From the NCBI RefSeq assembly GCF_018449635.1, contig NZ_JAAVUV010000001.1, positions 496,001-560,000 on the forward strand: a stretch of 64,000 nucleotides of DNA, in the 5' to 3' direction. This document shows, piece after piece, positions 1 to 64,000 of the stretch; positions within the stretch are counted from its first letter, which is position 1; the number at the start of each line of letters is the position of its first letter. The notes beneath the pieces were generated by a model. It worked only from the letters and a program-made list of their open reading frames with translations, did no database searches and had not been told where the DNA came from. This DNA is from Caballeronia sp. dw_276 (GTDB lineage: Bacteria > Pseudomonadota > Gammaproteobacteria > Burkholderiales > Burkholderiaceae). The position numbers and the translations under genes were made by a program.

Positions 1-44
1 GTTAGTCTCAAATCAATCTTGACTGCGCATCAACAATCGCTCCG

Positions 45-929
45 ATGAAAACCACCACCGAGGAATTGCTGGCTTTCGTGACCGTGATCGACAGCGGTTC
101 GATCACCGCCGCTGCGGAAGCCTTGCAACAAACGGTTTCGGGCGTAAGCCGGGCGCTGACCCGGCTCGAAACCAAGCTCGATTCCACGCTGATTCGCCGC
201 ACCACGCGTCGCCTCCAGCTCACCGACGAAGGCGAGCTTTTCCTCGTGCGCGCCCGTGCCATCCTGGCCGCGATGGAGGACGCCGAGGAGTCCATCGCCC
301 GGCAGCGGCAACGCCCGGCGGGGCGCTTGCGGGTCGACGCGGCGTCGCCTTTCATGCTTCATTGCATCGTCCCGCATGTGCAGGCGTTCGCGGCGGCGTA
401 CCCGGAAATCGTGCTGGAATTGAGTAGCAATGAGCGGTTTGTCGACTTGATGGAACAGCGCGTGGATATCGCGATCCGGATTGGCGCGCTGCAGGATTCC
501 ACGCTGCACGCGCGTTCGCTGGGCAGCAGCCGGCTGCGGATTCTCGCGAGTCCCGGGTATCTGGCGGAGCATGGCGAGCCGCGTACGGTGGCGGAATTAC
601 GGGGGCATCGGCTGATTGGATTTACCGCGCCCGAGAGTCTCAACGACTGGCCCTTGCTCGATGACGACGCTCGTTTGCGGATCGTGCCGGACATTGCGGC
701 GTCGAGTGGGGAGACCATGCGTCAGCTCGCTCTTGCCGACGGGGGTATCGTGTGTCTCGCGTCCTATATGACTCACGCGGACGTGACGAGCGGACGCCTT
801 CGGACCGTCATGGACGGCGAGTGGCTCGACATCAGGCAACCGATCAGCGCGGTGTTCTACCAGAGTGCATCGATGGCCGGACGCGCCAAGGCCTTCCTGG
901 ATTTTCTGGCCGGATGGTTGGTGCTTTGA
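45..929 (+). CDS. LysR-family transcriptional regulator
   Basis: This 294-residue protein has the usual LysR layout. A winged helix-turn-helix lies at about residues 3-62 (SGSITAAAEAL, then the recognition helix VSGVSRALTRLE, then RRTTRRLQLT), and an effector-binding domain at about 90-290. It belongs to the large subgroup that includes transcriptional activators of small oxidoreductase genes, but no target can be named. A LysR gene usually regulates a divergent neighbour, which here would lie left of the window. No clear ribosome binding site precedes the ATG. The following RidA gene starts about 50 bases downstream on the same strand and could be cotranscribed. Confidence 0.9.
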   Translation: MKTTTEELLAFVTVIDSGSITAAAEALQQTVSGVSRALTRLETKLDSTLIRRTTRRLQLTDEGELFLVRARAILAAMEDAEESIARQRQRPAGRLRVDAASPFMLHCIVPHVQAFAAAYPEIVLELSSNERFVDLMEQRVDIAIRIGALQDSTLHARSLGSSRLRILASPGYLAEHGEPRTVAELRGHRLIGFTAPESLNDWPLLDDDARLRIVPDIAASSGETMRQLALADGGIVCLASYMTHADVTSGRLRTVMDGEWLDIRQPISAVFYQSASMAGRAKAFLDFLAGWLVL

Positions 930-980
930 GTGGGTGGACGTATCCTCCCGTTTGACCTTTCTTGATAATTGAATCTCGCC

Positions 981-1367
981 ATGCCAATTGAACGAATCAA
1001 CGCCCCCGGCCTTCCGGTTCCCGCCGGCCATTACAGCCATGCCACGCGCGCCGGCAATTTGATCTGCGTCTCGGGCCAGTTGCCGATGCGCCCCGACGGC
1101 ACGCATACCGGTGAACTGCCGTTCGAAGAACAGGCCCGGCAAACGCTGGAAAACGTCAGCACGGTCCTGGCAGCGGCAGGAGCAGGTTTGCAGGACGTGA
1201 TCGAGGTGACCGTCTATCTGGTCGGCGTGGATCACTGGAAGGCGTTCAACGATATCTACGCAAGCCACTTCGGCGAGTGGAAACCCGCGCGGGCAGTGGT
1301 GCCGGTTGGCGCGCTCCACTACGGATATCTGATCGAGATCGCAGCGCGCGCCTGGGTTGAGAAGTAG
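981..1367 (+). CDS. RidA family protein (YjgF/YER057c/UK114)
   Basis: This small 128-residue protein has the complete RidA fold, including CVSGQLPM near residue 30 and KPAR near residue 104. The conserved arginine (R104) binds the carboxylate of enamine/imine intermediates. RidA proteins hydrolyse reactive 2-aminoacrylate-type imines from PLP enzymes; other subgroups act in catabolic pathways, so the exact substrate is open. An in-frame TTG lies 12 bases upstream, but the ATG fits the family N-terminus better. The gene follows the LysR gene closely. Confidence 0.88.
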   Translation: MPIERINAPGLPVPAGHYSHATRAGNLICVSGQLPMRPDGTHTGELPFEEQARQTLENVSTVLAAAGAGLQDVIEVTVYLVGVDHWKAFNDIYASHFGEWKPARAVVPVGALHYGYLIEIAARAWVEK

Positions 1368-1446
1368 ATCCTGAGTTGGCGTAAGGCGGCATCGCTTTTA
1401 TGATGGCCGGGTTGCATCGATCACGCGGGTCCACAAAGGTGACGTC

Positions 1447-2901
1447 ATGATCCAACTCGTGTTGCTGCTGCTGGGCGTCGACTACCTACGCCGCCGATGG
1501 ATAACGCTGGCACTCGCCGGCGCTATCTGGCTCGTGATCGGGGTGCTTGTTTTCATCGACGCCCTCGATGGCGTGCTCTACTTCCCGATCCGGTTTTTTG
1601 CGTGGCTGCTGCTGTTCGAAGGCCTGGCGACACTGATCGCAGCGGGCACGGGCGTTGGCGGCCAGCGCACGCTGCGTTATGTGAAAGGCGCGGCTTTCAC
1701 GCTGGCGGCGTTGCTGATCATGGCGGGCCATCATCACGGCAACTTCGTGTTGTCGATGATCTTCGGCACACTTTTTCTTGCCGATGGCCTGCTGCAATCC
1801 GTCTCGGCGATCGTCGTTCGCTATAGCCGGTGGAGGATCGTGCTGGCACTGGCGATTGTCGAAATCCTGCTTGCGGTGTTCTTCTTCCAGCCGTATCCAA
1901 CGCATTACGTGGGTACGGCGCCCTATGCCATTGGACTCGGACTCGCGTTCGGCGGCTGGAACCTGCTGCTGATCGCGCTTCGCGTGCGACGGATGGAAAG
2001 TTTGCCGCCCGAAAGCAAAAAGACACTGGCTCTTTCCGATGACGTCATTACCGACCCCGCCATTGCCGAGAAATCTGCAACCGCGAAGGCCGTGGCGAGC
2101 GCCGGCGCGACCGAAACCGATGCCCCGTTCGAATGGGACGGTCCGCCCGCCGCCGACGAAAAAGCCCTCACCGTGCACGTATGGACACCGGTGGGATCAG
2201 CCCGAGCGCAAGCGAACCGGCGGCTGATCGTGGACCGGTACATTGCAGCCGTCGATGCCAACGGTGTCATTTCAACTGGTCACGCGGCGCTTGAATCGCC
2301 GGAGGGTATCTACATCAGCCTGTATCCGGGCGTTGAAATCGATCGTTCGCCGGACGAGTTCGGCCGCATCCTGCGTGCGACGCGCGAGAACAACGTTCCC
2401 GGCGTGTTCCAGCCGGACTACCCGACGGAATCGAAGGCATGGTGCGAATCGACAACGCGCGTGCGCATCCGGAACTATCGTCCGGAGAGGCTCGACGCGT
2501 TCTGGGAGAAGTATCGGCAGGACCCGACTTACAACCTGACTTATCGCAACTGTTCCAGCACTGTCTCCAATGCGCTCGAAGCGGCTCTGGAAGGTACGGT
2601 GGGAACCTTCCACGGCCGCGATACCGGCTGGCGCGCGTTCCTTCGTTTGCTGGTCACGCCGGAGCTCTGGGTCGCGGCGCAGATCCGCAAACGCGCCGCG
2701 ACGATGGCGTGGACGCCCGGCCTCACGCTCGACTATGCGCGGGCGCTGAGCATGCTCGCCGATCCCCGCCCGTTCAGCTACCTCAAGATGTCGCGCCTTG
2801 CGGTGCGCAAGATGCTGCGCTCGCGGCGCGAATGGAGACAGGAAGCGTCCGATGCCGCCGATGCCCGCGCGGGGCGCATGGACGGGTCGCGTGCTTCCTA
2901 G
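1447..2901 (+). CDS. HdeD-like membrane protein fused to a papain-like hydrolase domain
   Basis: Residues 1-180 are strongly hydrophobic and form about six membrane segments of the HdeD/DUF308 type, which in E. coli protects against acid. A charged linker (about 185-235, rich in Ala, Glu and Asp) follows. A soluble domain of about 250 residues then carries a GHAAL motif with His279 and a YRNCSS motif with Cys369. The His-before-Cys order is that of circularly permuted NlpC/P60 or LRAT-like papain-fold enzymes, so I infer a thiol hydrolase or acyltransferase tethered to the inner membrane. Plain HdeD proteins are about 190 residues, so this is more than twice as long. The substrate is unknown. 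Confidence 0.7.
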   Translation: MIQLVLLLLGVDYLRRRWITLALAGAIWLVIGVLVFIDALDGVLYFPIRFFAWLLLFEGLATLIAAGTGVGGQRTLRYVKGAAFTLAALLIMAGHHHGNFVLSMIFGTLFLADGLLQSVSAIVVRYSRWRIVLALAIVEILLAVFFFQPYPTHYVGTAPYAIGLGLAFGGWNLLLIALRVRRMESLPPESKKTLALSDDVITDPAIAEKSATAKAVASAGATETDAPFEWDGPPAADEKALTVHVWTPVGSARAQANRRLIVDRYIAAVDANGVISTGHAALESPEGIYISLYPGVEIDRSPDEFGRILRATRENNVPGVFQPDYPTESKAWCESTTRVRIRNYRPERLDAFWEKYRQDPTYNLTYRNCSSTVSNALEAALEGTVGTFHGRDTGWRAFLRLLVTPELWVAAQIRKRAATMAWTPGLTLDYARALSMLADPRPFSYLKMSRLAVRKMLRSRREWRQEASDAADARAGRMDGSRAS

Positions 2902-2924
2902 CGCCCGGCGATCCGCTCTTCGCT

Positions 2925-4613
2925 TCAGGCCAGGTCCAGTGCCGCCGTCAGATCGCCCAGCGGCGCTTCGCCATTTGCCGCGAACGCCCGGTCCCGCGCG
3001 ACGACCCCGTCGAGCGGAACGAGATCGTGCACGCGCGTGATGAATCGCAGGATCGAGTTTGTGTCGTAGACCGTATGGTCGACCAGACCTTTCTTCGCAA
3101 ACGGCGCAATCACGAGCGCCGGGATGCGCGATCCCGGTCCCCACCGGTCGCCCTTGGGCGGCGATACGTGATCCCACCAGCCGCCGTTTTCATCGTGCGT
3201 GATGATCACGACCGTGTTGTCCCATTGCGGTCCGCGCTGAATCCGCTCCACCACGTTCGCCAGATGCCGGTCGCCCGATTCGACGTCGGCGTAACCCGCG
3301 TGCATGTTCAGGTTCCCCTGCGGCTTGTAGAACGTCACGGGCGGCAGCCGGCCTGCGTCGATATCCGCGATGAACTTGTTCGTCGACGCATCCTCGCCCA
3401 CGCCCGCGTCCCGCAAGTGCTGCGTGCGCGCAAGCGTCCCGGGCGCGAAGCTGCGGAAATAGTTAAAAGGCTGATGGTGATACTGGAAGTCGGGAATCAT
3501 GCCGGTATCGGGGTGCGTAAGCGCGAACTCCCACGCGCCGCCGTACCACGCCCAATCCACCCCTTTGTCCGATAACCGGTCGCCGATGGTCGCGTAAGTC
3601 TGCGGCGGCAACACCTTGTGATTCGACGGATCGGCCAACGCCGGATCGCCGCCTTCGGCGGGCTTGACGTTGCTCGGCTGATAGGGCGGCGCCATGGTGT
3701 TGACGGCGTACCCGTCTGCGGTAAGCGCGCCGTCGTTCACATACGAGGGCGGCCCGTCCAGTGCCGACGCCGGCGAGTCAGGCGCGAGCTTGAGGCGCGT
3801 ACCGAGCGGATCGTCGCCGTCGAGCGCGGACAGCAATTTCTTCGCTGGGCCGTTGTGCGCATCCGGATACAGCGGCGCCTGACCTGAGATAAGGAAGATG
3901 TGATTGAGCCAGGAGCCGCCAAACGCCGCCATGAAAAAGTTGTCGCACAGCACGTTTTGCTGCGCGATATTCCACAGCTTCAGCGACTCAGCCGAGTTGC
4001 GGTAGTGCCCCATCACCAGGCCGCCGGAGTCGCCCCACGCGGCAAACTGGTTATTGCGGCCCGCGTTGATCTGCATCTGGTTCTGATAAAAGCGATGCAC
4101 GAGATCGCGCGTGATGACGCCGTTCGGCAGCGGTTTGCCTTCGGTATCGACAAGATGAAAGGGGCCGTTGGCAATGCCGTCGATCTGCTTCTCCGAGATC
4201 ATGTAGCGCTTGCCGTCCACTTCCTGCGCTTGCGGCACGAGGCCGCCCCAGATTTTCGGCAGCACTGGCATTGGCGTGCGGCCGTCGCGATCAAGCTGCA
4301 CATAACGCGACGCAGGCACGGCTTCGAGCGGATATTGAACGCCTGGGTAGTTGCCCCATAAATTGCTGAAGCTGCGATTCTCAGCGTAGATCACGACGAT
4401 GTGCCGGACCTTCGCCTGCAACGCGCGGTCGAGCGCAAGGTCGGCGGCGGTTTTCGGCGCGTCAGGGCGTGAATCGAACAAGTGGCAGGCGCTCAGCGAC
4501 AGGCCGCTCAGGCCGGCCAGACCCATGCCGGCGACCAGCAGCCGGCGGCGAAATGGATCCTGAGGCAAGTCGGATGCGGATTGCTCGTCACGCGGATCGT
4601 CGGTCTGGCTCAT
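2925..4613 (-). CDS. acpA: AcpA-type acid phosphatase / phosphoesterase-family protein
   Basis: This 562-residue protein belongs to the phospholipase C/acid phosphatase superfamily (PF04185), shown by HIVVIYAENRSFSNLW near the N-terminus and by THDENGGWWDHVSPP, which carries metal-binding Asp, Glu and His. Members hydrolyse phosphomonoesters outside the cytoplasm. The N-terminus has RRRLLVAGMGLAGLSGLS followed by LSAC, a Tat-like signal ending in a possible lipobox, so export as a folded, perhaps lipid-anchored enzyme is likely. I chose the ATG preceded by AAGGAG; an upstream in-frame ATG would add 34 residues unlike a signal peptide. It converges with the preceding gene. Confidence 0.85.
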   Translation of the reverse strand: MSQTDDPRDEQSASDLPQDPFRRRLLVAGMGLAGLSGLSLSACHLFDSRPDAPKTAADLALDRALQAKVRHIVVIYAENRSFSNLWGNYPGVQYPLEAVPASRYVQLDRDGRTPMPVLPKIWGGLVPQAQEVDGKRYMISEKQIDGIANGPFHLVDTEGKPLPNGVITRDLVHRFYQNQMQINAGRNNQFAAWGDSGGLVMGHYRNSAESLKLWNIAQQNVLCDNFFMAAFGGSWLNHIFLISGQAPLYPDAHNGPAKKLLSALDGDDPLGTRLKLAPDSPASALDGPPSYVNDGALTADGYAVNTMAPPYQPSNVKPAEGGDPALADPSNHKVLPPQTYATIGDRLSDKGVDWAWYGGAWEFALTHPDTGMIPDFQYHHQPFNYFRSFAPGTLARTQHLRDAGVGEDASTNKFIADIDAGRLPPVTFYKPQGNLNMHAGYADVESGDRHLANVVERIQRGPQWDNTVVIITHDENGGWWDHVSPPKGDRWGPGSRIPALVIAPFAKKGLVDHTVYDTNSILRFITRVHDLVPLDGVVARDRAFAANGEAPLGDLTAALDLA

Positions 4614-4907
4614 GCACAGGCTCCTTTTCGGTTCTCGACAAGGGCGCCTCTGCGGCTGCCCCGCGGGTCGATCGTGCGGAAATAGTGGCGAATTTTGGAA
4701 ATCAGTGCAACGCAATCACACTGCTTTTCACTTGTCGTTCACCTGAATCGTGCACGTTTCGGCCATTTTTCGATAGCTGACCGATCGGCCTATGACGTGA
4801 AAAACAGATCACGGCCCGGGAAATGATCTCTTTGACACCTCATATGCCATTCGGCCGACTGGAAAGCGTCACGTCTGGCGACTACTATCGATCGAACTGC
4901 CCGGCAA

Positions 4908-5726
4908 TCAGTTGAGCACGAGCTTTATGCCGACCAGGACGAGCGTCGCGGCCAGGAGGTTGCGCAGCAGGACTTCGGGCGCTCGTGCGGACAACAGGCT
5001 GCCAAGTACGATTCCCGGGAGCGAGCCCACCAATAGCGAGAGCAGGAGCGACCAGTCGACCGAACCAAGCAGCCAGTGACCGGTGCCGGCAATCAGTGTG
5101 AGCGGCACAGCGTGCGCAATGTCCGATCCCACGATGCGCGCTGTCGCGAGGCGCGGATAAAGCAGCAGGAGAACGGTAACGCCGATTGCACCCGCGCCAA
5201 CCGAGGTAATCGACACCAGCACGCCGAGAATGGCCCCGGTCAGTACCGTCCAGGCCACAGTACGCATTTCGCGCCCGGCCGCGTCCGGTTCGCCGCGAGC
5301 CTCCCGGGCCATGCCGGTCTTGTAGGCGAGCCGTGCAAGCTGGGGGCGGAACACGAGGGACAGGGCGGTGCAGAGCAGCGCCCAACCCAGTACGAGCTGG
5401 ATTACGCGTGCGGCCGCGGGCGTGTTCAGGCCGTAGCGGTGCAGAAGGAACAGGGTGATCGCGGCGGCGGGAATGCTTCCTGCCGCAAGCCGACCGGTAA
5501 TGCGCCAGTCGACGGAACCCTTCAGGCCGTGGACGAGCGTGCCGGCAGACTTGGTCGCGGCCGCGTAAAGCAAGTCGGTGCCGACCGCCGTAGCAGGGTG
5601 AATGCCGAACAGCAGTACGAGCAGCGGGGTCATCAGCGAGCCGCCGCCAACGCCGGTCAGTCCGACCAGAAAGCCGACGGCGAGGCCCGAAGCCGAATAA
5701 AGTAGGTCGATATGTGGGAATGACAT
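4908..5726 (-). CDS. TauE/SafE-family sulfite or organic anion exporter
   Basis: This 272-residue, highly hydrophobic protein has about eight membrane segments in two related halves, each opening with a Gly-rich stretch (VGLTGVGGGSLMTP and LVSITSVGAGAIGV). That is the signature of the TauE/SafE family, which moves sulfite, sulfoacetate or other small anions across the inner membrane. The ATG at 5726 is chosen because it begins just before the first membrane segment; the frame stays open much further upstream, but that extension lies antisense to the next gene. It is divergent from the amylo-glucosidase gene. The substrate cannot be read from the sequence. Confidence 0.85.
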   Translation of the reverse strand: MSFPHIDLLYSASGLAVGFLVGLTGVGGGSLMTPLLVLLFGIHPATAVGTDLLYAAATKSAGTLVHGLKGSVDWRITGRLAAGSIPAAAITLFLLHRYGLNTPAAARVIQLVLGWALLCTALSLVFRPQLARLAYKTGMAREARGEPDAAGREMRTVAWTVLTGAILGVLVSITSVGAGAIGVTVLLLLYPRLATARIVGSDIAHAVPLTLIAGTGHWLLGSVDWSLLLSLLVGSLPGIVLGSLLSARAPEVLLRNLLAATLVLVGIKLVLN

Positions 5727-5909
5727 GCAGCCTGGAGAACCGGTTAGGTAAGCGTCTGTCGAAAAGCGGTCGATGATAGCGGGTCCGTAGCGCGCATGTC
5801 TGCGGTCTCGGCAAATTGATTCGCAGGCTCCGGCCGTACAATTCGCGGATAGTGGCTGATATGGCCGGGCAGGCCGAGTGTCCAGGCAACTCTTTTTCAG
5901 GAAGGTGTA

Positions 5910-8246
5910 ATGGAAACGAAGGAACAACAGCAGGCAAATCAGGCGCTCGACGATCGAAAGGCCGCTGATGCTGGCCGTAGCCCCGCGCGTGACGATCTTC
6001 CCGACCCCGTGCGCAGCACGGTCGGGGTGCGCGAAGTTGCTCCAACCACGCCCGTCGCGGTCACTGACGGCGCGTTTATCGCAACGGAACACTCGAATTA
6101 CGCGAACGAGCGCCAGTTCGTGCTCAAGGCGGGCAACACGTTCGTTGTCAACGACGCAAACGGCGATATCCGCGGCAATGACGACGGTCTTTTCGTCAAC
6201 GATACCCGCGTGCTGTCGCAACTTCGCCTGACCTTCGGCGGCCGCGCGCCGTCCTTGCTCTCCGGTAGCGTGTCCAGTGACAACGCCGTTTTCACCGCGC
6301 ACATGACCAACCGGCCGCTGCCGCCCATCGGTGGCGCGACCACGCCGGAAGGGGTACTTCACGTCGAGCGCCGGCGCGTGTTGTCGAGGCATGTGCTGCA
6401 CGAAGCCATCGTGCTGACCAACTACGGCACGGAGCCCGCGACGGTGCCGCTTTCCATCGACTTTGCGGCCGATTTCCACGACATGTTCGAAGTCCGGGGT
6501 TCGACGCGTCCCAAACGCGGGGAAATGCGCGAGCCGTGCATCGAAAACGGCGAAGTGGTGCTGCGCTACACGGGGCTCGATGAAGTCGAGCGGACCGCAC
6601 GCATCCAGTTTTCACCCGCGCCACATTCGCTCACGGTCAATCGCGCCGACTACGCGCTGCGAATCCAGCCGGAAACGGCGATGTCGATTTACCTGTCGGT
6701 CACGGCGCTTACGCATGCCTTGAGCGACGCAAGCGCAGAAAGCAAGAAGATCGCTGAGGAGGGCGCGGAATGCGCACCTGAATCGGGCCGCCCGGCGATT
6801 CGCGAGGCCTTGGTCGATGCCCACAGGCGCATGCGTGACAGGCGCCGTTCGGTCGCGCGAGTGCGTTCTAGTAATCCGCTCTTCAGCGAATGGATCGATC
6901 GATCGCTTGCCGATCTGGGCTTGCTGACCACCGACCTCGAAACCGGACCGTATCCGTACGCCGGCATTCCGTGGTTCTCCACGGCATTTGGCCGCGACGC
7001 GATCATCACGTCGCTGCAGATGTTGTGGCTCGATCCGTCTCTTGCGCGCGGCGTGCTGCGCTTTCTCGCTGCGAACCAGGCGCGCGAGGACTCGGCGTTT
7101 CGCGATGCCGAAGTCGGCAAGATCATGCATGAGACGCGCAACAGCGAGATGGCTGCGACCGGCGAAGTGCCGTTTGCGATGTACTACGGCGGCGTGGACA
7201 GCACGCCGCTGTTTGTCGCGCTCGCCGGGGCTTATGCCGAGCGCACGGGCGACACGGCGCTTATCGACGAATTGTGGCCTTCGCTGCAATTGGCTGCGAA
7301 GTGGATCGCGGGGCACTGCGACAAGAATGAATATGGCTTGCTGAGCTATCAGCGCGCAACCGAGCACGGGCTCGCCAACCAGGGCTGGAAGGATAGCCAC
7401 GACTCGGTGTTTCACGCCGACGGCAGTTTCCCGGTCGGGCCGATCTCGCTGATCGAAGTGCAGGGTTATGCATCGACGGCATTCGCGACCATGGCCCGTT
7501 TTGCGCGGCAGCGCGGCATGCCGGAAGACGCGGCCTCTTTCGATAAACGCGCACAGCATATCCGCGAGCGCGTGGAGAGCATGTTCTGGATGCCGGAGTC
7601 GGAGTTCTACGGCATTGCTTTGGACGGCAAGGGCCAGTTGTGCAAGGTGTTGTCATCGAACGCAGGACACTTGCTGGCTTTCGATCTGGTTGAACGCAGC
7701 CGTGGCGAGGCCGTTGCGCGGCAACTGGAATCGACCCTGTTCCACACGGGCTGGGGCGTTCGGACGCTCGCGGCCGGCCAGCCGCGTTTCAATCCCATGT
7801 CGTATCACAACGGCTCGGTCTGGCCGCACGACACCGCCATGTGCGCAAGGGGTCTCGCACGATACGGCGATCGCGGCGGCGCGGTACGGTTGCTGCAGGC
7901 GCTGTTTGAATCCGCCGTCACCTTCGATATGCGCTTGCCCGAGTTGTTCTGCGGCTTCACGCGGCAGCGCGGTGAGCGTCCGATTGGCTATCCGGTCGCG
8001 TGTTTGCCGCAAGCGTGGGCGGCCGGTTCGCCGTTCATGATTCTTGAGGCGTGTCTTGGAATTGCAATCGACGCCGAGCGAGAGGAAGTGCGTATCGACC
8101 GGCCGCAACTGCCGGATGGTATCGATTGGCTCGAAATCGGCGAGTTGCGGGTCGGAGAAAAGACCGTATCGATAACCTTCCGGCGCGTAGGCGGACAGGT
8201 CGTGCCATCGGTGGAAGGCGACGTTCGTGTAGTGGCGGTTCTTTAA
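5910..8246 (+). CDS. Amylo-alpha-1,6-glucosidase / glycogen debranching-type enzyme
   Basis: This is a 778-residue cytoplasmic protein. Residues about 65-290 match the N-terminal beta domain of bacterial debranching enzymes (FVVNDANGDIRG, DDGLFVNDTRVLS), and residues about 330-750 form an alpha/alpha-barrel glucosidase domain. Key blocks are GIPWFSTAFGRDAIITSLQ, WKDSHDSVFHADG and SYHNGSVWPHDTAMCARGL, which hold the likely catalytic acids. It would cleave alpha-1,6 branches in glycogen or related glucans; plant-associated Burkholderiaceae also use relatives on trehalose- or osmolyte-linked sugars, so the substrate is uncertain. AGGAAGG lies just upstream of the ATG. The first 50 residues are an unstructured polar tail. 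Confidence 0.9.
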   Translation: METKEQQQANQALDDRKAADAGRSPARDDLPDPVRSTVGVREVAPTTPVAVTDGAFIATEHSNYANERQFVLKAGNTFVVNDANGDIRGNDDGLFVNDTRVLSQLRLTFGGRAPSLLSGSVSSDNAVFTAHMTNRPLPPIGGATTPEGVLHVERRRVLSRHVLHEAIVLTNYGTEPATVPLSIDFAADFHDMFEVRGSTRPKRGEMREPCIENGEVVLRYTGLDEVERTARIQFSPAPHSLTVNRADYALRIQPETAMSIYLSVTALTHALSDASAESKKIAEEGAECAPESGRPAIREALVDAHRRMRDRRRSVARVRSSNPLFSEWIDRSLADLGLLTTDLETGPYPYAGIPWFSTAFGRDAIITSLQMLWLDPSLARGVLRFLAANQAREDSAFRDAEVGKIMHETRNSEMAATGEVPFAMYYGGVDSTPLFVALAGAYAERTGDTALIDELWPSLQLAAKWIAGHCDKNEYGLLSYQRATEHGLANQGWKDSHDSVFHADGSFPVGPISLIEVQGYASTAFATMARFARQRGMPEDAASFDKRAQHIRERVESMFWMPESEFYGIALDGKGQLCKVLSSNAGHLLAFDLVERSRGEAVARQLESTLFHTGWGVRTLAAGQPRFNPMSYHNGSVWPHDTAMCARGLARYGDRGGAVRLLQALFESAVTFDMRLPELFCGFTRQRGERPIGYPVACLPQAWAAGSPFMILEACLGIAIDAEREEVRIDRPQLPDGIDWLEIGELRVGEKTVSITFRRVGGQVVPSVEGDVRVVAVL

Positions 8247-8265
8247 CTTCTCTGCTGTTTAGCGC

Positions 8266-10489
<2,224 letters not shown>

Positions 10490-10537
10490 GCGCGCGTGCG
10501 ACACTACGAGCTCGCACTTTCCTCGAGCCGAACGTCC

Positions 10538-11059
10538 ATGTCATTCACTGTCCGCCGTCTAACTGCCGCCGACGCCGCTGCGTATCGAGAACTGAGGCTG
10601 GAGGGCCTTCAGCAGCATCCCGATGGTTTTGGTTCAGCGTATGAAGACGAGGTCGACCAACCGCTTTCGTGGTTCGGCCAGCGCCTCACGGATGCCGCAG
10701 TATTTGGCGGTTTTTTACAGCAGAACGACGCGAGTGCAGCAAGTCTCGACGGCACCGCTGGCCTGGTCGTGCCGCATGGCGCGAAAGTAAAGCACAAGGG
10801 CGCGCTGTTCGGCATGTACGTGCGCCCGGTGGCGCGCGGAACGGGACTCTCAGCAGCAGTCGTGCAGGCCGTGCTGAATCATGCTCGCGGCGTGGTCGAG
10901 GAAATCCAGCTGACCGTATCGCCGGATAACGAGGCAGCGCTGCGGCTTTATCGGAAGGTGGGATTCCTTGAATATGCGCGCGAACCCCGGGCGTTGAAAG
11001 TCGACGGCAAGTATCACGATTCAGTGCTCATGACCTTGCCGCTCGACCTGAAAGGCTGA
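10538..11059 (+). CDS. GNAT family N-acetyltransferase
   Basis: This 173-residue protein has the acetyl-CoA binding fold: LFGMYVRPVARGTGLSAAVV is motif A with the R-G-T-G-L pyrophosphate loop, and DNEAALRLYRKVGF is motif B. GNAT enzymes transfer an acetyl group to an amine of a small molecule or protein; the acceptor cannot be told. The first 14 codons of the longer open frame lack a start signal, so I take the ATG at 10538, which opens the usual FTVRRLTAADA beta strand. It ends one base before the stop of the convergent aldo/keto reductase gene. Confidence 0.87.
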   Translation: MSFTVRRLTAADAAAYRELRLEGLQQHPDGFGSAYEDEVDQPLSWFGQRLTDAAVFGGFLQQNDASAASLDGTAGLVVPHGAKVKHKGALFGMYVRPVARGTGLSAAVVQAVLNHARGVVEEIQLTVSPDNEAALRLYRKVGFLEYAREPRALKVDGKYHDSVLMTLPLDLKG

Positions 11060-11060
11060 A

Positions 11061-12104
11061 TCAGCCGTTCGATTCCTTCAACTGATTCAACCGGTACTCG
11101 CCCGTACGCGCCAGCATCCAGCCCGGATATTCGCTCGCGAGCTGACTGACTTCGTCGAGCGCGGCGAGTTCGTCGTCATTCAGCTTGACTTGCGTTGCGG
11201 CGATGTTGTCATCGAGTTGCTCGATCCGCTTCGCGCCCACGATCACCGTGGTCACCGCTTTCTGATGCAGGAGCCACGCGAGCGCGATCTGCGCGACCGT
11301 CACGCCCTTGGCTTCGGCCATTTTTGCCATGGCGTCGATGCAATCGTGAGCGCGCTCCATATTGACCGGCGGAAACTGGAAGTTTGTGCGGCGCCCTTGT
11401 TCGCTGGAACTGCCGTCGCGCTTGTATTTGCCGCTCAAGAGGCCGCCCGCAAGCGGACTCCAGACCATCAGGCCGACGTTTTCGCTCTTCAGCATTGGCA
11501 CGATTTCGCGTTCGAGGTCCCGCCCGGCGATGGTGTAATAAGCCTGTAGCGACTCGAATCGCGCAAGGCCCAATCGCTCCGAAATTCCCAGCGCTTTCGC
11601 GATCTGCCAGGCCGCCCAGTTCGACACGCCGATATACCGGACATGGCCATGCTGCACGAGCGTGTCGAGCGCGCGCAGTGCTTCTTCCATCGGCGTGGCG
11701 GGATCGAAGCCATGCAACTGATACAAGTCGATGTGATCGAGCTGCAGGCGTTTCAGGCTCGCCTTCACACCATCGATAATATGAAAGCGCGACGCACCGC
11801 GTGAATTGACGCCCTTCGTGCCCGTTTCGCCGTGAATCTTGGTCGCCACGACGACATTTTCGCGTGGTACTTTCAGGTTTTTCAGCGCCTGGCCCGTCAT
11901 GATTTCCGAAGTGCCGTCGGCGTAGACGTCGGCGGTATCGAGGAAATTGATGCCGGCGTCCAGCGCACGGCCGATGAGCTTGTCCGCGTCCGCCTGCTGC
12001 AGCCCGCCGATGTTCGTCCAGATGCCGCCTTCGCCAAAGGTCATCGTGCCGAGGCAGAGTTCGGAGACGAACAAGCCGGTATTGCCGAATTTTTTGTTGC
12101 GCAT
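11061..12104 (-). CDS. Aldo/keto reductase
   Basis: This 347-residue TIM-barrel NADPH-dependent oxidoreductase carries the family tetrad: Asp and Tyr in FLDTADVYADG, Lys in VVATKIHG, and His in LYQLHGFD. The opening KKFGNTGLFVSELCLGTMTFG and the late cofactor motif IVGAKRIEQLDDN are typical of the YajO/Tas-like group that reduces aldehydes and ketones. AAGGA precedes the ATG. It converges with the GNAT gene, and a long gap separates it from the AraC gene on the other side. Confidence 0.92.
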   Translation of the reverse strand: MRNKKFGNTGLFVSELCLGTMTFGEGGIWTNIGGLQQADADKLIGRALDAGINFLDTADVYADGTSEIMTGQALKNLKVPRENVVVATKIHGETGTKGVNSRGASRFHIIDGVKASLKRLQLDHIDLYQLHGFDPATPMEEALRALDTLVQHGHVRYIGVSNWAAWQIAKALGISERLGLARFESLQAYYTIAGRDLEREIVPMLKSENVGLMVWSPLAGGLLSGKYKRDGSSSEQGRRTNFQFPPVNMERAHDCIDAMAKMAEAKGVTVAQIALAWLLHQKAVTTVIVGAKRIEQLDDNIAATQVKLNDDELAALDEVSQLASEYPGWMLARTGEYRLNQLKESNG

Positions 12105-12546
12105 GCTGGGTTCCTTAGAATTCGTACTGGATCGAGCGGCCGGCGTGCGTTGCTGTTGTAAACGCCTTTAGCCTCGGCCGCGCGCGGGGCTTGCGTACCG
12201 AAGACCGAACGCCGTTCGGCGCGGTTTTAGCTGGCCGCGAGGATTCAGTATCTGCTTCTGATGTACCGGACGGCTAGCCTGATCCTGTCGGATCATTGCC
12301 CGATTCTGCAAACGCCGCGCACGGCTCTGGGCGAAAACGCCCGCGCGCGAGTAAGCTAAGTGGAATTCACCGGCAGCACTTCAAACGCCTTACGTGTCAG
12401 CAAACCCAAGCAAAACACGAGCAGACGAGCGATTGGATGCATATTCCATGCATCATTGAAGTCCGGCTGACGGTTATCCTTCTTTATCCCCGGCGCCGTT
12501 GTTGCCCGTTTTTCCCGTGCAGACGCCAACTCACTAATTGCGAATC
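12105..12546. other. Intergenic region without a recognisable gene
   Basis: About 440 bases lie between the divergent starts of the aldo/keto reductase and the AraC-type gene. I found no convincing coding frame, RNA gene or strong inverted repeat. Some small open frames exist but lack start signals and family resemblance. It presumably holds the promoters of both neighbours; the AraC protein could act here, but I cannot point to its site. Confidence 0.5.
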
Positions 12547-13563
12547 ATGGCCCTGAATGAGACGGCGGATTCCGCCATCGATCCATCGAATCACGCTGAA
12601 CACATGAATCAGGCCGCGTACCGTGAACCCGTAAACGGTCATGACAATGCGCCGCTCGATCCAGGCCTGGATCACGCGCGCCTCGACCTGGTCGCCTTGC
12701 TCGAACGTCTCACGGCCGACCACGAAGGTTCGCACGAGACCGCGGTGAAAGGTTTGCACGTACACAGGATCGTGCATTGCGGTGGTCCGAGCCACGGCAT
12801 GCAAACGCCGGCGCTCGGCTTGATCGCGCAGGGGTCCAAGCGGATCATGGTCGGCGACGAGTTGTACGTGTACGACCCAATGCACTACCTGGTTTCATCG
12901 GTGGATTTGCCGGTGATGGGGCAGGTGACCGGCGCGACCGAAGACAAGCCTTATCTTGGGCTCCGTCTTGACATGGACGTGGAGGAAATCACCGCACTGA
13001 TCCGCGATGAAAGCCTGCCGCCGCCCACGCACGCCGACGCATCGCGCGGTCTTTACGTGAACCGGCTCGGCACGCCTATGCTCGACGCCGTCTTGCGGCT
13101 CTTGCGCCTGATGGACACGCCTGAGGACATCCCTATCCTCGCGCCCATGATCAAGCGCGAAATCCTCTACCGGCTCTTGATGAACGGCTCAGGCGCGCGC
13201 CTGCGCCAGATTGCGCTGCAGGACAGCCAGACGCAGCGCATTGCGAAGGCGATCATGATGCTGCGCCAGAACTTCGCCCAGCCGTTGCGCGTGGAATCGA
13301 TCGCGCGCGACGTACATATGAGCGTGTCGTCGCTGCATCATCACTTCAAGGCGGTGACGGCCATGAGCCCGCTGCAATACCAGAAGCAGTTGCGGCTTCA
13401 GGAGGCCCGCCGGCTGATGCTGATCGACATGACCGATGCAGCCACGGCCGCGCATCGCGTGGGATATGAAAGCGCGTCGCAATTCAGCCGCGAGTACAGC
13501 CGGCTATTCGGCGCGCCGCCTTTGCGCGATACCCGCAGATGGCGCGATTCGGCCGGAGCGTAG
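12547..13563 (+). CDS. AraC-family transcriptional regulator
   Basis: This protein of about 338 residues has an N-terminal AraC_N cupin-like sensor region (about 55-200, with LGLIAQGSKRIMVGDELYVY) and a C-terminal double helix-turn-helix (about 240-335: ESIARDVHMSVSSLHHHFK and AHRVGYESASQFSREYSRLFG). Relatives often control a neighbouring oxidoreductase gene, so the divergent aldo/keto reductase is a plausible target; this is inference. A TTG nine bases upstream and an ATG 57 bases downstream are alternative starts. A bidirectional terminator follows. Confidence 0.88.
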   Translation: MALNETADSAIDPSNHAEHMNQAAYREPVNGHDNAPLDPGLDHARLDLVALLERLTADHEGSHETAVKGLHVHRIVHCGGPSHGMQTPALGLIAQGSKRIMVGDELYVYDPMHYLVSSVDLPVMGQVTGATEDKPYLGLRLDMDVEEITALIRDESLPPPTHADASRGLYVNRLGTPMLDAVLRLLRLMDTPEDIPILAPMIKREILYRLLMNGSGARLRQIALQDSQTQRIAKAIMMLRQNFAQPLRVESIARDVHMSVSSLHHHFKAVTAMSPLQYQKQLRLQEARRLMLIDMTDAATAAHRVGYESASQFSREYSRLFGAPPLRDTRRWRDSAGA

Positions 13564-13576
13564 GCCACGCCTGCAA

Positions 13577-13606
13577 CAAAAAAGCCACCCGAAGGTGGCT
13601 CTTTTG
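13577..13606. terminator. Bidirectional rho-independent terminator
   Basis: The 18-base hairpin AGCCACCCGAAGGTGGCT (stem AGCCACC/GGTGGCT) has an A run on its left and CTTTT on its right. It can therefore end transcription of the AraC gene and of the small secreted protein gene that converges on it. Confidence 0.8.
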
Positions 13607-13622
13607 ACGCTACCCAGCGCGA

Positions 13623-13859
13623 TCAATAGTACCGATGCGGCGGCGCATAGTGGCGGGGCGCGTGCCGGCGTTCCCACTCGCGGCGTTCCCAGTACCTGTG
13701 GCCATCGTAATAACGGTCGCCGTGCCAGCCGCGGCTGTCGACATGCACGTAGCCGGGGCGGAAGTGTTCATCGGCGGATGCCGCGTTCGATACACCAAGA
13801 CTCGTCACGGCAGCAGCCGCAATCGATGCAAGCAACAGGCCTTTCTTGAGGTTCAACAT
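13623..13859 (-). CDS. Small secreted Arg/His/Tyr-rich protein
   Basis: This is a 78-residue protein. Residues 1-29 are a signal peptide (LKKGLLLASIAAAAV, cleavage after an Ala-rich end near ASA). The mature part of about 50 residues is dominated by Arg, His, Tyr and Trp (for example RRHAPRHYAPPHRYY), so it is strongly basic and aromatic. AAGGA precedes the ATG. Similar small basic exported proteins are common in Burkholderiaceae, but no function is established; metal or envelope binding is only a guess from composition. It lies beside another small exported protein with a similar tail. Confidence 0.75.
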   Translation of the reverse strand: MLNLKKGLLLASIAAAAVTSLGVSNAASADEHFRPGYVHVDSRGWHGDRYYDGHRYWERREWERRHAPRHYAPPHRYY

Positions 13860-13919
13860 GATGGTTTCCTTCGCGTTTTGTCAGTTATGAATCGCCGTTG
13901 ATGCGTGGACAGGTCAGCT

Positions 13920-14045
13920 TCAGTAGCGGCCGCCGTAGTAGTCGCGGTGATGGTGATACCCGCCACCATCCGGCACGACGATGCAACCACCCAGTGAGCT
14001 GCCGACAAGGACTGCAAGTGCGGCAATAAGTGCTAATCGTTTCAT
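13920..14045 (-). CDS. Very small predicted lipoprotein (41 aa)
   Basis: The frame encodes 41 residues: a short basic start (MKR), a hydrophobic stretch (LALIAALAVLVGSS) and a lipobox LGGC with the acylated Cys at residue 21. The mature peptide has only about 21 residues and ends in GGYHHHRDYYGGRY. GGAGA stands five bases before the ATG. The His/Tyr/Gly tail echoes the adjacent secreted protein, suggesting a related envelope role, which is inference. It is short enough to be missed by standard gene callers. Confidence 0.65.
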   Translation of the reverse strand: MKRLALIAALAVLVGSSLGGCIVVPDGGGYHHHRDYYGGRY

Positions 14046-14176
14046 CGGTTTCTCCAAGTGAATCCCGTGAAATCAATTTAGCAATTAGATAAATGACAAG
14101 CCGTATGCCTTTGTAAGGAAACGTATGCTGGGAAATATTTGGGAAAGGGTGTGAAAGGGCGCGTGCGCCCACACGG

Positions 14177-14608
14177 TTACCGAACGATCTGCGGCTTTAC
14201 ATTTGGCGTCAGCGATACACCCACCACGCGCCCGTCCTTCACACCGCAACGGCTGTCGAGGCGGGTCCATTGCGAATGGCCCCGCGTTTTCGCAAAGGCG
14301 CGCATGACGATCACTTCATCGACGGGAACCGGGTTGCCGGCGCTGAAGATGGTCGTCTCGTCGTCGATCTTCGCGTTCAGAACACGCCGGTCCGGCACGA
14401 TGAAAGTGTCGTATTTCGGCGTGAGCGCGACCCATTTGTCGAAGGCGGCGACGCAACTGACTACCGGTTGCGGGACGTGCATGCGCGCGAGGTACGCGTA
14501 GTCTTCCCTGGAAGGATCCGGCGTTTCCTGTGCATGCACGGCAGGAAACAAAGAGGCGGTGGCTAACAATGCGATGACAACGGCGGGGGACGAACGGAGC
14601 TTTCTCAT
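14177..14608 (-). CDS. Exported protein of unknown function
   Basis: This 143-residue protein starts with a clear Sec signal peptide (about 1-26, ending AVHA). The mature domain has two cysteines (SCVAAF and SRCGVKDG) that could form a disulfide in the periplasm, and a compact beta-rich pattern (YDTFIVPDRRVLNAKIDDET). I cannot assign it securely to a named family. It is the third small exported protein in a row on this strand, separated from the others by about 130 bases. Confidence 0.7.
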   Translation of the reverse strand: MRKLRSSPAVVIALLATASLFPAVHAQETPDPSREDYAYLARMHVPQPVVSCVAAFDKWVALTPKYDTFIVPDRRVLNAKIDDETTIFSAGNPVPVDEVIVMRAFAKTRGHSQWTRLDSRCGVKDGRVVGVSLTPNVKPQIVR

Positions 14609-14711
14609 GCTGGCGATTTCTCGGTTTCCTCGTTACGCGCATCCACGTCGGACACGGTTATGTTGACCAGATCCTCGCGCCCATAGCGAACGCAAGGGGT
14701 AATAAAGAGAT

Positions 14712-14742
14712 AGCGCCGAAGTATACGCGCGGCTTCGGCGCT
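14712..14742 (-). terminator. Probable terminator after the monooxygenase gene
   Basis: AGCGCCGAAG and CTTCGGCGCT form a perfect ten-base stem with an 11-base loop, 14 bases beyond the monooxygenase stop codon. On that strand it is followed by TATCTCTTTATT, a T-rich but imperfect tail, so termination is likely but not certain. Confidence 0.6.
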
Positions 14743-14755
14743 CTACAAAGCGTGG

Positions 14756-16273
14756 CTATGCGCCTGGGCGTGCAACCGCGGGCTGCGTGACGTAATCATC
14801 CGGGTTGAACACGCTCAGTGCTTGACGAAACTTCCAGCTGAAGCCCGGCCACAACGCGGTATTCCTGCCCGAGACCGGATCGATATACCAGCTCTTGCAG
14901 CCGCCTTTTGCCCAGATCGCGCGGCTCAATTTCTGCTGGATACGCACGTTGTAACCAGCTTCCACTTCTTGTTTTACGTCGATGGTCGCAACGCCGTGAT
15001 CGCGCATATAGCCGAGCGCTTTCATGACGTAGGCGACTTGCGACTCGATCATGTAGACCATCGAGTTATGCGCGAGTCCGGAATTTGGACCCACGAGCAT
15101 GAAAAAGTTCGGATAGTCCGGCAGCGTCGTGCCGAGATACGCATGGGCTCCGTCGCGCCAGGTATCGGTGATGCGCACGCCGCCGCGACCGATTACAACC
15201 CCGCGCGTGAAGGGCTTGGCGACCTGGAAGCCCGTGCCGAAGATGATGCAGTCCACCGGGTGCCGGACATTGTCGGCGGTGACGACGGCGTCATTTTCCA
15301 CACGCACGATGGCTTGCGTCACCACGGACACATTGCTGCGCGATACCGCCGGGTAATAGTCGTTGGAAATCAGAATCCGCTTGCAGCCGATGGTGTAATC
15401 CGGCGTGAGCGCGAGTCTCAGTTCAGGATCTGCGACTTGCTTATGCAGGTGCCTGAGGGCGACTTTCTGGATCACTTTCATGAGCGACGGATGCATGACA
15501 AAAGCCAGCACGCGCGCTTCGAGCATCCAGTAAACCGTCATGCGCAGAAGCCGTTGCGTGAACGGTAAGTGTTTCAGGAACCATCGTTCGCGCTTGCTCA
15601 GCTCGCGATCGTTTTTCGGCATGATCCAGGGCGGCGTGCGTTGAAACACGTCTAGATGCGCCACGCGCGCCGCGATCTGCGGCACGAACTGGATCGCGCT
15701 CGCGCCCGTGCCGATCACCGCGACGCGCTTGCCCTCTAGCGGCAAGTCGTGATCCCACTCCTGGGAGTGAAAACACGTCCCCTCGAATGTATCGATGCCC
15801 GGAATCACCGGCACCGCCGCCCGCGACAAGCCGCCCATCCCCGCGATCAGCACGCGCGCCGAGACTTTCCTGCCCGTGGAAAAACGCAGGATCCAGCGTT
15901 GCGTGGGTTCATCGAAGGTCGCGCGTTGGAGTGTTTCGTTGAACCGCAAATGCGGGCCGATGCCGAATCGTGCAGCGCAATCCTCTAGATACGCGCGAAT
16001 CTCCGCTTGCGGCGCGTAAAGCCGCGTCCAGCCAGGATGCGGCGCGAACGAGAACGAATAGACGTGAGCCTGCACGTCGCAGGCGCAGCCGGGGTAATCG
16101 TTGTCGCGCCACGTGCCGCCAAGGGTGGCGGCTTGCTCGGCCACGAAGAAATCGTTCATGCCGGCCTGTTTCAGCCGGATCGCCATGCAAATACCGGCAA
16201 AGCCCGAGCCGATGACCGCAATATCGATACGTTCGGGTTCTTGCGCGACGGTAGGGAAAGGATCGTGTTGCAC
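14756..16273 (-). CDS. Flavin-containing (Baeyer-Villiger-type) monooxygenase
   Basis: This 505-residue enzyme has an FAD Rossmann motif (VIGSGFAGICMAIRL), GGTWRDNDYPGCACD, the Baeyer-Villiger fingerprint FEGTCFHSQEWD near residue 165, and a second NADPH motif VAVIGTGASAIQ. Such enzymes insert an oxygen atom next to a ketone, or oxidise long-chain, cyclic or steroid-like ketones, using NADPH and oxygen. The start codon is GTG, without a good ribosome binding site. It is divergent from an MFS transporter, which may import its substrate. The substrate cannot be fixed from sequence. Confidence 0.9.
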   Translation of the reverse strand: MQHDPFPTVAQEPERIDIAVIGSGFAGICMAIRLKQAGMNDFFVAEQAATLGGTWRDNDYPGCACDVQAHVYSFSFAPHPGWTRLYAPQAEIRAYLEDCAARFGIGPHLRFNETLQRATFDEPTQRWILRFSTGRKVSARVLIAGMGGLSRAAVPVIPGIDTFEGTCFHSQEWDHDLPLEGKRVAVIGTGASAIQFVPQIAARVAHLDVFQRTPPWIMPKNDRELSKRERWFLKHLPFTQRLLRMTVYWMLEARVLAFVMHPSLMKVIQKVALRHLHKQVADPELRLALTPDYTIGCKRILISNDYYPAVSRSNVSVVTQAIVRVENDAVVTADNVRHPVDCIIFGTGFQVAKPFTRGVVIGRGGVRITDTWRDGAHAYLGTTLPDYPNFFMLVGPNSGLAHNSMVYMIESQVAYVMKALGYMRDHGVATIDVKQEVEAGYNVRIQQKLSRAIWAKGGCKSWYIDPVSGRNTALWPGFSWKFRQALSVFNPDDYVTQPAVARPGA

Positions 16274-16317
16274 GGTTTCGATGGCGGGCTTGGCGGAGCG
16301 GGGCAGACTATCTCAAA

Positions 16318-16346
16318 TTTTGGCACAAAGACATAAGACGCCAAAA
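16318..16346. promoter_or_regulatory. Inverted repeat in the monooxygenase/MFS divergent promoter
   Basis: TTTTGGC and GCCAAAA, seven bases each, are perfect complements separated by 15 bases. The pair lies 45 bases before the monooxygenase start and 100 bases before the MFS start. It could be a binding site for an unidentified regulator. Confidence 0.35.
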
Positions 16347-16437
16347 CGCCGAAGGTCTTCAACATTCGCAACAAATGAGCACATTGGCCGTTAAAATGCG
16401 CGCCGGCGCCAAAACAAAGCGGCCACGCCAAGGAGAC

Positions 16438-16449
16438 ATGAATCAATGA
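16438..16449 (+). other. Three-codon leader frame (Met-Asn-Gln-stop) overlapping the MFS start
   Basis: AAGGAG is followed after three bases by ATGAATCAATGA, which reads Met, Asn, Gln, stop. The stop overlaps the MFS start codon as ATGA. This could be translational coupling, or the ribosome may simply use the second ATG with a longer spacing. Confidence 0.4.
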
Positions 16450-17861
16450 CCACCCAGGAATATGAAGCCCCCCAGACCTTAGCCGGCGTTTTATCGGCGG
16501 GGACGATTTCCGCGCGGCTCGATCGCCTGCCCGCCACTCGTTCGATGTGGACGCTCGTCGTATTGCTGAGCCTCGGCTTTTTCTTCGAACTCTACGACCT
16601 GCTGTATTCGGGCTACGTCGCGCCGGGGCTGGTGAAAAGCGGCATCCTGACATCGACGACCGTCGGGTTGTTCGGCTTCACGGGCGTGGCGAGTTTCATC
16701 GCGTCGCTGTTTCTCGGGCTTTTTATCGGCACGATTGCGTGCGGGTTCCTGGCCGATCGTTTCGGGCGACGCGCGATCTTCACTTATTCGCTGCTCTGGT
16801 ACACGGCAGCGAACGTCATCATGGCGTTCCAGGACACCGCAGGCGGGCTGAATTTCTGGCGCTTCATGGCCGGACTGGGTATCGGCGTGGAGCTCGTGAC
16901 GATCGGTACGTACATTTCGGAACTCGTGCCCAAGCACATTCGCGGACGGGCCTTTGCGTGTGAACAGGCGATCGGTTTCATGGCCGTGCCGGTGGTCGCG
17001 TTTCTCTCCTACGCGCTGGTCCCGAACAAACCCTTCGGCTTCGATGGCTGGCGTTGGGTCGTGCTGATCGGCGCACATGGCGCGCTGTTCGTGTGGTTCA
17101 TCCGCCGCGCGTTGCCCGAAAGTCCGCGCTGGCTCGCACAAAAAGGACGCTTGGCGGAAGCCGATGCAATCATGACCGCACTCGAAGCGAAGGTCGAAAA
17201 GGAATACGGCCGGCCGTTGCCAACGCCCGCCGCGCCAGAGCCTGTCAGCACGCGCGGCGCGTTCAGCGACATGTGGGTCGCGCCCTACGGCAAGCGCGCG
17301 ACCATGATGATCATTTTCAACGTATTCCAGACGGTCGGTTTCTATGGCTTCGCCAACTGGGTCCCGACGCTTCTGATCCGCCAGGGCATCACCATCACAA
17401 CCAGTCTGATGTACTCGACGATCATTGCGATCGCCGCGCCGGTCGGGCCGATCATCGGCTTGTTCATCGCCGATAAATTCGAACGCAAGAGCGTGATCGT
17501 GGCAATGGCCGGGATGATCGTGGTGTGCGGACTGGTCTTCAGCCAGGTTTCGGGCGCGGCTCTTCTGGTCGCGATGGGCGTGGGTCTTACGCTTGCCAGC
17601 AACATCATGTCCTATAGTTTCCATGCTTATCAGAGCGAGCTTTTCCCGACGAGTATCCGAGCCCGCGCGGTTGGATTCGTCTACTCGTGGAGCCGTTTTT
17701 CAGCGATTTTCACGTCGTTTTTCATCGCCGGCGTCTTGAAGGCGGCTGGAACGACGGGCGTGTTTGTTTTTATAGCCGGAGCAATGGTCGTCGTGATGCT
17801 GGCGATCGGTTTCATGGGCCCGAAGACGCGGGATCTGGCGCTGGAACAGATCTCAAGGTGA
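16446..17861 (+). CDS. MFS transporter, sugar-porter-like
   Basis: This 471-residue permease has 12 membrane segments and the signatures of the sugar/metabolite:H+ symporter branch: GFLADRFGRRAIF after helix 2, PESPRWLAQKGRLAEA after helix 6, and GLFIADKFERKSV in the second half. It would import a carboxylate, sugar or aromatic compound; the divergent monooxygenase gene is a hint but no proof. Its translation start is unusual. The strong AAGGAG sits before an earlier ATG that opens a three-codon frame whose TGA overlaps this ATG. Confidence 0.88.
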   Translation: MTTQEYEAPQTLAGVLSAGTISARLDRLPATRSMWTLVVLLSLGFFFELYDLLYSGYVAPGLVKSGILTSTTVGLFGFTGVASFIASLFLGLFIGTIACGFLADRFGRRAIFTYSLLWYTAANVIMAFQDTAGGLNFWRFMAGLGIGVELVTIGTYISELVPKHIRGRAFACEQAIGFMAVPVVAFLSYALVPNKPFGFDGWRWVVLIGAHGALFVWFIRRALPESPRWLAQKGRLAEADAIMTALEAKVEKEYGRPLPTPAAPEPVSTRGAFSDMWVAPYGKRATMMIIFNVFQTVGFYGFANWVPTLLIRQGITITTSLMYSTIIAIAAPVGPIIGLFIADKFERKSVIVAMAGMIVVCGLVFSQVSGAALLVAMGVGLTLASNIMSYSFHAYQSELFPTSIRARAVGFVYSWSRFSAIFTSFFIAGVLKAAGTTGVFVFIAGAMVVVMLAIGFMGPKTRDLALEQISR

Positions 17862-17916
17862 TGATTTTTAAGGCGATGTCGTCGCTATAGGATGCTATAC
17901 GGGTAGCGTGTAAGAC

Positions 17917-17996
17917 GCATAACGCAGCCGTTCGTGACGGCAAGATGACGCGCGTTATGCCAAAATCTGCATAACGCGATTAACTCTCCGTTATGC
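17917..17996. promoter_or_regulatory. Four GCATAACG half-sites before the ferritin-like gene
   Basis: Four copies of the same half-site occur: GCATAACGC at 17917-17925, GCGTTATGC at 17952-17960, GCATAACGC at 17969-17977 and CGTTATGC at 17989-17996. The middle two form a perfect ten-base inverted repeat (17951-17978) around CAAAATCT. The last copy ends one base before the start codon. This looks like a cooperative operator for an unknown regulator. Confidence 0.6.
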
Positions 17997-17997
17997 C

Positions 17998-18891
17998 ATG
18001 TCCGACACGCTCACGCCTGCCGAAGCCGACCATGCAATGCGCCATTGGTCGTATGGGTCCACCGGCAAGATTCAGATTGGTTCTCCGCAGCACAAACGCA
18101 TGTTTTGCGAAATGCTGCTCACGACTCACAACCCCTATAAACCTGCAGTCATCGACTGGCCGATGCTTGGCGCCGCCGCGCTCAAGCGCATCACCTCGTT
18201 GCCCATATGGGACATCGCGGTCCAGACGGAAGGGCGCGCGTCGATCCGTGTATCGACGTATGCCAGCACCATCAAAGACCCGTTGCTGCGCGAAGCGGTC
18301 ACCATGAACGGTGGCGAGGAGGCGCGGCACAAGATCGTCCTGTCGAGGCTCGTGCAGGCATACGGCATCGAGCTTGCGCCCGAGCCGCCATATCCCGCTC
18401 CCGATGACGCGCTGCGCGCCTGGATGCTGACCGGTTACAGCGAATGTATCGATAGTTTCTTTGCTTTCGGATTGTTCGAAGCCGCGAAACAGACGGGCTA
18501 TTTCCCCGAAGAACTGGTCGAAACATTCGAGCCGGTGATTCAGGAAGAAGCCCGGCATATCCTGTTCTTCGCAAACTGGGTTGCTTGGTATCGGCGCAAT
18601 CTGCCTTGGTACAAAAGGCCGTGGTTCCTGATGAAGACCGCGAGCGTGTGGGTTTCGCTGATACGCGACCGGATATCGCTGGCAAAAGGATTCGATACCA
18701 GTGGCGCCGCCCAGGACATGAACTTCCCGGCCAACGTCGGGGATTCGGTGGGCGGGGGGATATCGGCGAAGGCGTTGATCGAGCTTTGTCTGACTGAGAA
18801 TGAACGCCGCATGGGCGGTTACGATGCGCGTCTTCTCAGGCCTACGACGGTGCCGTGGCTTGCCGGAATCGCACGGCGGTTCATCAAGTAA
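17998..18891 (+). CDS. Ferritin-like di-iron protein
   Basis: This 297-residue protein has a four-helix bundle with the repeated carboxylate/histidine pattern of di-iron proteins: Glu in VQTEGRAS, EEARHKIVL near residue 105, Glu in YSECIDSFF, and EEARHILFF near residue 185. That gives two ExxH motifs plus two single glutamates. Such centres activate oxygen for hydroxylation, N-oxygenation or desaturation, or oxidise iron. It is much longer than storage ferritins and has a basic aromatic segment after the last helix (RRNLPWYKRPW) that might touch the membrane. The substrate is unknown. It stands alone between two unrelated genes, with a repeated operator-like motif up to its start. Confidence 0.75.
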   Translation: MSDTLTPAEADHAMRHWSYGSTGKIQIGSPQHKRMFCEMLLTTHNPYKPAVIDWPMLGAAALKRITSLPIWDIAVQTEGRASIRVSTYASTIKDPLLREAVTMNGGEEARHKIVLSRLVQAYGIELAPEPPYPAPDDALRAWMLTGYSECIDSFFAFGLFEAAKQTGYFPEELVETFEPVIQEEARHILFFANWVAWYRRNLPWYKRPWFLMKTASVWVSLIRDRISLAKGFDTSGAAQDMNFPANVGDSVGGGISAKALIELCLTENERRMGGYDARLLRPTTVPWLAGIARRFIK

Positions 18892-18950
18892 CACCTAAAT
18901 AGCAACTAACGGTCCGCCGCGCCGGCATCTGCCAACCCGGTCGGCGCTCT

Positions 18951-19673
18951 TCACTTTGCCGGCCGCGTTGCCTCGAACCGGCGCGACGCCTCCTCCACGT
19001 CCTGTCTGAACTGCGCGAGCGCAGTCAGGCTTGCAGCGGGCGGCTGCAACGCGGTCCAAAGTACATCGATGAGCTCATCCGCCGTCGTATCGATCTGAGC
19101 CTGGCTCAAATGCCGCCTGGCGAGCGTTGCGTCCCACAGCACATGCTCCATCGGCCCGAAAACCAGTGATCGCATCAAGCGTAACGGCAGGTCTGCACGT
19201 ACCTGCCCAACGCTCTGCCCATGCGCCAGCACGTTCATCAACGGCGCGGTGTAGCGGCGCTGCAGGTCGGTTAGCGCATCGCTCAGATCGTGATGCTTCG
19301 TGCGTCCCTCCGATAAAACCAGCGCGCACAATCCCGTCCCGTTGACCAGCATCAGCCGTAAATGCGTCCGCACGATAAACGCAAACTGCTGGCGTATGCT
19401 GCCGTCACGGGGAAGGCCGGACTCGAAGGCATCGATGATCTCGTCGTACCAATCCGCGATCACGCGTGCGCACAGCTCCCGCTTGCCGCTGAAATAGCTG
19501 AACACAGTGGCTTCCGAAATCCCCGCGCGCTGGGCGATCTCGGCGCTCGTCGCAGCGTCGTAGCCTTTCTCGGCGAACACATCGCGCCCGGCCTGAAGAA
19601 TGTCCTTCACGCGCTGCTGCGACTTGAGACCTGCAGGCGTGCGGCGGTTTCCGGTTGAAGGCGTTGAGGACAT
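18951..19673 (-). CDS. TetR/AcrR-family regulator beside the liu genes
   Basis: This 240-residue regulator has an N-terminal helix-turn-helix at about residues 22-68 (EIAQRAGISEATVFSYFSGKRELCARV) and a ligand-binding all-helical C-terminal half. It is transcribed away from liuABD. Two palindromes of one consensus lie in the intergenic gap, so it probably represses both itself and the leucine catabolic genes and releases DNA on binding an acyl-CoA. That reading is inference from context. In Pseudomonas the liu genes are controlled by the MerR-type LiuR instead. Confidence 0.85.
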   Translation of the reverse strand: MSSTPSTGNRRTPAGLKSQQRVKDILQAGRDVFAEKGYDAATSAEIAQRAGISEATVFSYFSGKRELCARVIADWYDEIIDAFESGLPRDGSIRQQFAFIVRTHLRLMLVNGTGLCALVLSEGRTKHHDLSDALTDLQRRYTAPLMNVLAHGQSVGQVRADLPLRLMRSLVFGPMEHVLWDATLARRHLSQAQIDTTADELIDVLWTALQPPAASLTALAQFRQDVEEASRRFEATRPAK

Positions 19674-19699
19674 GGTGTCGAGCGTGAGTTCAATAAATG

Positions 19700-19712
19700 T
19701 GAGCGTAGCTCA
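19700..19712. promoter_or_regulatory. Candidate TetR operator 1 (TGAGC-GTA-GCTCA)
   Basis: This perfect five-base inverted repeat with a three-base spacer lies 27 bases before the TetR start codon. It has the same TGAG-CTCA core and spacing as the second site, supporting autorepression by the adjacent regulator. Confidence 0.55.
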
Positions 19713-19776
19713 AATCCCTATTGACTGGAAGCGCCTTTCCGCATGAAACTTCCGATAATCAAGCAAAGCTACGCGT

Positions 19777-19791
19777 GTGAGTACGACTCAC
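19777..19791. promoter_or_regulatory. Candidate TetR operator 2 (GTGAGTACGACTCAC)
   Basis: This perfect six-base inverted repeat with a three-base spacer lies 44 bases before liuA and 78 bases from operator 1. It would block liuA transcription when bound. Confidence 0.6.
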
Positions 19792-19834
19792 CACGCAACT
19801 CAAGCCCTACCGATACCCGAAGGAGGAGACCCGC

Positions 19835-21016
19835 ATGAACGACGTACCCGGTCTGAATTTCGCCCTGGGCGAAGACATCGACATGTTGCGCGATTCGCTC
19901 GCCAACTTCGCCGCGAAGGAAATTGCGCCGCGCGCCGCGGAAATCGATAAAACCGATCAGTTCCCCATGGACCTTTGGAAGAAATTCGGCGATCTGGGGG
20001 TGCTCGGCATGACGGTCTCCGAGGAATACGGTGGCGCGAATATGGGCTACACCGCGCACATGGTCGCCATGGAGGAGATCTCGCGGGCGTCGGCGTCGGT
20101 GGGGTTGTCGTATGGCGCGCACTCCAACTTGTGCGTGAACCAGATTCATCGAAATGGCACGGAAGCGCAGAAACGCAAATATCTGCCGGGGCTGATTTCG
20201 GGCGAACAGATCGGCGCACTGGCGATGAGCGAGCCGAACGCCGGATCGGACGTGGTCAGCATGAAACTTCGCGCCGACGAAAAAGGCGATCACTACGTGC
20301 TCAATGGCACGAAGATGTGGATCACTAACGGTCCAGATTGCGACACGCTGGTGGTGTATGCCAAAACCGACATTGAAGCGGGCGCGAAGGGGATCACCGC
20401 GTTTATCGTCGAGAAGGGCATGAAGGGATTTTCCGTCGCGCAGAAACTCGACAAGCTTGGTATGCGCGGCTCGCATACCGGCGAACTCGTGTTTGAGAAC
20501 GTCGAAGTGCCGAAGGAAAACGTGCTCGGCCAGTTGAACGGCGGCGTCAAAGTGTTGATGAGCGGGCTCGACTACGAGCGAGCGGTGTTGGCCGGCGGAC
20601 CTACGGGCATCATGGTCGCGTGCATGGATGCGGTCGTGCCGTACATCCATGACCGCAAGCAGTTTGGTCAGGCGATCGGCGAGTTCCAGTTGATTCAAGG
20701 CAAGGTCGCGGATCTTTACACCACGTTGCAGGCATGCCGCGCATATCTGTACGCGGTGGGGCGCCAACTCGATACGCTCGGCGCTGGCCATGGCCGTCAA
20801 GTGCGCAAGGATTGCGCGGGTGTGATCCTCTACACCGCGGAAAAAGCGACGTGGATGGCTGGCGAGGCGATCCAGATTCTCGGCGGCAATGGGTATATCA
20901 ACGAGTATCCGGTCGGCCGTCTGTGGCGCGATGCCAAGCTGTATGAAATCGGCGCGGGTACGAGCGAAATTCGCCGCATGTTGATCGGGCGTGAACTGTT
21001 CGCCGAAACGGCCTGA
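19835..21016 (+). CDS. liuA: Isovaleryl-CoA dehydrogenase
   Basis: This 393-residue FAD acyl-CoA dehydrogenase oxidises isovaleryl-CoA to 3-methylcrotonyl-CoA in leucine degradation. Supporting motifs are [26 protein letters not shown] and the C-terminal [23 protein letters not shown]. The catalytic base in isovaleryl-CoA dehydrogenases lies in the G helix rather than near the C-terminus, and here [14 protein letters not shown] provides it as Glu248. AAGGAGGAG stands just before the ATG. It is the first gene of liuA-liuB-liuD, under two candidate TetR operators. Confidence 0.95.
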
Positions 21017-21030
21017 GAGCGCAGACACTT

Positions 21031-22638
21031 ATGCCGATCATCGAATCGAAACTGAATCCTCGCAGCGACGAATTCCGCGCGAACGCGGCGGCGCTTGAAG
21101 TGCTGGTCGCGGATCTGAAAGAGAAGGTCGCGAAGATAGCGTTGGGCGGCGGCCAGGCCGCGCGCGATAAACACCTGTCACGCGGCAAACTCCTGCCGCG
21201 CGATCGCATCGCGCAATTGCTCGATCCAGGCACGCCGTTTCTGGAGTTCTCGCAACTCGCGGCGTACGGTATGTACAACGACGACGCGCCCGGCGCGGGC
21301 GTAATCACAGGCATAGGCAGAATCGCTGGGCAGGAATGCGTGATCGTCTGCAACGACGCCACCGTGAAGGGCGGCACGTATTATCCGGTGACGGTCAAGA
21401 AGCATCTTCGCGCGCAGGAAATCGCGGAAGAGAATCATCTGCCGTGCGTGTATCTGGTGGATTCGGGCGGCGCAAACCTGCCGAACCAGGACGATGTGTT
21501 CCCCGATCGCGATCACTTCGGGCGCATCTTCTACAACCAGGCGAACATGTCGGCGAAGGGCATTTCGCAGATCGCCGTGGTGATGGGTTCGTGCACGGCC
21601 GGCGGCGCTTACGTTCCGGCAATGAGCGATGAATCGATCATCGTCAAGAACCAGGGCACGATTTTTCTGGGCGGTCCGCCGCTCGTGAAAGCCGCGACGG
21701 GCGAAGAAGTCAGCGCCGAAGATTTAGGCGGCGGCGATGTGCATACGCGGCTCTCGGGCGTGGTCGATCATCTTGCACAGAACGATGCACATGCGTTGGG
21801 GATCGCGCGCAGCATTGTCGGGAATTTGAATCGCGTCAAGCCAGCGCCTTTGGCGCTCAGGGAACCGCTGCCGCCGCGTCATGATCCGCACAGCCTCTAC
21901 GGTGTTATTCCGGCTGACACCCGCAAGCCTTTCGATATCCGCGAAGTGATCGCGCGCATTGTCGACGACTCCGCATTCGACGAATTCAAGGCGCGTTACG
22001 GCACGACGCTCGTTTGCGGCTTCGCGCATATCTGGGGGCAGCCGGTTGGCATCATTGCGAACAACGGCATCCTGTTTTCAGAGTCGGCGTTAAAGGGCGC
22101 GCATTTTATCGAGCTGTGTTGCCAGCGAAAAATTCCCCTGGTTTTCCTGCAGAACATTACGGGTTTCATGGTCGGGCGCAAGTACGAAAACGAGGGCATT
22201 GCCCGTAACGGCGCGAAGATGGTGACGGCTGTGGCGACGGCGAAGGTGCCGAAGTTCACGGTGATCATCGGCGGGTCGTTTGGTGCGGGAAACTATGGCA
22301 TGTGCGGCCGCGCGTATTCGCCGCGCTTCCTGTGGATGTGGCCGAATGCGCGCATTTCGGTGATGGGCGGCGAGCAGGCCGCTTCGGTACTGGCGACAGT
22401 ACGTCGCGATGGTATCGAAGGGAAAGGCGGTTCCTGGTCGAAGGAAGAAGAGGAGGCGTTCAAATCGCCGATCCGCGAGCAGTACGAGGTGCAGGGGCAT
22501 CCTTATTACGCAAGTGCGCGTCTGTGGGACGACGGCGTGATCGATCCTGCGCAGACCCGCGATGTGCTCGGGCTCGGCCTGGCGGCATCGATGAACGCGC
22601 CGATTGAAGACACGCGTTTTGGCGTGTTCCGGATGTGA
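21031..22638 (+). CDS. liuB: Methylcrotonoyl-CoA carboxylase, carboxyltransferase (beta) subunit
   Basis: This 535-residue carboxyltransferase of the crotonase fold has N- and C-terminal halves with Gly-rich oxyanion loops ([17 protein letters not shown] and [18 protein letters not shown]). It moves the carboxyl group from carboxybiotin on LiuD to 3-methylcrotonyl-CoA. The length and [19 protein letters not shown] fit the methylcrotonyl rather than the propionyl type. It begins 14 bases after liuA, so translation is probably coupled; there is no strong Shine-Dalgarno. Many liu clusters have liuC between liuB and liuD, but here liuD follows directly. Confidence 0.94.
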
Positions 22639-22693
22639 CGGCGGCACTTATTGCTGCCCAATGCAACGCGAATATTTTCTCCCAGGCTTCGTC

Positions 22694-24712
<2,019 letters not shown>

Positions 24713-24724
24713 TAACGCCCTGCC

Positions 24725-25240
24725 TCATTTCTTTTTGACGCGTCCCAGCAGCGTTTCCTCGGTCTCGGTCTTGACCAGAATCTCGACCCGCCGATTCAAC
24801 GCACGCCCTTCGGGCGTGGCGTTGGACGCGATCGGCTCAGCAAATGCAATGCCGCGAGTCTTGATGCGCGCAGCGGGAACGCCACGTGCGACAAGGGCAT
24901 CGGCCACGGCGTTCGCGCGTGCTGTAGACAACGTCTGGTTGTAGTCGAGCGGTCCTACATTGTCGGTGTGTCCTTCGACCATGATCGGTCGCGTGCTTCG
25001 CTTGAGCAGCACCGCGGCACGGTCGAGTGCGGCGATGCTTTCGGGCCGCATGGACGCTTCATCGAAATCGAACAATGCCGATTCCTGAAGCCGCAACTCA
25101 ACGCCGCCATGTGCCGGATGAACGACGATGCCAACTTTCTCGTTGATCGCTTCTTCCTTCGCCCGGTTCAGGCCCGACGCGCAACCGGCGAGCAATGCCG
25201 TTGTTGCACATGCGTTGACAATGGTTCGAATAGCTTTCAC
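24725..25240 (-). CDS. OmpA-family lipoprotein
   Basis: This protein of about 171 residues has a lipoprotein signal (KAIRTIVNACATTALLAGC, acylated Cys at residue 20) and an OmpA-like C-terminal domain at about 55-160. The peptidoglycan-binding core is visible as VEGHTDNVGPLDYNQTLSTARANAV followed by ALNRRVEILV. It should be anchored in the outer membrane and contact peptidoglycan noncovalently. I prefer the GTG start, which gives a normal signal length; a TTG ten codons earlier is also possible. The extreme C-terminus is basic (GRVKKK). Confidence 0.88.
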   Translation of the reverse strand: MKAIRTIVNACATTALLAGCASGLNRAKEEAINEKVGIVVHPAHGGVELRLQESALFDFDEASMRPESIAALDRAAVLLKRSTRPIMVEGHTDNVGPLDYNQTLSTARANAVADALVARGVPAARIKTRGIAFAEPIASNATPEGRALNRRVEILVKTETEETLLGRVKKK

Positions 25241-25487
25241 TGCAAGTCTCGTGAACAGATGCCGGGGCAAGGGAACCGATTATAGGGAAACGGAAATTCG
25301 TGAGTGTGAAATTAGAACAAAAGATGCCGTGTCGGGTATGAGCCACGGCGGCTTGAAAGAACACTTGATTCTGGTCAATCGGTTCACGATTTACAATGCT
25401 TCATTGGCATCGCGTTTCACACACATTACAAGCAGCTTCGCGAGAGCAGTTTTGTGCTACCACTAAAGAGTAACTAGAGGACGTTTC

Positions 25488-26561
25488 ATGATTCCACGCG
25501 ATCACACTTCTGACGACGAAAAGGATCGCACACAGCGGTTGCAACGGACCGCCTCGGGGTTGCTGTATGCGGTACTGGTGGCCGTCGCCATCTGGATGAT
25601 CCGCGACTTCATTCCGGCCGTGGTATGGGCGTCGGTGATTGCCATTGCGTTGTGGCCGTTGTTGACATGGCTCGAGGAACGGCCATTGTTCAGGCATCGG
25701 AGCACGTGGCTGGCTATCGGCATGACGGTGGTTATCGGGTTGGTGTTCGTGGTGCCGTTCATCATTGTCGCGGCGCAGGCGGGCAGCGAAGCCAACGACC
25801 TCATCCGATGGTTTCAGGAATCGTTACGTAGCGGCATTCCCATGCCCGATCTCGTCAACCATTTGCCAATGGGATCGAAGCAGATCGCGGCATGGTGGCA
25901 GGAGAATCTTGCGACGCCGCTGGGTTCATCGCCGGCGGTCAAGCATTTTCATAGCGCAACGGTAGTCGCGATGACGCGGCATTTCGGCGGGCGCCTGGCG
26001 CATGGGTTGATCGTGTTCGGCTTCATGCTGGTCACGTTGTTCTTTCTTTTTAAAGCAGGGTCGCGGTTGGGCGAGCAACTGCTCGAGGCATCGCGGCGTG
26101 CGTTTGGTTCTGAAGGTGCATCGCTCGCTCGGCGTATGGCCGATTCGGTTCGCAGCACGGTGACGGGTCTGGTCGTGGTGGGGCTTGGAGAAGGCGCGTT
26201 GCTGGGCGTGGCTTATGGTGTGACCGGCGTGCCGCATGCGACCCTGCTGGGGATGCTGACCGCCGTGGCAGCCATGCTGCCGTTCTGCGCGCCGATCGTG
26301 TTTCTGGGCGCGGCCTTGTGGTTGCTGGCTCAAGGCGCAACGGTCGCCGCGATCTGCGTTGCGGTGTTCGGATTTGTGGTCGTGTTTGTTGCCGAGCATG
26401 CGGTGCGGCCGGTGCTGATTGGCGGGGCGGCAAGGTTGCCGTTTCTGTTGGTGCTATTCGGAATTTTGGGCGGGGCCGAGACGTTTGGGCTGGTGGGATT
26501 GTTTATTGGTCCGGCGTTGATGACGATTCTGGTGGTGCTTTGGAATGATTGGGTGCATTGA
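25488..26561 (+). CDS. AI-2E family transporter
   Basis: This 357-residue inner membrane protein has about seven or eight membrane segments in the AI-2E transporter pattern: an N-terminal pair (IRDFIPAVVWASVIAIALWPL and the following helix), a long middle loop with PLGSSPAVKHFH, and the conserved C-terminal LFGILGGAETFGLVGLFIGPAL. Family members have been linked to autoinducer-2 export or Na+/H+ exchange, so the label does not settle the substrate. GAGGA precedes the ATG, and a strong terminator follows. Confidence 0.9.
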   Translation: MIPRDHTSDDEKDRTQRLQRTASGLLYAVLVAVAIWMIRDFIPAVVWASVIAIALWPLLTWLEERPLFRHRSTWLAIGMTVVIGLVFVVPFIIVAAQAGSEANDLIRWFQESLRSGIPMPDLVNHLPMGSKQIAAWWQENLATPLGSSPAVKHFHSATVVAMTRHFGGRLAHGLIVFGFMLVTLFFLFKAGSRLGEQLLEASRRAFGSEGASLARRMADSVRSTVTGLVVVGLGEGALLGVAYGVTGVPHATLLGMLTAVAAMLPFCAPIVFLGAALWLLAQGATVAAICVAVFGFVVVFVAEHAVRPVLIGGAARLPFLLVLFGILGGAETFGLVGLFIGPALMTILVVLWNDWVH

Positions 26562-26584
26562 ATCAGGAATAAGGTGTCACTAAA

Positions 26585-26620
26585 AAAAGGCGGTTCCAAC
26601 GTTGGTCGGAACCGCCTTTT
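26585..26620. terminator. Strong bidirectional terminator between AI-2E gene and prpD
   Basis: AAAAGGCGGTTCC and GGAACCGCCTTTT form a perfect 13-base stem around a ten-base loop. An A run lies on the left and T run on the right, so it serves both the AI-2E gene and the convergent prp operon. Confidence 0.88.
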
Positions 26621-26636
26621 CGTTCAAGCTTCCGAA

Positions 26637-28085
26637 TCAAATCACGTACAAATCAACATATTCATTGACCGGCATTGCTTCGAGCGTTGCCTGATCCAGC
26701 GATGCCGCAATGATCGCCTCTTGCTGTTTCGCCGGGAAACGCCGTGCGAGATTGGTCCTGAACTTCTCGACCAACAGAGGGATGCCGTCTTCGCGGCGGC
26801 GCTTGTGTCCGATCGGGTATTCGACGACCAGCTCGTCGAACGTGCTGCCGTCGTTGAATTCGACGCTCAGCGCATTGGCGATCGAACGCTTTTCCGGATC
26901 GAAGTAATCCTTCGTGAATTGCGGGTCCTCCACGCATTCGATCTTCGCGCGCAACGTATCGATGCGCGGATCTTTCGCGATCGAATCTTCATAATCCGAT
27001 GCCGTCAATCGACCGTAAATCAGCGGCACGGCGACCATGTACTGGATGCAGTGATCGCGATCGGCGGGGTTATCGAGCGGACCTTTTTTATCGATGATCC
27101 GAATCGCCGCTTCGTGCGTGCGGATCGTGATCTTCTTGATGTCTTCGACGCGTCGGCCGGTTTCAGCGAGCTTTGCGTTCAAGGTCATCGCCGCTTCCAC
27201 CGCCGTTTGCGAGTGGAATTCAGCCGGGAACGAGATCTTGAAGAGCACGTTTTCCATTACATACGAGCCGTACGGACGCTGGAACTTGAACGCGTTGCCC
27301 TTGAAGAGGACATCGTAGAAGCCCCATGTTTTAGCGGTCAGAACCGACGGATAACCCATCTCGCCCGTCTTCGCGATCAAGGCGAGACGCACGGCGCGCG
27401 AGGTCGCATCGCCGGCGGCCCACGATTTGCGCGAACCCGTATTCGGCGCATGGCGATACGTGCGCAGCGAATGACCATCGACGAAAGCCAATGAAACAGC
27501 GTTGATCAGTTCATCGCGCGTGAGGCCGATCAATTGCCCGACGACCGCCGTCGATGCCAGCTTCACCAGCAACACGTGATCGAGCCCGACCTTGTTGAAC
27601 GAGTTTTCCAGCGCGATACAGCCTTGAATTTCGTGCGCCTTGATCATGCCGATCAGGACGTCTTTCATCGTCAGCGGTTTTTTGCCGGTGGCGACGGCGT
27701 TGCGCGACAACCAGTCGGCGGTTGCCAGAATCCCGCCGAGATTGTCCGACGGATGACCCCATTCAGCGGCGAGCCACGTGTCGTTGAAGTCGAGCCAACG
27801 GATCATCGCGCCGATGTTGAACGCGGCCTGAACCGGGTCGAGCTGGAACGACGTACCGGGAACCTTGGCGCCGTTGGGGACGATCGTGCCCGGCACGATG
27901 GGTCCCATCAGCTTGGTGCAAGCGGGATAGGTAAGGGCTTCGAGTCCGCAACCGAGGGTATCGATCAGGCAATTGCGCGCGGTATCGAGCGCGAGTTCGC
28001 TGTCGATCTGATAGTTGAGAACGTAGTCGACTATGTCGACCAGTACGCGATCCGGCTCGGGCCGGACGTTTGAAATGTGGCTCAT
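26637..28085 (-). CDS. prpD: 2-methylcitrate dehydratase (MmgE/PrpD family)
   Basis: This 482-residue protein has the MmgE/PrpD all-helical domain followed by the alpha/beta domain, with typical blocks ([57 protein letters not shown]). It dehydrates 2-methylcitrate to 2-methyl-cis-aconitate without an iron-sulfur cluster. It is the last gene of prpB-prpC-prpD, 21 bases after prpC. Many betaproteobacteria instead carry an aconitase-type AcnD with PrpF here; neither is present, so this PrpD is the only candidate for the dehydration step in the window. Confidence 0.94.
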
Positions 28086-28106
28086 ATACTTAGGATGTCT
28101 CCGTAA

Positions 28107-29279
28107 TTACTTGCGTTTGTTCAATGACTCAAACTTCAGATTTTCGGGTCCGGTGTAATTTGCGCTCGGCCGAATGATCTTGTTATCGATGCGTTGTTCG
28201 ATGATGTGCGCGCTCCAGCCCGACGTGCGCGAGATCACGAACAGCGGCGTGAACATGGCGGTTGGCACGCCCATCGCGTGATACGAAACGGCGCTGAACC
28301 AGTCCAGGTTCGGGAACATCTTCTTCGCGTCCCACATGGTTGTTTCGAGGCGCTCTGCGATGTCGAACATTTTCGTGTCGCCTGCTTCCTTCGACAGCTT
28401 CTTCGCGATGTCCTTGATCACCTTGTTGCGCGGATCGGAGATCGTGTACACCGGATGACCGAAGCCGATCACGACTTCCTTCGCTTCCACGCGACGGCGG
28501 ATATCGGCTTCCGCTTCGTCGGGCGTTTGATAGCGGCTTTGGATCTCGAACGCGACTTCATTCGCGCCGCCATGCTTCGGACCACGCAACGCGCCGATGC
28601 CACCGGTGATCGCCGAATACATGTCCGATCCCGTGCCGGCAATCACGCGACACGTGAACGTCGATGCGTTGAACTCATGCTCGGCGTAAAGAATCAACGA
28701 TGCATGCATCGCATCGACCCACGACTTCGACGGCTCCACACCATGCAGCAAATGCAGGAAATGCCCACCGATGGAATCATCGTCGGTTTCGGTTTCGATG
28801 CGCCGGCCGTTATGCGAATAGTGGTACCAGTACAGCAGAATCGATCCAAGCGATGCCATCAAACGGTCGGCGATGTCCTTCGCGCCCGCGATGTTGTGAT
28901 CGTCCTTCTCGGGCAACAAGGTGCCGAGCACGGAGACGCCGGTACGCATGACGTCCATTGGATGGGCGGATGCGGGAATCCATTCGAGCGCCGCTTTCAG
29001 GTTGGCGGGCAAGCCGCGCAGAGCCTTGAGCTTCGTTTTATACGATTTCAATTCAGCCGCATTGGGCAGCTTGCCGTGCACGAGCAGGTACGCAATCTCC
29101 TCGAACTCGGACGTCCCGGCAATATCGAGAATGTCATAGCCACGATAATGCAGATCGTTGCCCGTCTTGCCGACGGTACACAGCGCAGTGTTACCCGCCG
29201 TCACGCCGGACAGCGCGACAGATTTCTTGGGTTTGAACCCGCCCGCAGCGGGTGCTTCTTTCGTCAAGGTATCGCTCAT
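28107..29279 (-). CDS. prpC: 2-methylcitrate synthase
   Basis: This 390-residue citrate-synthase-fold enzyme condenses propionyl-CoA with oxaloacetate. Catalytic regions are [16 protein letters not shown] (active-site His) and IGFGHPVY (second His), and the opening [20 protein letters not shown] marks the methylcitrate type. The ATG at 29279 is preceded by AAGGAGA; the frame upstream is open but lies within prpB. It is 41 bases downstream of prpB and shares its promoter. Confidence 0.95.
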
Positions 29280-29320
29280 TTGTCTCAGTCTCCTTGTTGG
29301 ACCAACGCGAGGGTAACGCG

Positions 29321-30214
29321 TTACTTTGTCTGCTTGAAAAGCGCATCGAGCTTCTGCTCGAAGTCGTGGTAACCAATGCTCTTGTACAGCTCCTCGCGCG
29401 TCTGCATGCTGTCGAGAACGTTGGCTTGAGTGCCATCGGTGCGAATCGCGCGATACACATTTTCCGCGGCCTTGTTCATCGCGCGAAATGCGGAGAGCGG
29501 GTACAGCACGATCGAAACATCCACGCTGCGCAGCTCTTCGACCGTGAACAGCGGCGTCGATCCGAACTCGGTGATGTTCGCAAGGACAGGGACCTTCACG
29601 GCATCGACGAATTGTTTGTACATCTTGAGATCGGTCATCGCTTCCGGGAAAATCATGTCCGCGCCAGCCTCCACGCACGCACGCGCCCGGTCGATCGCCG
29701 CGTCCAGACCTTCCACGGCCAATGCGTCGGTGCGAGCCATGATGACGAAGTTCGCGTCGGTGCGGGCATCGACCGCAGCCCTCACGCGATCCGCCATTTC
29801 CTGCTGCGAGACGATCGCCTTGCCCGGCCGATGACCGCAGCGTTTCGCGCCCACCTGATCCTCGATATGCATCGCGCCGGCGCCAGCCTTGATCAACGAC
29901 TTGACCGTGCGCGCAATATTGAACGCGCTTGGGCCGAAGCCGGTATCGACATCGACCATTAGCGGCAAGTCGCAGACATCGGTGATGCGGCGCACATCGG
30001 TGAGGACGTCGTCGAGTGTCGAGATGCCGAGATCGGGCAAGCCCAACGATCCCGCCGATACACCGCCGCCGGACAAGTAGATCGCCTTGAAACCGGCGTG
30101 CTGGGCGAGCAGCGCGTGATTGGCGTTGATTGCGCCGACGAGTTGCAGGGGCCGTTCGGCCGCGACCGCCGCGCGGAACTTCGCGCCGGCGCTGAGTGTT
30201 GCTGATGAGCTCAT
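29321..30214 (-). CDS. prpB: Methylisocitrate lyase
   Basis: This 297-residue TIM-barrel enzyme of the isocitrate lyase/PEP mutase superfamily cleaves 2-methylisocitrate to pyruvate and succinate. The catalytic KRCGH motif is at residues 124-128 (Cys126), with metal-binding acids in MVDVDTGFG and HIEDQ. GGAGA precedes the ATG. As the first gene of the prp operon it lies directly behind a -24/-12 promoter, and the activator PrpR is encoded divergently. Confidence 0.96.
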
Positions 30215-30240
30215 TCGGGTCTCCGTTGTTTGATGCTTAT

Positions 30241-30260
30241 AGGGCAAGTTGTTTGCCAGT
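30241..30260 (-). promoter_or_regulatory. Sigma-54 (-24/-12) promoter of prpBCD
   Basis: On the minus strand the sequence CTGGCAAACAACTTGCCC has the invariant GG and GC doublets separated by exactly ten bases. It starts transcription about 18 bases before the prpB ATG. The divergent prpR encodes a sigma-54 activator, which fits. Confidence 0.85.
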
Positions 30261-30312
30261 GATGCAAGTTCTTGATTGAGAACAGATTAGTCTTTTTTAT
30301 CGATGCTCGAAA

Positions 30313-30339
30313 ATTTCATAAATGAAATACCAAGTTTCA
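30313..30339. promoter_or_regulatory. Candidate PrpR enhancer site
   Basis: ATTTCAT and ATGAAAT form a perfect seven-base inverted repeat (30313-30328), overlapped by a second repeat TGAAA/TTTCA (30323-30339). Centred about 80 bases upstream of the -24/-12 promoter, it is well placed for a sigma-54 activator. It also lies just before prpR and could mediate autoregulation. Confidence 0.55.
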
Positions 30340-30380
30340 AAATTGAATTAGACTTGGGTATCTCATTCGAATCCCTCACC

Positions 30381-32270
30381 ATGAATCTTCCTCCACGCAT
30401 CTGGGCTGTCGGGATAAGCAAATTGCGGGATCTGTATCGCGACATGGCCGCGGAGTACGACGGAATCGCTGATCTGCGCATCGTGACGCTCGGCTACGAG
30501 GACGCCGTGCAGGAGATTGAGAACGCCGGCGATGCCCGGCCGGACGTGGTCGTCGCTGCCGGATCGAACGGGGCGTATCTGAAGGCGCGGATCGGCGTGC
30601 CGGTCGTGCTCGTGAATCCGACCGGCTTTGACGTCATGCACGCGTTGGCGCGTGCGCGTCGTGAGGGCGAACAGGTCGGTCTCGTGATGCACGGCGAGAC
30701 GCCGGCGGAAGTTACGCGCTTTTTCCGGGCGTTTGGCGCGGCTATCGAAACCGCTTCGTATCTGTCGGTGGAGGACGCGGAATCGTGCGTATTGGATCTG
30801 CGCGATCGCGGCGTGCGCGCCGTTGTCGGGCCGGGACTTGTGACGGAACTTGCGGAAAAGGCCGGCATGAAGTCGGTGTTCCTGTACTCGAGTGCGTCCG
30901 TTCACGGCGCATTCGAAACTGCGCTCGAAGTGGCGCGCGCAACGCTTGGGGAGACGCAGCGCCGTCGCCGGCTCGATCAGGTTCTGCAACATCTGCGCGA
31001 CGGCGTGATCGCGCTTACCGCCGATGGCCGTATCGAAGCGCTCAGCGGCAAGATGGCCGAAATGCTGCGCCTCGCGCCGTCGCAAGTGGTGGGCAAGCGC
31101 TTGCGCGATCTTGCGCCCGAGGTTGCGAGTGCAGTGCCGACCGAGCCGGGCGAGTCGCTCGAGACGGTGCGCGGGGCGAGTTACCTGGTGCATCGAAGTG
31201 CCTGGGGCGATGCATCGGCGGCTTCGGGTTCTATCGTCACGTTTCAGGAGTCGGTGGCTTTGCAACGCATGGACCGCTCGGTTCGGGCGCGGCAACGCTC
31301 GCCACTCGTGGCGCGATACAAGATCGAGGACCTCACCGGCAGCAGCCAGGCAATCGAGCAGGTCCGTCAGCGAGCGCGCCGTTTTGCACGCTCGGACGCC
31401 ACCGTGCTGATTCGTGGCGAAAGCGGCACGGGCAAGGAACTGGTCGCGCAAGGCATTCACGGCGAAAGCGCGCGGCGAGAGTTTGCGTTCGTTGCGTTGA
31501 ATTGCGGCGCGTTTCCGGAGACGCTGCTGGAGAGTGAATTGTTCGGCTACGAGGAGGGCGCGTTCACGGGCGCGCGGCGTGGCGGCAAGGCGGGATTGAT
31601 CGAGTCGGCGCATCGCGGCACGCTTTTTCTAGATGAAATCGGCGAGATGCCCTTGCCATTGCAAAGCCGTTTGCTGCGCGTGCTTCAGGAGCGCGAAGTC
31701 GTACGGCTAGGCTCCACTGAACCCTTGCAAGTCGATGTGCGGATCGTTGCGGCAACGCATCGCGCGCTGAGTGAGCGCGTAAAGGCGGGGGAGTTTCGCG
31801 CGGATCTGTTTTATCGACTGAATATCTTGAATCTGATGCTGCCGCCATTGCGCGAGCGGACGGCTGACATGGCAACGCTCGCGGCGCAATTGTTGTGGCG
31901 CACGGGACGTGCAACTTCATTCGACGCCGCGCTCAAGGTTCTCGAGCCGGTCCTGCATATGCTCACGAGTTACTCATGGCCCGGCAACGTACGCGAGTTG
32001 CAGAACGTGATCGAACGGATTTCGGCGGAACTGGAAGATTCGGTTTCAAAGCCGCCGAAGCTGACGGCCAAGCTGATGCGCTCGATTGCGCCGGAACTTG
32101 AAGAGGAAACAACAACTTCGAATCAGACGTCGCTCAAGGCTCGCAGCCGCAAGGTCGAGGCGGACGAGATTCGCGCGATGCTCGATTCGTTCAACGGCGA
32201 TCGCGATAAAACCGCGCAGGCCTTAGGGATCAGCAAGACCACCTTATGGCGAAAACTGACGCCGCGCTGA
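30381..32270 (+). CDS. prpR: PrpR, sigma-54-dependent activator of propionate catabolism
   Basis: This 629-residue regulator has an N-terminal PrpR sensor domain (about 5-180), which in the family binds 2-methylcitrate, then a PAS-like segment (about 200-290), a sigma-54 AAA+ domain (about 320-550) and a Fis-type helix-turn-helix at the C-terminus (ALGISKTTLWRKL). The Walker A loop GESGTGKE is at 346-353 and the sigma-54 contact loop GAFTGA at 393-398, so it should be a functional activator. The ATG opening MNLPPRIWAVGISKL is the family start; the upstream open frame covers the operator region. Confidence 0.95.
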   Translation: MNLPPRIWAVGISKLRDLYRDMAAEYDGIADLRIVTLGYEDAVQEIENAGDARPDVVVAAGSNGAYLKARIGVPVVLVNPTGFDVMHALARARREGEQVGLVMHGETPAEVTRFFRAFGAAIETASYLSVEDAESCVLDLRDRGVRAVVGPGLVTELAEKAGMKSVFLYSSASVHGAFETALEVARATLGETQRRRRLDQVLQHLRDGVIALTADGRIEALSGKMAEMLRLAPSQVVGKRLRDLAPEVASAVPTEPGESLETVRGASYLVHRSAWGDASAASGSIVTFQESVALQRMDRSVRARQRSPLVARYKIEDLTGSSQAIEQVRQRARRFARSDATVLIRGESGTGKELVAQGIHGESARREFAFVALNCGAFPETLLESELFGYEEGAFTGARRGGKAGLIESAHRGTLFLDEIGEMPLPLQSRLLRVLQEREVVRLGSTEPLQVDVRIVAATHRALSERVKAGEFRADLFYRLNILNLMLPPLRERTADMATLAAQLLWRTGRATSFDAALKVLEPVLHMLTSYSWPGNVRELQNVIERISAELEDSVSKPPKLTAKLMRSIAPELEEETTTSNQTSLKARSRKVEADEIRAMLDSFNGDRDKTAQALGISKTTLWRKLTPR

Positions 32271-32280
32271 GCGTTACCGC

Positions 32281-32619
32281 TTAACCCCGTTCCTGCACGC
32301 AAACCCACGGCGACACCACGACCGCCCACAACTCGGGATTACGCTCGGCAAGATCGGCGGCGGTTTCGGCCGTCGTACGTTCCAGCAATCCTGATGACAA
32401 CCACTCGGTGACCTGTTTCGTATCGTCGCTGGCGACGGCTTCCGCCACGCTAACCAGATCGATATCGCGCGCTACTTTCAGCAACACGCCGCGCGCAAAA
32501 AAACGCTGCAACTCGGACCATTCGATCTGGGCGGTTTCGGAGAAAAGCTTGAGGTATAGCGGGCTGGGAGATTGATCGTCTTTCATGGAGGAATGCAGGC
32601 GGGTTCGAGCGTCCGACAT
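32281..32619 (-). CDS. DUF2288 family protein
   Basis: This protein of about 112 residues fits the DUF2288 pattern: LKLFSETAQIEWSELQRFFARGVLLKV, DLDLVSVAEAVASDDTKQV-like spacing, and the ending LWAVVVSPWVCVQE. No function is established for the family. It follows pcaG by about 35 bases on the same strand and could be read through from the pca operon, though nothing links it to aromatic catabolism. A shorter start at 32586 (MKDDQS) is equally possible because neither has a clear ribosome binding site. Confidence 0.75.
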   Translation of the reverse strand: MSDARTRLHSSMKDDQSPSPLYLKLFSETAQIEWSELQRFFARGVLLKVARDIDLVSVAEAVASDDTKQVTEWLSSGLLERTTAETAADLAERNPELWAVVVSPWVCVQERG

Positions 32620-32654
32620 CATAAACCATCGATGCCGGACGCTTGAATAACTGC

Positions 32655-33245
32655 TCAAAGGTCGAAGAAGACGGTTTCCTTCGGACCTTGCAGATGAATA
32701 TCAAACCGATAAATAGAATTCGAGGTCCCCGACTCGCGCTTCGCAATCAGCGTGGCGCGCCGTTCTGCGGGAACCAGCGCGAGCACGTCGTCGCGTGCGT
32801 TGGCTTCGGGTTCATCGTCGAAATAGAGACGCGTGTACGCGTGCAGCAGCATGCCGCGCATCAACACGATCACATCGATATGCGGTGCCGAATCGCCTCC
32901 TGTGCTGCCCGGCTTGACCGTATCGAGCACGTAGCGAAGCTCCGGGTCGGTGCCCGTGCCGACCCGTGCGAAGCCGCGAAACCCCGACTCGCGCGCCTCG
33001 GCCACGGAGGTCACGTAACGGCCGGTCGAGTCGGCCTGAACCATCTCGATCACCGCGTCGCCGATGACTTTTTCGTCGCCGTCGAAAACCTGCCCGACGA
33101 TGCTGATGTGCTGTCCCATCGATTCCCGGTCCGCGATCGATGGCGTGAACAAGCTCTTCAGATCGAAGTTGTACTGCTCGGGACACAGGCCGTAAGCGAA
33201 GTACGGTCCGACCGTTTGCGAGGGCGTTTGCTTATGGATCGTCAT
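32655..33245 (-). CDS. pcaG: Protocatechuate 3,4-dioxygenase, alpha subunit
   Basis: This 196-residue subunit of the intradiol ring-cleaving dioxygenase (TPSQTVGPYFAYGL, VIEMVQADSTGRYV) pairs with PcaH to cleave protocatechuate to beta-carboxy-cis,cis-muconate. As in the family, alpha lacks the complete iron site and contributes to the substrate pocket. GGAGG lies just ahead of the ATG, which begins two bases after the pcaH stop codon, so the two are translationally coupled. A TTG two codons earlier is less likely. Confidence 0.95.
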   Translation of the reverse strand: MTIHKQTPSQTVGPYFAYGLCPEQYNFDLKSLFTPSIADRESMGQHISIVGQVFDGDEKVIGDAVIEMVQADSTGRYVTSVAEARESGFRGFARVGTGTDPELRYVLDTVKPGSTGGDSAPHIDVIVLMRGMLLHAYTRLYFDDEPEANARDDVLALVPAERRATLIAKRESGTSNSIYRFDIHLQGPKETVFFDL

Positions 33246-33247
33246 GT

Positions 33248-33958
33248 TCAAGCCTCCGTCGGGGTCTGGTTCGGGCCGCGCAGCACGATGTCGAATTCAT
33301 AACCGAGCGCATACGCTTCCTCGGTCGTATCGATAGAAAACCGCGAGATCAGCCGGTTGCGCGCCTGTTCCGGCGTGCCCTGGAAGATGGGATCGAGTTC
33401 GAGCAGCGGATCGCCCGGAAAGTACATTTGCGTGACGAGGCGTGAGCCGAAGTACTCGCCGAAGAGCGAAAAATGAATATGGTTCGGGCGCCAGGCGTTC
33501 GAATGGTTGCCCCACGGGTACGCGCCGGGTTTGATCGTCAGGAATCGATACCGCCCGTCGCTGTCCGTGATGCAGCGCCCGGCGCCAAGGAAATTCGGAT
33601 CGAGCGGTGCATCGTGCTGATCCGCCTTGTGAACGTACCGTCCGGCTGCGTTTGCCTGCCAGATTTCGACCAGCGTGTTGCGCACGGGCCGCCCGCTTTC
33701 GTCCGTAACCCGTCCCGTCACGATGATGCGTTCGCCCAGCGGCGCGCCATTTTTCACGGCGTTGCGGGTCAGGTTGTTATCGAGCTTGCCGAGGTCTTCC
33801 GTGCCATAGACAGGTACGCGGCGGTCCTTCAGCTTCTCTTTGAGGGGAATCAGGGGCAGTGAAGGGCTGCGTAATACCGACGACTTGTAGCCCGGATAAG
33901 AGTAAGGCGGGTGCGAATCCCAGTCGCGCGGCGTCAGGATCGAGGAGGGGGAATCCAT
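33248..33958 (-). CDS. pcaH: Protocatechuate 3,4-dioxygenase, beta subunit
   Basis: This 236-residue beta subunit carries the non-heme Fe(III) site. The ligands are visible as Tyr108 (AAGRYVHKADQ), Tyr147 (GAYPWG), His160 and His162 (RPNHIHF), matching the Tyr408/Tyr447/His460/His462 set of the Pseudomonas putida enzyme. The ATG at 33958 follows GGAGA. It heads pcaHG and is divergent from pcaQ. The other genes of the protocatechuate branch (pcaB, C, D, I, J, F) are not in this window. Confidence 0.96.
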   Translation of the reverse strand: MDSPSSILTPRDWDSHPPYSYPGYKSSVLRSPSLPLIPLKEKLKDRRVPVYGTEDLGKLDNNLTRNAVKNGAPLGERIIVTGRVTDESGRPVRNTLVEIWQANAAGRYVHKADQHDAPLDPNFLGAGRCITDSDGRYRFLTIKPGAYPWGNHSNAWRPNHIHFSLFGEYFGSRLVTQMYFPGDPLLELDPIFQGTPEQARNRLISRFSIDTTEEAYALGYEFDIVLRGPNQTPTEA

Positions 33959-34029
33959 TTTCTTGTCTCCGACTTTTAAAATGTGAATCAACACTTTATC
34001 GAAGCGATGAAGTTATGGAAAATGACGTT

Positions 34030-34047
34030 TTATGCATTCAGACATAA
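34030..34047. promoter_or_regulatory. LysR-type box in the pcaH/pcaQ gap
   Basis: TTATG and CATAA are inverted repeats separated by eight bases, giving the T-N11-A geometry of LysR-family boxes. The pair lies nine bases before the pcaQ start and about 72 bases before pcaH, a suitable place for PcaQ to activate pcaHG and limit its own expression. It resembles the ATAACC half of known rhizobial PcaQ sites (CATAACC here). Confidence 0.5.
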
Positions 34048-34056
34048 CCTATCGTC

Positions 34057-35058
34057 ATGGATAACGAATCCTCTCCCGTCGCTGCGCCGGCGGCGCAACC
34101 CGGCGGCTTGACGAGCGGGCTGACCAGCGGCCGGATCAAGTTCCGGCACCTGCAGTGCTTTCTCGCCGTGACGCAATTCGGCAGCGTTCAGCGCGCGGCG
34201 GACAGCCTGTCGATCACGCAGCCGGCGGTATCGAAGACGATTGCGGAGCTCGAGTCCATCCTCGGCGTGCGTTTGTTCGAGCGCGGCCGGCGCGGCGCCG
34301 AACCCACGCGCGAAGGGCGGCTGTTCGCGCCGCATGCAGCGGCTTGCGTGGGCGCGTTGCGTGAGGGCGTGGATGAACTATCGCGGCACGGCGTCGAATA
34401 TCCGGGGACGGTTTCGCTGGGCGTTCTGCCCACGGTTGCGCCCGCTTTGTTGCCGCCCGTATTGGAGGCGTTTCGGGCGCAATGGCCTGGCGTATCTGTG
34501 AAAGTTTGGACGGGGTCGAACTCGCAGCTGCTCGAACGCCTCAAATCGGCCGATGCCGATCTTGTTGTCGGAAGGCTTTCGGAACCCGAAGGCATGCTCG
34601 GGATGACCTTCGAGCAGTTGTATCGCGAACCGCTGAGTGTGGTGGTTCGCCACGATCATCCGCTTGTGCACGAGAACAATGTCACCGCGACGTTGCTTGC
34701 ACGTTTTCCTGTGGTCGTCCCGCCCTTTGGCACACTGATCCGCCAGTCGGCCGAGAGCGTGCTGACGGCCTTCGGCGCGCAGTCACTAAGCTCCCTGATT
34801 GAGACGTTGTCGGTGTCGCTTGGGCGCGCTCTTGCATTGCACAACGACGCGGTGTGGTTCGTGCCGGCAAGCGTGGTCGAGCATGACATCGGGTTGAAGT
34901 TGCTCGCGCGTTTGCCCATGCCGTTTGCCAGTGCGGATGAACCCATCGGTTTGATCCTGCGGCATGACCGGACCAGGTCGCCTGCGACCGATGGTCTTAT
35001 CGATGCAATTCGTGAAGCTGGACGCGATCGGGAGGTGGTGCGTATCGGTATGAAATAG
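34057..35058 (+). CDS. pcaQ: PcaQ, LysR-type regulator of the pca genes
   Basis: This 333-residue LysR regulator has its helix-turn-helix at about 28-90 (FRHLQCFLAVTQFGSVQRAADSLSITQPAVSKTIAELE) and an effector domain to about 325. FRHLQCFL and LFERGRRGAEPTREG are the hallmark of PcaQ, which activates pcaHG in response to beta-carboxy-muconate or its lactone in rhizobia. Its position, divergent from pcaHG, agrees. The first 27 residues are a polar Ala/Pro/Gly-rich leader. Confidence 0.9.
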   Translation: MDNESSPVAAPAAQPGGLTSGLTSGRIKFRHLQCFLAVTQFGSVQRAADSLSITQPAVSKTIAELESILGVRLFERGRRGAEPTREGRLFAPHAAACVGALREGVDELSRHGVEYPGTVSLGVLPTVAPALLPPVLEAFRAQWPGVSVKVWTGSNSQLLERLKSADADLVVGRLSEPEGMLGMTFEQLYREPLSVVVRHDHPLVHENNVTATLLARFPVVVPPFGTLIRQSAESVLTAFGAQSLSSLIETLSVSLGRALALHNDAVWFVPASVVEHDIGLKLLARLPMPFASADEPIGLILRHDRTRSPATDGLIDAIREAGRDREVVRIGMK

Positions 35059-35312
35059 CTTGTCCAAAGCCTCGCCGCAGGCACTTGTTACCGCGCAAGC
35101 GGCGTCGGCAAAACCCCATTAGCATACGTGCGATAAAAGCTATATAAGTGGCTCGGAGGATGAACGGTAGACGCCGGAAAACGAAGTGACGCAGCCCGCA
35201 ACAGCCGTACTGTAATCATGGGCAAGATATGCGCGTGCAACCAAATTCCGCTTCGTGCTGTCTCATCCCGCAAGCCTTATTAACCAAGACGCCCACCAAA
35301 GCCGCCAGCACG

Positions 35313-35681
35313 ATGAAAACCGTATTGCTCGTCGACGACGATCCCGAGACCATCGAAGCGTGGACCCTGTGCATGCAGTCAGAGGAGTGCAAGGTGCTGT
35401 CCGCGTTCGACGGCAACAGCGCGCTTGCGTTGCTCGGCGAGAACCTCGTTGACATTGTGGTATCGGACTGGAAGATGCCTGGGCTCGGCGGTGCGTTGCT
35501 TTGCCAGACCATGAAGACGAACTCGGCAATGGCGCATATCCCGTTTCTGATGATCTCGGGTCATCCGCATCCGCCGGCTTTCGTTCATTACGACGGGTAT
35601 CTGCAAAAGCCTGTCGAGATGGAAGCGCTGTTGTCGGCGGTGGACCGGCTTTGTGCTGCGAAGCGCCGCCAGCCGTTCTAA
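35313..35681 (+). CDS. Stand-alone response regulator (receiver domain only)
   Basis: This 122-residue protein is a single CheY-like receiver domain: acidic pair DDD near residue 10, phosphoacceptor Asp in VVSDWKMPGLGG near residue 53, Ser in LMISGH and Lys in LQKPVEM. No output domain follows, so it must act by protein contact or as part of a phosphorelay. No histidine kinase is nearby. The frame extends 84 bases upstream, but the receiver fold starts at the chosen ATG. It converges with plsC. Confidence 0.88.
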   Translation: MKTVLLVDDDPETIEAWTLCMQSEECKVLSAFDGNSALALLGENLVDIVVSDWKMPGLGGALLCQTMKTNSAMAHIPFLMISGHPHPPAFVHYDGYLQKPVEMEALLSAVDRLCAAKRRQPF

Positions 35682-35693
35682 AGTAAGCAGGAC

Positions 35694-36407
35694 TCACGCA
35701 AGCCGCGTCATCTCCTTCTCCATGCGCTCCTGTGCGAGCCGGTTCAACTCTTGCGGCACGACACAGTCAGCAGGGAGCGCCGGCATCACGATCACGCGAA
35801 TATGCCCGGGCTGATCCGGCCAGCCTTTGGCGGGCCAGTATTTCCCTGCGTTATGCACGACCGGGACGGCGGGCACTTGCGTGGAACAGGCAAGACGCAC
35901 CCCGCCCGATGCCAGCTTCAACGGCGCATCATGAGCGACCCGCGTGCCTTCCGGAAAGATCACCACGACATCGCCCAGCGCAAGTTTCTCCGCGCATTCG
36001 CGCGTGACCGCCTGATGCGCCTGACGCGGCGAACCGCGATCGAGGCTCACCATGTCGAGGCCCTTCAACACCCAGCCGAAGAACGGGATACGCTTGAGAT
36101 CGCTCTTGAACACAAAGCTGATGCGCCGCGGAAACAGCGCCATGAACGCGAGCGTTTCCCACGTCGATTCGTGCCGGCACAGCATGATGAACGGCTCGTC
36201 CGGCAGGTTTTCGAGTCCTTCCACCGAACACGACACGCCGGTGATCACGCGCATCATCTTGACCATTGCGCGGCACCATTGCTTGGCAAGCCAGTAACGG
36301 CCCTTGCGGCCGACGAACGGAAACAAAGGCAGAATCAGTATGGACCACACCGTGCCGCTGCCAAGCAGGTAGGTCGCGAATAGCCACTTGACGTAGGTTC
36401 GATGCAT
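35694..36407 (-). CDS. plsC: 1-acyl-sn-glycerol-3-phosphate acyltransferase
   Basis: This 237-residue inner membrane acyltransferase converts lysophosphatidate to phosphatidate. An N-terminal membrane segment is followed by the catalytic block LCRHESTWETL near residue 75 and VVIFPEGTRVAHD near residue 150. The catalytic motif is HX4E instead of the commoner HX4D; betaproteobacterial members with HX4E are known, so it should be active. Burkholderiaceae often carry several PlsC paralogues, and this one stands alone. Confidence 0.92.
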   Translation of the reverse strand: MHRTYVKWLFATYLLGSGTVWSILILPLFPFVGRKGRYWLAKQWCRAMVKMMRVITGVSCSVEGLENLPDEPFIMLCRHESTWETLAFMALFPRRISFVFKSDLKRIPFFGWVLKGLDMVSLDRGSPRQAHQAVTRECAEKLALGDVVVIFPEGTRVAHDAPLKLASGGVRLACSTQVPAVPVVHNAGKYWPAKGWPDQPGHIRVIVMPALPADCVVPQELNRLAQERMEKEMTRLA

Positions 36408-36630
36408 TAAGTATCAGGCGATGGTAAAAACGTGGCTCAAGCGCCGCAAATGGCGATAAGGCGAATGGACGTCACGGGGGCCGCGACCTTGGTTGTATCG
36501 GCGAAGGTGAATCAACCCGCGTACGAAACCCGAAGGATAGCTTGTGCGGCGGTTCGTGTCCCGAATCCAAAATCCCGCCGGGCGCTTAATCAGATACAGA
36601 GAGACGCGTGATCTCTTCAACGGAGTTCCA

Positions 36631-37695
36631 ATGACGGACGATGCAGGCAACGAAGTTACGACCCGGGTTCCGGAAGATTCATCGGCCGGGCAGGTTCCGG
36701 TTTTCGACGAAGGCATGCTCGATGTCGGCGATGGCCACTCGATCTACTGGCGCGCGCAAGGCCCGAAGGACGCGCCCGTCATGCTGATCGTGCATGGCGG
36801 CCCGGGCGGGGCGATGAACCTCAAATGGGGCGATGTGCTGGATGCATCGAAGTGGCGGATGGTCTTCTTCGATCAGCGCGGCTGCGGCAAATCCACGCCC
36901 TTCGGCAAGCTGGAACATAACGGCACGAAGGAACTCGTCGGTGATATGGAAAAGCTGCGCGAGTTGCTTGGCATCGAAAAATGGGCGCTTTTTGGCGGCT
37001 CGTGGGGCACGACGCTCGCGCTGAGTTACGGCGTGACGCATCCCGAGCGCTGCCTGGGCTTTTTGCTGCGCGGGATTTTTTTGGCGCGCAAGCAGGACAT
37101 CGACTGGTTCCTGTGGGACGTGCAGCGTGTGTTTCCCGATGCACATCGCAAGTTCCTTGATGCAATCGAAACCGCGAGCGGCGAGCGTCCATTGAACGCG
37201 GCGGAAATCTTGTCGCTTACCGGAACGCCGCTCGCCCGTTTCGATGATGCCGGCATCAAGCTCGCGCGTGCCTGGGCGGGGTTTGAAGCGACGTTGTCAG
37301 TGGTGAACAAGCCAACGCAGAACAAGGGCGACGCGAAAGCCGAAGCCAAGGAAACCGATTCCGCGAAGCCCGCCGCAACGCCCGAGGAGACCCGCGAATC
37401 CAATGCCGCGGCCATCTCCATGTCGCTGCTCGAGCATCACTACATGGCGCACGAGTTACCCCCCGAGCCGCTTTTGCCTCGCATCGGCAGGGTCGCGCAT
37501 TTGCCTTGCGTGCTTGTGCATGGCCGCTTCGACATGGTTTGCCCGGCTGATCAGGCGCTCGCACTCGCGGATGCATGGCCGGGCGCACAGCTTTCCATCG
37601 TCGATGCAGCCGGCCATTGGACCTTCGAGCCCGGCAACGTGACTGCGCTCAAGGCGGGCGGCGAGTTTCTTGCGCGCGCTCTCGCTGCGGGTTGA
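36631..37695 (+). CDS. pip: Proline iminopeptidase (alpha/beta hydrolase)
   Basis: This 354-residue alpha/beta hydrolase removes N-terminal proline from peptides. The oxyanion region HGGPGGAMN and FFDQRGCGKSTPFG are diagnostic of the S33 proline iminopeptidases; the triad is Ser in GGSWGTTLAL, Asp in HGRFDMVCP and His in AGHWTFEP. An unusual insert of about 30 residues rich in Lys, Glu and Ala (near residues 230-260) lies in the cap. GGAG precedes the ATG; the in-frame stretch upstream is not family-like. Confidence 0.92.
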   Translation: MTDDAGNEVTTRVPEDSSAGQVPVFDEGMLDVGDGHSIYWRAQGPKDAPVMLIVHGGPGGAMNLKWGDVLDASKWRMVFFDQRGCGKSTPFGKLEHNGTKELVGDMEKLRELLGIEKWALFGGSWGTTLALSYGVTHPERCLGFLLRGIFLARKQDIDWFLWDVQRVFPDAHRKFLDAIETASGERPLNAAEILSLTGTPLARFDDAGIKLARAWAGFEATLSVVNKPTQNKGDAKAEAKETDSAKPAATPEETRESNAAAISMSLLEHHYMAHELPPEPLLPRIGRVAHLPCVLVHGRFDMVCPADQALALADAWPGAQLSIVDAAGHWTFEPGNVTALKAGGEFLARALAAG

Positions 37696-37837
37696 CAGGC
37701 AAGGCGTTGCAGCAGGAAAGAATTGTCCTGCGAGGCCCGCCAGGCGGTAAATTTGGGACGGGAATGGTACGATCGCGCCTTGCAACTCTCGGCGGGCCGT
37801 ACCCGTCGAACGGTAATCAAGTTACGGAGGCAACCCA

Positions 37838-38260
37838 ATGGCCCAACAGAAAACCAATCCGAAGCTGGAGCAGGCGCTGACCCGTGGCGATCTCGCGATT
37901 CGTCAGGCCAACTCCGGCCGCGCAACCGCGGTGCTGCGCGCGCTCGGCAAGATGATCGTGGAAGCATCGGCGACCATTGGCGTGGAAGCGTTTGTCGTGA
38001 TCCACGACGGCGACAAGATCTACGACCCGGTCGATGGCATGTGGCCGCAGCAACTTCTTGTATCGCTCGATGGTCCGGTGGAAGATGCGGACCCTGACGA
38101 ACTGCGTACGGTCACGCTGATGGCCGACACCCCCGCAACCGTATTCCGGTGCGAATGGCAACGCGCCGACGGCAAGATCGGCCGTCAGGAAGGTCGTCCG
38201 CTCGCGATGGTCGCGTTCATCACCGATGTAGATATTCCCTGGCTCGACGACGAAGACTGA
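37838..38260 (+). CDS. Conserved protein of unknown function
   Basis: This is a 140-residue soluble, acidic protein with no signal peptide. It has an N-terminal helical part (LEQALTRGDLAIRQANSGRATAVLRALGKM) and a beta-rich middle, and ends in a strongly acidic tail (DIPWLDDED). GGAGG stands eight bases before the ATG, so expression is well supported. I do not recognise a functional family. A weak hairpin follows the stop codon. Confidence 0.75.
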   Translation: MAQQKTNPKLEQALTRGDLAIRQANSGRATAVLRALGKMIVEASATIGVEAFVVIHDGDKIYDPVDGMWPQQLLVSLDGPVEDADPDELRTVTLMADTPATVFRCEWQRADGKIGRQEGRPLAMVAFITDVDIPWLDDED

Positions 38261-38280
38261 GCACGCAACATGGTTCACCG

Positions 38281-38313
38281 CTGACGGGCGCATGGCCGTC
38301 CGTCAGATCTTTT
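38281..38313 (+). terminator. Possible terminator after the unknown-function gene
   Basis: CTGACGG and CCGTCAG form a seven-base stem around a 12-base loop that can pair further (GGC/GCC). ATCTTTTCCC follows, giving only a short T run. It is a moderate candidate. Confidence 0.45.
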
Positions 38314-38741
38314 CCCAAGCCCGATAAAGCAATCGCAATAACTACACGCGAAGGGTATCCAACCAATTCAAAATCGGTAATTTAGTAACTGGAAGCGCAA
38401 ATTGCTGGTTGATATATAAATCCGTCGGCTCGTTATAACTATAAAAGAGGCACGTTACCGGTGCATATTCGTTGCTCTCGGGCCTTGGTGAATCAATAAT
38501 AATTCGGCGCGTCGCCTGTTCTCCATACGGTTTTTCATGATACGAAATCGGGCGAGTCGAATCTCCGGGTAAATTCGGAAAAGCGTTAGAACCGTCGTTT
38601 TTTTAAGTATCTTTCAAGTTTTATTCTCCATCGAACACCCCATCAATTGCCTTTAGGCGAGACTTAAATTGCCGCGCGTGTCGTTTGCATCAAGTCGAAC
38701 GCATCGCGGCATCTCCTTCTCGCCAAAAATGGGGTAACAAA
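38314..38741. other. A+T-rich intergenic region before the FeeM-like gene
   Basis: About 430 bases with clearly lower G+C than the surroundings (runs such as TTGATATATAAATCC and CAATAATAATTCGG) contain no credible coding frame. TTATA-AC-TATAA at 38433-38444 is a short palindrome that may be part of a promoter. The region suits a long regulated leader or a silenced promoter for the next gene; no specific signal can be assigned. Confidence 0.5.
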
Positions 38742-39530
38742 ATGGAACAGCTCGATGCAGGCCAAAGCAGTGTTTTAAGCGGTGATCGGATTGACGAGGG
38801 TAAAAGCGTGGAAACGCTGGAACGCGCAGTGCATACCCTCAGGAAACGTGAATCCATGCCGTTCACCATACGTATAGTTCGCGAAACCGCCGATCTCGAT
38901 AAAGTCATCGATATCCGGCGCCTCGCGTACGCACGGCATTTGCCGTCTTTCGCGGAGAAACTCGGTATTGAGGATTGTGATCGTGAAGCCGGCGTGGCAG
39001 TCCTTCTGGCGGAGTCGAAACTCGACGGCGCGCCTATTGGCACAATGCGTATTCAAACTAATGAATATGCGCCGCTGGCGCTGGAACAGTCGGTGCGTCT
39101 GCCTGATTGGCTGAGCAATAGCCGGCTTGCCGAAGCGACACGCTTGGGCGTAGCGGGTGGTGGCATTGGCCGGGTCGTAAAAGTAATGCTTTGCAAGGCA
39201 CTTTGGCTTTATTGCGAGCAGCAGCTTGTCGACTACATGGTTATTACCGCACGCTCGCCGCTCGACCGCGAATATGAAGCAATGTTGTTTGAAGACGTGT
39301 TTGGTGAAAGGCAATTCCTGCCGATGGCGCATGTCGGCGGATTGCCGCACCGGGTACTTGCCAAGGACGTCATGGCGGCGCGGCGCCGCTGGGAGGAAGC
39401 AAAGCATCCGTTATTCCAGTTCATGGTTCACACGGATCATCCGGACCTCGATTTAGAGTTGCCGGATTTATCTTTCCGGCCGGAACCGGTACGATGCCCG
39501 GAAGCGTCGCAACTTGCTTATGGCAGGTAA
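38742..39530 (+). CDS. FeeM-like N-acyl amino acid synthase (GNAT/LuxI fold)
   Basis: This 262-residue protein resembles the FeeM-type N-acyl amino acid synthases, relatives of GNAT enzymes and LuxI acyl-homoserine lactone synthases. The indications are RIVRETADLDKVIDIRRLAYARHL, the strand and turn GTMRIQTNEYAPL, and LAEATRLGVAGG, equivalent to the conserved EVTRLAV-type strand, followed by ALWLYCEQQLVDYMVITARSP. The family joins a fatty acyl chain from acyl-ACP to an amino acid, giving a lipid-like signal or surfactant. Codons are more A/T-ending than in neighbouring genes. The next gene encodes a c-di-GMP enzyme. The function is inferred by family only. Confidence 0.65.
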   Translation: MEQLDAGQSSVLSGDRIDEGKSVETLERAVHTLRKRESMPFTIRIVRETADLDKVIDIRRLAYARHLPSFAEKLGIEDCDREAGVAVLLAESKLDGAPIGTMRIQTNEYAPLALEQSVRLPDWLSNSRLAEATRLGVAGGGIGRVVKVMLCKALWLYCEQQLVDYMVITARSPLDREYEAMLFEDVFGERQFLPMAHVGGLPHRVLAKDVMAARRRWEEAKHPLFQFMVHTDHPDLDLELPDLSFRPEPVRCPEASQLAYGR

Positions 39531-39669
39531 AAAAAGATAGCCCGGCTGTTTGATGGCCGAGGCCGCAAGAGAGGGTGGTGGCGATTCAACTTTTGCGTCG
39601 AGCGACGTTTCTCGTTGTTTCGCCACTGCTGGCGCGGCTTGCGTCATGCATCACGGGGGAAATTCAGGT

Positions 39670-42636
39670 ATGGCGCTGGTTGCCTTATTTTCGCGGGCCA
39701 AGTCCGGATATACCGGGTCGAATATCGACCGGTTTCTGTACGCGTTCGCTGTATATATCGTCCCCACGCTCATTGCACTCGGCACTATCGCTACCCTGGT
39801 CTGGGGTACGCAGCAATTCGATTCGAAGGGCGGTGTAACGCTGCCTTTACACGTGTTGAAAGATCCCACGGGCACACTCGATCCGGCCACGGCATTACAG
39901 CGTATGCCCGGCGCGGTCACAACAAACCGCTTCAATACGCAACTCTCGGAAAAACCTTTCTGGTTTGAATTCGCCGTTCCCAACATGGGTTCGGAGCAAT
40001 CCACCTATGCGGAGCTTCCTTCTCGCCACGCGCAAACGCTGTCGTGTTGGGTTGCATCGACTTTGCAGCCGCTTGGATCCGCGGATCGCCTGAATACGAC
40101 CAACGAATTCTCAACCGTGAAAGCGGGGTTCGCACTGCATCTGGGGCATATGGCACAACCCTTGAACGTCCTGTGCCGTGCGACATTCTCCGGTCCGGCG
40201 CAGATCACGGCGCTCGGTTGGAGCGGTCCCGAATTGCGGCGCGCAGCGCTCGATTTCCAGGAAAGTTCAGGACTGATCGCAGGCGGCCTGCTGACGCTTG
40301 CCGTGTTTGTTTTTGTTACGGCGATGATCAACCGCGAATGGACCTACGTGATCTTCGCGGTCTGGCTCGTCGGCAACTTGCGGCTTTGCGCCAATGCAAT
40401 GGGCTGGGACATGCAATGGCTCGGGCGCGTGATCCCGCCGGACTATATGCAAAGCCTGCGGCAACTCACATTCGCCGCGTATTACCTTCTGACTGCGGCG
40501 CTATTCGCCTCGCTGTTCCGGCGCGAACTGAAAGTGATCGGCTACAAATGGCTCTTGAGGATCATCCAGTATGTCGGGCTCGTGCTGCTGGGCGCGGCCA
40601 TCGTGCTGCCTTATTCGAAGTTCATCCCGACACTGTGGGTGATTACCGGCTTTGGCGTGTTCGTGCTGATTTTCCTGCTGGCGCGACTGGTCTGGCTGAC
40701 CCGATCGCGCACCGTGCTGTGGTATGTGGGATCGCTTGCGATCGTGCTGTTCGCGACCTTCTCCGAAGTAATGGGCGCGGCGTTCGGTATCAAGCTGCTG
40801 GTCGGGGGCGTGAACACCGTGATGGCGGCGTTGTCGTCGAGCATGATGGCCGCGTTCGCGATCGCCGAGCAGATGCGGGCCGAGCGCGAGCATCGCCGGC
40901 AGGCGCAGACGGAATTGCGCAACACGTATGACGTGACACCCATCGGCCTTTTCACACTCGATACCGCCGGCCACTTCGTGCGCGCCAATCCCGCGCTGCG
41001 CGCCATGCTCGGGTTGCAAAAAGCCGAGTACAAGGTTCGGCACTGGAACGACTATTTCGAATCGGGCGCGTGGGGGGCGCTGCAGGCGCTGGCATCGAAG
41101 GGCAGCGAAGGCGAACTCGAAATGGGCGGCGCAGAAGCGCGCGGCAGCGGCGAGCGGCGCTTCCTGCTCAAGGCCACGCGCTCGAATGGCTGGATCGAGG
41201 GATCACTTCAGGATGTGACGGAAAGATCGAAGGCCATCGAACGGCTGCGATTTCTCGCCGAGCACGATCCGCTTACGGGTTCGCTCAACCGGCGCGGCGT
41301 GGAGAAAGCCATTGCGGCGCAAAGCGAGGACGCGTCGTCGTGGGCGCTTGCTTATGTCGATCTCGACCGCTTCAAGCTCGTGAATGATCTGTTCGGGCAT
41401 CGCGCCGGCGATGAAGTCCTGAAGCAGGTCGCCACGCGCACCCGCGCATTGTTCGCGACGGGCTTTCCGTTCGGCCGGATCGGCGGCGACGAATTCGTCT
41501 GCGTGATGGGCGGCATGTCGATAGATGAAGCCGTCGACTGTTGCCAGCAACTGATGAGCGCGTTGAGCGACACGCCGTATCAGGTCGGCAACCGCGCCTT
41601 CCAGGTCAAGGCGTCCGTTGGCCTCGTCGAATGTTCACATGGCGTGCGTGTGCAGGATGCGCTTTCGCACGCGGATCGGGCGTGCCGCGAGGCCAAGAAA
41701 AGCTCGAACGTGCGCATGGTGACGTACCGTAAAGGTGCAACCGCGTTCGAGGAACGTGCGGAAGAATTGAAGCTCGTGGAAACGCTTGGGCGCAATCGAT
41801 TGCCGCCTGGGCTGTTCCTAGTGATGCAGCCGATCATGTCGCTGGCCGCCCCAACAGAGTCGCTGAATTTCGAAGTGCTGTTGCGCATGCGCGCGCCCGA
41901 TGGCGCGACCTTGCCCGCAGGCAAGGTGATCGTCGCAGCGGAAGAGTCGGGGAATATCGCGGCTATCGATAAATGGGTGCTCACCACACTACTTGAATGG
42001 ATCGAGAAGCATCAGGCGTCCCTTCAAAGCACGCGGTTTATCTGCGTGAATCTGAGTGGCGGATCGCTCAACGACGAGCAGTTCATGGAAGACGCCTTTG
42101 CGCTATTCGCGCGTTACCGGCATGTCGTGCCGTATCTCTGTCTTGAGATAACCGAAAGCGTGGCATTGCATGATCTCGGCAATACGCAACGGTTTATTGC
42201 GCGCGTCCATGAGATGGGCGGCAAGATCGCGCTCGATGATTTCGGCGCGGGATATACATCGTTCAAGTATTTAAAGGATCTTTCCGCCGATGCCCTCAAG
42301 ATAGACGGTGAGTTTATCCGCACGATGTGTGCGCATCCGGCGGACATTGCCATTGTCGAGGCTATCGTGGCGCTGGCCCGGAATCTTGGAATGCGCAGCG
42401 TGGCGGAATGGGTCGAGGATATCGACACGCTTCGCGCGCTGAAAGAAATCGGCGTGGATTATGTGCAGGGCTTTTTGATTGCGAAGCCGCAGGAGAGCGG
42501 GGCTATTTTAAGCGCCGCGTCTGCCGCCAGTTTCGTCAAGGACCCAGATGTGGTCGAGTTTATCGACCAGATTGGCGGGAGCGACAAGTCTCTCGCATTT
42601 TCGTTTGATCTCGTTGATAAGGCCGGTCTGCATTAA
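39670..42636 (+). CDS. Membrane PAS-GGDEF-EAL cyclic-di-GMP protein
   Basis: This 988-residue protein has one membrane helix near residues 24-46, an exported domain of about 170 residues, a block of about seven helices (about 222-420), a PAS domain (about 440-545), GGDEF (about 560-715, intact GGDEF at 605-609) and EAL (about 725-975). The EAL signature reads EVLLR (735-739), which keeps the essential E-x-L-x-R, and NLSGG, EITES, DDFGAGYTS (856 on) and QGF are present, so both activities may be real. No RxxD inhibitory site precedes GGDEF. GGGGGA is nine bases before the chosen ATG; an ATG at 39553 would add 39 residues. It follows the FeeM-like gene. Confidence 0.88.
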   Translation: MALVALFSRAKSGYTGSNIDRFLYAFAVYIVPTLIALGTIATLVWGTQQFDSKGGVTLPLHVLKDPTGTLDPATALQRMPGAVTTNRFNTQLSEKPFWFEFAVPNMGSEQSTYAELPSRHAQTLSCWVASTLQPLGSADRLNTTNEFSTVKAGFALHLGHMAQPLNVLCRATFSGPAQITALGWSGPELRRAALDFQESSGLIAGGLLTLAVFVFVTAMINREWTYVIFAVWLVGNLRLCANAMGWDMQWLGRVIPPDYMQSLRQLTFAAYYLLTAALFASLFRRELKVIGYKWLLRIIQYVGLVLLGAAIVLPYSKFIPTLWVITGFGVFVLIFLLARLVWLTRSRTVLWYVGSLAIVLFATFSEVMGAAFGIKLLVGGVNTVMAALSSSMMAAFAIAEQMRAEREHRRQAQTELRNTYDVTPIGLFTLDTAGHFVRANPALRAMLGLQKAEYKVRHWNDYFESGAWGALQALASKGSEGELEMGGAEARGSGERRFLLKATRSNGWIEGSLQDVTERSKAIERLRFLAEHDPLTGSLNRRGVEKAIAAQSEDASSWALAYVDLDRFKLVNDLFGHRAGDEVLKQVATRTRALFATGFPFGRIGGDEFVCVMGGMSIDEAVDCCQQLMSALSDTPYQVGNRAFQVKASVGLVECSHGVRVQDALSHADRACREAKKSSNVRMVTYRKGATAFEERAEELKLVETLGRNRLPPGLFLVMQPIMSLAAPTESLNFEVLLRMRAPDGATLPAGKVIVAAEESGNIAAIDKWVLTTLLEWIEKHQASLQSTRFICVNLSGGSLNDEQFMEDAFALFARYRHVVPYLCLEITESVALHDLGNTQRFIARVHEMGGKIALDDFGAGYTSFKYLKDLSADALKIDGEFIRTMCAHPADIAIVEAIVALARNLGMRSVAEWVEDIDTLRALKEIGVDYVQGFLIAKPQESGAILSAASAASFVKDPDVVEFIDQIGGSDKSLAFSFDLVDKAGLH

Positions 42637-42655
42637 GCCACCGGCATTCCTTTGT

Positions 42656-42865
42656 TCAACCTGGTTTCATCTCTTTCAAGATCTTGCTTGCCGCAATCGG
42701 GATGCGTGTGTCATCCCATTGCGCCAGCCATTGCACTTCCTTTGTCGTAAAGAAGCCCGGCTTGTTTCGCAGCGCAAATTGCAGTGCATCCACGATGTGA
42801 TCGCGGATGATCTGGGGCGAGTCTTCGCTGGTGACAACGGCGTGCAGGGCTTCTAGTGCGCTCAT
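42656..42865 (-). CDS. Small conserved hypothetical protein
   Basis: This 69-residue soluble protein (ALEALHAVVTSEDSPQIIRDHIVDALQFALRNKPG, then an aromatic FFTTKEVQWLAQWDD segment) is predicted to be helical. No known domain is recognised. The frame is open for a further 23 codons upstream, but that part looks unlike the rest. There is no obvious ribosome binding site. It converges with the GGDEF-EAL gene, leaving 20 bases between stops. Confidence 0.6.
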   Translation of the reverse strand: MSALEALHAVVTSEDSPQIIRDHIVDALQFALRNKPGFFTTKEVQWLAQWDDTRIPIAASKILKEMKPG

Positions 42866-43103
42866 GATGCGGGACACCCATATGGTTGGCAAAAATGCTG
42901 GTAAACCATACCCCGAAGAAAAAGCCGAAAACAATTAATTTTTGGTCTTTATGTGACGCTTAGTGTTTGTACGTAGACGCAATGCAACATCCTGCGTTCT
43001 CAAGCCATGGCAATACGTGCAGTCTCTTAGCGTGCTTCTATTGCTGCACCGCCTCCTCACGTTCGAGCCGGCTTTTCTTGACTTGTCCCGCCCGCACTGC
43101 TGT

Positions 43104-43128
43104 ACTAAATAAAGTCAATTGATTTAGT
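43104..43128. promoter_or_regulatory. Candidate ROK-regulator operator before the sugar importer
   Basis: ACTAAAT and ATTTAGT form a perfect seven-base inverted repeat with an 11-base A/T-rich spacer, 65 bases before the binding-protein gene. ROK repressors such as XylR and NagC bind long A/T-rich palindromes of this kind, and a ROK regulator is encoded at the end of the operon. Confidence 0.55.
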
Positions 43129-43193
43129 CGACGAACGGGCTCGATGCACTTCTTTCCCGAAGCGCCGAGTCCATAAAAACATTGGAGCGAGAC

Positions 43194-44189
43194 ATGAAAA
43201 ACCTTCGGCGTGCCGCCGCACGTGCGTCTTTGATTGGCTTGGCCGTTGCATCTATCTTTAGCGCAAGCGCAACGTATGCCGCGGATCAGATTGCCATCGG
43301 GCTGATCACCAAGACCGAGACCAACCCGTTCTTCGTCAAGATGAAGCAGGGCGCCGAAGAGGCCGCCACCAAGGGCGGCGTGAAACTGATCACGGCCAGC
43401 GGCAAGTTCGATGGCGACAACGCCAGCCAGGTCACCGCGGTGGAAAACATGATCACGGCCGGCGTCAAGGCCATCCTGATCACGCCGAGCGATACGAAGG
43501 CCATCGTCCCGACGCTCAAGAAAGCGCGGGCGGCCGGCATCCTCGTTATCGCGCTCGATACCCCCACGGAACCGCAAGACGCAACTGATGCGCTCTTCGC
43601 CACGGACAACTTCAAGGCGGGCGTGTTGATCGGCGAATACGCCAAAGCATCGCTTGGCGGCAAGCCTGCGAAAATCGCGACGCTCGATCTCGCACCGGGC
43701 GTATCGGTCGGCGTGCTGCGCCATAACGGCTTCCTACAGGGCTTCGGCGTGAAGGAAGGCGACCCGTCGATCGTCTGTAGCCAGGACACGCGCGGAGATC
43801 AATCGAAGGGTCAGACGGCGATGGAAAACTGCCTTCAGAAGGTACCCGACATCAACCTCGTCTATACGATCAACGAACCGGCCGCAGCGGGCGCGTATCG
43901 CGCGCTCAAGGCGGCGGGCAAGGACAAGAGCGTGATGATCGTGTCCATCGACGGCGGTTGTGAAGGCGTGCGCAACGTGAAGTCGGGCAACTTCGCGGCG
44001 ACCTCGCAGCAATATCCGCTCGTCATGGCGGCGCAAGGCGTGCAGGCCGGTATCGAGTACGCGAAGACGGGCAAGAAGGCGACGGGCTATCACGATACCG
44101 GCGTGACGCTGATCACCGACAAACCCGTGTCGGGTTCCACTGCCAAGGACACGAAGTTCGGGTTGGATAACTGCTGGGGCAACAAGTAA
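43194..44189 (+). CDS. Sugar ABC transporter, periplasmic binding protein (FrcB-like)
   Basis: This 331-residue protein has a signal peptide (about 1-30, cleavage after ATYA) and a type I periplasmic sugar-binding fold. The start of the mature part, IAIGLITKTETNPFFVKMKQG, and ITPSDTKAIVPTLKKARAAG closely resemble FrcB, the binding protein of the rhizobial fructose/mannose/ribose importer, so fructose or a related monosaccharide is the best guess. GGAG is placed correctly for the ATG at 43194. It is the first gene of a four-gene operon. Confidence 0.9.
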   Translation: MKNLRRAAARASLIGLAVASIFSASATYAADQIAIGLITKTETNPFFVKMKQGAEEAATKGGVKLITASGKFDGDNASQVTAVENMITAGVKAILITPSDTKAIVPTLKKARAAGILVIALDTPTEPQDATDALFATDNFKAGVLIGEYAKASLGGKPAKIATLDLAPGVSVGVLRHNGFLQGFGVKEGDPSIVCSQDTRGDQSKGQTAMENCLQKVPDINLVYTINEPAAAGAYRALKAAGKDKSVMIVSIDGGCEGVRNVKSGNFAATSQQYPLVMAAQGVQAGIEYAKTGKKATGYHDTGVTLITDKPVSGSTAKDTKFGLDNCWGNK

Positions 44190-44270
44190 GTTGCCACGCC
44201 GCATGCAGCGCTCGATGCCGGAGCGCTGCATGGAGGCGCCTTTCGATGTCGCTGCCGAGGTCCCGAATCC

Positions 44271-45257
44271 ATGACTCAATCCACCTCTCCCACGGCCGGG
44301 CGTGCAACGTTCTCCGACCGTCTGCCATCTCTCACGGACATTGGTCCGCTCGCCGCGCTCGTGATCGCGTGCGCGTTTTTCATCTGGCAGAGCAACCGCT
44401 TCTTATCGATACAAAACCTCTCGCTGATCCTACAGCAGACGATGGTCGTGGCCGTTATCGCCATCGGCCAGACGCTGATCGTGCTGACCGGCGGGATCGA
44501 TTTGTCGTGCGGCATGGTGATGGCGTTCGGCTCCATCATCATGACCAAGTTCGCCGTGACGCTGGGCATACCGCCCGTGCTTGCGATCATCTGCGGCGTC
44601 GGCGCGAGCGCATTGTTCGGATTACTGAATGGTGCATTGATTACGAAGATCAAGTTGCCGGCGTTTATCGTGACGCTCGGCACGCTGAACATTGCGTTCG
44701 CGCTCACGCAGGTTTACTCGAACGCCGAGAGCGTCACGAATCTGCCTGACGCCATGATGTTCTTCGGCACGACGTTCCATCTCGGCGGCGCGGAAGTCAC
44801 GTATGGCACCGTGCTGACCCTGCTGATGTATCTCGTCGTGTGGTTCGTCTTGCGCGATACCGTGCCCGGGCGGCATCTCTATGCACTCGGGAACAACGCC
44901 GAAGCGGCGCGGCTGATGGGGCTTTCGTCGCAGAAAATCCTGATCACCGTTTATACGCTCGCGGGATTTTTCTATGGCATTGCCGCGTTGCTGTCGGTGG
45001 CGCGAACCGGTGTGGGCGACCCGCAAGCCGGGCAGACCGAGAACCTCGATTCCATTACGGCCGTCGTTCTAGGTGGCACGAGTCTGTTCGGTGGGCGCGG
45101 GACGATCATTGGCACCCTGCTGGGCGCGCTGATTGTCGGCGTGTTTCGCAACGGCCTGACGCTGATTGGCGTGTCGTCGGTTTATCAGATCCTGATCACC
45201 GGCATTCTGGTGATTCTCGCGGTTGCCGCGGACAAGCTCGCGCGTCCCCGCGCTTAA
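44271..45257 (+). CDS. Sugar ABC transporter permease (FrcC-like)
   Basis: This 328-residue permease of the ribose/AraH/RhaP family has about ten membrane segments. IGQTLIVLTGGIDLSCGMVMAFGS and the EAA-like cytoplasmic loop HLYALGNNAEAARLMGL, which contacts the ATPase, are clear, as is VVLGGTSLFGGRGTIIGTLLGAL. It forms the channel for the sugar delivered by the binding protein encoded 81 bases upstream. Confidence 0.93.
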   Translation: MTQSTSPTAGRATFSDRLPSLTDIGPLAALVIACAFFIWQSNRFLSIQNLSLILQQTMVVAVIAIGQTLIVLTGGIDLSCGMVMAFGSIIMTKFAVTLGIPPVLAIICGVGASALFGLLNGALITKIKLPAFIVTLGTLNIAFALTQVYSNAESVTNLPDAMMFFGTTFHLGGAEVTYGTVLTLLMYLVVWFVLRDTVPGRHLYALGNNAEAARLMGLSSQKILITVYTLAGFFYGIAALLSVARTGVGDPQAGQTENLDSITAVVLGGTSLFGGRGTIIGTLLGALIVGVFRNGLTLIGVSSVYQILITGILVILAVAADKLARPRA

Positions 45258-45268
45258 GGAGAATGGCC

Positions 45269-46051
45269 ATGAACGACACACGCAAGCTTGTGCTGGAAGC
45301 GCGCGGCGTCATCAAGCGCTATGGTTCCGTCACCGCGCTCGACGGCGTCGATTTCGAACTGCTGCCGGGCGAGATCATGGCGGTCATCGGCGATAACGGC
45401 GCGGGAAAATCGTCGCTGATCAAGGCGCTTTCGGGCGCCCTCGTGCCGGATGAAGGCCAGATCCTGCTCGATGGCAAGCCGGTCCATTTCCGCAGTCCGC
45501 TCGATGCCCGCGCGCAAGGCATCGAGACTGTCTATCAGGATCTCGCAGTGGCGCCGGCCATGAGTATCGCGGAAAATCTCTTTCTCGGACGCGAATTGCG
45601 ACGCCCGGGTGTGCTCGGTTCGGTGTTCAAGATGATCGACAAACGCCGCATGTTGCAGGAAGCGATCGCGCACATGGAAGGCTTGCAGATCGGCATCCGT
45701 TCCATGAAACAAGCGGTCGAAACGCTTTCCGGCGGTCAGCGGCAGGGCGTTGCGGTGGCGCGCAGCGCGGCGTTCGCGCGGCATGTCGTGATCCTCGATG
45801 AACCCACGGCTGCGCTCGGCGTGAAGGAATCGAACATGGTGCTGGAACTGATCCGGCGGGTGCGCGATCGCGGCCTGCCGGTAATCCTGATCAGCCACAA
45901 CATGCCGCACGTGTTCGAGATCGCGGACCGCATCCATATTCAACGGCTCGGGCGCCGCGCGGCGCTGGTCAATACGCGTGACATTCACATGTCTGAAGCG
46001 GTGGCGATCATGACGGGCGCCAAGCAGGCCGATGTCCAGGCGATTGCCTGA
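45269..46051 (+). CDS. Sugar ABC transporter ATP-binding protein (FrcA-like)
   Basis: This 260-residue single ATPase domain has Walker A GDNGAGKSS near residue 42, a Q loop (TVYQDLAVAPAMS), the signature motif LSGGQRQGV and Walker B HVVILDEPTAALG. Unlike the ribose-type RbsA ATPases, which have two fused domains, it has one, as FrcA does, and presumably works as a dimer. AAGGAG suits the ATG at 45269 better than the ATG six bases earlier. Confidence 0.93.
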   Translation: MNDTRKLVLEARGVIKRYGSVTALDGVDFELLPGEIMAVIGDNGAGKSSLIKALSGALVPDEGQILLDGKPVHFRSPLDARAQGIETVYQDLAVAPAMSIAENLFLGRELRRPGVLGSVFKMIDKRRMLQEAIAHMEGLQIGIRSMKQAVETLSGGQRQGVAVARSAAFARHVVILDEPTAALGVKESNMVLELIRRVRDRGLPVILISHNMPHVFEIADRIHIQRLGRRAALVNTRDIHMSEAVAIMTGAKQADVQAIA

Positions 46052-46054
46052 GCG

Positions 46055-47254
46055 ATGAGCGCCGCAAGCACGGCCACGGCCGCGTCCAAACCAGCCGGCA
46101 TGCGGCAGATGAACGAGCGCATCGTGCTGCAGGCGGTGCGCGTGCATGGTCCGCTGCCCAAGTCGGATATCGCACGGCTCACGCGTTTGAGTTCGCAGAC
46201 GGCGTCGCTGATCGTGGATCGTCTGATCGACGACGGCCTGCTCGCCCGTGAACCCAGAACGCGCGTGCAGGGGCGCATGGGGCAGCCGTCGGTGCCGATC
46301 TCGCTGCGAGCGGACGGGGCGTTTTCCATCGGCGTGAAAGTGGGGCGGCGCAGTCTCGATGTGCTGACCATGGATTTCGCCGGTCAGGTGCATGCGCGCG
46401 AAACCATCGGCTACGCGTATCCCGATCCACGCACCGTTTTTTCGCTGCTCGCCGAAAAACTCGACGCCATGATGACCACGCTCGCCGCCAATGCCGGCAA
46501 AGTGGTCGGCATTGGCGTGGCGGCGCCCTTGTGGCTGGGCGGCTGGCGCACGTTCTTCGATACCCCGCCGGACGTCTTTGCCGCCTGGAACGAGATCGAT
46601 ATCCGTGCGCGCGTCCAGGCGCTCACGCCGCTGCCCGTGGAGTTCGCGAAGGACACGACCGCCGCGTGCGCCGCCGAATTGCTGATGGGACAAGGACGCG
46701 GATTACGTGACTTTTTGTATGTTTTTATCGGCACGTTCATAGGCGGCGGCCTCGTGATCGATGGCCGCCTGCACGCCGGGCCCAATGGCAATGCGGGTGC
46801 TGTTGGATCGTTTCCGGTCAGGTCCGGGGACGCGCCACAACTGCTGAACGTGGCATCAATCTACGTGCTGGAGAAGCGCTTCACGGATGCCGGATTTCCC
46901 GCCGACGCCGCCCACGACCAGCGCGCACTGTCCGCCGATTTATGGCCGCTGTGCGAAGCGTGGCTTGACGATGCATGTCCGGCACTGGCTGCGGCGATTG
47001 CTTCGGCGGCGGCGCTGGTCGATCTCGATGCAATCGTGATCGATGGCGAACTGGACCGCGAGTTGTTGCGAGAAGTCTTGAGCCGTACCAACACCGCGCT
47101 CGATGCCTTCGACTGGCAAGGCATGCTGCGTCCGCGGCTCGTGGAGGGCGAGATTGGTGCCGACGCCCGCGCCATGGGTGGCGCTATCCTGCCGCTTTAC
47201 ACGCATTTCGCCCCGCGTCACGTCCTGTTCCTGAAGTCCGGAACGAGCGCTTGA
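46055..47254 (+). CDS. ROK-family transcriptional regulator
   Basis: This 399-residue protein has a winged helix-turn-helix at about residues 20-75 (LPKSDIARLTRLSSQTASLIVDRLIDDGLL) and a ROK sugar-kinase-like domain behind it (VVGIGVAAPLWLGG, FIGTFIGGGLVIDGRLHAGPNGNAG). The kinase fold senses the sugar. The glycine-rich FIGTFIGGG loop is kept, but the usual ROK zinc cluster (GxCGxxGC) is not visible in the NAGAVGS region, so enzymatic activity is doubtful. It starts three bases after the ATPase gene and probably represses the operon. Confidence 0.9.
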   Translation: MSAASTATAASKPAGMRQMNERIVLQAVRVHGPLPKSDIARLTRLSSQTASLIVDRLIDDGLLAREPRTRVQGRMGQPSVPISLRADGAFSIGVKVGRRSLDVLTMDFAGQVHARETIGYAYPDPRTVFSLLAEKLDAMMTTLAANAGKVVGIGVAAPLWLGGWRTFFDTPPDVFAAWNEIDIRARVQALTPLPVEFAKDTTAACAAELLMGQGRGLRDFLYVFIGTFIGGGLVIDGRLHAGPNGNAGAVGSFPVRSGDAPQLLNVASIYVLEKRFTDAGFPADAAHDQRALSADLWPLCEAWLDDACPALAAAIASAAALVDLDAIVIDGELDRELLREVLSRTNTALDAFDWQGMLRPRLVEGEIGADARAMGGAILPLYTHFAPRHVLFLKSGTSA

Positions 47255-47257
47255 CCA

Positions 47258-47297
47258 AAAAAAGGGCCGTTCCAGCTTCCGCCGGAACAGCCCTTTT
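47258..47297. terminator. Bidirectional terminator after the sugar importer operon
   Basis: AAAGGGC-C-GTTCC and GGAAC-A-GCCCTTT pair with one mismatch around a ten-base loop, preceded by an A run and ending in TTTT. It ends the ROK gene and the convergent membrane protein gene. Confidence 0.85.
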
Positions 47298-47314
47298 GCG
47301 GCGTGAAAACCGTA

Positions 47315-47569
47315 TCAGGCGCGCCGTTTCGTCACCAGTCCCCAAATCACCAGCAGAATGATCGCGCCGATCACAGACGCAATCCAGCCCGCCGGTTGTC
47401 CTTCCTGATACCACCCCATCGCGCGGCCCGCATAGCCCGCTATCAGCGATCCGGCAATACCGAGGACGATTGTCATGATCCAGCCCATGCTGTCGTTGCC
47501 GGGTTTGATCGCACGGGCAATCAATCCGATGATGCCGCCGACGATAATGGTGCCGATGAGTGAAAGCAT
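47315..47569 (-). CDS. GlsB/YeaQ/YmgE family membrane protein
   Basis: This 84-residue protein has three membrane helices and the family glycine pattern (GGIIGLIARAIKPGNDSMGW, IVLGIAGSLIAGYAGRAMGWY). Members are induced by general stress in many bacteria; their molecular role is not known. GGAGG precedes the ATG at 47569. The longer open frame upstream does not resemble the family. Confidence 0.9.
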   Translation of the reverse strand: MLSLIGTIIVGGIIGLIARAIKPGNDSMGWIMTIVLGIAGSLIAGYAGRAMGWYQEGQPAGWIASVIGAIILLVIWGLVTKRRA

Positions 47570-47772
47570 AGAGATTCCTCCGTAGTGTTGGCGATTGTCC
47601 CCGGAAGATCCGGGCACGCCGGCACACAGGTGCCGTAGACCGATCGGCCAGCGTTCAGGCATTTTCGACGATGCCGCCGCTTCTTGCAGTTAAAATTCGT
47701 CATATCGACGCCGCGTAGCGACGCATCCCAGCAATGCCCGCGCCTAAAGCCAATCAAACCAAACACTGCTCC

Positions 47773-48282
47773 ATGACTGTTTCCGATTCAGACCAAGATC
47801 AAGACCTTCACGCCGACGAAGACAACACCATCCATGAGCCGCGCCTGTGGCGCGACGACGGCTGGACGGCCCGTGTGATCAAGAACGAAGACGACGACGG
47901 CTGGGCCGTCGAGATGATCAAGGATGGAGAAGCCGAACCCGCGCTGACTGGCCCGTGGACCATGGGCCGGGACAAAAAGAATCCCAAGCCGCTGGATCCG
48001 AACGCATTTCGGACGCTGATCAAGACGGCGTCCGAAGTATTGCGCCGCCACGAGCAACAGCGCCACGCCATGCTTCACAAAGATGTGATGGTTCGCGCGA
48101 ACGGTGAAGATGTAACGGTGACGCTGGATATCGTGCCTGACGAGGACGATCCCTACGCGGACTTGAAGGCGCTCGACATGTTCGGCGCCGTGCTGGCGCA
48201 AGTACGCGTTTCGGCCGGATTCAAGTTCAGCAAGACCAGCGCGCAGGCCTGGGTGGACAACGACTTCCGCAAGCCCGACTGA
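47773..48282 (+). CDS. Conserved acidic protein of unknown function
   Basis: This protein of about 169 residues is soluble and very acidic at its start (DQDQDLHADEDN), with a compact domain following (LWRDDGWTARVIKNEDDDGWAVEMIKDG, KTASEVLRRHEQQ). A long helix around residues 80-105 is likely. No named family is recognised. An in-frame ATG 39 bases earlier is an alternative start; neither has a clear ribosome binding site. It converges with the lipid A acyltransferase gene. Confidence 0.7.
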   Translation: MTVSDSDQDQDLHADEDNTIHEPRLWRDDGWTARVIKNEDDDGWAVEMIKDGEAEPALTGPWTMGRDKKNPKPLDPNAFRTLIKTASEVLRRHEQQRHAMLHKDVMVRANGEDVTVTLDIVPDEDDPYADLKALDMFGAVLAQVRVSAGFKFSKTSAQAWVDNDFRKPD

Positions 48283-48292
48283 CGCGCGAGGT

Positions 48293-49168
48293 TTAATAAA
48301 CCGCCGGCGCGCCCTCAGGCCGATGCTTGAATCGCCGGTGCACCCAGTAATATTGTTCCGGAAACCGCACCACTTGCGATTCGAGGAACTCGTTCATGCG
48401 GCGGGCATCCGTTTCATCGCTTTCCGACGGGTAGTCGGCGAGCGGCTCGAAGATCGTCATCTTGTAGCCCTCGTAGTTCGGCAGCACTTCAGTCACGAAC
48501 GGCACAACGCGCGCGCGGCCAAGGCGTGCAAGCCGCGATACCGAGGTCAGCGTGCACGCCGGTACGCCGAAAAACGGCACAAACACTGAATTTTCGATGC
48601 CGTGATCCATATCCGCCGCCAGCATGACCGATCCACCGCCGCGCAGCAGCTTGAGAATGCGCCGGGCGCTGTCCGCACGCTTGACCATGTCGGCGCCGAA
48701 GCGCCCGCGTTGTTCGACGGCGAGCGTGTTCAGCTTCTTGCTGGACATGGGGGTGTAGAGCGCGGTTATCGGCAGTTTCATTGAATAGAGCATGCAGCCC
48801 ACTTCAATGGCCACGAAATGGAAACCCATGAAGATGGTCGGCGGGGCGTTTTCATCGTCCAGATCGATACGGCTTTCGAGTTTCACCAGTTTTTTAATGG
48901 CATTGGCCGTTCCAAACCACTGCACGCCGCGCTCGACGTAACTACGCACAACGTGACGAAAATGTGAACGTCCGAGAAGTTCGTATTCAGCCGCCGTCTT
49001 ACCGGGGAAACATAATTGCAGATTGACCTGCACGATGTGTTTTCGGCGACTGGGAATGCAATAAAGCAGGGCGCCGAGTCCGCTGCCGAAGCGCGCGACC
49101 AGGCCATAAGGTAGCCGCGCGAGCGCGCGCAGCAGCGCTACGACGAGCGCAAAACCAAAGTTGTTCAA
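48293..49168 (-). CDS. Lipid A biosynthesis acyltransferase (LpxL/HtrB family)
   Basis: This protein of about 291 residues adds a secondary acyl chain to lipid A precursors at the inner membrane. It has an N-terminal membrane segment (ALVVALLRALARLPYGLV), the catalytic HX4E motif in MGFHFVAIEVG near residue 125, and the C-terminal EQYYWVHRRFKHRPEG typical of the family. The start is uncertain. The family N-terminus suggests the TTG at 49168, while the ATG at 49241 would add 24 basic residues. The frame stays open to 49543, which I do not believe is coding. Confidence 0.87.
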   Translation of the reverse strand: MNNFGFALVVALLRALARLPYGLVARFGSGLGALLYCIPSRRKHIVQVNLQLCFPGKTAAEYELLGRSHFRHVVRSYVERGVQWFGTANAIKKLVKLESRIDLDDENAPPTIFMGFHFVAIEVGCMLYSMKLPITALYTPMSSKKLNTLAVEQRGRFGADMVKRADSARRILKLLRGGGSVMLAADMDHGIENSVFVPFFGVPACTLTSVSRLARLGRARVVPFVTEVLPNYEGYKMTIFEPLADYPSESDETDARRMNEFLESQVVRFPEQYYWVHRRFKHRPEGAPAVY

Positions 49169-49485
49169 GTGGGCCCTTGGAAGCGGGCGGCGAGCCAGAT
49201 GTAACGAGCGCCGAGTGGGTTGGACTCCGACGATCGGCATATGGCCGGATGTCGAAGGGGAGTTACGGCGAAACACGCGCGGCAATGGTCCGCGAGGAAA
49301 CTGAAAAGGGCGACTGGGCGATCGAGTAAGGCACCTGTCCGGAGTGCTTATGGCACCCTCGATGTCCGTTTCTAGGCCGTGAGTGAACGGCCGGTTCAAA
49401 ACGCTGCCATGATCGCACACCCGGCGTACGTGACGCAGTTTCGTGCGGCGCGCGCCGGCGCAGCTACTCAAGAGGAGACGAGAAC
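49169..49485. other. Intergenic region between acyltransferase and YciI genes
   Basis: About 320 bases between divergent genes hold no recognised gene or strong palindrome. Part of it may encode the N-terminus of the acyltransferase if an upstream start is used. The rest should contain both promoters. Confidence 0.4.
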
Positions 49486-49788
49486 ATGCATCTGCTTTTG
49501 ATTTACGAAGTGAGCAACGACTACATGGAACGCCGGGCGGCATTCCGTGAGCGGCATCTGGCGTATGCGTGGAAGGCGGTCGAGCGTGGGGAGTTGTTGC
49601 TGGGTGGCGCGCTCGAGGCGCCTGTGGACCGGGCGATGCTGCTCTTCAATGCAGATTCAGCCGCTGTGCCCGAGGCATTCGCCCGGGCAGATCCCTATGT
49701 GACTGAGGGACTGGTCGTGCGCTGGGAAGTGCGCACGTGGAATACGGTGGTGGGAGAGCAGGCCGCTCAGCCGGTGCGACCGGCGTGA
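49486..49788 (+). CDS. YciI family protein
   Basis: This 100-residue protein has the small alpha/beta dimeric fold of the YciI family, with the conserved His in RERHLAYAWKAVERGEL and the Asp in the later ARADPYVTEGLVVRWEVRTWN strand. YciI relatives include dehalogenase-like enzymes of the muconolactone isomerase fold, but most have unknown function. AGGAG precedes the ATG. It is convergent with the following LysR gene. Confidence 0.87.
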   Translation: MHLLLIYEVSNDYMERRAAFRERHLAYAWKAVERGELLLGGALEAPVDRAMLLFNADSAAVPEAFARADPYVTEGLVVRWEVRTWNTVVGEQAAQPVRPA

Positions 49789-49802
49789 GCGCCTGCGGAG
49801 GA

Positions 49803-50855
49803 TCATGATTCGCTGGTGGTTTCCTCGTCCTCGTGCGTGTCTTCTTCGCGCGAATCGCGCGTCGCGGGTACGGGCTGAACCGGCCTCGCCGACGCCGAGG
49901 ACGCAGCCGCCGGACGCCGCGCCGTACGAAACAGCCGCGTGAGCGTATCGTCCATTTCCTGCGTGCGCTCGAACAGTTCCGCGAGCCAGTCCACGAACGC
50001 GCTCACCCGCGGCGCGGCCTGCCGCGTCTTGACGAATGCCACCGATACATTCATGGGCATCGATTTCCATTGCGGCAGTACTTCGCGCAATTCGCCTGAA
50101 CGAAGATACGGCAATGCGGCAATTCGCGGTGGCTGGATCAGGCCAAGCCCTTGCAAACCGCACGCGAGATACGCGTGTTCGTCGGTGACTTGTACGAAGC
50201 CGGCCATTTTCACGGCCACCGCTTCGCCATCGACTTCAAAATCGAAATCGCAGGGGCGCCCCGTTCGTATCGATACACAATTGACCGCCACATGATGCGC
50301 GAGGTCGTCGAGCGTCTTCGGCGTGCCGTGCGCTTCCAGATAGGCGGGCGTGGCGCACGTCACGTGCTCGAAGCTGCCGAGCCGCCGCGCGATCAAGCCC
50401 GAGTCCGGCAGTTCGCCGAGCTGCACGCTGCAATCCACGCCTTCGCCGACCAGATCGACGGCGCGGTTGCTCACGCCGATCGATAACTCGATATGCGGAT
50501 AACGCGCATGAAAATCCGGCAGCGCGGGCACGACCAGCGAGGTCGCGACGGTATCGGGCATCTCGATGCGCAGGCGCCCGCGCAATCTGTCCTCGCGGCC
50601 ATGAAAGCCCGATTCGAGATCATCGATATCCGCGAGAATGCGCACACAGCGCTCGTAGCACGCGGCGCCTTCGGCGGTGAGATTGAGACGCCGTGTGGTG
50701 CGTGCAAGCAATTGCACGCCGAGCAGCGCCTCGAGTTGCTGAATGGTCGTGGAGACAGTTGCGCGCGGCATGCCGAGGGACTCGGCGGCGCGGGAGAAAC
50801 TGTTGGTATCGACGACACGGATGAAAACACGCATGGCATGAACGCGATCGGTCAC
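49803..50855 (-). CDS. LysR-family transcriptional regulator
   Basis: This regulator of about 350 residues has an N-terminal helix-turn-helix (FIRVVDTNSFSRAAESLGMPRATVSTTIQQLEA, then RTTRRLNLT) and a substrate-binding domain to about residue 290. It ends in a tail of about 50 residues rich in Ala, Arg, Pro and Glu that is not part of the fold. The start used is GTG, with AGGA upstream; a Met seven residues later is the other option. Its target is unknown; the neighbours are not obviously related. Confidence 0.88.
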   Translation of the reverse strand: MTDRVHAMRVFIRVVDTNSFSRAAESLGMPRATVSTTIQQLEALLGVQLLARTTRRLNLTAEGAACYERCVRILADIDDLESGFHGREDRLRGRLRIEMPDTVATSLVVPALPDFHARYPHIELSIGVSNRAVDLVGEGVDCSVQLGELPDSGLIARRLGSFEHVTCATPAYLEAHGTPKTLDDLAHHVAVNCVSIRTGRPCDFDFEVDGEAVAVKMAGFVQVTDEHAYLACGLQGLGLIQPPRIAALPYLRSGELREVLPQWKSMPMNVSVAFVKTRQAAPRVSAFVDWLAELFERTQEMDDTLTRLFRTARRPAAASSASARPVQPVPATRDSREEDTHEDEETTSES

Positions 50856-51021
50856 GGGAGTTTTCCTGTAGAAGCGATGAATGCGTTGACCGGCGTGATT
50901 CCTTCGATACTTCAAAACGTCAAAAGGAATGCCGGCAAGGTTCACACTTTAAGGATCCGGACGGTTCGCGTGAATACATAATAATCGCGGATTCTTGCCT
51001 GCTTCTCCAGCCGGTTTTTCT

Positions 51022-52368
51022 TTATACCGTCGGCAGTTCACCGCGCAGACGGCCGTTGTCCGCGTTGCCCATCAGGCTTTGACTCGCGCTGTGACTCACG
51101 ATGGCGTTGCCCGTCTGAGTGCCGATGCGCGCGCCCACCAGTCCGCTCATGTCCGCGCCGGACGGCGCCTGATACAAGCGCAAGCCCATCTCCGGAAGGA
51201 TCGCGAGCAGGTGGTCGAACACGTCGCCCTGAATGCGTTCGTATTGTGTCCATGCGGTGACCGCGGTGAAGCAATACACCTCGACAGGAATGCCTTCCGA
51301 TTGCGGCTCCATCATGCGAACCATCATCGACATGTCTTGCCGGATCTCCGGATGACGCTGCAAATACGCCAGCCCGTACGCGCGAAACGTGCCGATGTTC
51401 GTCAGCCGCCGGCGGTTTGCGGGCTCACTCGCGAGTTCGCCGAGGTTCTTGTTGGCCAGCTCGACTTCGATCTGCTTTTCTTCCAGATAATCGTGCAGCA
51501 GCCGGAATTGCTTCAGGTGCGCGGTTTCTTCGTCGGTGAGAAAACGCACGCAGGTGGCATCGATCCGCAGCGTCCGCTTGATGCGCCGCCCGCCCGATTC
51601 AAACATTTGCCGGTAATTGCGATAGCTTTCCGAAAAGAGCTTGTACGTGGGTACGGTCGTCACCGTGTTGTCCCAGTTCTGCACCTTCACCGTGTGCAGC
51701 GCGATGTCCTTCACGAAACCGTCGGCGTTCGATTGCGGCATCTCGATCCAGTCGCCAATGCGCAGCATGTCGTTCGATGTCAGTTGCGTGCTCGCCACCA
51801 GCGACAGCAACGTGTCCTTGAACACGAGCAGCAGGACAGCGGAAAGCGCACCGAGACCGGACAACATCCAGAGCGGCGATCGATCGATCACAATCGACAG
51901 CACCAGCACACCGCAGATCAATGCAAGCGCGAGCTTGCCGATCTGGATATAGCCTTTGATCGAGCGCGTTTGCGCCTGCATGCTCGCCGCGTACACGTCC
52001 TGCCAGGCGCTGAGCGCGCCGCCCATTGCGAAGAACACGCAGATCCAGGCGCCCGCGTGCGCGAGCCGCTCGATCAGCTCCGCGATATGACCGATGTACG
52101 GCACTTCGCCGATACCGATCGCGACCGCCGCAAACGGCACTGCGTACCAAAGCTGGTGATACGCGCGATGACGGACGAGCGCTTTATCCCAGGCATCGTG
52201 TTCGGTCAGCACGAGCAACCGATGCGCGAAATACAGCACGATCCGCGCGACGACCCATTGTGCAAAGAGCGCGGCCAGCACGAGCAGCAACATGCCGAGC
52301 GCGAACTGCGCCCAGTGGTGCGTGGGGTAGTGCTGTTGCAAGGTGTCGAGGATGGTGTCGAGATTCAT
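51022..52368 (-). CDS. MscS-family mechanosensitive channel (YbdG-like)
   Basis: This 448-residue inner membrane protein has about five membrane helices in residues 15-190, then the MscS pore helix and beta domain (DTLLSLVASTQLTSNDMLRIGDWIEMP, then VQNWDNTVTTVPTYKLFSESYRNYRQM). A large cytoplasmic C-terminal part continues to the end, with VPVEVYCFT-type strands. The length and domain order match E. coli YbdG (MscM), which opens under mild hypoosmotic stress. It is divergent from crcB. Confidence 0.9.
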   Translation of the reverse strand: MNLDTILDTLQQHYPTHHWAQFALGMLLLVLAALFAQWVVARIVLYFAHRLLVLTEHDAWDKALVRHRAYHQLWYAVPFAAVAIGIGEVPYIGHIAELIERLAHAGAWICVFFAMGGALSAWQDVYAASMQAQTRSIKGYIQIGKLALALICGVLVLSIVIDRSPLWMLSGLGALSAVLLLVFKDTLLSLVASTQLTSNDMLRIGDWIEMPQSNADGFVKDIALHTVKVQNWDNTVTTVPTYKLFSESYRNYRQMFESGGRRIKRTLRIDATCVRFLTDEETAHLKQFRLLHDYLEEKQIEVELANKNLGELASEPANRRRLTNIGTFRAYGLAYLQRHPEIRQDMSMMVRMMEPQSEGIPVEVYCFTAVTAWTQYERIQGDVFDHLLAILPEMGLRLYQAPSGADMSGLVGARIGTQTGNAIVSHSASQSLMGNADNGRLRGELPTV

Positions 52369-52482
52369 GCGGCAAAAACGGTTGGGTTGGCGACCCGTAT
52401 TGTGCATTAAGGTGCGCGTGATGAATTGCTTCATCTATTATTACGCCCTTGTGTAACCCCGCGTCCTCTAAATCATTTCCTC

Positions 52483-52863
52483 ATGTATCTGTCGATTCTG
52501 GCTGTAGGCATTGGCGGCGCGCTTGGTTCCCTGTTTCGATGGTTCCTCGGCCTGCGCCTGAACGCGGTGTATCCCAATCTCCCGCTCGGGACGCTCGCGG
52601 CGAACGTGATCGCCGGGTATGTGATCGGCATTGCGGTGGCGTGGTTCGCGCGCTTTCCGGGGATATCGATGGAGTGGCGCCTTTTTGTTATTACCGGCCT
52701 GATGGGCGGGCTGTCCACCTTCTCGACGTTCTCCGCTGAAATCGTCGCGCATTTGCAGCAAGGGCGTTATGGATGGGCCGCGGGCGAGGCCGTGATCCAC
52801 GTGGCGGCATCGGTTGTGATGACCATCCTGGGCATTGCGACGGTGGTGTCGCTTACGCGCTGA
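52483..52863 (+). CDS. crcB: Fluoride efflux channel CrcB
   Basis: This 126-residue protein has four membrane helices and the family motifs [28 protein letters not shown] (with the Asn lining the pore) and [15 protein letters not shown]. CrcB (Fluc) forms dual-topology dimers that let fluoride leave the cytoplasm. The start at 52483 opens the first helix. I looked for a fluoride riboswitch in the 114-base leader and did not see its conserved core. Confidence 0.93.
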
Positions 52864-52972
52864 AACACATGGCGATCTTCGAAGCGCGCGGTTTTGAAGT
52901 TGTCCGGACCTAGGTCGTTGACATGCGGGGCGCGCGGCTGACCAATTTTAAAATGCAGAAACGCCTCGATCC

Positions 52973-53081
52973 GGTATAGACAACCGAGCCGAGCAATGCA
53001 AAAAACTTTGAAGTTAGGGTGATTCCCGCCCTTGTTGTGGCGCTTTTGTTTGTTTAGACTGGGCCGCTACTTGTATAGACA
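52973..53081. promoter_or_regulatory. Candidate HutC operators before hutC
   Basis: TTGTATAGACA at 53071-53081 and GGTATAGACAA at 52973-52983 both resemble the TGTATATACA-type sites bound by HutC in Pseudomonas. The first lies 32 bases before the hutC start and would allow autorepression. Confidence 0.5.
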
Positions 53082-53113
53082 GGAAATGCCCACATGGACG
53101 CTGCAACTACAGC

Positions 53114-53809
53114 ATGAGTACGCCCGCGTATCAGGAAATCAAGGATCACATTCTCAAGCGCATTCATGCGGGCGAGTGGAAGGAGGGCGATCAGGTGCCG
53201 TCCGAAAACGAGCTCGCGCGTGACTTCAAGGTCGCCCGAATGACCGTCAATCGCGCGCTGCGCGAGCTGACCGCCGAGCAGATCCTGACGCGCGTGCAAG
53301 GCGCCGGCACCTTCGTCGCGCAGCCTAAATATGCATCGACGCTGGTCGAAATTCGCAGCATCTCCGACGAGATCATCGGGCGCGGCCATGCGCATCGGGC
53401 AGAGGTAATGCACCTCGGGGCATCTGTACTCGACGAACGCCTCGCGCTGGAAATGCAGCTCACCGAAGGCAGTCCCGTCTTCCATTCGCGCGTACTGCAT
53501 TTCGAAAACGACTTGCCTATTCAACTGGAAGAACGCTGGGTCAATCCCGCACTGGCGCCGGAATATGCCCGGCAGGATTTCACGCGGATCACGCCGAATC
53601 AATACCTGATGGTCGCGGCGCCCTTGCAGCGGGTGGAATATCGGATCGAGGCGGCGCTTCCAGACGATGAAACTGGCCTGGCGTTATCGATGAAAAGCGG
53701 CGCGCCTTGTCTCATGCTGCATCGGCGGACCTGGTCGCGGGACGCGGTGGCATCGGTCGCGAATCTTTGGCATCCCGGTGACCGCTACCAGTTCACCGGA
53801 CACTTCTAG
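53114..53809 (+). CDS. hutC: HutC, GntR-family histidine utilisation repressor
   Basis: This 231-residue regulator has a GntR winged helix-turn-helix at about 5-70 (YQEIKDHILKRIHAGEWKEGDQVPSE, ARDFKVARMTVNRALRELT) and a UTRA effector domain at about 90-225. The pattern RVQGAGTFVAQPKYASTLVEIRSISDEI and the ending HPGDRYQFTGHF are those of HutC, which binds urocanate and represses the hut genes. No hut structural gene lies next to it in this window, which is unusual. Confidence 0.9.
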   Translation: MSTPAYQEIKDHILKRIHAGEWKEGDQVPSENELARDFKVARMTVNRALRELTAEQILTRVQGAGTFVAQPKYASTLVEIRSISDEIIGRGHAHRAEVMHLGASVLDERLALEMQLTEGSPVFHSRVLHFENDLPIQLEERWVNPALAPEYARQDFTRITPNQYLMVAAPLQRVEYRIEAALPDDETGLALSMKSGAPCLMLHRRTWSRDAVASVANLWHPGDRYQFTGHF

Positions 53810-54130
53810 AATTTTGGCGGCTTTGCTGCGGAGTCGATGGGATTGTTGTCGAATATGACATTACTGCCATTTTCAGCGCGCCGTGTACCTGCCCGTGCAC
53901 GCGTAATTAGTGTTTAAAGGTAATAAGTACCTTAAATCAGGCCTTCACGGCGCCCAGTTCTGAAACTTGCTCTCTATTATTGCGAAACGAACAATGATGT
54001 TTCGCGTAAATAAGGGTTTTCCCTCCAGTGTCGGAAGCATAGACTTCTTACATCCGAAACGAATTCAGAAAACGCTGATTGATCTCTGAAACCGTTTCGA
54101 GACGACAAACAAAATACTGGAGGTTTCACC
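53810..54130. promoter_or_regulatory. Regulatory region before the DUF4148 gene
   Basis: This 321-base gap has no gene but several repeats. AAGGTA-N5-TACCTT spans 53917-53933; GCGAAAC-N10-GTTTCGC spans 53982-54005; and GAAAC-C-GTTTC spans 54088-54098 within CTGAAACCGTTTCGA, resembling sites of LacI-type regulators such as Cra. No matching regulator is adjacent. Confidence 0.45.
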
Positions 54131-54457
54131 ATGTTCAAGTCACTTATTCCCGCAGTTGTTATCGTGTCGGCACTTGCTGCTCCGACGTTCGCTTTCGCTC
54201 AATCGAGCGACAGCAATGGTCCGGTTACGCGCGCCGAAGTGAAAGCGCAGTTGGTTCAACTGGAAAAGGCCGGCTACAACCCGGCGGGCGACCAGACCAC
54301 CTACCCGGCTAACATCCAGGCCGCAGAAGCGCGCGTGGATGCGCAGAACCAGGCTACGACGTCGTATGGTCCGTCAACGAGCGGCACTTCGGCAGTCGGC
54401 GTTCGCGGTTCGGCTCCGGCGCAAAACACCCCGGGTTCGGTGTTCTTCGGTCACTAA
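54131..54457 (+). CDS. DUF4148 secreted protein
   Basis: This 108-residue exported protein has a signal peptide to about residue 23 (AFAQ) and the DUF4148 core: VTRAEVKAQLVQLEKAGYNPAGDQTTYPANIQAAEARV. The C-terminal half is low-complexity Ser/Thr/Gly. DUF4148 proteins are abundant in Burkholderiaceae, usually with many paralogues, and have no assigned function. GGAGG precedes the ATG. A bidirectional terminator follows. Confidence 0.92.
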   Translation: MFKSLIPAVVIVSALAAPTFAFAQSSDSNGPVTRAEVKAQLVQLEKAGYNPAGDQTTYPANIQAAEARVDAQNQATTSYGPSTSGTSAVGVRGSAPAQNTPGSVFFGH

Positions 54458-54525
54458 GCTAGTCGCTTGGTTCGACCAGCAGGGAAGCGGCGCTGCACCT
54501 GGTAACGGGCGCCACGCGCCACACA

Positions 54526-54567
54526 AAAAAACTCGCCCTCCGCACGAACGCGGCCGGCGAGTTTTTT
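54526..54567. terminator. Bidirectional terminator between DUF4148 and rutR-like genes
   Basis: AAAAAACTCGCC and GGCGAGTTTTTT form a perfect 12-base stem with an 18-base loop that can itself pair. It serves both convergent genes. Confidence 0.88.
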
Positions 54568-54598
54568 GCATTTGGCCCGTTTAGCTTGGTCTGCTGAA

Positions 54599-55282
54599 TC
54601 AACTCGGCGATTTCGCGCCGCATGCGCGGATCACGAGCTTGACGACTTCTTCGGTGGCGGTATCGAAGGCCTTCTGCGATAACGCCCGCTTGCCCTTCAG
54701 CGCGCGAATCTGCGCATCGAAATCCGCGTAGTGTTGGGTCGTGGCCCAGATCATGAACAGCAACGTTTGTGCGTCGATTGGGGCGAGCAACCCGCGCGCG
54801 ACCCATTGGTCGATCACCACGACCCGCGTTTCGAGCCATGGTTTGACGCGCTCGGTCAGGATGTCCTGCATATGGACAGCGCCGTGAATGATCTCGCTTG
54901 CCCAGACTTTCGAGCCGAGCGGCCGGCGGCGCGATAACTCCATTTTCGTGCGGACGTAACCGCTGATGGCTTCGACCGGATCATCGCTGGTCTCGAACGT
55001 ATCGGCTGCCCGATGCCAGTCATCGAACAGATCTTCGAGCACTCTTCTGTACAGCGCGAGCTTGGTCGGGAAGTAGTAATGCAAGTTGGCTTTCGGCAAG
55101 CCGGCGCGCTCCGCGATCATCGCCGTGCTTGCGCCTTCGAGTCCGCGTTCGGCGAATACCGCCTCGGCGCACGCGAGAAGATGCGCTTCGTTGGTCTCGC
55201 GAATGTGCGCCTTGCGCCGCCGCAATGGAGCGGGCGCCACGTCGTCCTTCACTGCCTCGGTTGTCGCTTCGTCGACTCTCAT
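54599..55282 (-). CDS. RutR-like TetR-family regulator of pyrimidine catabolism
   Basis: This 227-residue regulator has an N-terminal helix-turn-helix at about 30-75 (MIAERAGLPKANLHYYFPTKLALYRRV) and a C-terminal domain of the RutR type (WASEIIHGAVHMQDILTERVKPWLE, MIWATTQHYADFDAQI). RutR binds uracil or thymine and then leaves its operator. It is transcribed away from the reductive pyrimidine genes, and a perfect 18-base palindrome with a RutR-like CCANNTGG core lies in the gap. Confidence 0.88.
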   Translation of the reverse strand: MRVDEATTEAVKDDVAPAPLRRRKAHIRETNEAHLLACAEAVFAERGLEGASTAMIAERAGLPKANLHYYFPTKLALYRRVLEDLFDDWHRAADTFETSDDPVEAISGYVRTKMELSRRRPLGSKVWASEIIHGAVHMQDILTERVKPWLETRVVVIDQWVARGLLAPIDAQTLLFMIWATTQHYADFDAQIRALKGKRALSQKAFDTATEEVVKLVIRACGAKSPS

Positions 55283-55460
55283 CGTTATCCTCGAATGGCG
55301 CTGCGCGACTCATTCTATTCGGTTTGATGCTCGTGCTGCTGAGCGCATTTCGCCGCTACAACGTGGCTCTGCTGCATTGCAATGGCACGCTTCTCGCTCT
55401 GTCTTTCGAACTATCGGAAACCCCGAAAGACGTTGATTTGCAAATATTAATCGGCTACAA

Positions 55461-55478
55461 CCTGTCCAGTTGGACAGG
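55461..55478. promoter_or_regulatory. Candidate RutR operator (CCTGTCCAGTTGGACAGG)
   Basis: This is a perfect eight-base inverted repeat around two bases. It shares the CCA-NN-TGG centre of the E. coli RutR site (TTGACCANNTGGTCAA). It sits about midway in the 354-base divergent region, which holds no gene. Confidence 0.75.
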
Positions 55479-55636
55479 ATTTGCGAAGCGGCGGCAAACA
55501 GGATATTGGACTCGGCTTAAAGAGACGCGCAAGCTGCACTTGATACGTGCAGGAGCGCCCCAAGGCCGACGTCGATGCACCAGATTCGTATCGGTGATAA
55601 CCCCACATTCGAAGCAATACCCAAGGAGAACGCGAC

Positions 55637-56896
55637 ATGAACGCGGTAACCGATTCAGCACTGGATACGTCGATCCGGATCAATGGCAAACGCCTTTGGG
55701 AAAGCCTCATGACGATGGCGAAGATCGGCGCAACGCCGAAGGGGGGCGTGTGCCGTCTTGCCCTCACGGATCTCGACCGGGAAGGCCGCGACTTGATCGT
55801 GGGCTGGGCGAAAGAAGCCGGCTGCACGGTGACCATCGATCAGATGGGCAATGTCTTCATGCGGCGCGCGGGCCGCAACCCGGACGCGGCGCCGGTCGTC
55901 ACGGGATCGCACGCGGACTCGCAGCCGACGGGTGGACGCTTTGATGGCATCTATGGCGTGCTCGGTGGTATCGAAGTGATCAGGACATTGAACGATCGCG
56001 GGATCGAAACCGAGCATCCGGTCGAAGTCGTGATCTGGACGAATGAAGAAGGCTCGCGTTTCGCGCCGGCCATGGTGGCGTCCGGCGTGTTCGCGGGCGA
56101 GTTCACGCTGGAGTACGGCCTGTCGCGCAAGGACGTGGATGGCAAGACGATCGGCGAGGAACTGAAACGGATTGGTTATGCCGGCGACGAACCTTGCGGA
56201 GGCCGCAAGCTGCATGCGGCGTTTGAATTGCATATCGAACAGGGGCCGATTCTCGAAGCGGAAAACATGACGATCGGCGTGGTTACCGACGCACAAGGCC
56301 AGCGCTGGTACGAGATCACGCTGACGGGGCAGGAAGCGCACGCGGGTCCTACGCCAATGCCGCGCCGTCGCGATGCGTTGCTCGGCGCTTCACGCGTGGT
56401 CGAGCTTGTGAACCGTATTGGACTCGACAACGCGCCGCTCGCATGCGCCACTGTCGGCATGATGCAAGTGCATCCGAACTCGCGCAACGTGATTCCCGGG
56501 CGCGTGTTCTTCACAGTCGATTTCCGTCATCCCGACGACGCCGTGCTCGCAAAGATGGACGCCGCGTTGCGTGAAGGCGTGGAAAAGATCGCGAGCGGGA
56601 TCGGCCTTGAAACGCAACTCGAGCAGATTTTCTACTACGCGCCCATCGCGTTCGATACCGCTTGCGTCGCATCGGTACGCGCGGCCGCCGAGCGCTTTGG
56701 CTACGCACATCGCAACATGGTGTCGGGCGCGGGACACGACGCGTGCTATCTGTCGAAGGTCGCGCCGACATCGATGGTCTTCGTGCCTTGCGTCGATGGC
56801 ATCAGCCACAACGAGATCGAGGATGCATCGGAGGAATGGATCGAGGCGGGGGCCAACGTGCTGCTTCACGCCATGCTGGAACGCGCCGGTCAATAA
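55637..56896 (+). CDS. Zn-dependent amidohydrolase, beta-ureidopropionase type
   Basis: This 419-residue M20-family hydrolase resembles N-carbamoyl-amino-acid hydrolases and allantoate amidohydrolases. The dinuclear metal site is visible as His92 (TGSHADSQP), Asp103 (GGRFDGIYG), Glu137/138 (WTNEEGSRF), a His in LHIEQGP and a His in SGAGHDACYL. In this operon it should hydrolyse N-carbamoyl-beta-alanine, and the thymine counterpart, to the beta-amino acid, CO2 and ammonia, the last step after HydA. AAGGAG precedes the ATG. It is the first gene downstream of the candidate RutR operator. Confidence 0.9.
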   Translation: MNAVTDSALDTSIRINGKRLWESLMTMAKIGATPKGGVCRLALTDLDREGRDLIVGWAKEAGCTVTIDQMGNVFMRRAGRNPDAAPVVTGSHADSQPTGGRFDGIYGVLGGIEVIRTLNDRGIETEHPVEVVIWTNEEGSRFAPAMVASGVFAGEFTLEYGLSRKDVDGKTIGEELKRIGYAGDEPCGGRKLHAAFELHIEQGPILEAENMTIGVVTDAQGQRWYEITLTGQEAHAGPTPMPRRRDALLGASRVVELVNRIGLDNAPLACATVGMMQVHPNSRNVIPGRVFFTVDFRHPDDAVLAKMDAALREGVEKIASGIGLETQLEQIFYYAPIAFDTACVASVRAAAERFGYAHRNMVSGAGHDACYLSKVAPTSMVFVPCVDGISHNEIEDASEEWIEAGANVLLHAMLERAGQ

Positions 56897-56939
56897 GAAC
56901 CGCGCTTTAAAAACATTCCCACATCGAAGAAGGACACGT

Positions 56940-58277
56940 ATGACCATGAAGCCGACCGGCGACATAGCTTCGAACAGGCTGTCGCAAGCGCAACTGGCGT
57001 GTGAGTTCTCGGACGTGGCGCCGCTACTCGATGCAACCGCGGCAGCGGCTGCATCGAGCCGTTGCCACTATTGCTACGACGCGCCGTGCATCAATGCGTG
57101 TCCCACGAAAATCGATATTCCCAGCTTTATCCGCAAGATCGGCAACGGCAATTTGAAAGGCGCGGCCGTGGATATCCTGTCGGCGAATCCCCTTGGCGGC
57201 ATGTGCGCGCGAGTGTGTCCAACAGAAATCCTTTGCGAAGGTGCGTGCGTTCGCAATCATCAGGATGACAAACCAGTTGCGATTGGTGCATTGCAACGCC
57301 ATGCGACCGATTGGGCGATGAGCCGGGGCGAGCCGCTCTTCAAGCGTGAAGCCGACACCGGGCGTCATATCGCTGTCGTAGGCGCGGGTCCGGCCGGGCT
57401 TGCGTGTGCTCACAAGCTTGCGCTTGGCGGGCATCGCGTCACCGTTTTCGATGCGCTACCTAAGCCCGGTGGTCTGAACGAATATGGAATCGCCGCTTAC
57501 AAGGTGGTCGAGGACTTCGCGCAACGCGAAGTGGAATGGCTTTATTCGATCGGTGGTATTGAAGTGAAGAACGGCGTCATGCTTGGTCGTGACGTGACGC
57601 TCGACGCGCTGCGCAAGCAACACGACGCGGTGTTTCTCGCGATCGGACTGGCCGGCGTGCGGGCGCTCGAACTGGAAGGCGAGACGTTGCAGGGCGTGTA
57701 TAACGCGGTGGATTTCATCGAACAGGTGCGTCAGTCCGATGACCTTGCAAGCGTGCCGGTGGGGCGTCGCGTGGTGGTGATAGGCGGCGGCAATACGGCT
57801 ATCGATGCCGCCGTGCAAAGCCGCAAACTCGGCGCGCAAGCCGTGACCATGGTCTATCGGCGCGGCGTGGAAACCATGGGCGCGACATGGGCGGAGCGCG
57901 AGTTCGCGCAGCGCAATGGCGTGTCGATCATCACGCACGCTAGGCCCGTGCGTTTGCTGAACGCTGGCGATCAGGTGACGGGAGTCGAGTTCGAGAATCC
58001 GCAAGGCGAACGCTTTGTGATCGATGCCGACATGGTGCTGAAGGCCATCGGGCAAACCCTTGTTGTCGATGCCATCGAAGCCGAGCTTCTTACGCTCGAC
58101 GGCAGCCGCATCGCGGTAGATTCGAGCGGCAGAACGTCGCTTGCCAACGTCTGGGCCGGCGGCGATTGTGCGGCGCACGGCGGTATCGATCTGACGGTGC
58201 AGGCCGTGCAGGACGGCAAGCTCGCGGCAGAAGCCATCAGTGCTTCGTTCGCGGCAACGGCCATCAAGGCCGCATAA
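56940..58277 (+). CDS. preT: NAD-dependent dihydropyrimidine dehydrogenase subunit PreT
   Basis: This 445-residue flavoprotein subunit passes electrons from NAD(P)H to PreA. The N-terminal domain (about 1-140) has Cys clusters for two [4Fe-4S] centres (CHYCYDAPCINACP and CARVCPTEILCEGACV). An FAD motif ([17 protein letters not shown]) and a nucleotide-binding motif (VVVIGGGNTAIDAAV) follow. It corresponds to the N-terminal half of mammalian dihydropyrimidine dehydrogenase. The chosen ATG follows AAGGA; the open frame upstream overlaps the amidohydrolase. Confidence 0.93.
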   Translation: MTMKPTGDIASNRLSQAQLACEFSDVAPLLDATAAAAASSRCHYCYDAPCINACPTKIDIPSFIRKIGNGNLKGAAVDILSANPLGGMCARVCPTEILCEGACVRNHQDDKPVAIGALQRHATDWAMSRGEPLFKREADTGRHIAVVGAGPAGLACAHKLALGGHRVTVFDALPKPGGLNEYGIAAYKVVEDFAQREVEWLYSIGGIEVKNGVMLGRDVTLDALRKQHDAVFLAIGLAGVRALELEGETLQGVYNAVDFIEQVRQSDDLASVPVGRRVVVIGGGNTAIDAAVQSRKLGAQAVTMVYRRGVETMGATWAEREFAQRNGVSIITHARPVRLLNAGDQVTGVEFENPQGERFVIDADMVLKAIGQTLVVDAIEAELLTLDGSRIAVDSSGRTSLANVWAGGDCAAHGGIDLTVQAVQDGKLAAEAISASFAATAIKAA

Positions 58278-58307
58278 AAACACTTCCCAAGATAATGGAG
58301 CCATCTC

Positions 58308-59600
58308 ATGGCCGATCTTCGCAGCACGTTTGTTGGCATCACTTCGCCGAATCCTTTCTGGCTCGCATCCGCACCGCCCACCGATAAAGCCTACAACGTC
58401 AATCGCGCATTCGAGGCGGGCTGGGGCGGCGTGGTCTGGAAAACGCTTGGCCTCGATCCGCATGTGGTGAACGTCAGTTCGCGCTATGGCGCGGTGCAGT
58501 GGAACGGCCAGCGGATAGCAGGGCTGAACAACATCGAATTGATTACCGACCGCCCGCTTGATATCAATCTGAAAGAAATCAGGGAAGTGAAACGCGACTG
58601 GCCGGACCGCGCGTTGATCGTTTCACTGATGGTGCCGTGCAACGAACGCGACTGGAAATGGATCCTGCCGCTGGTCGAAGATACGGGAGCGGATGGCGTC
58701 GAGCTGAATTTCGGCTGCCCGCATGGCATGAGCGAACGCGGCATGGGCGCGGCCGTCGGGCAGGTTCCTGAATACGTGGAGATGGTCACGCGCTGGGTGA
58801 AGGAAGGCACGCGGATGCCGTGCATCGTCAAACTGACGCCGAATATCAGCGATATCCGCACGAGCGCACGTGCGGCTTATAAGGGCGGGGCGGACGCCGT
58901 ATCGTTGATCAACACCATCAATTCGATCGTTGCCGTTGATCTCGATGTCATGGCGCCCATGCCGACAGTCGACGGCAAGGGCACACATGGTGGATACTGC
59001 GGCCCGGCTGTAAAACCGATTGCATTGAACATGGTTGCTGAGATCGCGCGCGACCCGGAAACCCCGGATTTACCCATCTCGGGAATCGGCGGCATTTCGA
59101 CTTGGCGCGACGCCGCCGAGTTCATGGTGCTGGGCGCGGGCAACGTGCAGGTCTGTACGGCCGCGATGCACTACGGGTTCCGGATTGTCTCCGATCTCGC
59201 CGATGGCCTGTCCAACTGGATGGACGAAAAAGGCTACGCGACGCTCGACGACATTCGCGGCCGCGCGGTCCAGAATGTGACTGACTGGAAATATTTGAAT
59301 CTGAAGTACGACATCAAGGCGCGTATCGATCAGGACAAGTGCATTCAGTGCGGACTTTGTCACATTGCTTGCGAAGACACCGCGCATCAGGCGATCATGC
59401 GCGAGAAAGACGGCAAGCGGCATTTCGAGGTGATGGATTCTGAATGCGTCGGGTGCAACTTGTGCATGCATGTGTGCCCGGTCGAGCAATGCATCACCAT
59501 GGAACGCGTGGATGCCGGCGAATATGCGAACTGGACGACGCATCCGAACAACCCGGCGCGGGTGGTTGCCGACGTTGAAGAAAGCGTCAAGGCCGCATAG
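58308..59600 (+). CDS. preA: NAD-dependent dihydropyrimidine dehydrogenase subunit PreA
   Basis: This 430-residue subunit reduces uracil or thymine to the 5,6-dihydro form. An FMN TIM barrel (about 1-320; NFGCPHGMSERGMG, KLTPNISDI, GGADAVSLINTINSI, THGGYCGPAVKPIALNM) is followed by a C-terminal ferredoxin domain with two [4Fe-4S] motifs (CIQCGLCHIACEDTAHQ and CVGCNLCMHVCPVEQC). It forms a complex with PreT, encoded 30 bases upstream. GGAG precedes the ATG. Confidence 0.95.
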   Translation: MADLRSTFVGITSPNPFWLASAPPTDKAYNVNRAFEAGWGGVVWKTLGLDPHVVNVSSRYGAVQWNGQRIAGLNNIELITDRPLDINLKEIREVKRDWPDRALIVSLMVPCNERDWKWILPLVEDTGADGVELNFGCPHGMSERGMGAAVGQVPEYVEMVTRWVKEGTRMPCIVKLTPNISDIRTSARAAYKGGADAVSLINTINSIVAVDLDVMAPMPTVDGKGTHGGYCGPAVKPIALNMVAEIARDPETPDLPISGIGGISTWRDAAEFMVLGAGNVQVCTAAMHYGFRIVSDLADGLSNWMDEKGYATLDDIRGRAVQNVTDWKYLNLKYDIKARIDQDKCIQCGLCHIACEDTAHQAIMREKDGKRHFEVMDSECVGCNLCMHVCPVEQCITMERVDAGEYANWTTHPNNPARVVADVEESVKAA

Positions 59601-59722
59601 AGTTCAAAGGTTTTCCAACACGTAGCGCTTGTCACCAAAACGTCCCCAGACGGCCGACGCCTGAACTGACTCATAAACCGATCCCGGGCGCGGACCGCAA
59701 CGATCTTGAGGAGATCAACTCG

Positions 59723-61231
59723 ATGAAGCAGACAGCGCATTCCGTCGACCCGCAGTTCGCGGCCGGCGCCAGCAGCAGTTTATACAACGACGATCTGGCG
59801 CCGACCACGCCCGCGCAACGCACCTGGAAGTGGTATCACTTCGCAGCGCTCTGGGTCGGCATGGTGATGAACATTGCGTCGTACATGCTTGCGGCCGGCC
59901 TGACCGAAGAGGGCATGTCGCCATGGCAGGCGGTGATAACCGTGTTGCTCGGCAACATGATCGTGCTCGTGCCCATGTTGCTGGTCGGGCACGCGGGCGC
60001 GAAGCATGGCATTCCGTATGCGGTGCTGGTGCGCTCATCGTTTGGAACGAAGGGCGCGAGACTTCCTGCGTTGCTGCGAGCAATCGTTGCGTGCGGATGG
60101 TATGGCATTCAGACGTGGCTGGGCGGCAGCGCGATTTATACGTTGCTCAACATCCTCGCCGGCAATACGACGCACGGCGCACCGCTGCCTTTCCTCGATA
60201 TCTCGCTCGGGCAACTCGCGTGTTTCCTGTTCTTCTGGCTGATCCAGTTGTACTTCATCTTGCGCGGCACGGATTCCATCCGCTTCCTTGAAAGCTGGTC
60301 CGCGCCAATCAAGATCATCATGTGTCTCGCGCTCGTATGGTGGGCGACATCGAAGGCGGGCGGCGTTGGCGCAATGCTTGCGCAGCCGTCGCAGTTCGTG
60401 GCAGGCGGCAAGAAAGAAGGTTTGTTCTGGGCCACGTTCTGGCCGGGCCTCACCGCCATGGTCGGCTTCTGGGCCACGCTTGCGCTGAACATTCCCGACT
60501 TCACGCGTTTCGCGCGTTCGCAGAAGGACCAGATCATCGGGCAATCGATCGGTCTGCCGGCGCCCATGGCGTTGCTGTCCGTGATCTCGGTGGTGGTGAC
60601 GTCCGCGACGGTCGTGATCTACGGCAAGGCGATCTGGGATCCGATCGATCTCACCAGCCGCATGACCGGCATTGGCGTGGGCGTGGCGCTGATCATCCTT
60701 ACGCTCGACACCATGAGCTGCAACCTCGCCGCGAATCTCGTCGGCCCCGCTTACGACTTTTCGAGCCTTTGGCCCAAGCGCATTTCGTATCGCGTGGGCG
60801 GGATGATCACGGCTTTGATCGCCATTGTGATGATGCCGTGGAAGATTCTGGCGACCACGCAGGGCTATATCTTTACGTGGCTCGTGGGTTATTCGGCGTT
60901 GCTCGGTCCCGTGGCCGGCATTCTGATGGTCGACTACTTCCTGATCCGCGGCACACGCCTCGATACGCGCGAGCTCTTCAATGAGAACGGCGAGTACAGC
61001 TATACGGGTGGATGGAACATGGCAGCGGTGGTGGCGTTGGTTGTCGGCGTCTTGCCGAACTTGCCGGGTTTCCTGCATACCGCATTTCCCGCTTCGTTTC
61101 CGAATGTGCCCGCGTTCTTCAATACGCTTTATACGTATGCATGGTTCGTAGGCCTCGCGCTTGCGTCGATCGTGTATGGCGCATGGATGAAGATGGGCAA
61201 GAGCCCGACAGCGCGAGTTGTGCGCGCCTGA
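59723..61231 (+). CDS. NCS1-family nucleobase/hydantoin permease
   Basis: This 502-residue permease has 12 membrane helices and the NCS1 pattern: LAPTTPAQRTWKWYHFAALWVGM, the substrate-site stretch VACGWYGIQTWLGGSAIYTLL, and NIPDFTRFARSQKDQIIGQ in the middle. Relatives carry uracil, allantoin or hydantoins with Na+ or H+. Within this operon uracil/thymine or a dihydropyrimidine is the likely cargo. GAGGAGATC precedes the ATG. The 122-base gap before it is the widest in the operon and might hold an internal promoter. Confidence 0.92.
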   Translation: MKQTAHSVDPQFAAGASSSLYNDDLAPTTPAQRTWKWYHFAALWVGMVMNIASYMLAAGLTEEGMSPWQAVITVLLGNMIVLVPMLLVGHAGAKHGIPYAVLVRSSFGTKGARLPALLRAIVACGWYGIQTWLGGSAIYTLLNILAGNTTHGAPLPFLDISLGQLACFLFFWLIQLYFILRGTDSIRFLESWSAPIKIIMCLALVWWATSKAGGVGAMLAQPSQFVAGGKKEGLFWATFWPGLTAMVGFWATLALNIPDFTRFARSQKDQIIGQSIGLPAPMALLSVISVVVTSATVVIYGKAIWDPIDLTSRMTGIGVGVALIILTLDTMSCNLAANLVGPAYDFSSLWPKRISYRVGGMITALIAIVMMPWKILATTQGYIFTWLVGYSALLGPVAGILMVDYFLIRGTRLDTRELFNENGEYSYTGGWNMAAVVALVVGVLPNLPGFLHTAFPASFPNVPAFFNTLYTYAWFVGLALASIVYGAWMKMGKSPTARVVRA

Positions 61232-61262
61232 CATTTCACGAGATTCAACAGGAGATAGTTAG

Positions 61263-62741
<1,479 letters not shown>

Positions 62742-62762
62742 GGTTCACGAAAGTTTCATGAC

Positions 62763-62791
62763 AGCCGGCGCTTTATGCGCCGGCTTTTTTT
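62763..62791 (+). terminator. Terminator of the pyrimidine operon
   Basis: AGCCGGCGC and GCGCCGGCT form a perfect nine-base stem with a five-base loop, followed by seven Ts. This is a textbook rho-independent terminator after hydA. Confidence 0.93.
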
Positions 62792-62878
62792 CGCCTTGCG
62801 CGTTAGCACGAATGTAAATAAACCCGAGGCAGAACGTCACTTTGCGACCAACCGCCGCTGTTGCTAAACTCATAGATG

Positions 62879-62888
62879 GTAATTACCG
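62879..62888. promoter_or_regulatory. Palindrome GGTAATTACC upstream of the catalase gene
   Basis: This perfect ten-base palindrome lies 77 bases before the catalase start. It may be part of a regulator site, but the match to an OxyR box is not convincing. Confidence 0.3.
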
Positions 62889-62964
62889 AATTGCAAGGAT
62901 GTTGCCGGTCACGACTGCAAAGCGCAACGTCCTGTAAGTCCCCACAAAACCAGAAGGAGCACTG

Positions 62965-64000
62965 ATGGCGAACAATACCTTGACGACCGCGTCCGGCGCG
63001 CCCGTTGGCGACAACCAGAACTCGCAGACTGTGGGTCCGCGTGGACCCATTACGCTGCAGGACTTCTGGCTGATCGAGAAGCTGGCGCACTTCGACCGCG
63101 AAGTGATTCCTGAACGCCGCGTGCACGCGAAGGGATCGGGCGCATTCGGCACGCTGAAAATCACGCACGACGTCAAGAAGTACAGCAAGGCGAAAGTCTT
63201 CGACACCATCGGCAAAGAGACGAAGGCGTTCCTGCGCTTCTCGACCGTGGCAGGCGAACGCGGCGCGGCTGATGCCGAGCGCGACGTTCGTGGCTTCTCG
63301 CTGAGGTTCTATACCGAAGAGGGAAACTGGGACATCGTTGGCAACAATACCCCGGTGTTTTTCATCCGCGATCCGCTGAAATTCCCCGACTTCATCCATA
63401 CGCAGAAACGCGATCCGCGCACCAATATGCGCAGCGCCGCAAACATTTGGGACTTCTGGTCGCAGACGCCCGAGTCGCTGCATCAGGTCACCATTCTCAT
63501 GAGCGACCGCGGCATTCCGAAGAACTACCGGCAGATGCACGGCTTTGGTTCGCACACGTTCTCGTTCATCAACGACCAGAACCAACGTCATTACGTGAAG
63601 TTCCACTTCAAGTCTCTGCAAGGCATCGAGAACATCACGAATGCCGAAGCGAAGAAAATCATTGGTGAAGACCGCGAGAGCGCGCAGCGCGATCTCTACG
63701 ATGAAATCGAAAAAGGCAACTTCCCGAAGTGGCGCTTTTGCATTCAGGTCATGACAGAAGACCAGGCACGCAATCATCACGAGAATCCGTTCGACATTAC
63801 GAAAACGTGGTCGCAGAAGGAGTTCCCGCTGATCGACGTTGGCGTGCTCGAGCTGAACAAGAATCCGGAAAATTATTTCGCCGATGTGGAGCAGGCCGCA
63901 TTCACGCCGGCTAATGTTGTTCCGGGTATCGGCTTCTCGCCCGACCGTTTGCTGCAGGGCCGCTTGTTCTCTTACGGCGATACACATCGCTACCGTCTTG
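62965..64000 (+). CDS. Monofunctional heme catalase (partial, runs off the right edge)
   Basis: The first 345 residues of a clade-type heme catalase are present; the family is usually about 480-550 residues, so the C-terminal part lies beyond the window. The active site is visible: catalytic His54 ([12 protein letters not shown]), the Asn127/Asn128 pair ([13 protein letters not shown]) and the heme-ligand Tyr337 in [13 protein letters not shown]. It dismutates hydrogen peroxide to water and oxygen in the cytoplasm. AAGGAG precedes the ATG. There is no signal peptide. Confidence 0.95.

Follow-up and report, generated by a model that had tools for sequence, protein, structure and literature searches.

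The described system closest in kind to the locus analyzed here is RpfF/RpfR, and the gene pair reported below, which lies in a 64,000-nucleotide stretch of DNA (the window; C1:496001-560000 of a 6.79-Mb genome), is a variant of this known kind assembled from unrelated parts. RpfF is a crotonase; the synthase here has a GNAT/FeeM-like fold instead, and the proteins of the two systems are unrelated. In Burkholderia cenocepacia, as described in PMC6361424, the synthase of a fatty-acid signal (BDSF) lies beside a PAS-GGDEF-EAL receptor and the two genes are convergent, an orientation that recurs, tail to tail, in 3 of 80 loci of the present analysis. The receptors also differ: RpfR has an N-terminal FI domain followed by a PAS domain that reads the signal, and lacks membrane helices, whereas the sensor here carries a jelly roll and seven helices before its PAS, and this PAS has no special link to the synthase.

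The synthase resembles FeeM, NasY and related N-acyl amino acid synthases, FeeM being closest to its predicted fold. A connection to c-di-GMP has been proposed for the PilZ fusions Nas343 and Nas354 (PMC4897644); in these the PilZ domain is carboxy-terminal, whereas the window synthase has 262 residues and no PilZ. The window synthase differs from the FeeM/NasY kind also in that it scores below the Pfam FeeM cut-off, its genome contains no exosortase, and a dedicated sensor is encoded next door.

The sensor shares its domain order (DISMED2, 7TM, PAS, GGDEF and EAL) with RgsP of Sinorhizobium meliloti, which is described as having an active EAL phosphodiesterase and whose partner in polar growth is a putative peptidoglycan metallopeptidase (PMC6107284). 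The available excerpts of that source name no synthase partner of RgsP, whereas the sensor here is tied to an acyltransferase (PMC6107284). Other 7TMR-DISM proteins are RetS, LadS, NicD and SagS. Among the papers listed by searches of open-licence PMC literature, no title or displayed abstract describes the present pair.

The two genes and their domains

The FeeM-like N-acyltransferase gene, which codes for the predicted acyl-signal synthase (38742..39530, + strand, 262 aa), is followed on the same strand, 139 bases on, by the gene for a 7TMR-DISM sensor with PAS, GGDEF and EAL domains (39670..42636, 988 aa), which bears out the preliminary description of a FeeM-like synthase and a 988-residue GGDEF-EAL membrane sensor with that spacing. 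The predicted reaction of the synthase links a fatty acid with an amino acid, and its likely product is an N-acyl amino acid or another acylated amine of that sort. It matches the Pfam FeeM model (PF21926) with 20.6 bits, below the gathering cut-off of 27, and is therefore termed FeeM-like; the precomputed PF21926 assignment is present in 108 of the 120 relatives listed (the best 120 of 2399). Several of the listed relatives are named 'FeeM domain-containing' by NCBI and others hypothetical. The predicted structure has the FeeM fold, and its structure matches comprise FeeM and GNAT enzymes, several protein N-acetyltransferases among them. Searches of solved structures with the single sequence, or with a profile of the aligned synthases, gave no true match to FeeM, and the FeeM link therefore rests on the weak Pfam match together with the fold.

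The Glu131 codon (39132..39134, + strand), in the motif LAEATRLGV, likely encodes the counterpart of FeeM Glu95, as suggested by the aligned ranges. Glu is found at this position in 100 of 101 aligned synthases, and is missing from five more divergent synthases that are paired with a sensor. At E up to 1, FeeM is the only domain match of the window synthase, with no PilZ or other regulatory domain and no match to the LuxI-type AHL synthase family (PF00765); outside the pair, the genome has a single PF00765 match, on contig C55, with 21 bits (cut-off 24). The genome contains one synthase match (E up to 0.01).

The sensor has an N-terminal helix that likely spans the membrane in the fold model (residues 15-45, 39712..39804), followed by a periplasmic, 7TMR-DISMED2-like jelly roll with a conserved SRH motif and two Cys (residues 56-185, 39835..40224), a seven-helix membrane block (residues 186-422, 40225..40935), a PAS domain (residues 423-516, 40936..41217), a GGDEF domain with its motif intact (residues 530-679, 41257..41706) and an EAL domain (residues 715-940, 41812..42489), all on the + strand. 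The jelly roll is recognized as DISMED2, and the membrane block scores 29.6 bits as 7TMR-DISM_7TM, against a cut-off of 29, and shows seven helices in the fold model. The EAL motif reads EVL; the residues that we take to be the catalytic positions are present, and they are retained in every sensor read. In the main sensor group the GGDEF and EAL motifs are intact. Among the sensory regions, conservation is highest in the seven-helix part (0.666 vs 0.546 and 0.589). The SRH motif was set aside as a mark of the ligand: it is gone from three of six divergent sensors despite the presence of their synthases.

The intergenic gap (39531..39669, + strand) contains one weak terminator-like match (39595-39608), no + strand promoter-like site and no Rfam match. 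A scan of 38260-39800 gave four terminator-like sites against 2.3 (sd 1.5) in shuffles, about one sd above, and one promoter-like site, on the minus strand, against 1.4 (sd 1.3); one of the terminator-like sites, a weak one, lies inside the gap, so that the two genes may or may not be transcribed together. A search of the pair and its surroundings for riboswitches and other known RNAs gave a single match, to the model of the Legionella RNA LPR17 (42575-42652, 23.9 bits against a threshold of 98), which is taken as chance.

Co-conservation of synthase and sensor

The two genes are strongly co-conserved, as the preliminary description required of them: both are present in all 18 synthase genomes among 399 Burkholderiales, and in 79 of 80 named loci. 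That description had also asked whether the pair is conserved across Burkholderiaceae. The genes are indeed kept together, but the module is patchy within the family and sparse overall, with occurrences in 3 of 16 Burkholderiaceae genera sampled and 18 of 399 genomes in the order. Its range extends beyond the family to Collimonas, Massilia, Rhodoferax, Pigmentiphaga and Rhodocyclaceae; no relatives were found in the viral contigs searched.

Among 121 related genomes, the synthase (E up to 1e-5) is found in 58, the N-terminal half of the sensor in 59 and both in 56. The sensor-only genomes have fragments (G034) or weak matches below 32 bits (G072 and G099), and the synthase-only genomes (G017 and G044) have fragments. 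At 59 of the 62 synthase places in this set, the sensor lies downstream in the same orientation, and the aligned ends are 115-572 bases apart (median 178); some of these 59 places are broken genes. One unbroken lone synthase (G071:C3:273130) occurs among the 62.

With E limits of 1e-5 for the synthase and 1e-10 for the sensor, the 399 Burkholderiales give a synthase in 18 genomes, a sensor in 20, both in 18, a synthase only in none and a sensor only in two; the Fisher p of 2.7e-29 for this co-occurrence comes from related genomes that are not independent. In 17 of the 18 two-gene genomes the genes share a strand and their aligned ends are 85-870 bases apart; in the remaining one (G654) the genes are on different contigs, and the synthase is at the edge of its contig. 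The widest gap (G710) accommodates a 244-codon frame on the opposite strand, and one genome (G790) has a lone synthase in addition to its pair. The upstream regions of the two orphan sensors were inspected for a different signal enzyme. In G814 the upstream gene, presumably PhzF-like, is of the same kind as the gene preceding the synthase in G403, which suggests that G814 has likely lost its synthase; in G787 the upstream gene is one that we take to be diaminopimelate-decarboxylase-like. A wider sample of 398 genomes from the phylum contains the synthase in four and the sensor in three, with all three adjacent; two of these three pairs (G000 and G079) recur in the other samples. The synthase of G192 in this sample is matched only distantly and in part, and contains a stop.

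The named loci are the best 80 of 268 synthase relatives from a scan of species genomes. As they were chosen by synthase similarity, they measure the companions of the synthase, and the genome-wide sensor searches measure the reverse. Sensor sequence adjoins the synthase in 79 of these 80, with 74 sensors full length, four cut by a contig end and one a short fragment (L149). The L149 fragment is ended by a stop. Locus L132 is undecided: a 78-codon frame there has a weak match to the sensor start (E 1.3e-5) and is closed by a stop some 30 bases short of the end of the contig. In L079 the synthase is doubled, one copy following the other. The tail-to-tail arrangement of L094, L099 and L107 indicates that the linkage is not merely one common promoter.

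Sequence divergence was compared in 71 dereplicated pairs out of 93. The gene trees have 38 of 68 splits in common (null maximum 2), supported splits are shared in 27 cases, and 2 of 36 supported synthase splits are contradicted by a supported sensor split. All sensor domains show distances correlated with those between synthases. When each domain is compared at equal column numbers over 300 resamplings, by the partial r that controls for the other four, the synthase is matched best by the seven-helix part (0.297; top of the five in 200 of 300 resamplings), followed by the jelly roll (0.200), GGDEF (0.152) and EAL (0.111), and the PAS domain has no special link to synthase divergence in these 71 pairs (0.016). 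Thus synthase divergence appears to track the seven-helix part best, although modestly, in signals that are laden with phylogeny.

A candidate signal and receptor, and rival explanations

The near-strict sharing of synthase and sensor, which is robust to orientation and place, is most simply accounted for by a signal and its receptor, as in RpfF/RpfR. The producer and receiver pair suggested by the preliminary description is supported in part and is the best reading of the linkage, with a putative product, a putative ligand and a presumed action of one protein through the other. The specific proposal, to which we give an even chance, is of a conserved two-gene module in which the product of the FeeM-like synthase is detected by the adjacent 7TMR-DISM receptor, which alters c-di-GMP. 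The synthase would take an acyl chain from acyl-ACP and join it to an amine, and the amphipathic product would arrive at the membrane or periplasm, where the receptor would detect it from the outer face of the inner membrane. Ligand binding would then change the EAL phosphodiesterase, with GGDEF serving either as a further enzyme or as a regulator that senses GTP, and the net outcome may be a switch between attached and free life that depends on cell density or membrane state.

If true, this would assign a function to the N-acyl amino acids from this enzyme family. Many GGDEF/EAL sensors are without a known ligand. A 2022 review states that c-di-GMP networks still lacked an identified sensor domain for lipids, and gives 7TMR-DISMED2 in c-di-GMP proteins a predicted role only; BDSF and its receptor RpfR, described in the same review, are counted here as an exception to that statement (PMC8846402). 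The occurrence of the synthase beside the sensor almost without exception means that the neighboring enzyme nominates the ligand of the sensor, and what such a 7TMR-DISM receptor with c-di-GMP output senses becomes a directly testable question.

The main rival, in our estimation possible and on the unlikely side, reverses the arrow: the sensor would read an outside cue, such as a sugar, and set c-di-GMP, which would govern synthase output, and the N-acyl amino acid would be a surfactant or membrane lipid used in attachment or spreading, not a ligand. The gene linkage data fit this equally well, and the c-di-GMP connection proposed for NAS-PilZ fusions (PMC4897644) points the same way, as do the sugar binding predicted for DISMED2 domains (PMC8846402) and a sugar phosphate reported as a signal of SagS (PMC8544897). 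However, the window synthase lacks PilZ or any other regulatory domain, and control would have to pass through another protein or through expression; also, the synthase tracks the membrane part of the sensor better, modestly, than the output domains. Another alternative, which we regard as improbable, is that the synthase directly acylates the sensor or another envelope component, the pair being enzyme and substrate, as the protein N-acetyltransferases among the synthase fold matches might suggest.

Inherited synteny with no functional tie is very improbable. Some conservation of the flanking genes does exist in the genus of the window, but the sensor adjoins the synthase in 79 of 80 loci, and in 81 loci (the 80 and the window), grouped with a simple gene caller, the sensor was grouped in 74, the synthase in 70 and the next most frequent family in only 14, which contradicts shared synteny as the source of the linkage. 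The pair also persists in opposed orientation, as second copies, on plasmids and amid other neighbors (L041 in G071, L043, L044, L045 in G054:C34, L046 in G048:C16, L047 in G038:C13, and L048). The G054 and G048 pairs are second pairs of their genomes, and the G038 pair sits beside a native sensor without a synthase. A pair with a full-length sensor is carried by a Paraburkholderia graminis plasmid of 494 kb whose type is conjugative, and a second plasmid-borne pair is on a 344-kb plasmid; NCBI names the plasmid sensors EAL domain-containing. In addition, both genes appear broken together, matched only in pieces, in the same-genus genomes G003, G014, G037, G046 and G051, where assembly errors are possible. 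For six divergent pairs, a scan of one adjacent gene each gave two porins, PrpF, DctP, LysE and a gene of no family, and these differing families argue against a common function. Both porin neighbors flank second copies in the window's genus.

The least probable explanation, that the exosortase (PEP-CTERM) link published for related N-acyl amino acid synthases, as cited in PMC11072679, applies here, was rejected for the genomes examined: the exosortase family PF09721 occurs in 16 of the 121, but the 58 synthase genomes, that of the window included, all lack it.

Fold of the predicted receptor and the candidate ligand site

Within the signal and receptor reading, the jelly roll would read the head group of the ligand and the seven-helix block its acyl chain. 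This arrangement has a likeness in the animal GOST proteins WLS and TMEM87A, which carry a jelly-roll/GOLD domain on a seven-helix block. As described in PMC9711517, WLS holds an acylated hairpin in the seven-helix cavity and TMEM87A a modelled phospholipid, the cavity is open to the outer leaflet, and the GOLD domain reads the soluble part of the cargo. A more specific and tentative version of our proposal, which we hold to be rather doubtful, is that an N-acyl amino acid is read as in WLS, with the head group in the jelly roll and the chain in a seven-helix cavity open to the membrane, and that c-di-GMP changes directly. If borne out, this version would amount to a new bacterial lipid-signaling system and, to our knowledge, no earlier 7TMR-DISM receptor would have a lipid ligand made by its own cell.

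With Foldseek, the second match of the sensor model is human WLS (479 columns, E 2.6e-5), and further matches include TMEM87A. The GOST proteins differ in that the overall TM-score is low (0.24), identity is 8-10% and there is no c-di-GMP output. The resemblance may serve as a lead only, a weak analogy of shape that need not reflect descent. In a second alignment GPR156, a different seven-helix receptor, has a higher score.

Sensor fold and divergent pairs

The sensor encoded beside the FeeM-like N-acyltransferase gene (39670-42636, forward strand) is a 7TMR-DISM protein, and in its structural model the jelly roll and seven helices, encoded by 39835-40935 of the window, are matched by Foldseek to the animal GOST proteins WLS and TMEM87A. 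A common ancestry of the bacterial 7TMR-DISM proteins and the GOST family seems a question that merits a proper test.

Among six sensors read from a more divergent group of pairs, three lack the GGDEF motif, and the catalytic EAL positions are retained in the group; the five synthases paired within it all lack the LAEATR-motif glutamate, the inferred counterpart of FeeM Glu95. The contrast within this group is between loci L154, L157 and L159 on the one hand and L156, L158 and L160 on the other.

Decay, copy number and plasmid carriage

Both genes of the pair are fragmented in several genomes of the same genus (G003, G014, G037, G046 and G051), which suggests that some lifestyles can do without the module. 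The genomes in which both are broken are mostly small and fragmented.

Genome G038 contains a native sensor without its own synthase (L058, G038:C34) and a complete second pair elsewhere (L047, G038:C13); this sensor may be a natural case of a receptor listening to another pair's signal. In Pigmentiphaga litoralis (L079), one sensor is preceded by two tandem synthase genes, which may make two products. The pair is also borne on a conjugative megaplasmid of Paraburkholderia graminis (L161, NZ_CP024936.1), where it adjoins a further sensor-type diguanylate cyclase.

LuxI-type match

One weak LuxI-type synthase match, at 21 bits against a cut-off of 24, occurs in the genome of the window, at a locus away from the pair (L163, G000:C55:349280-349585).
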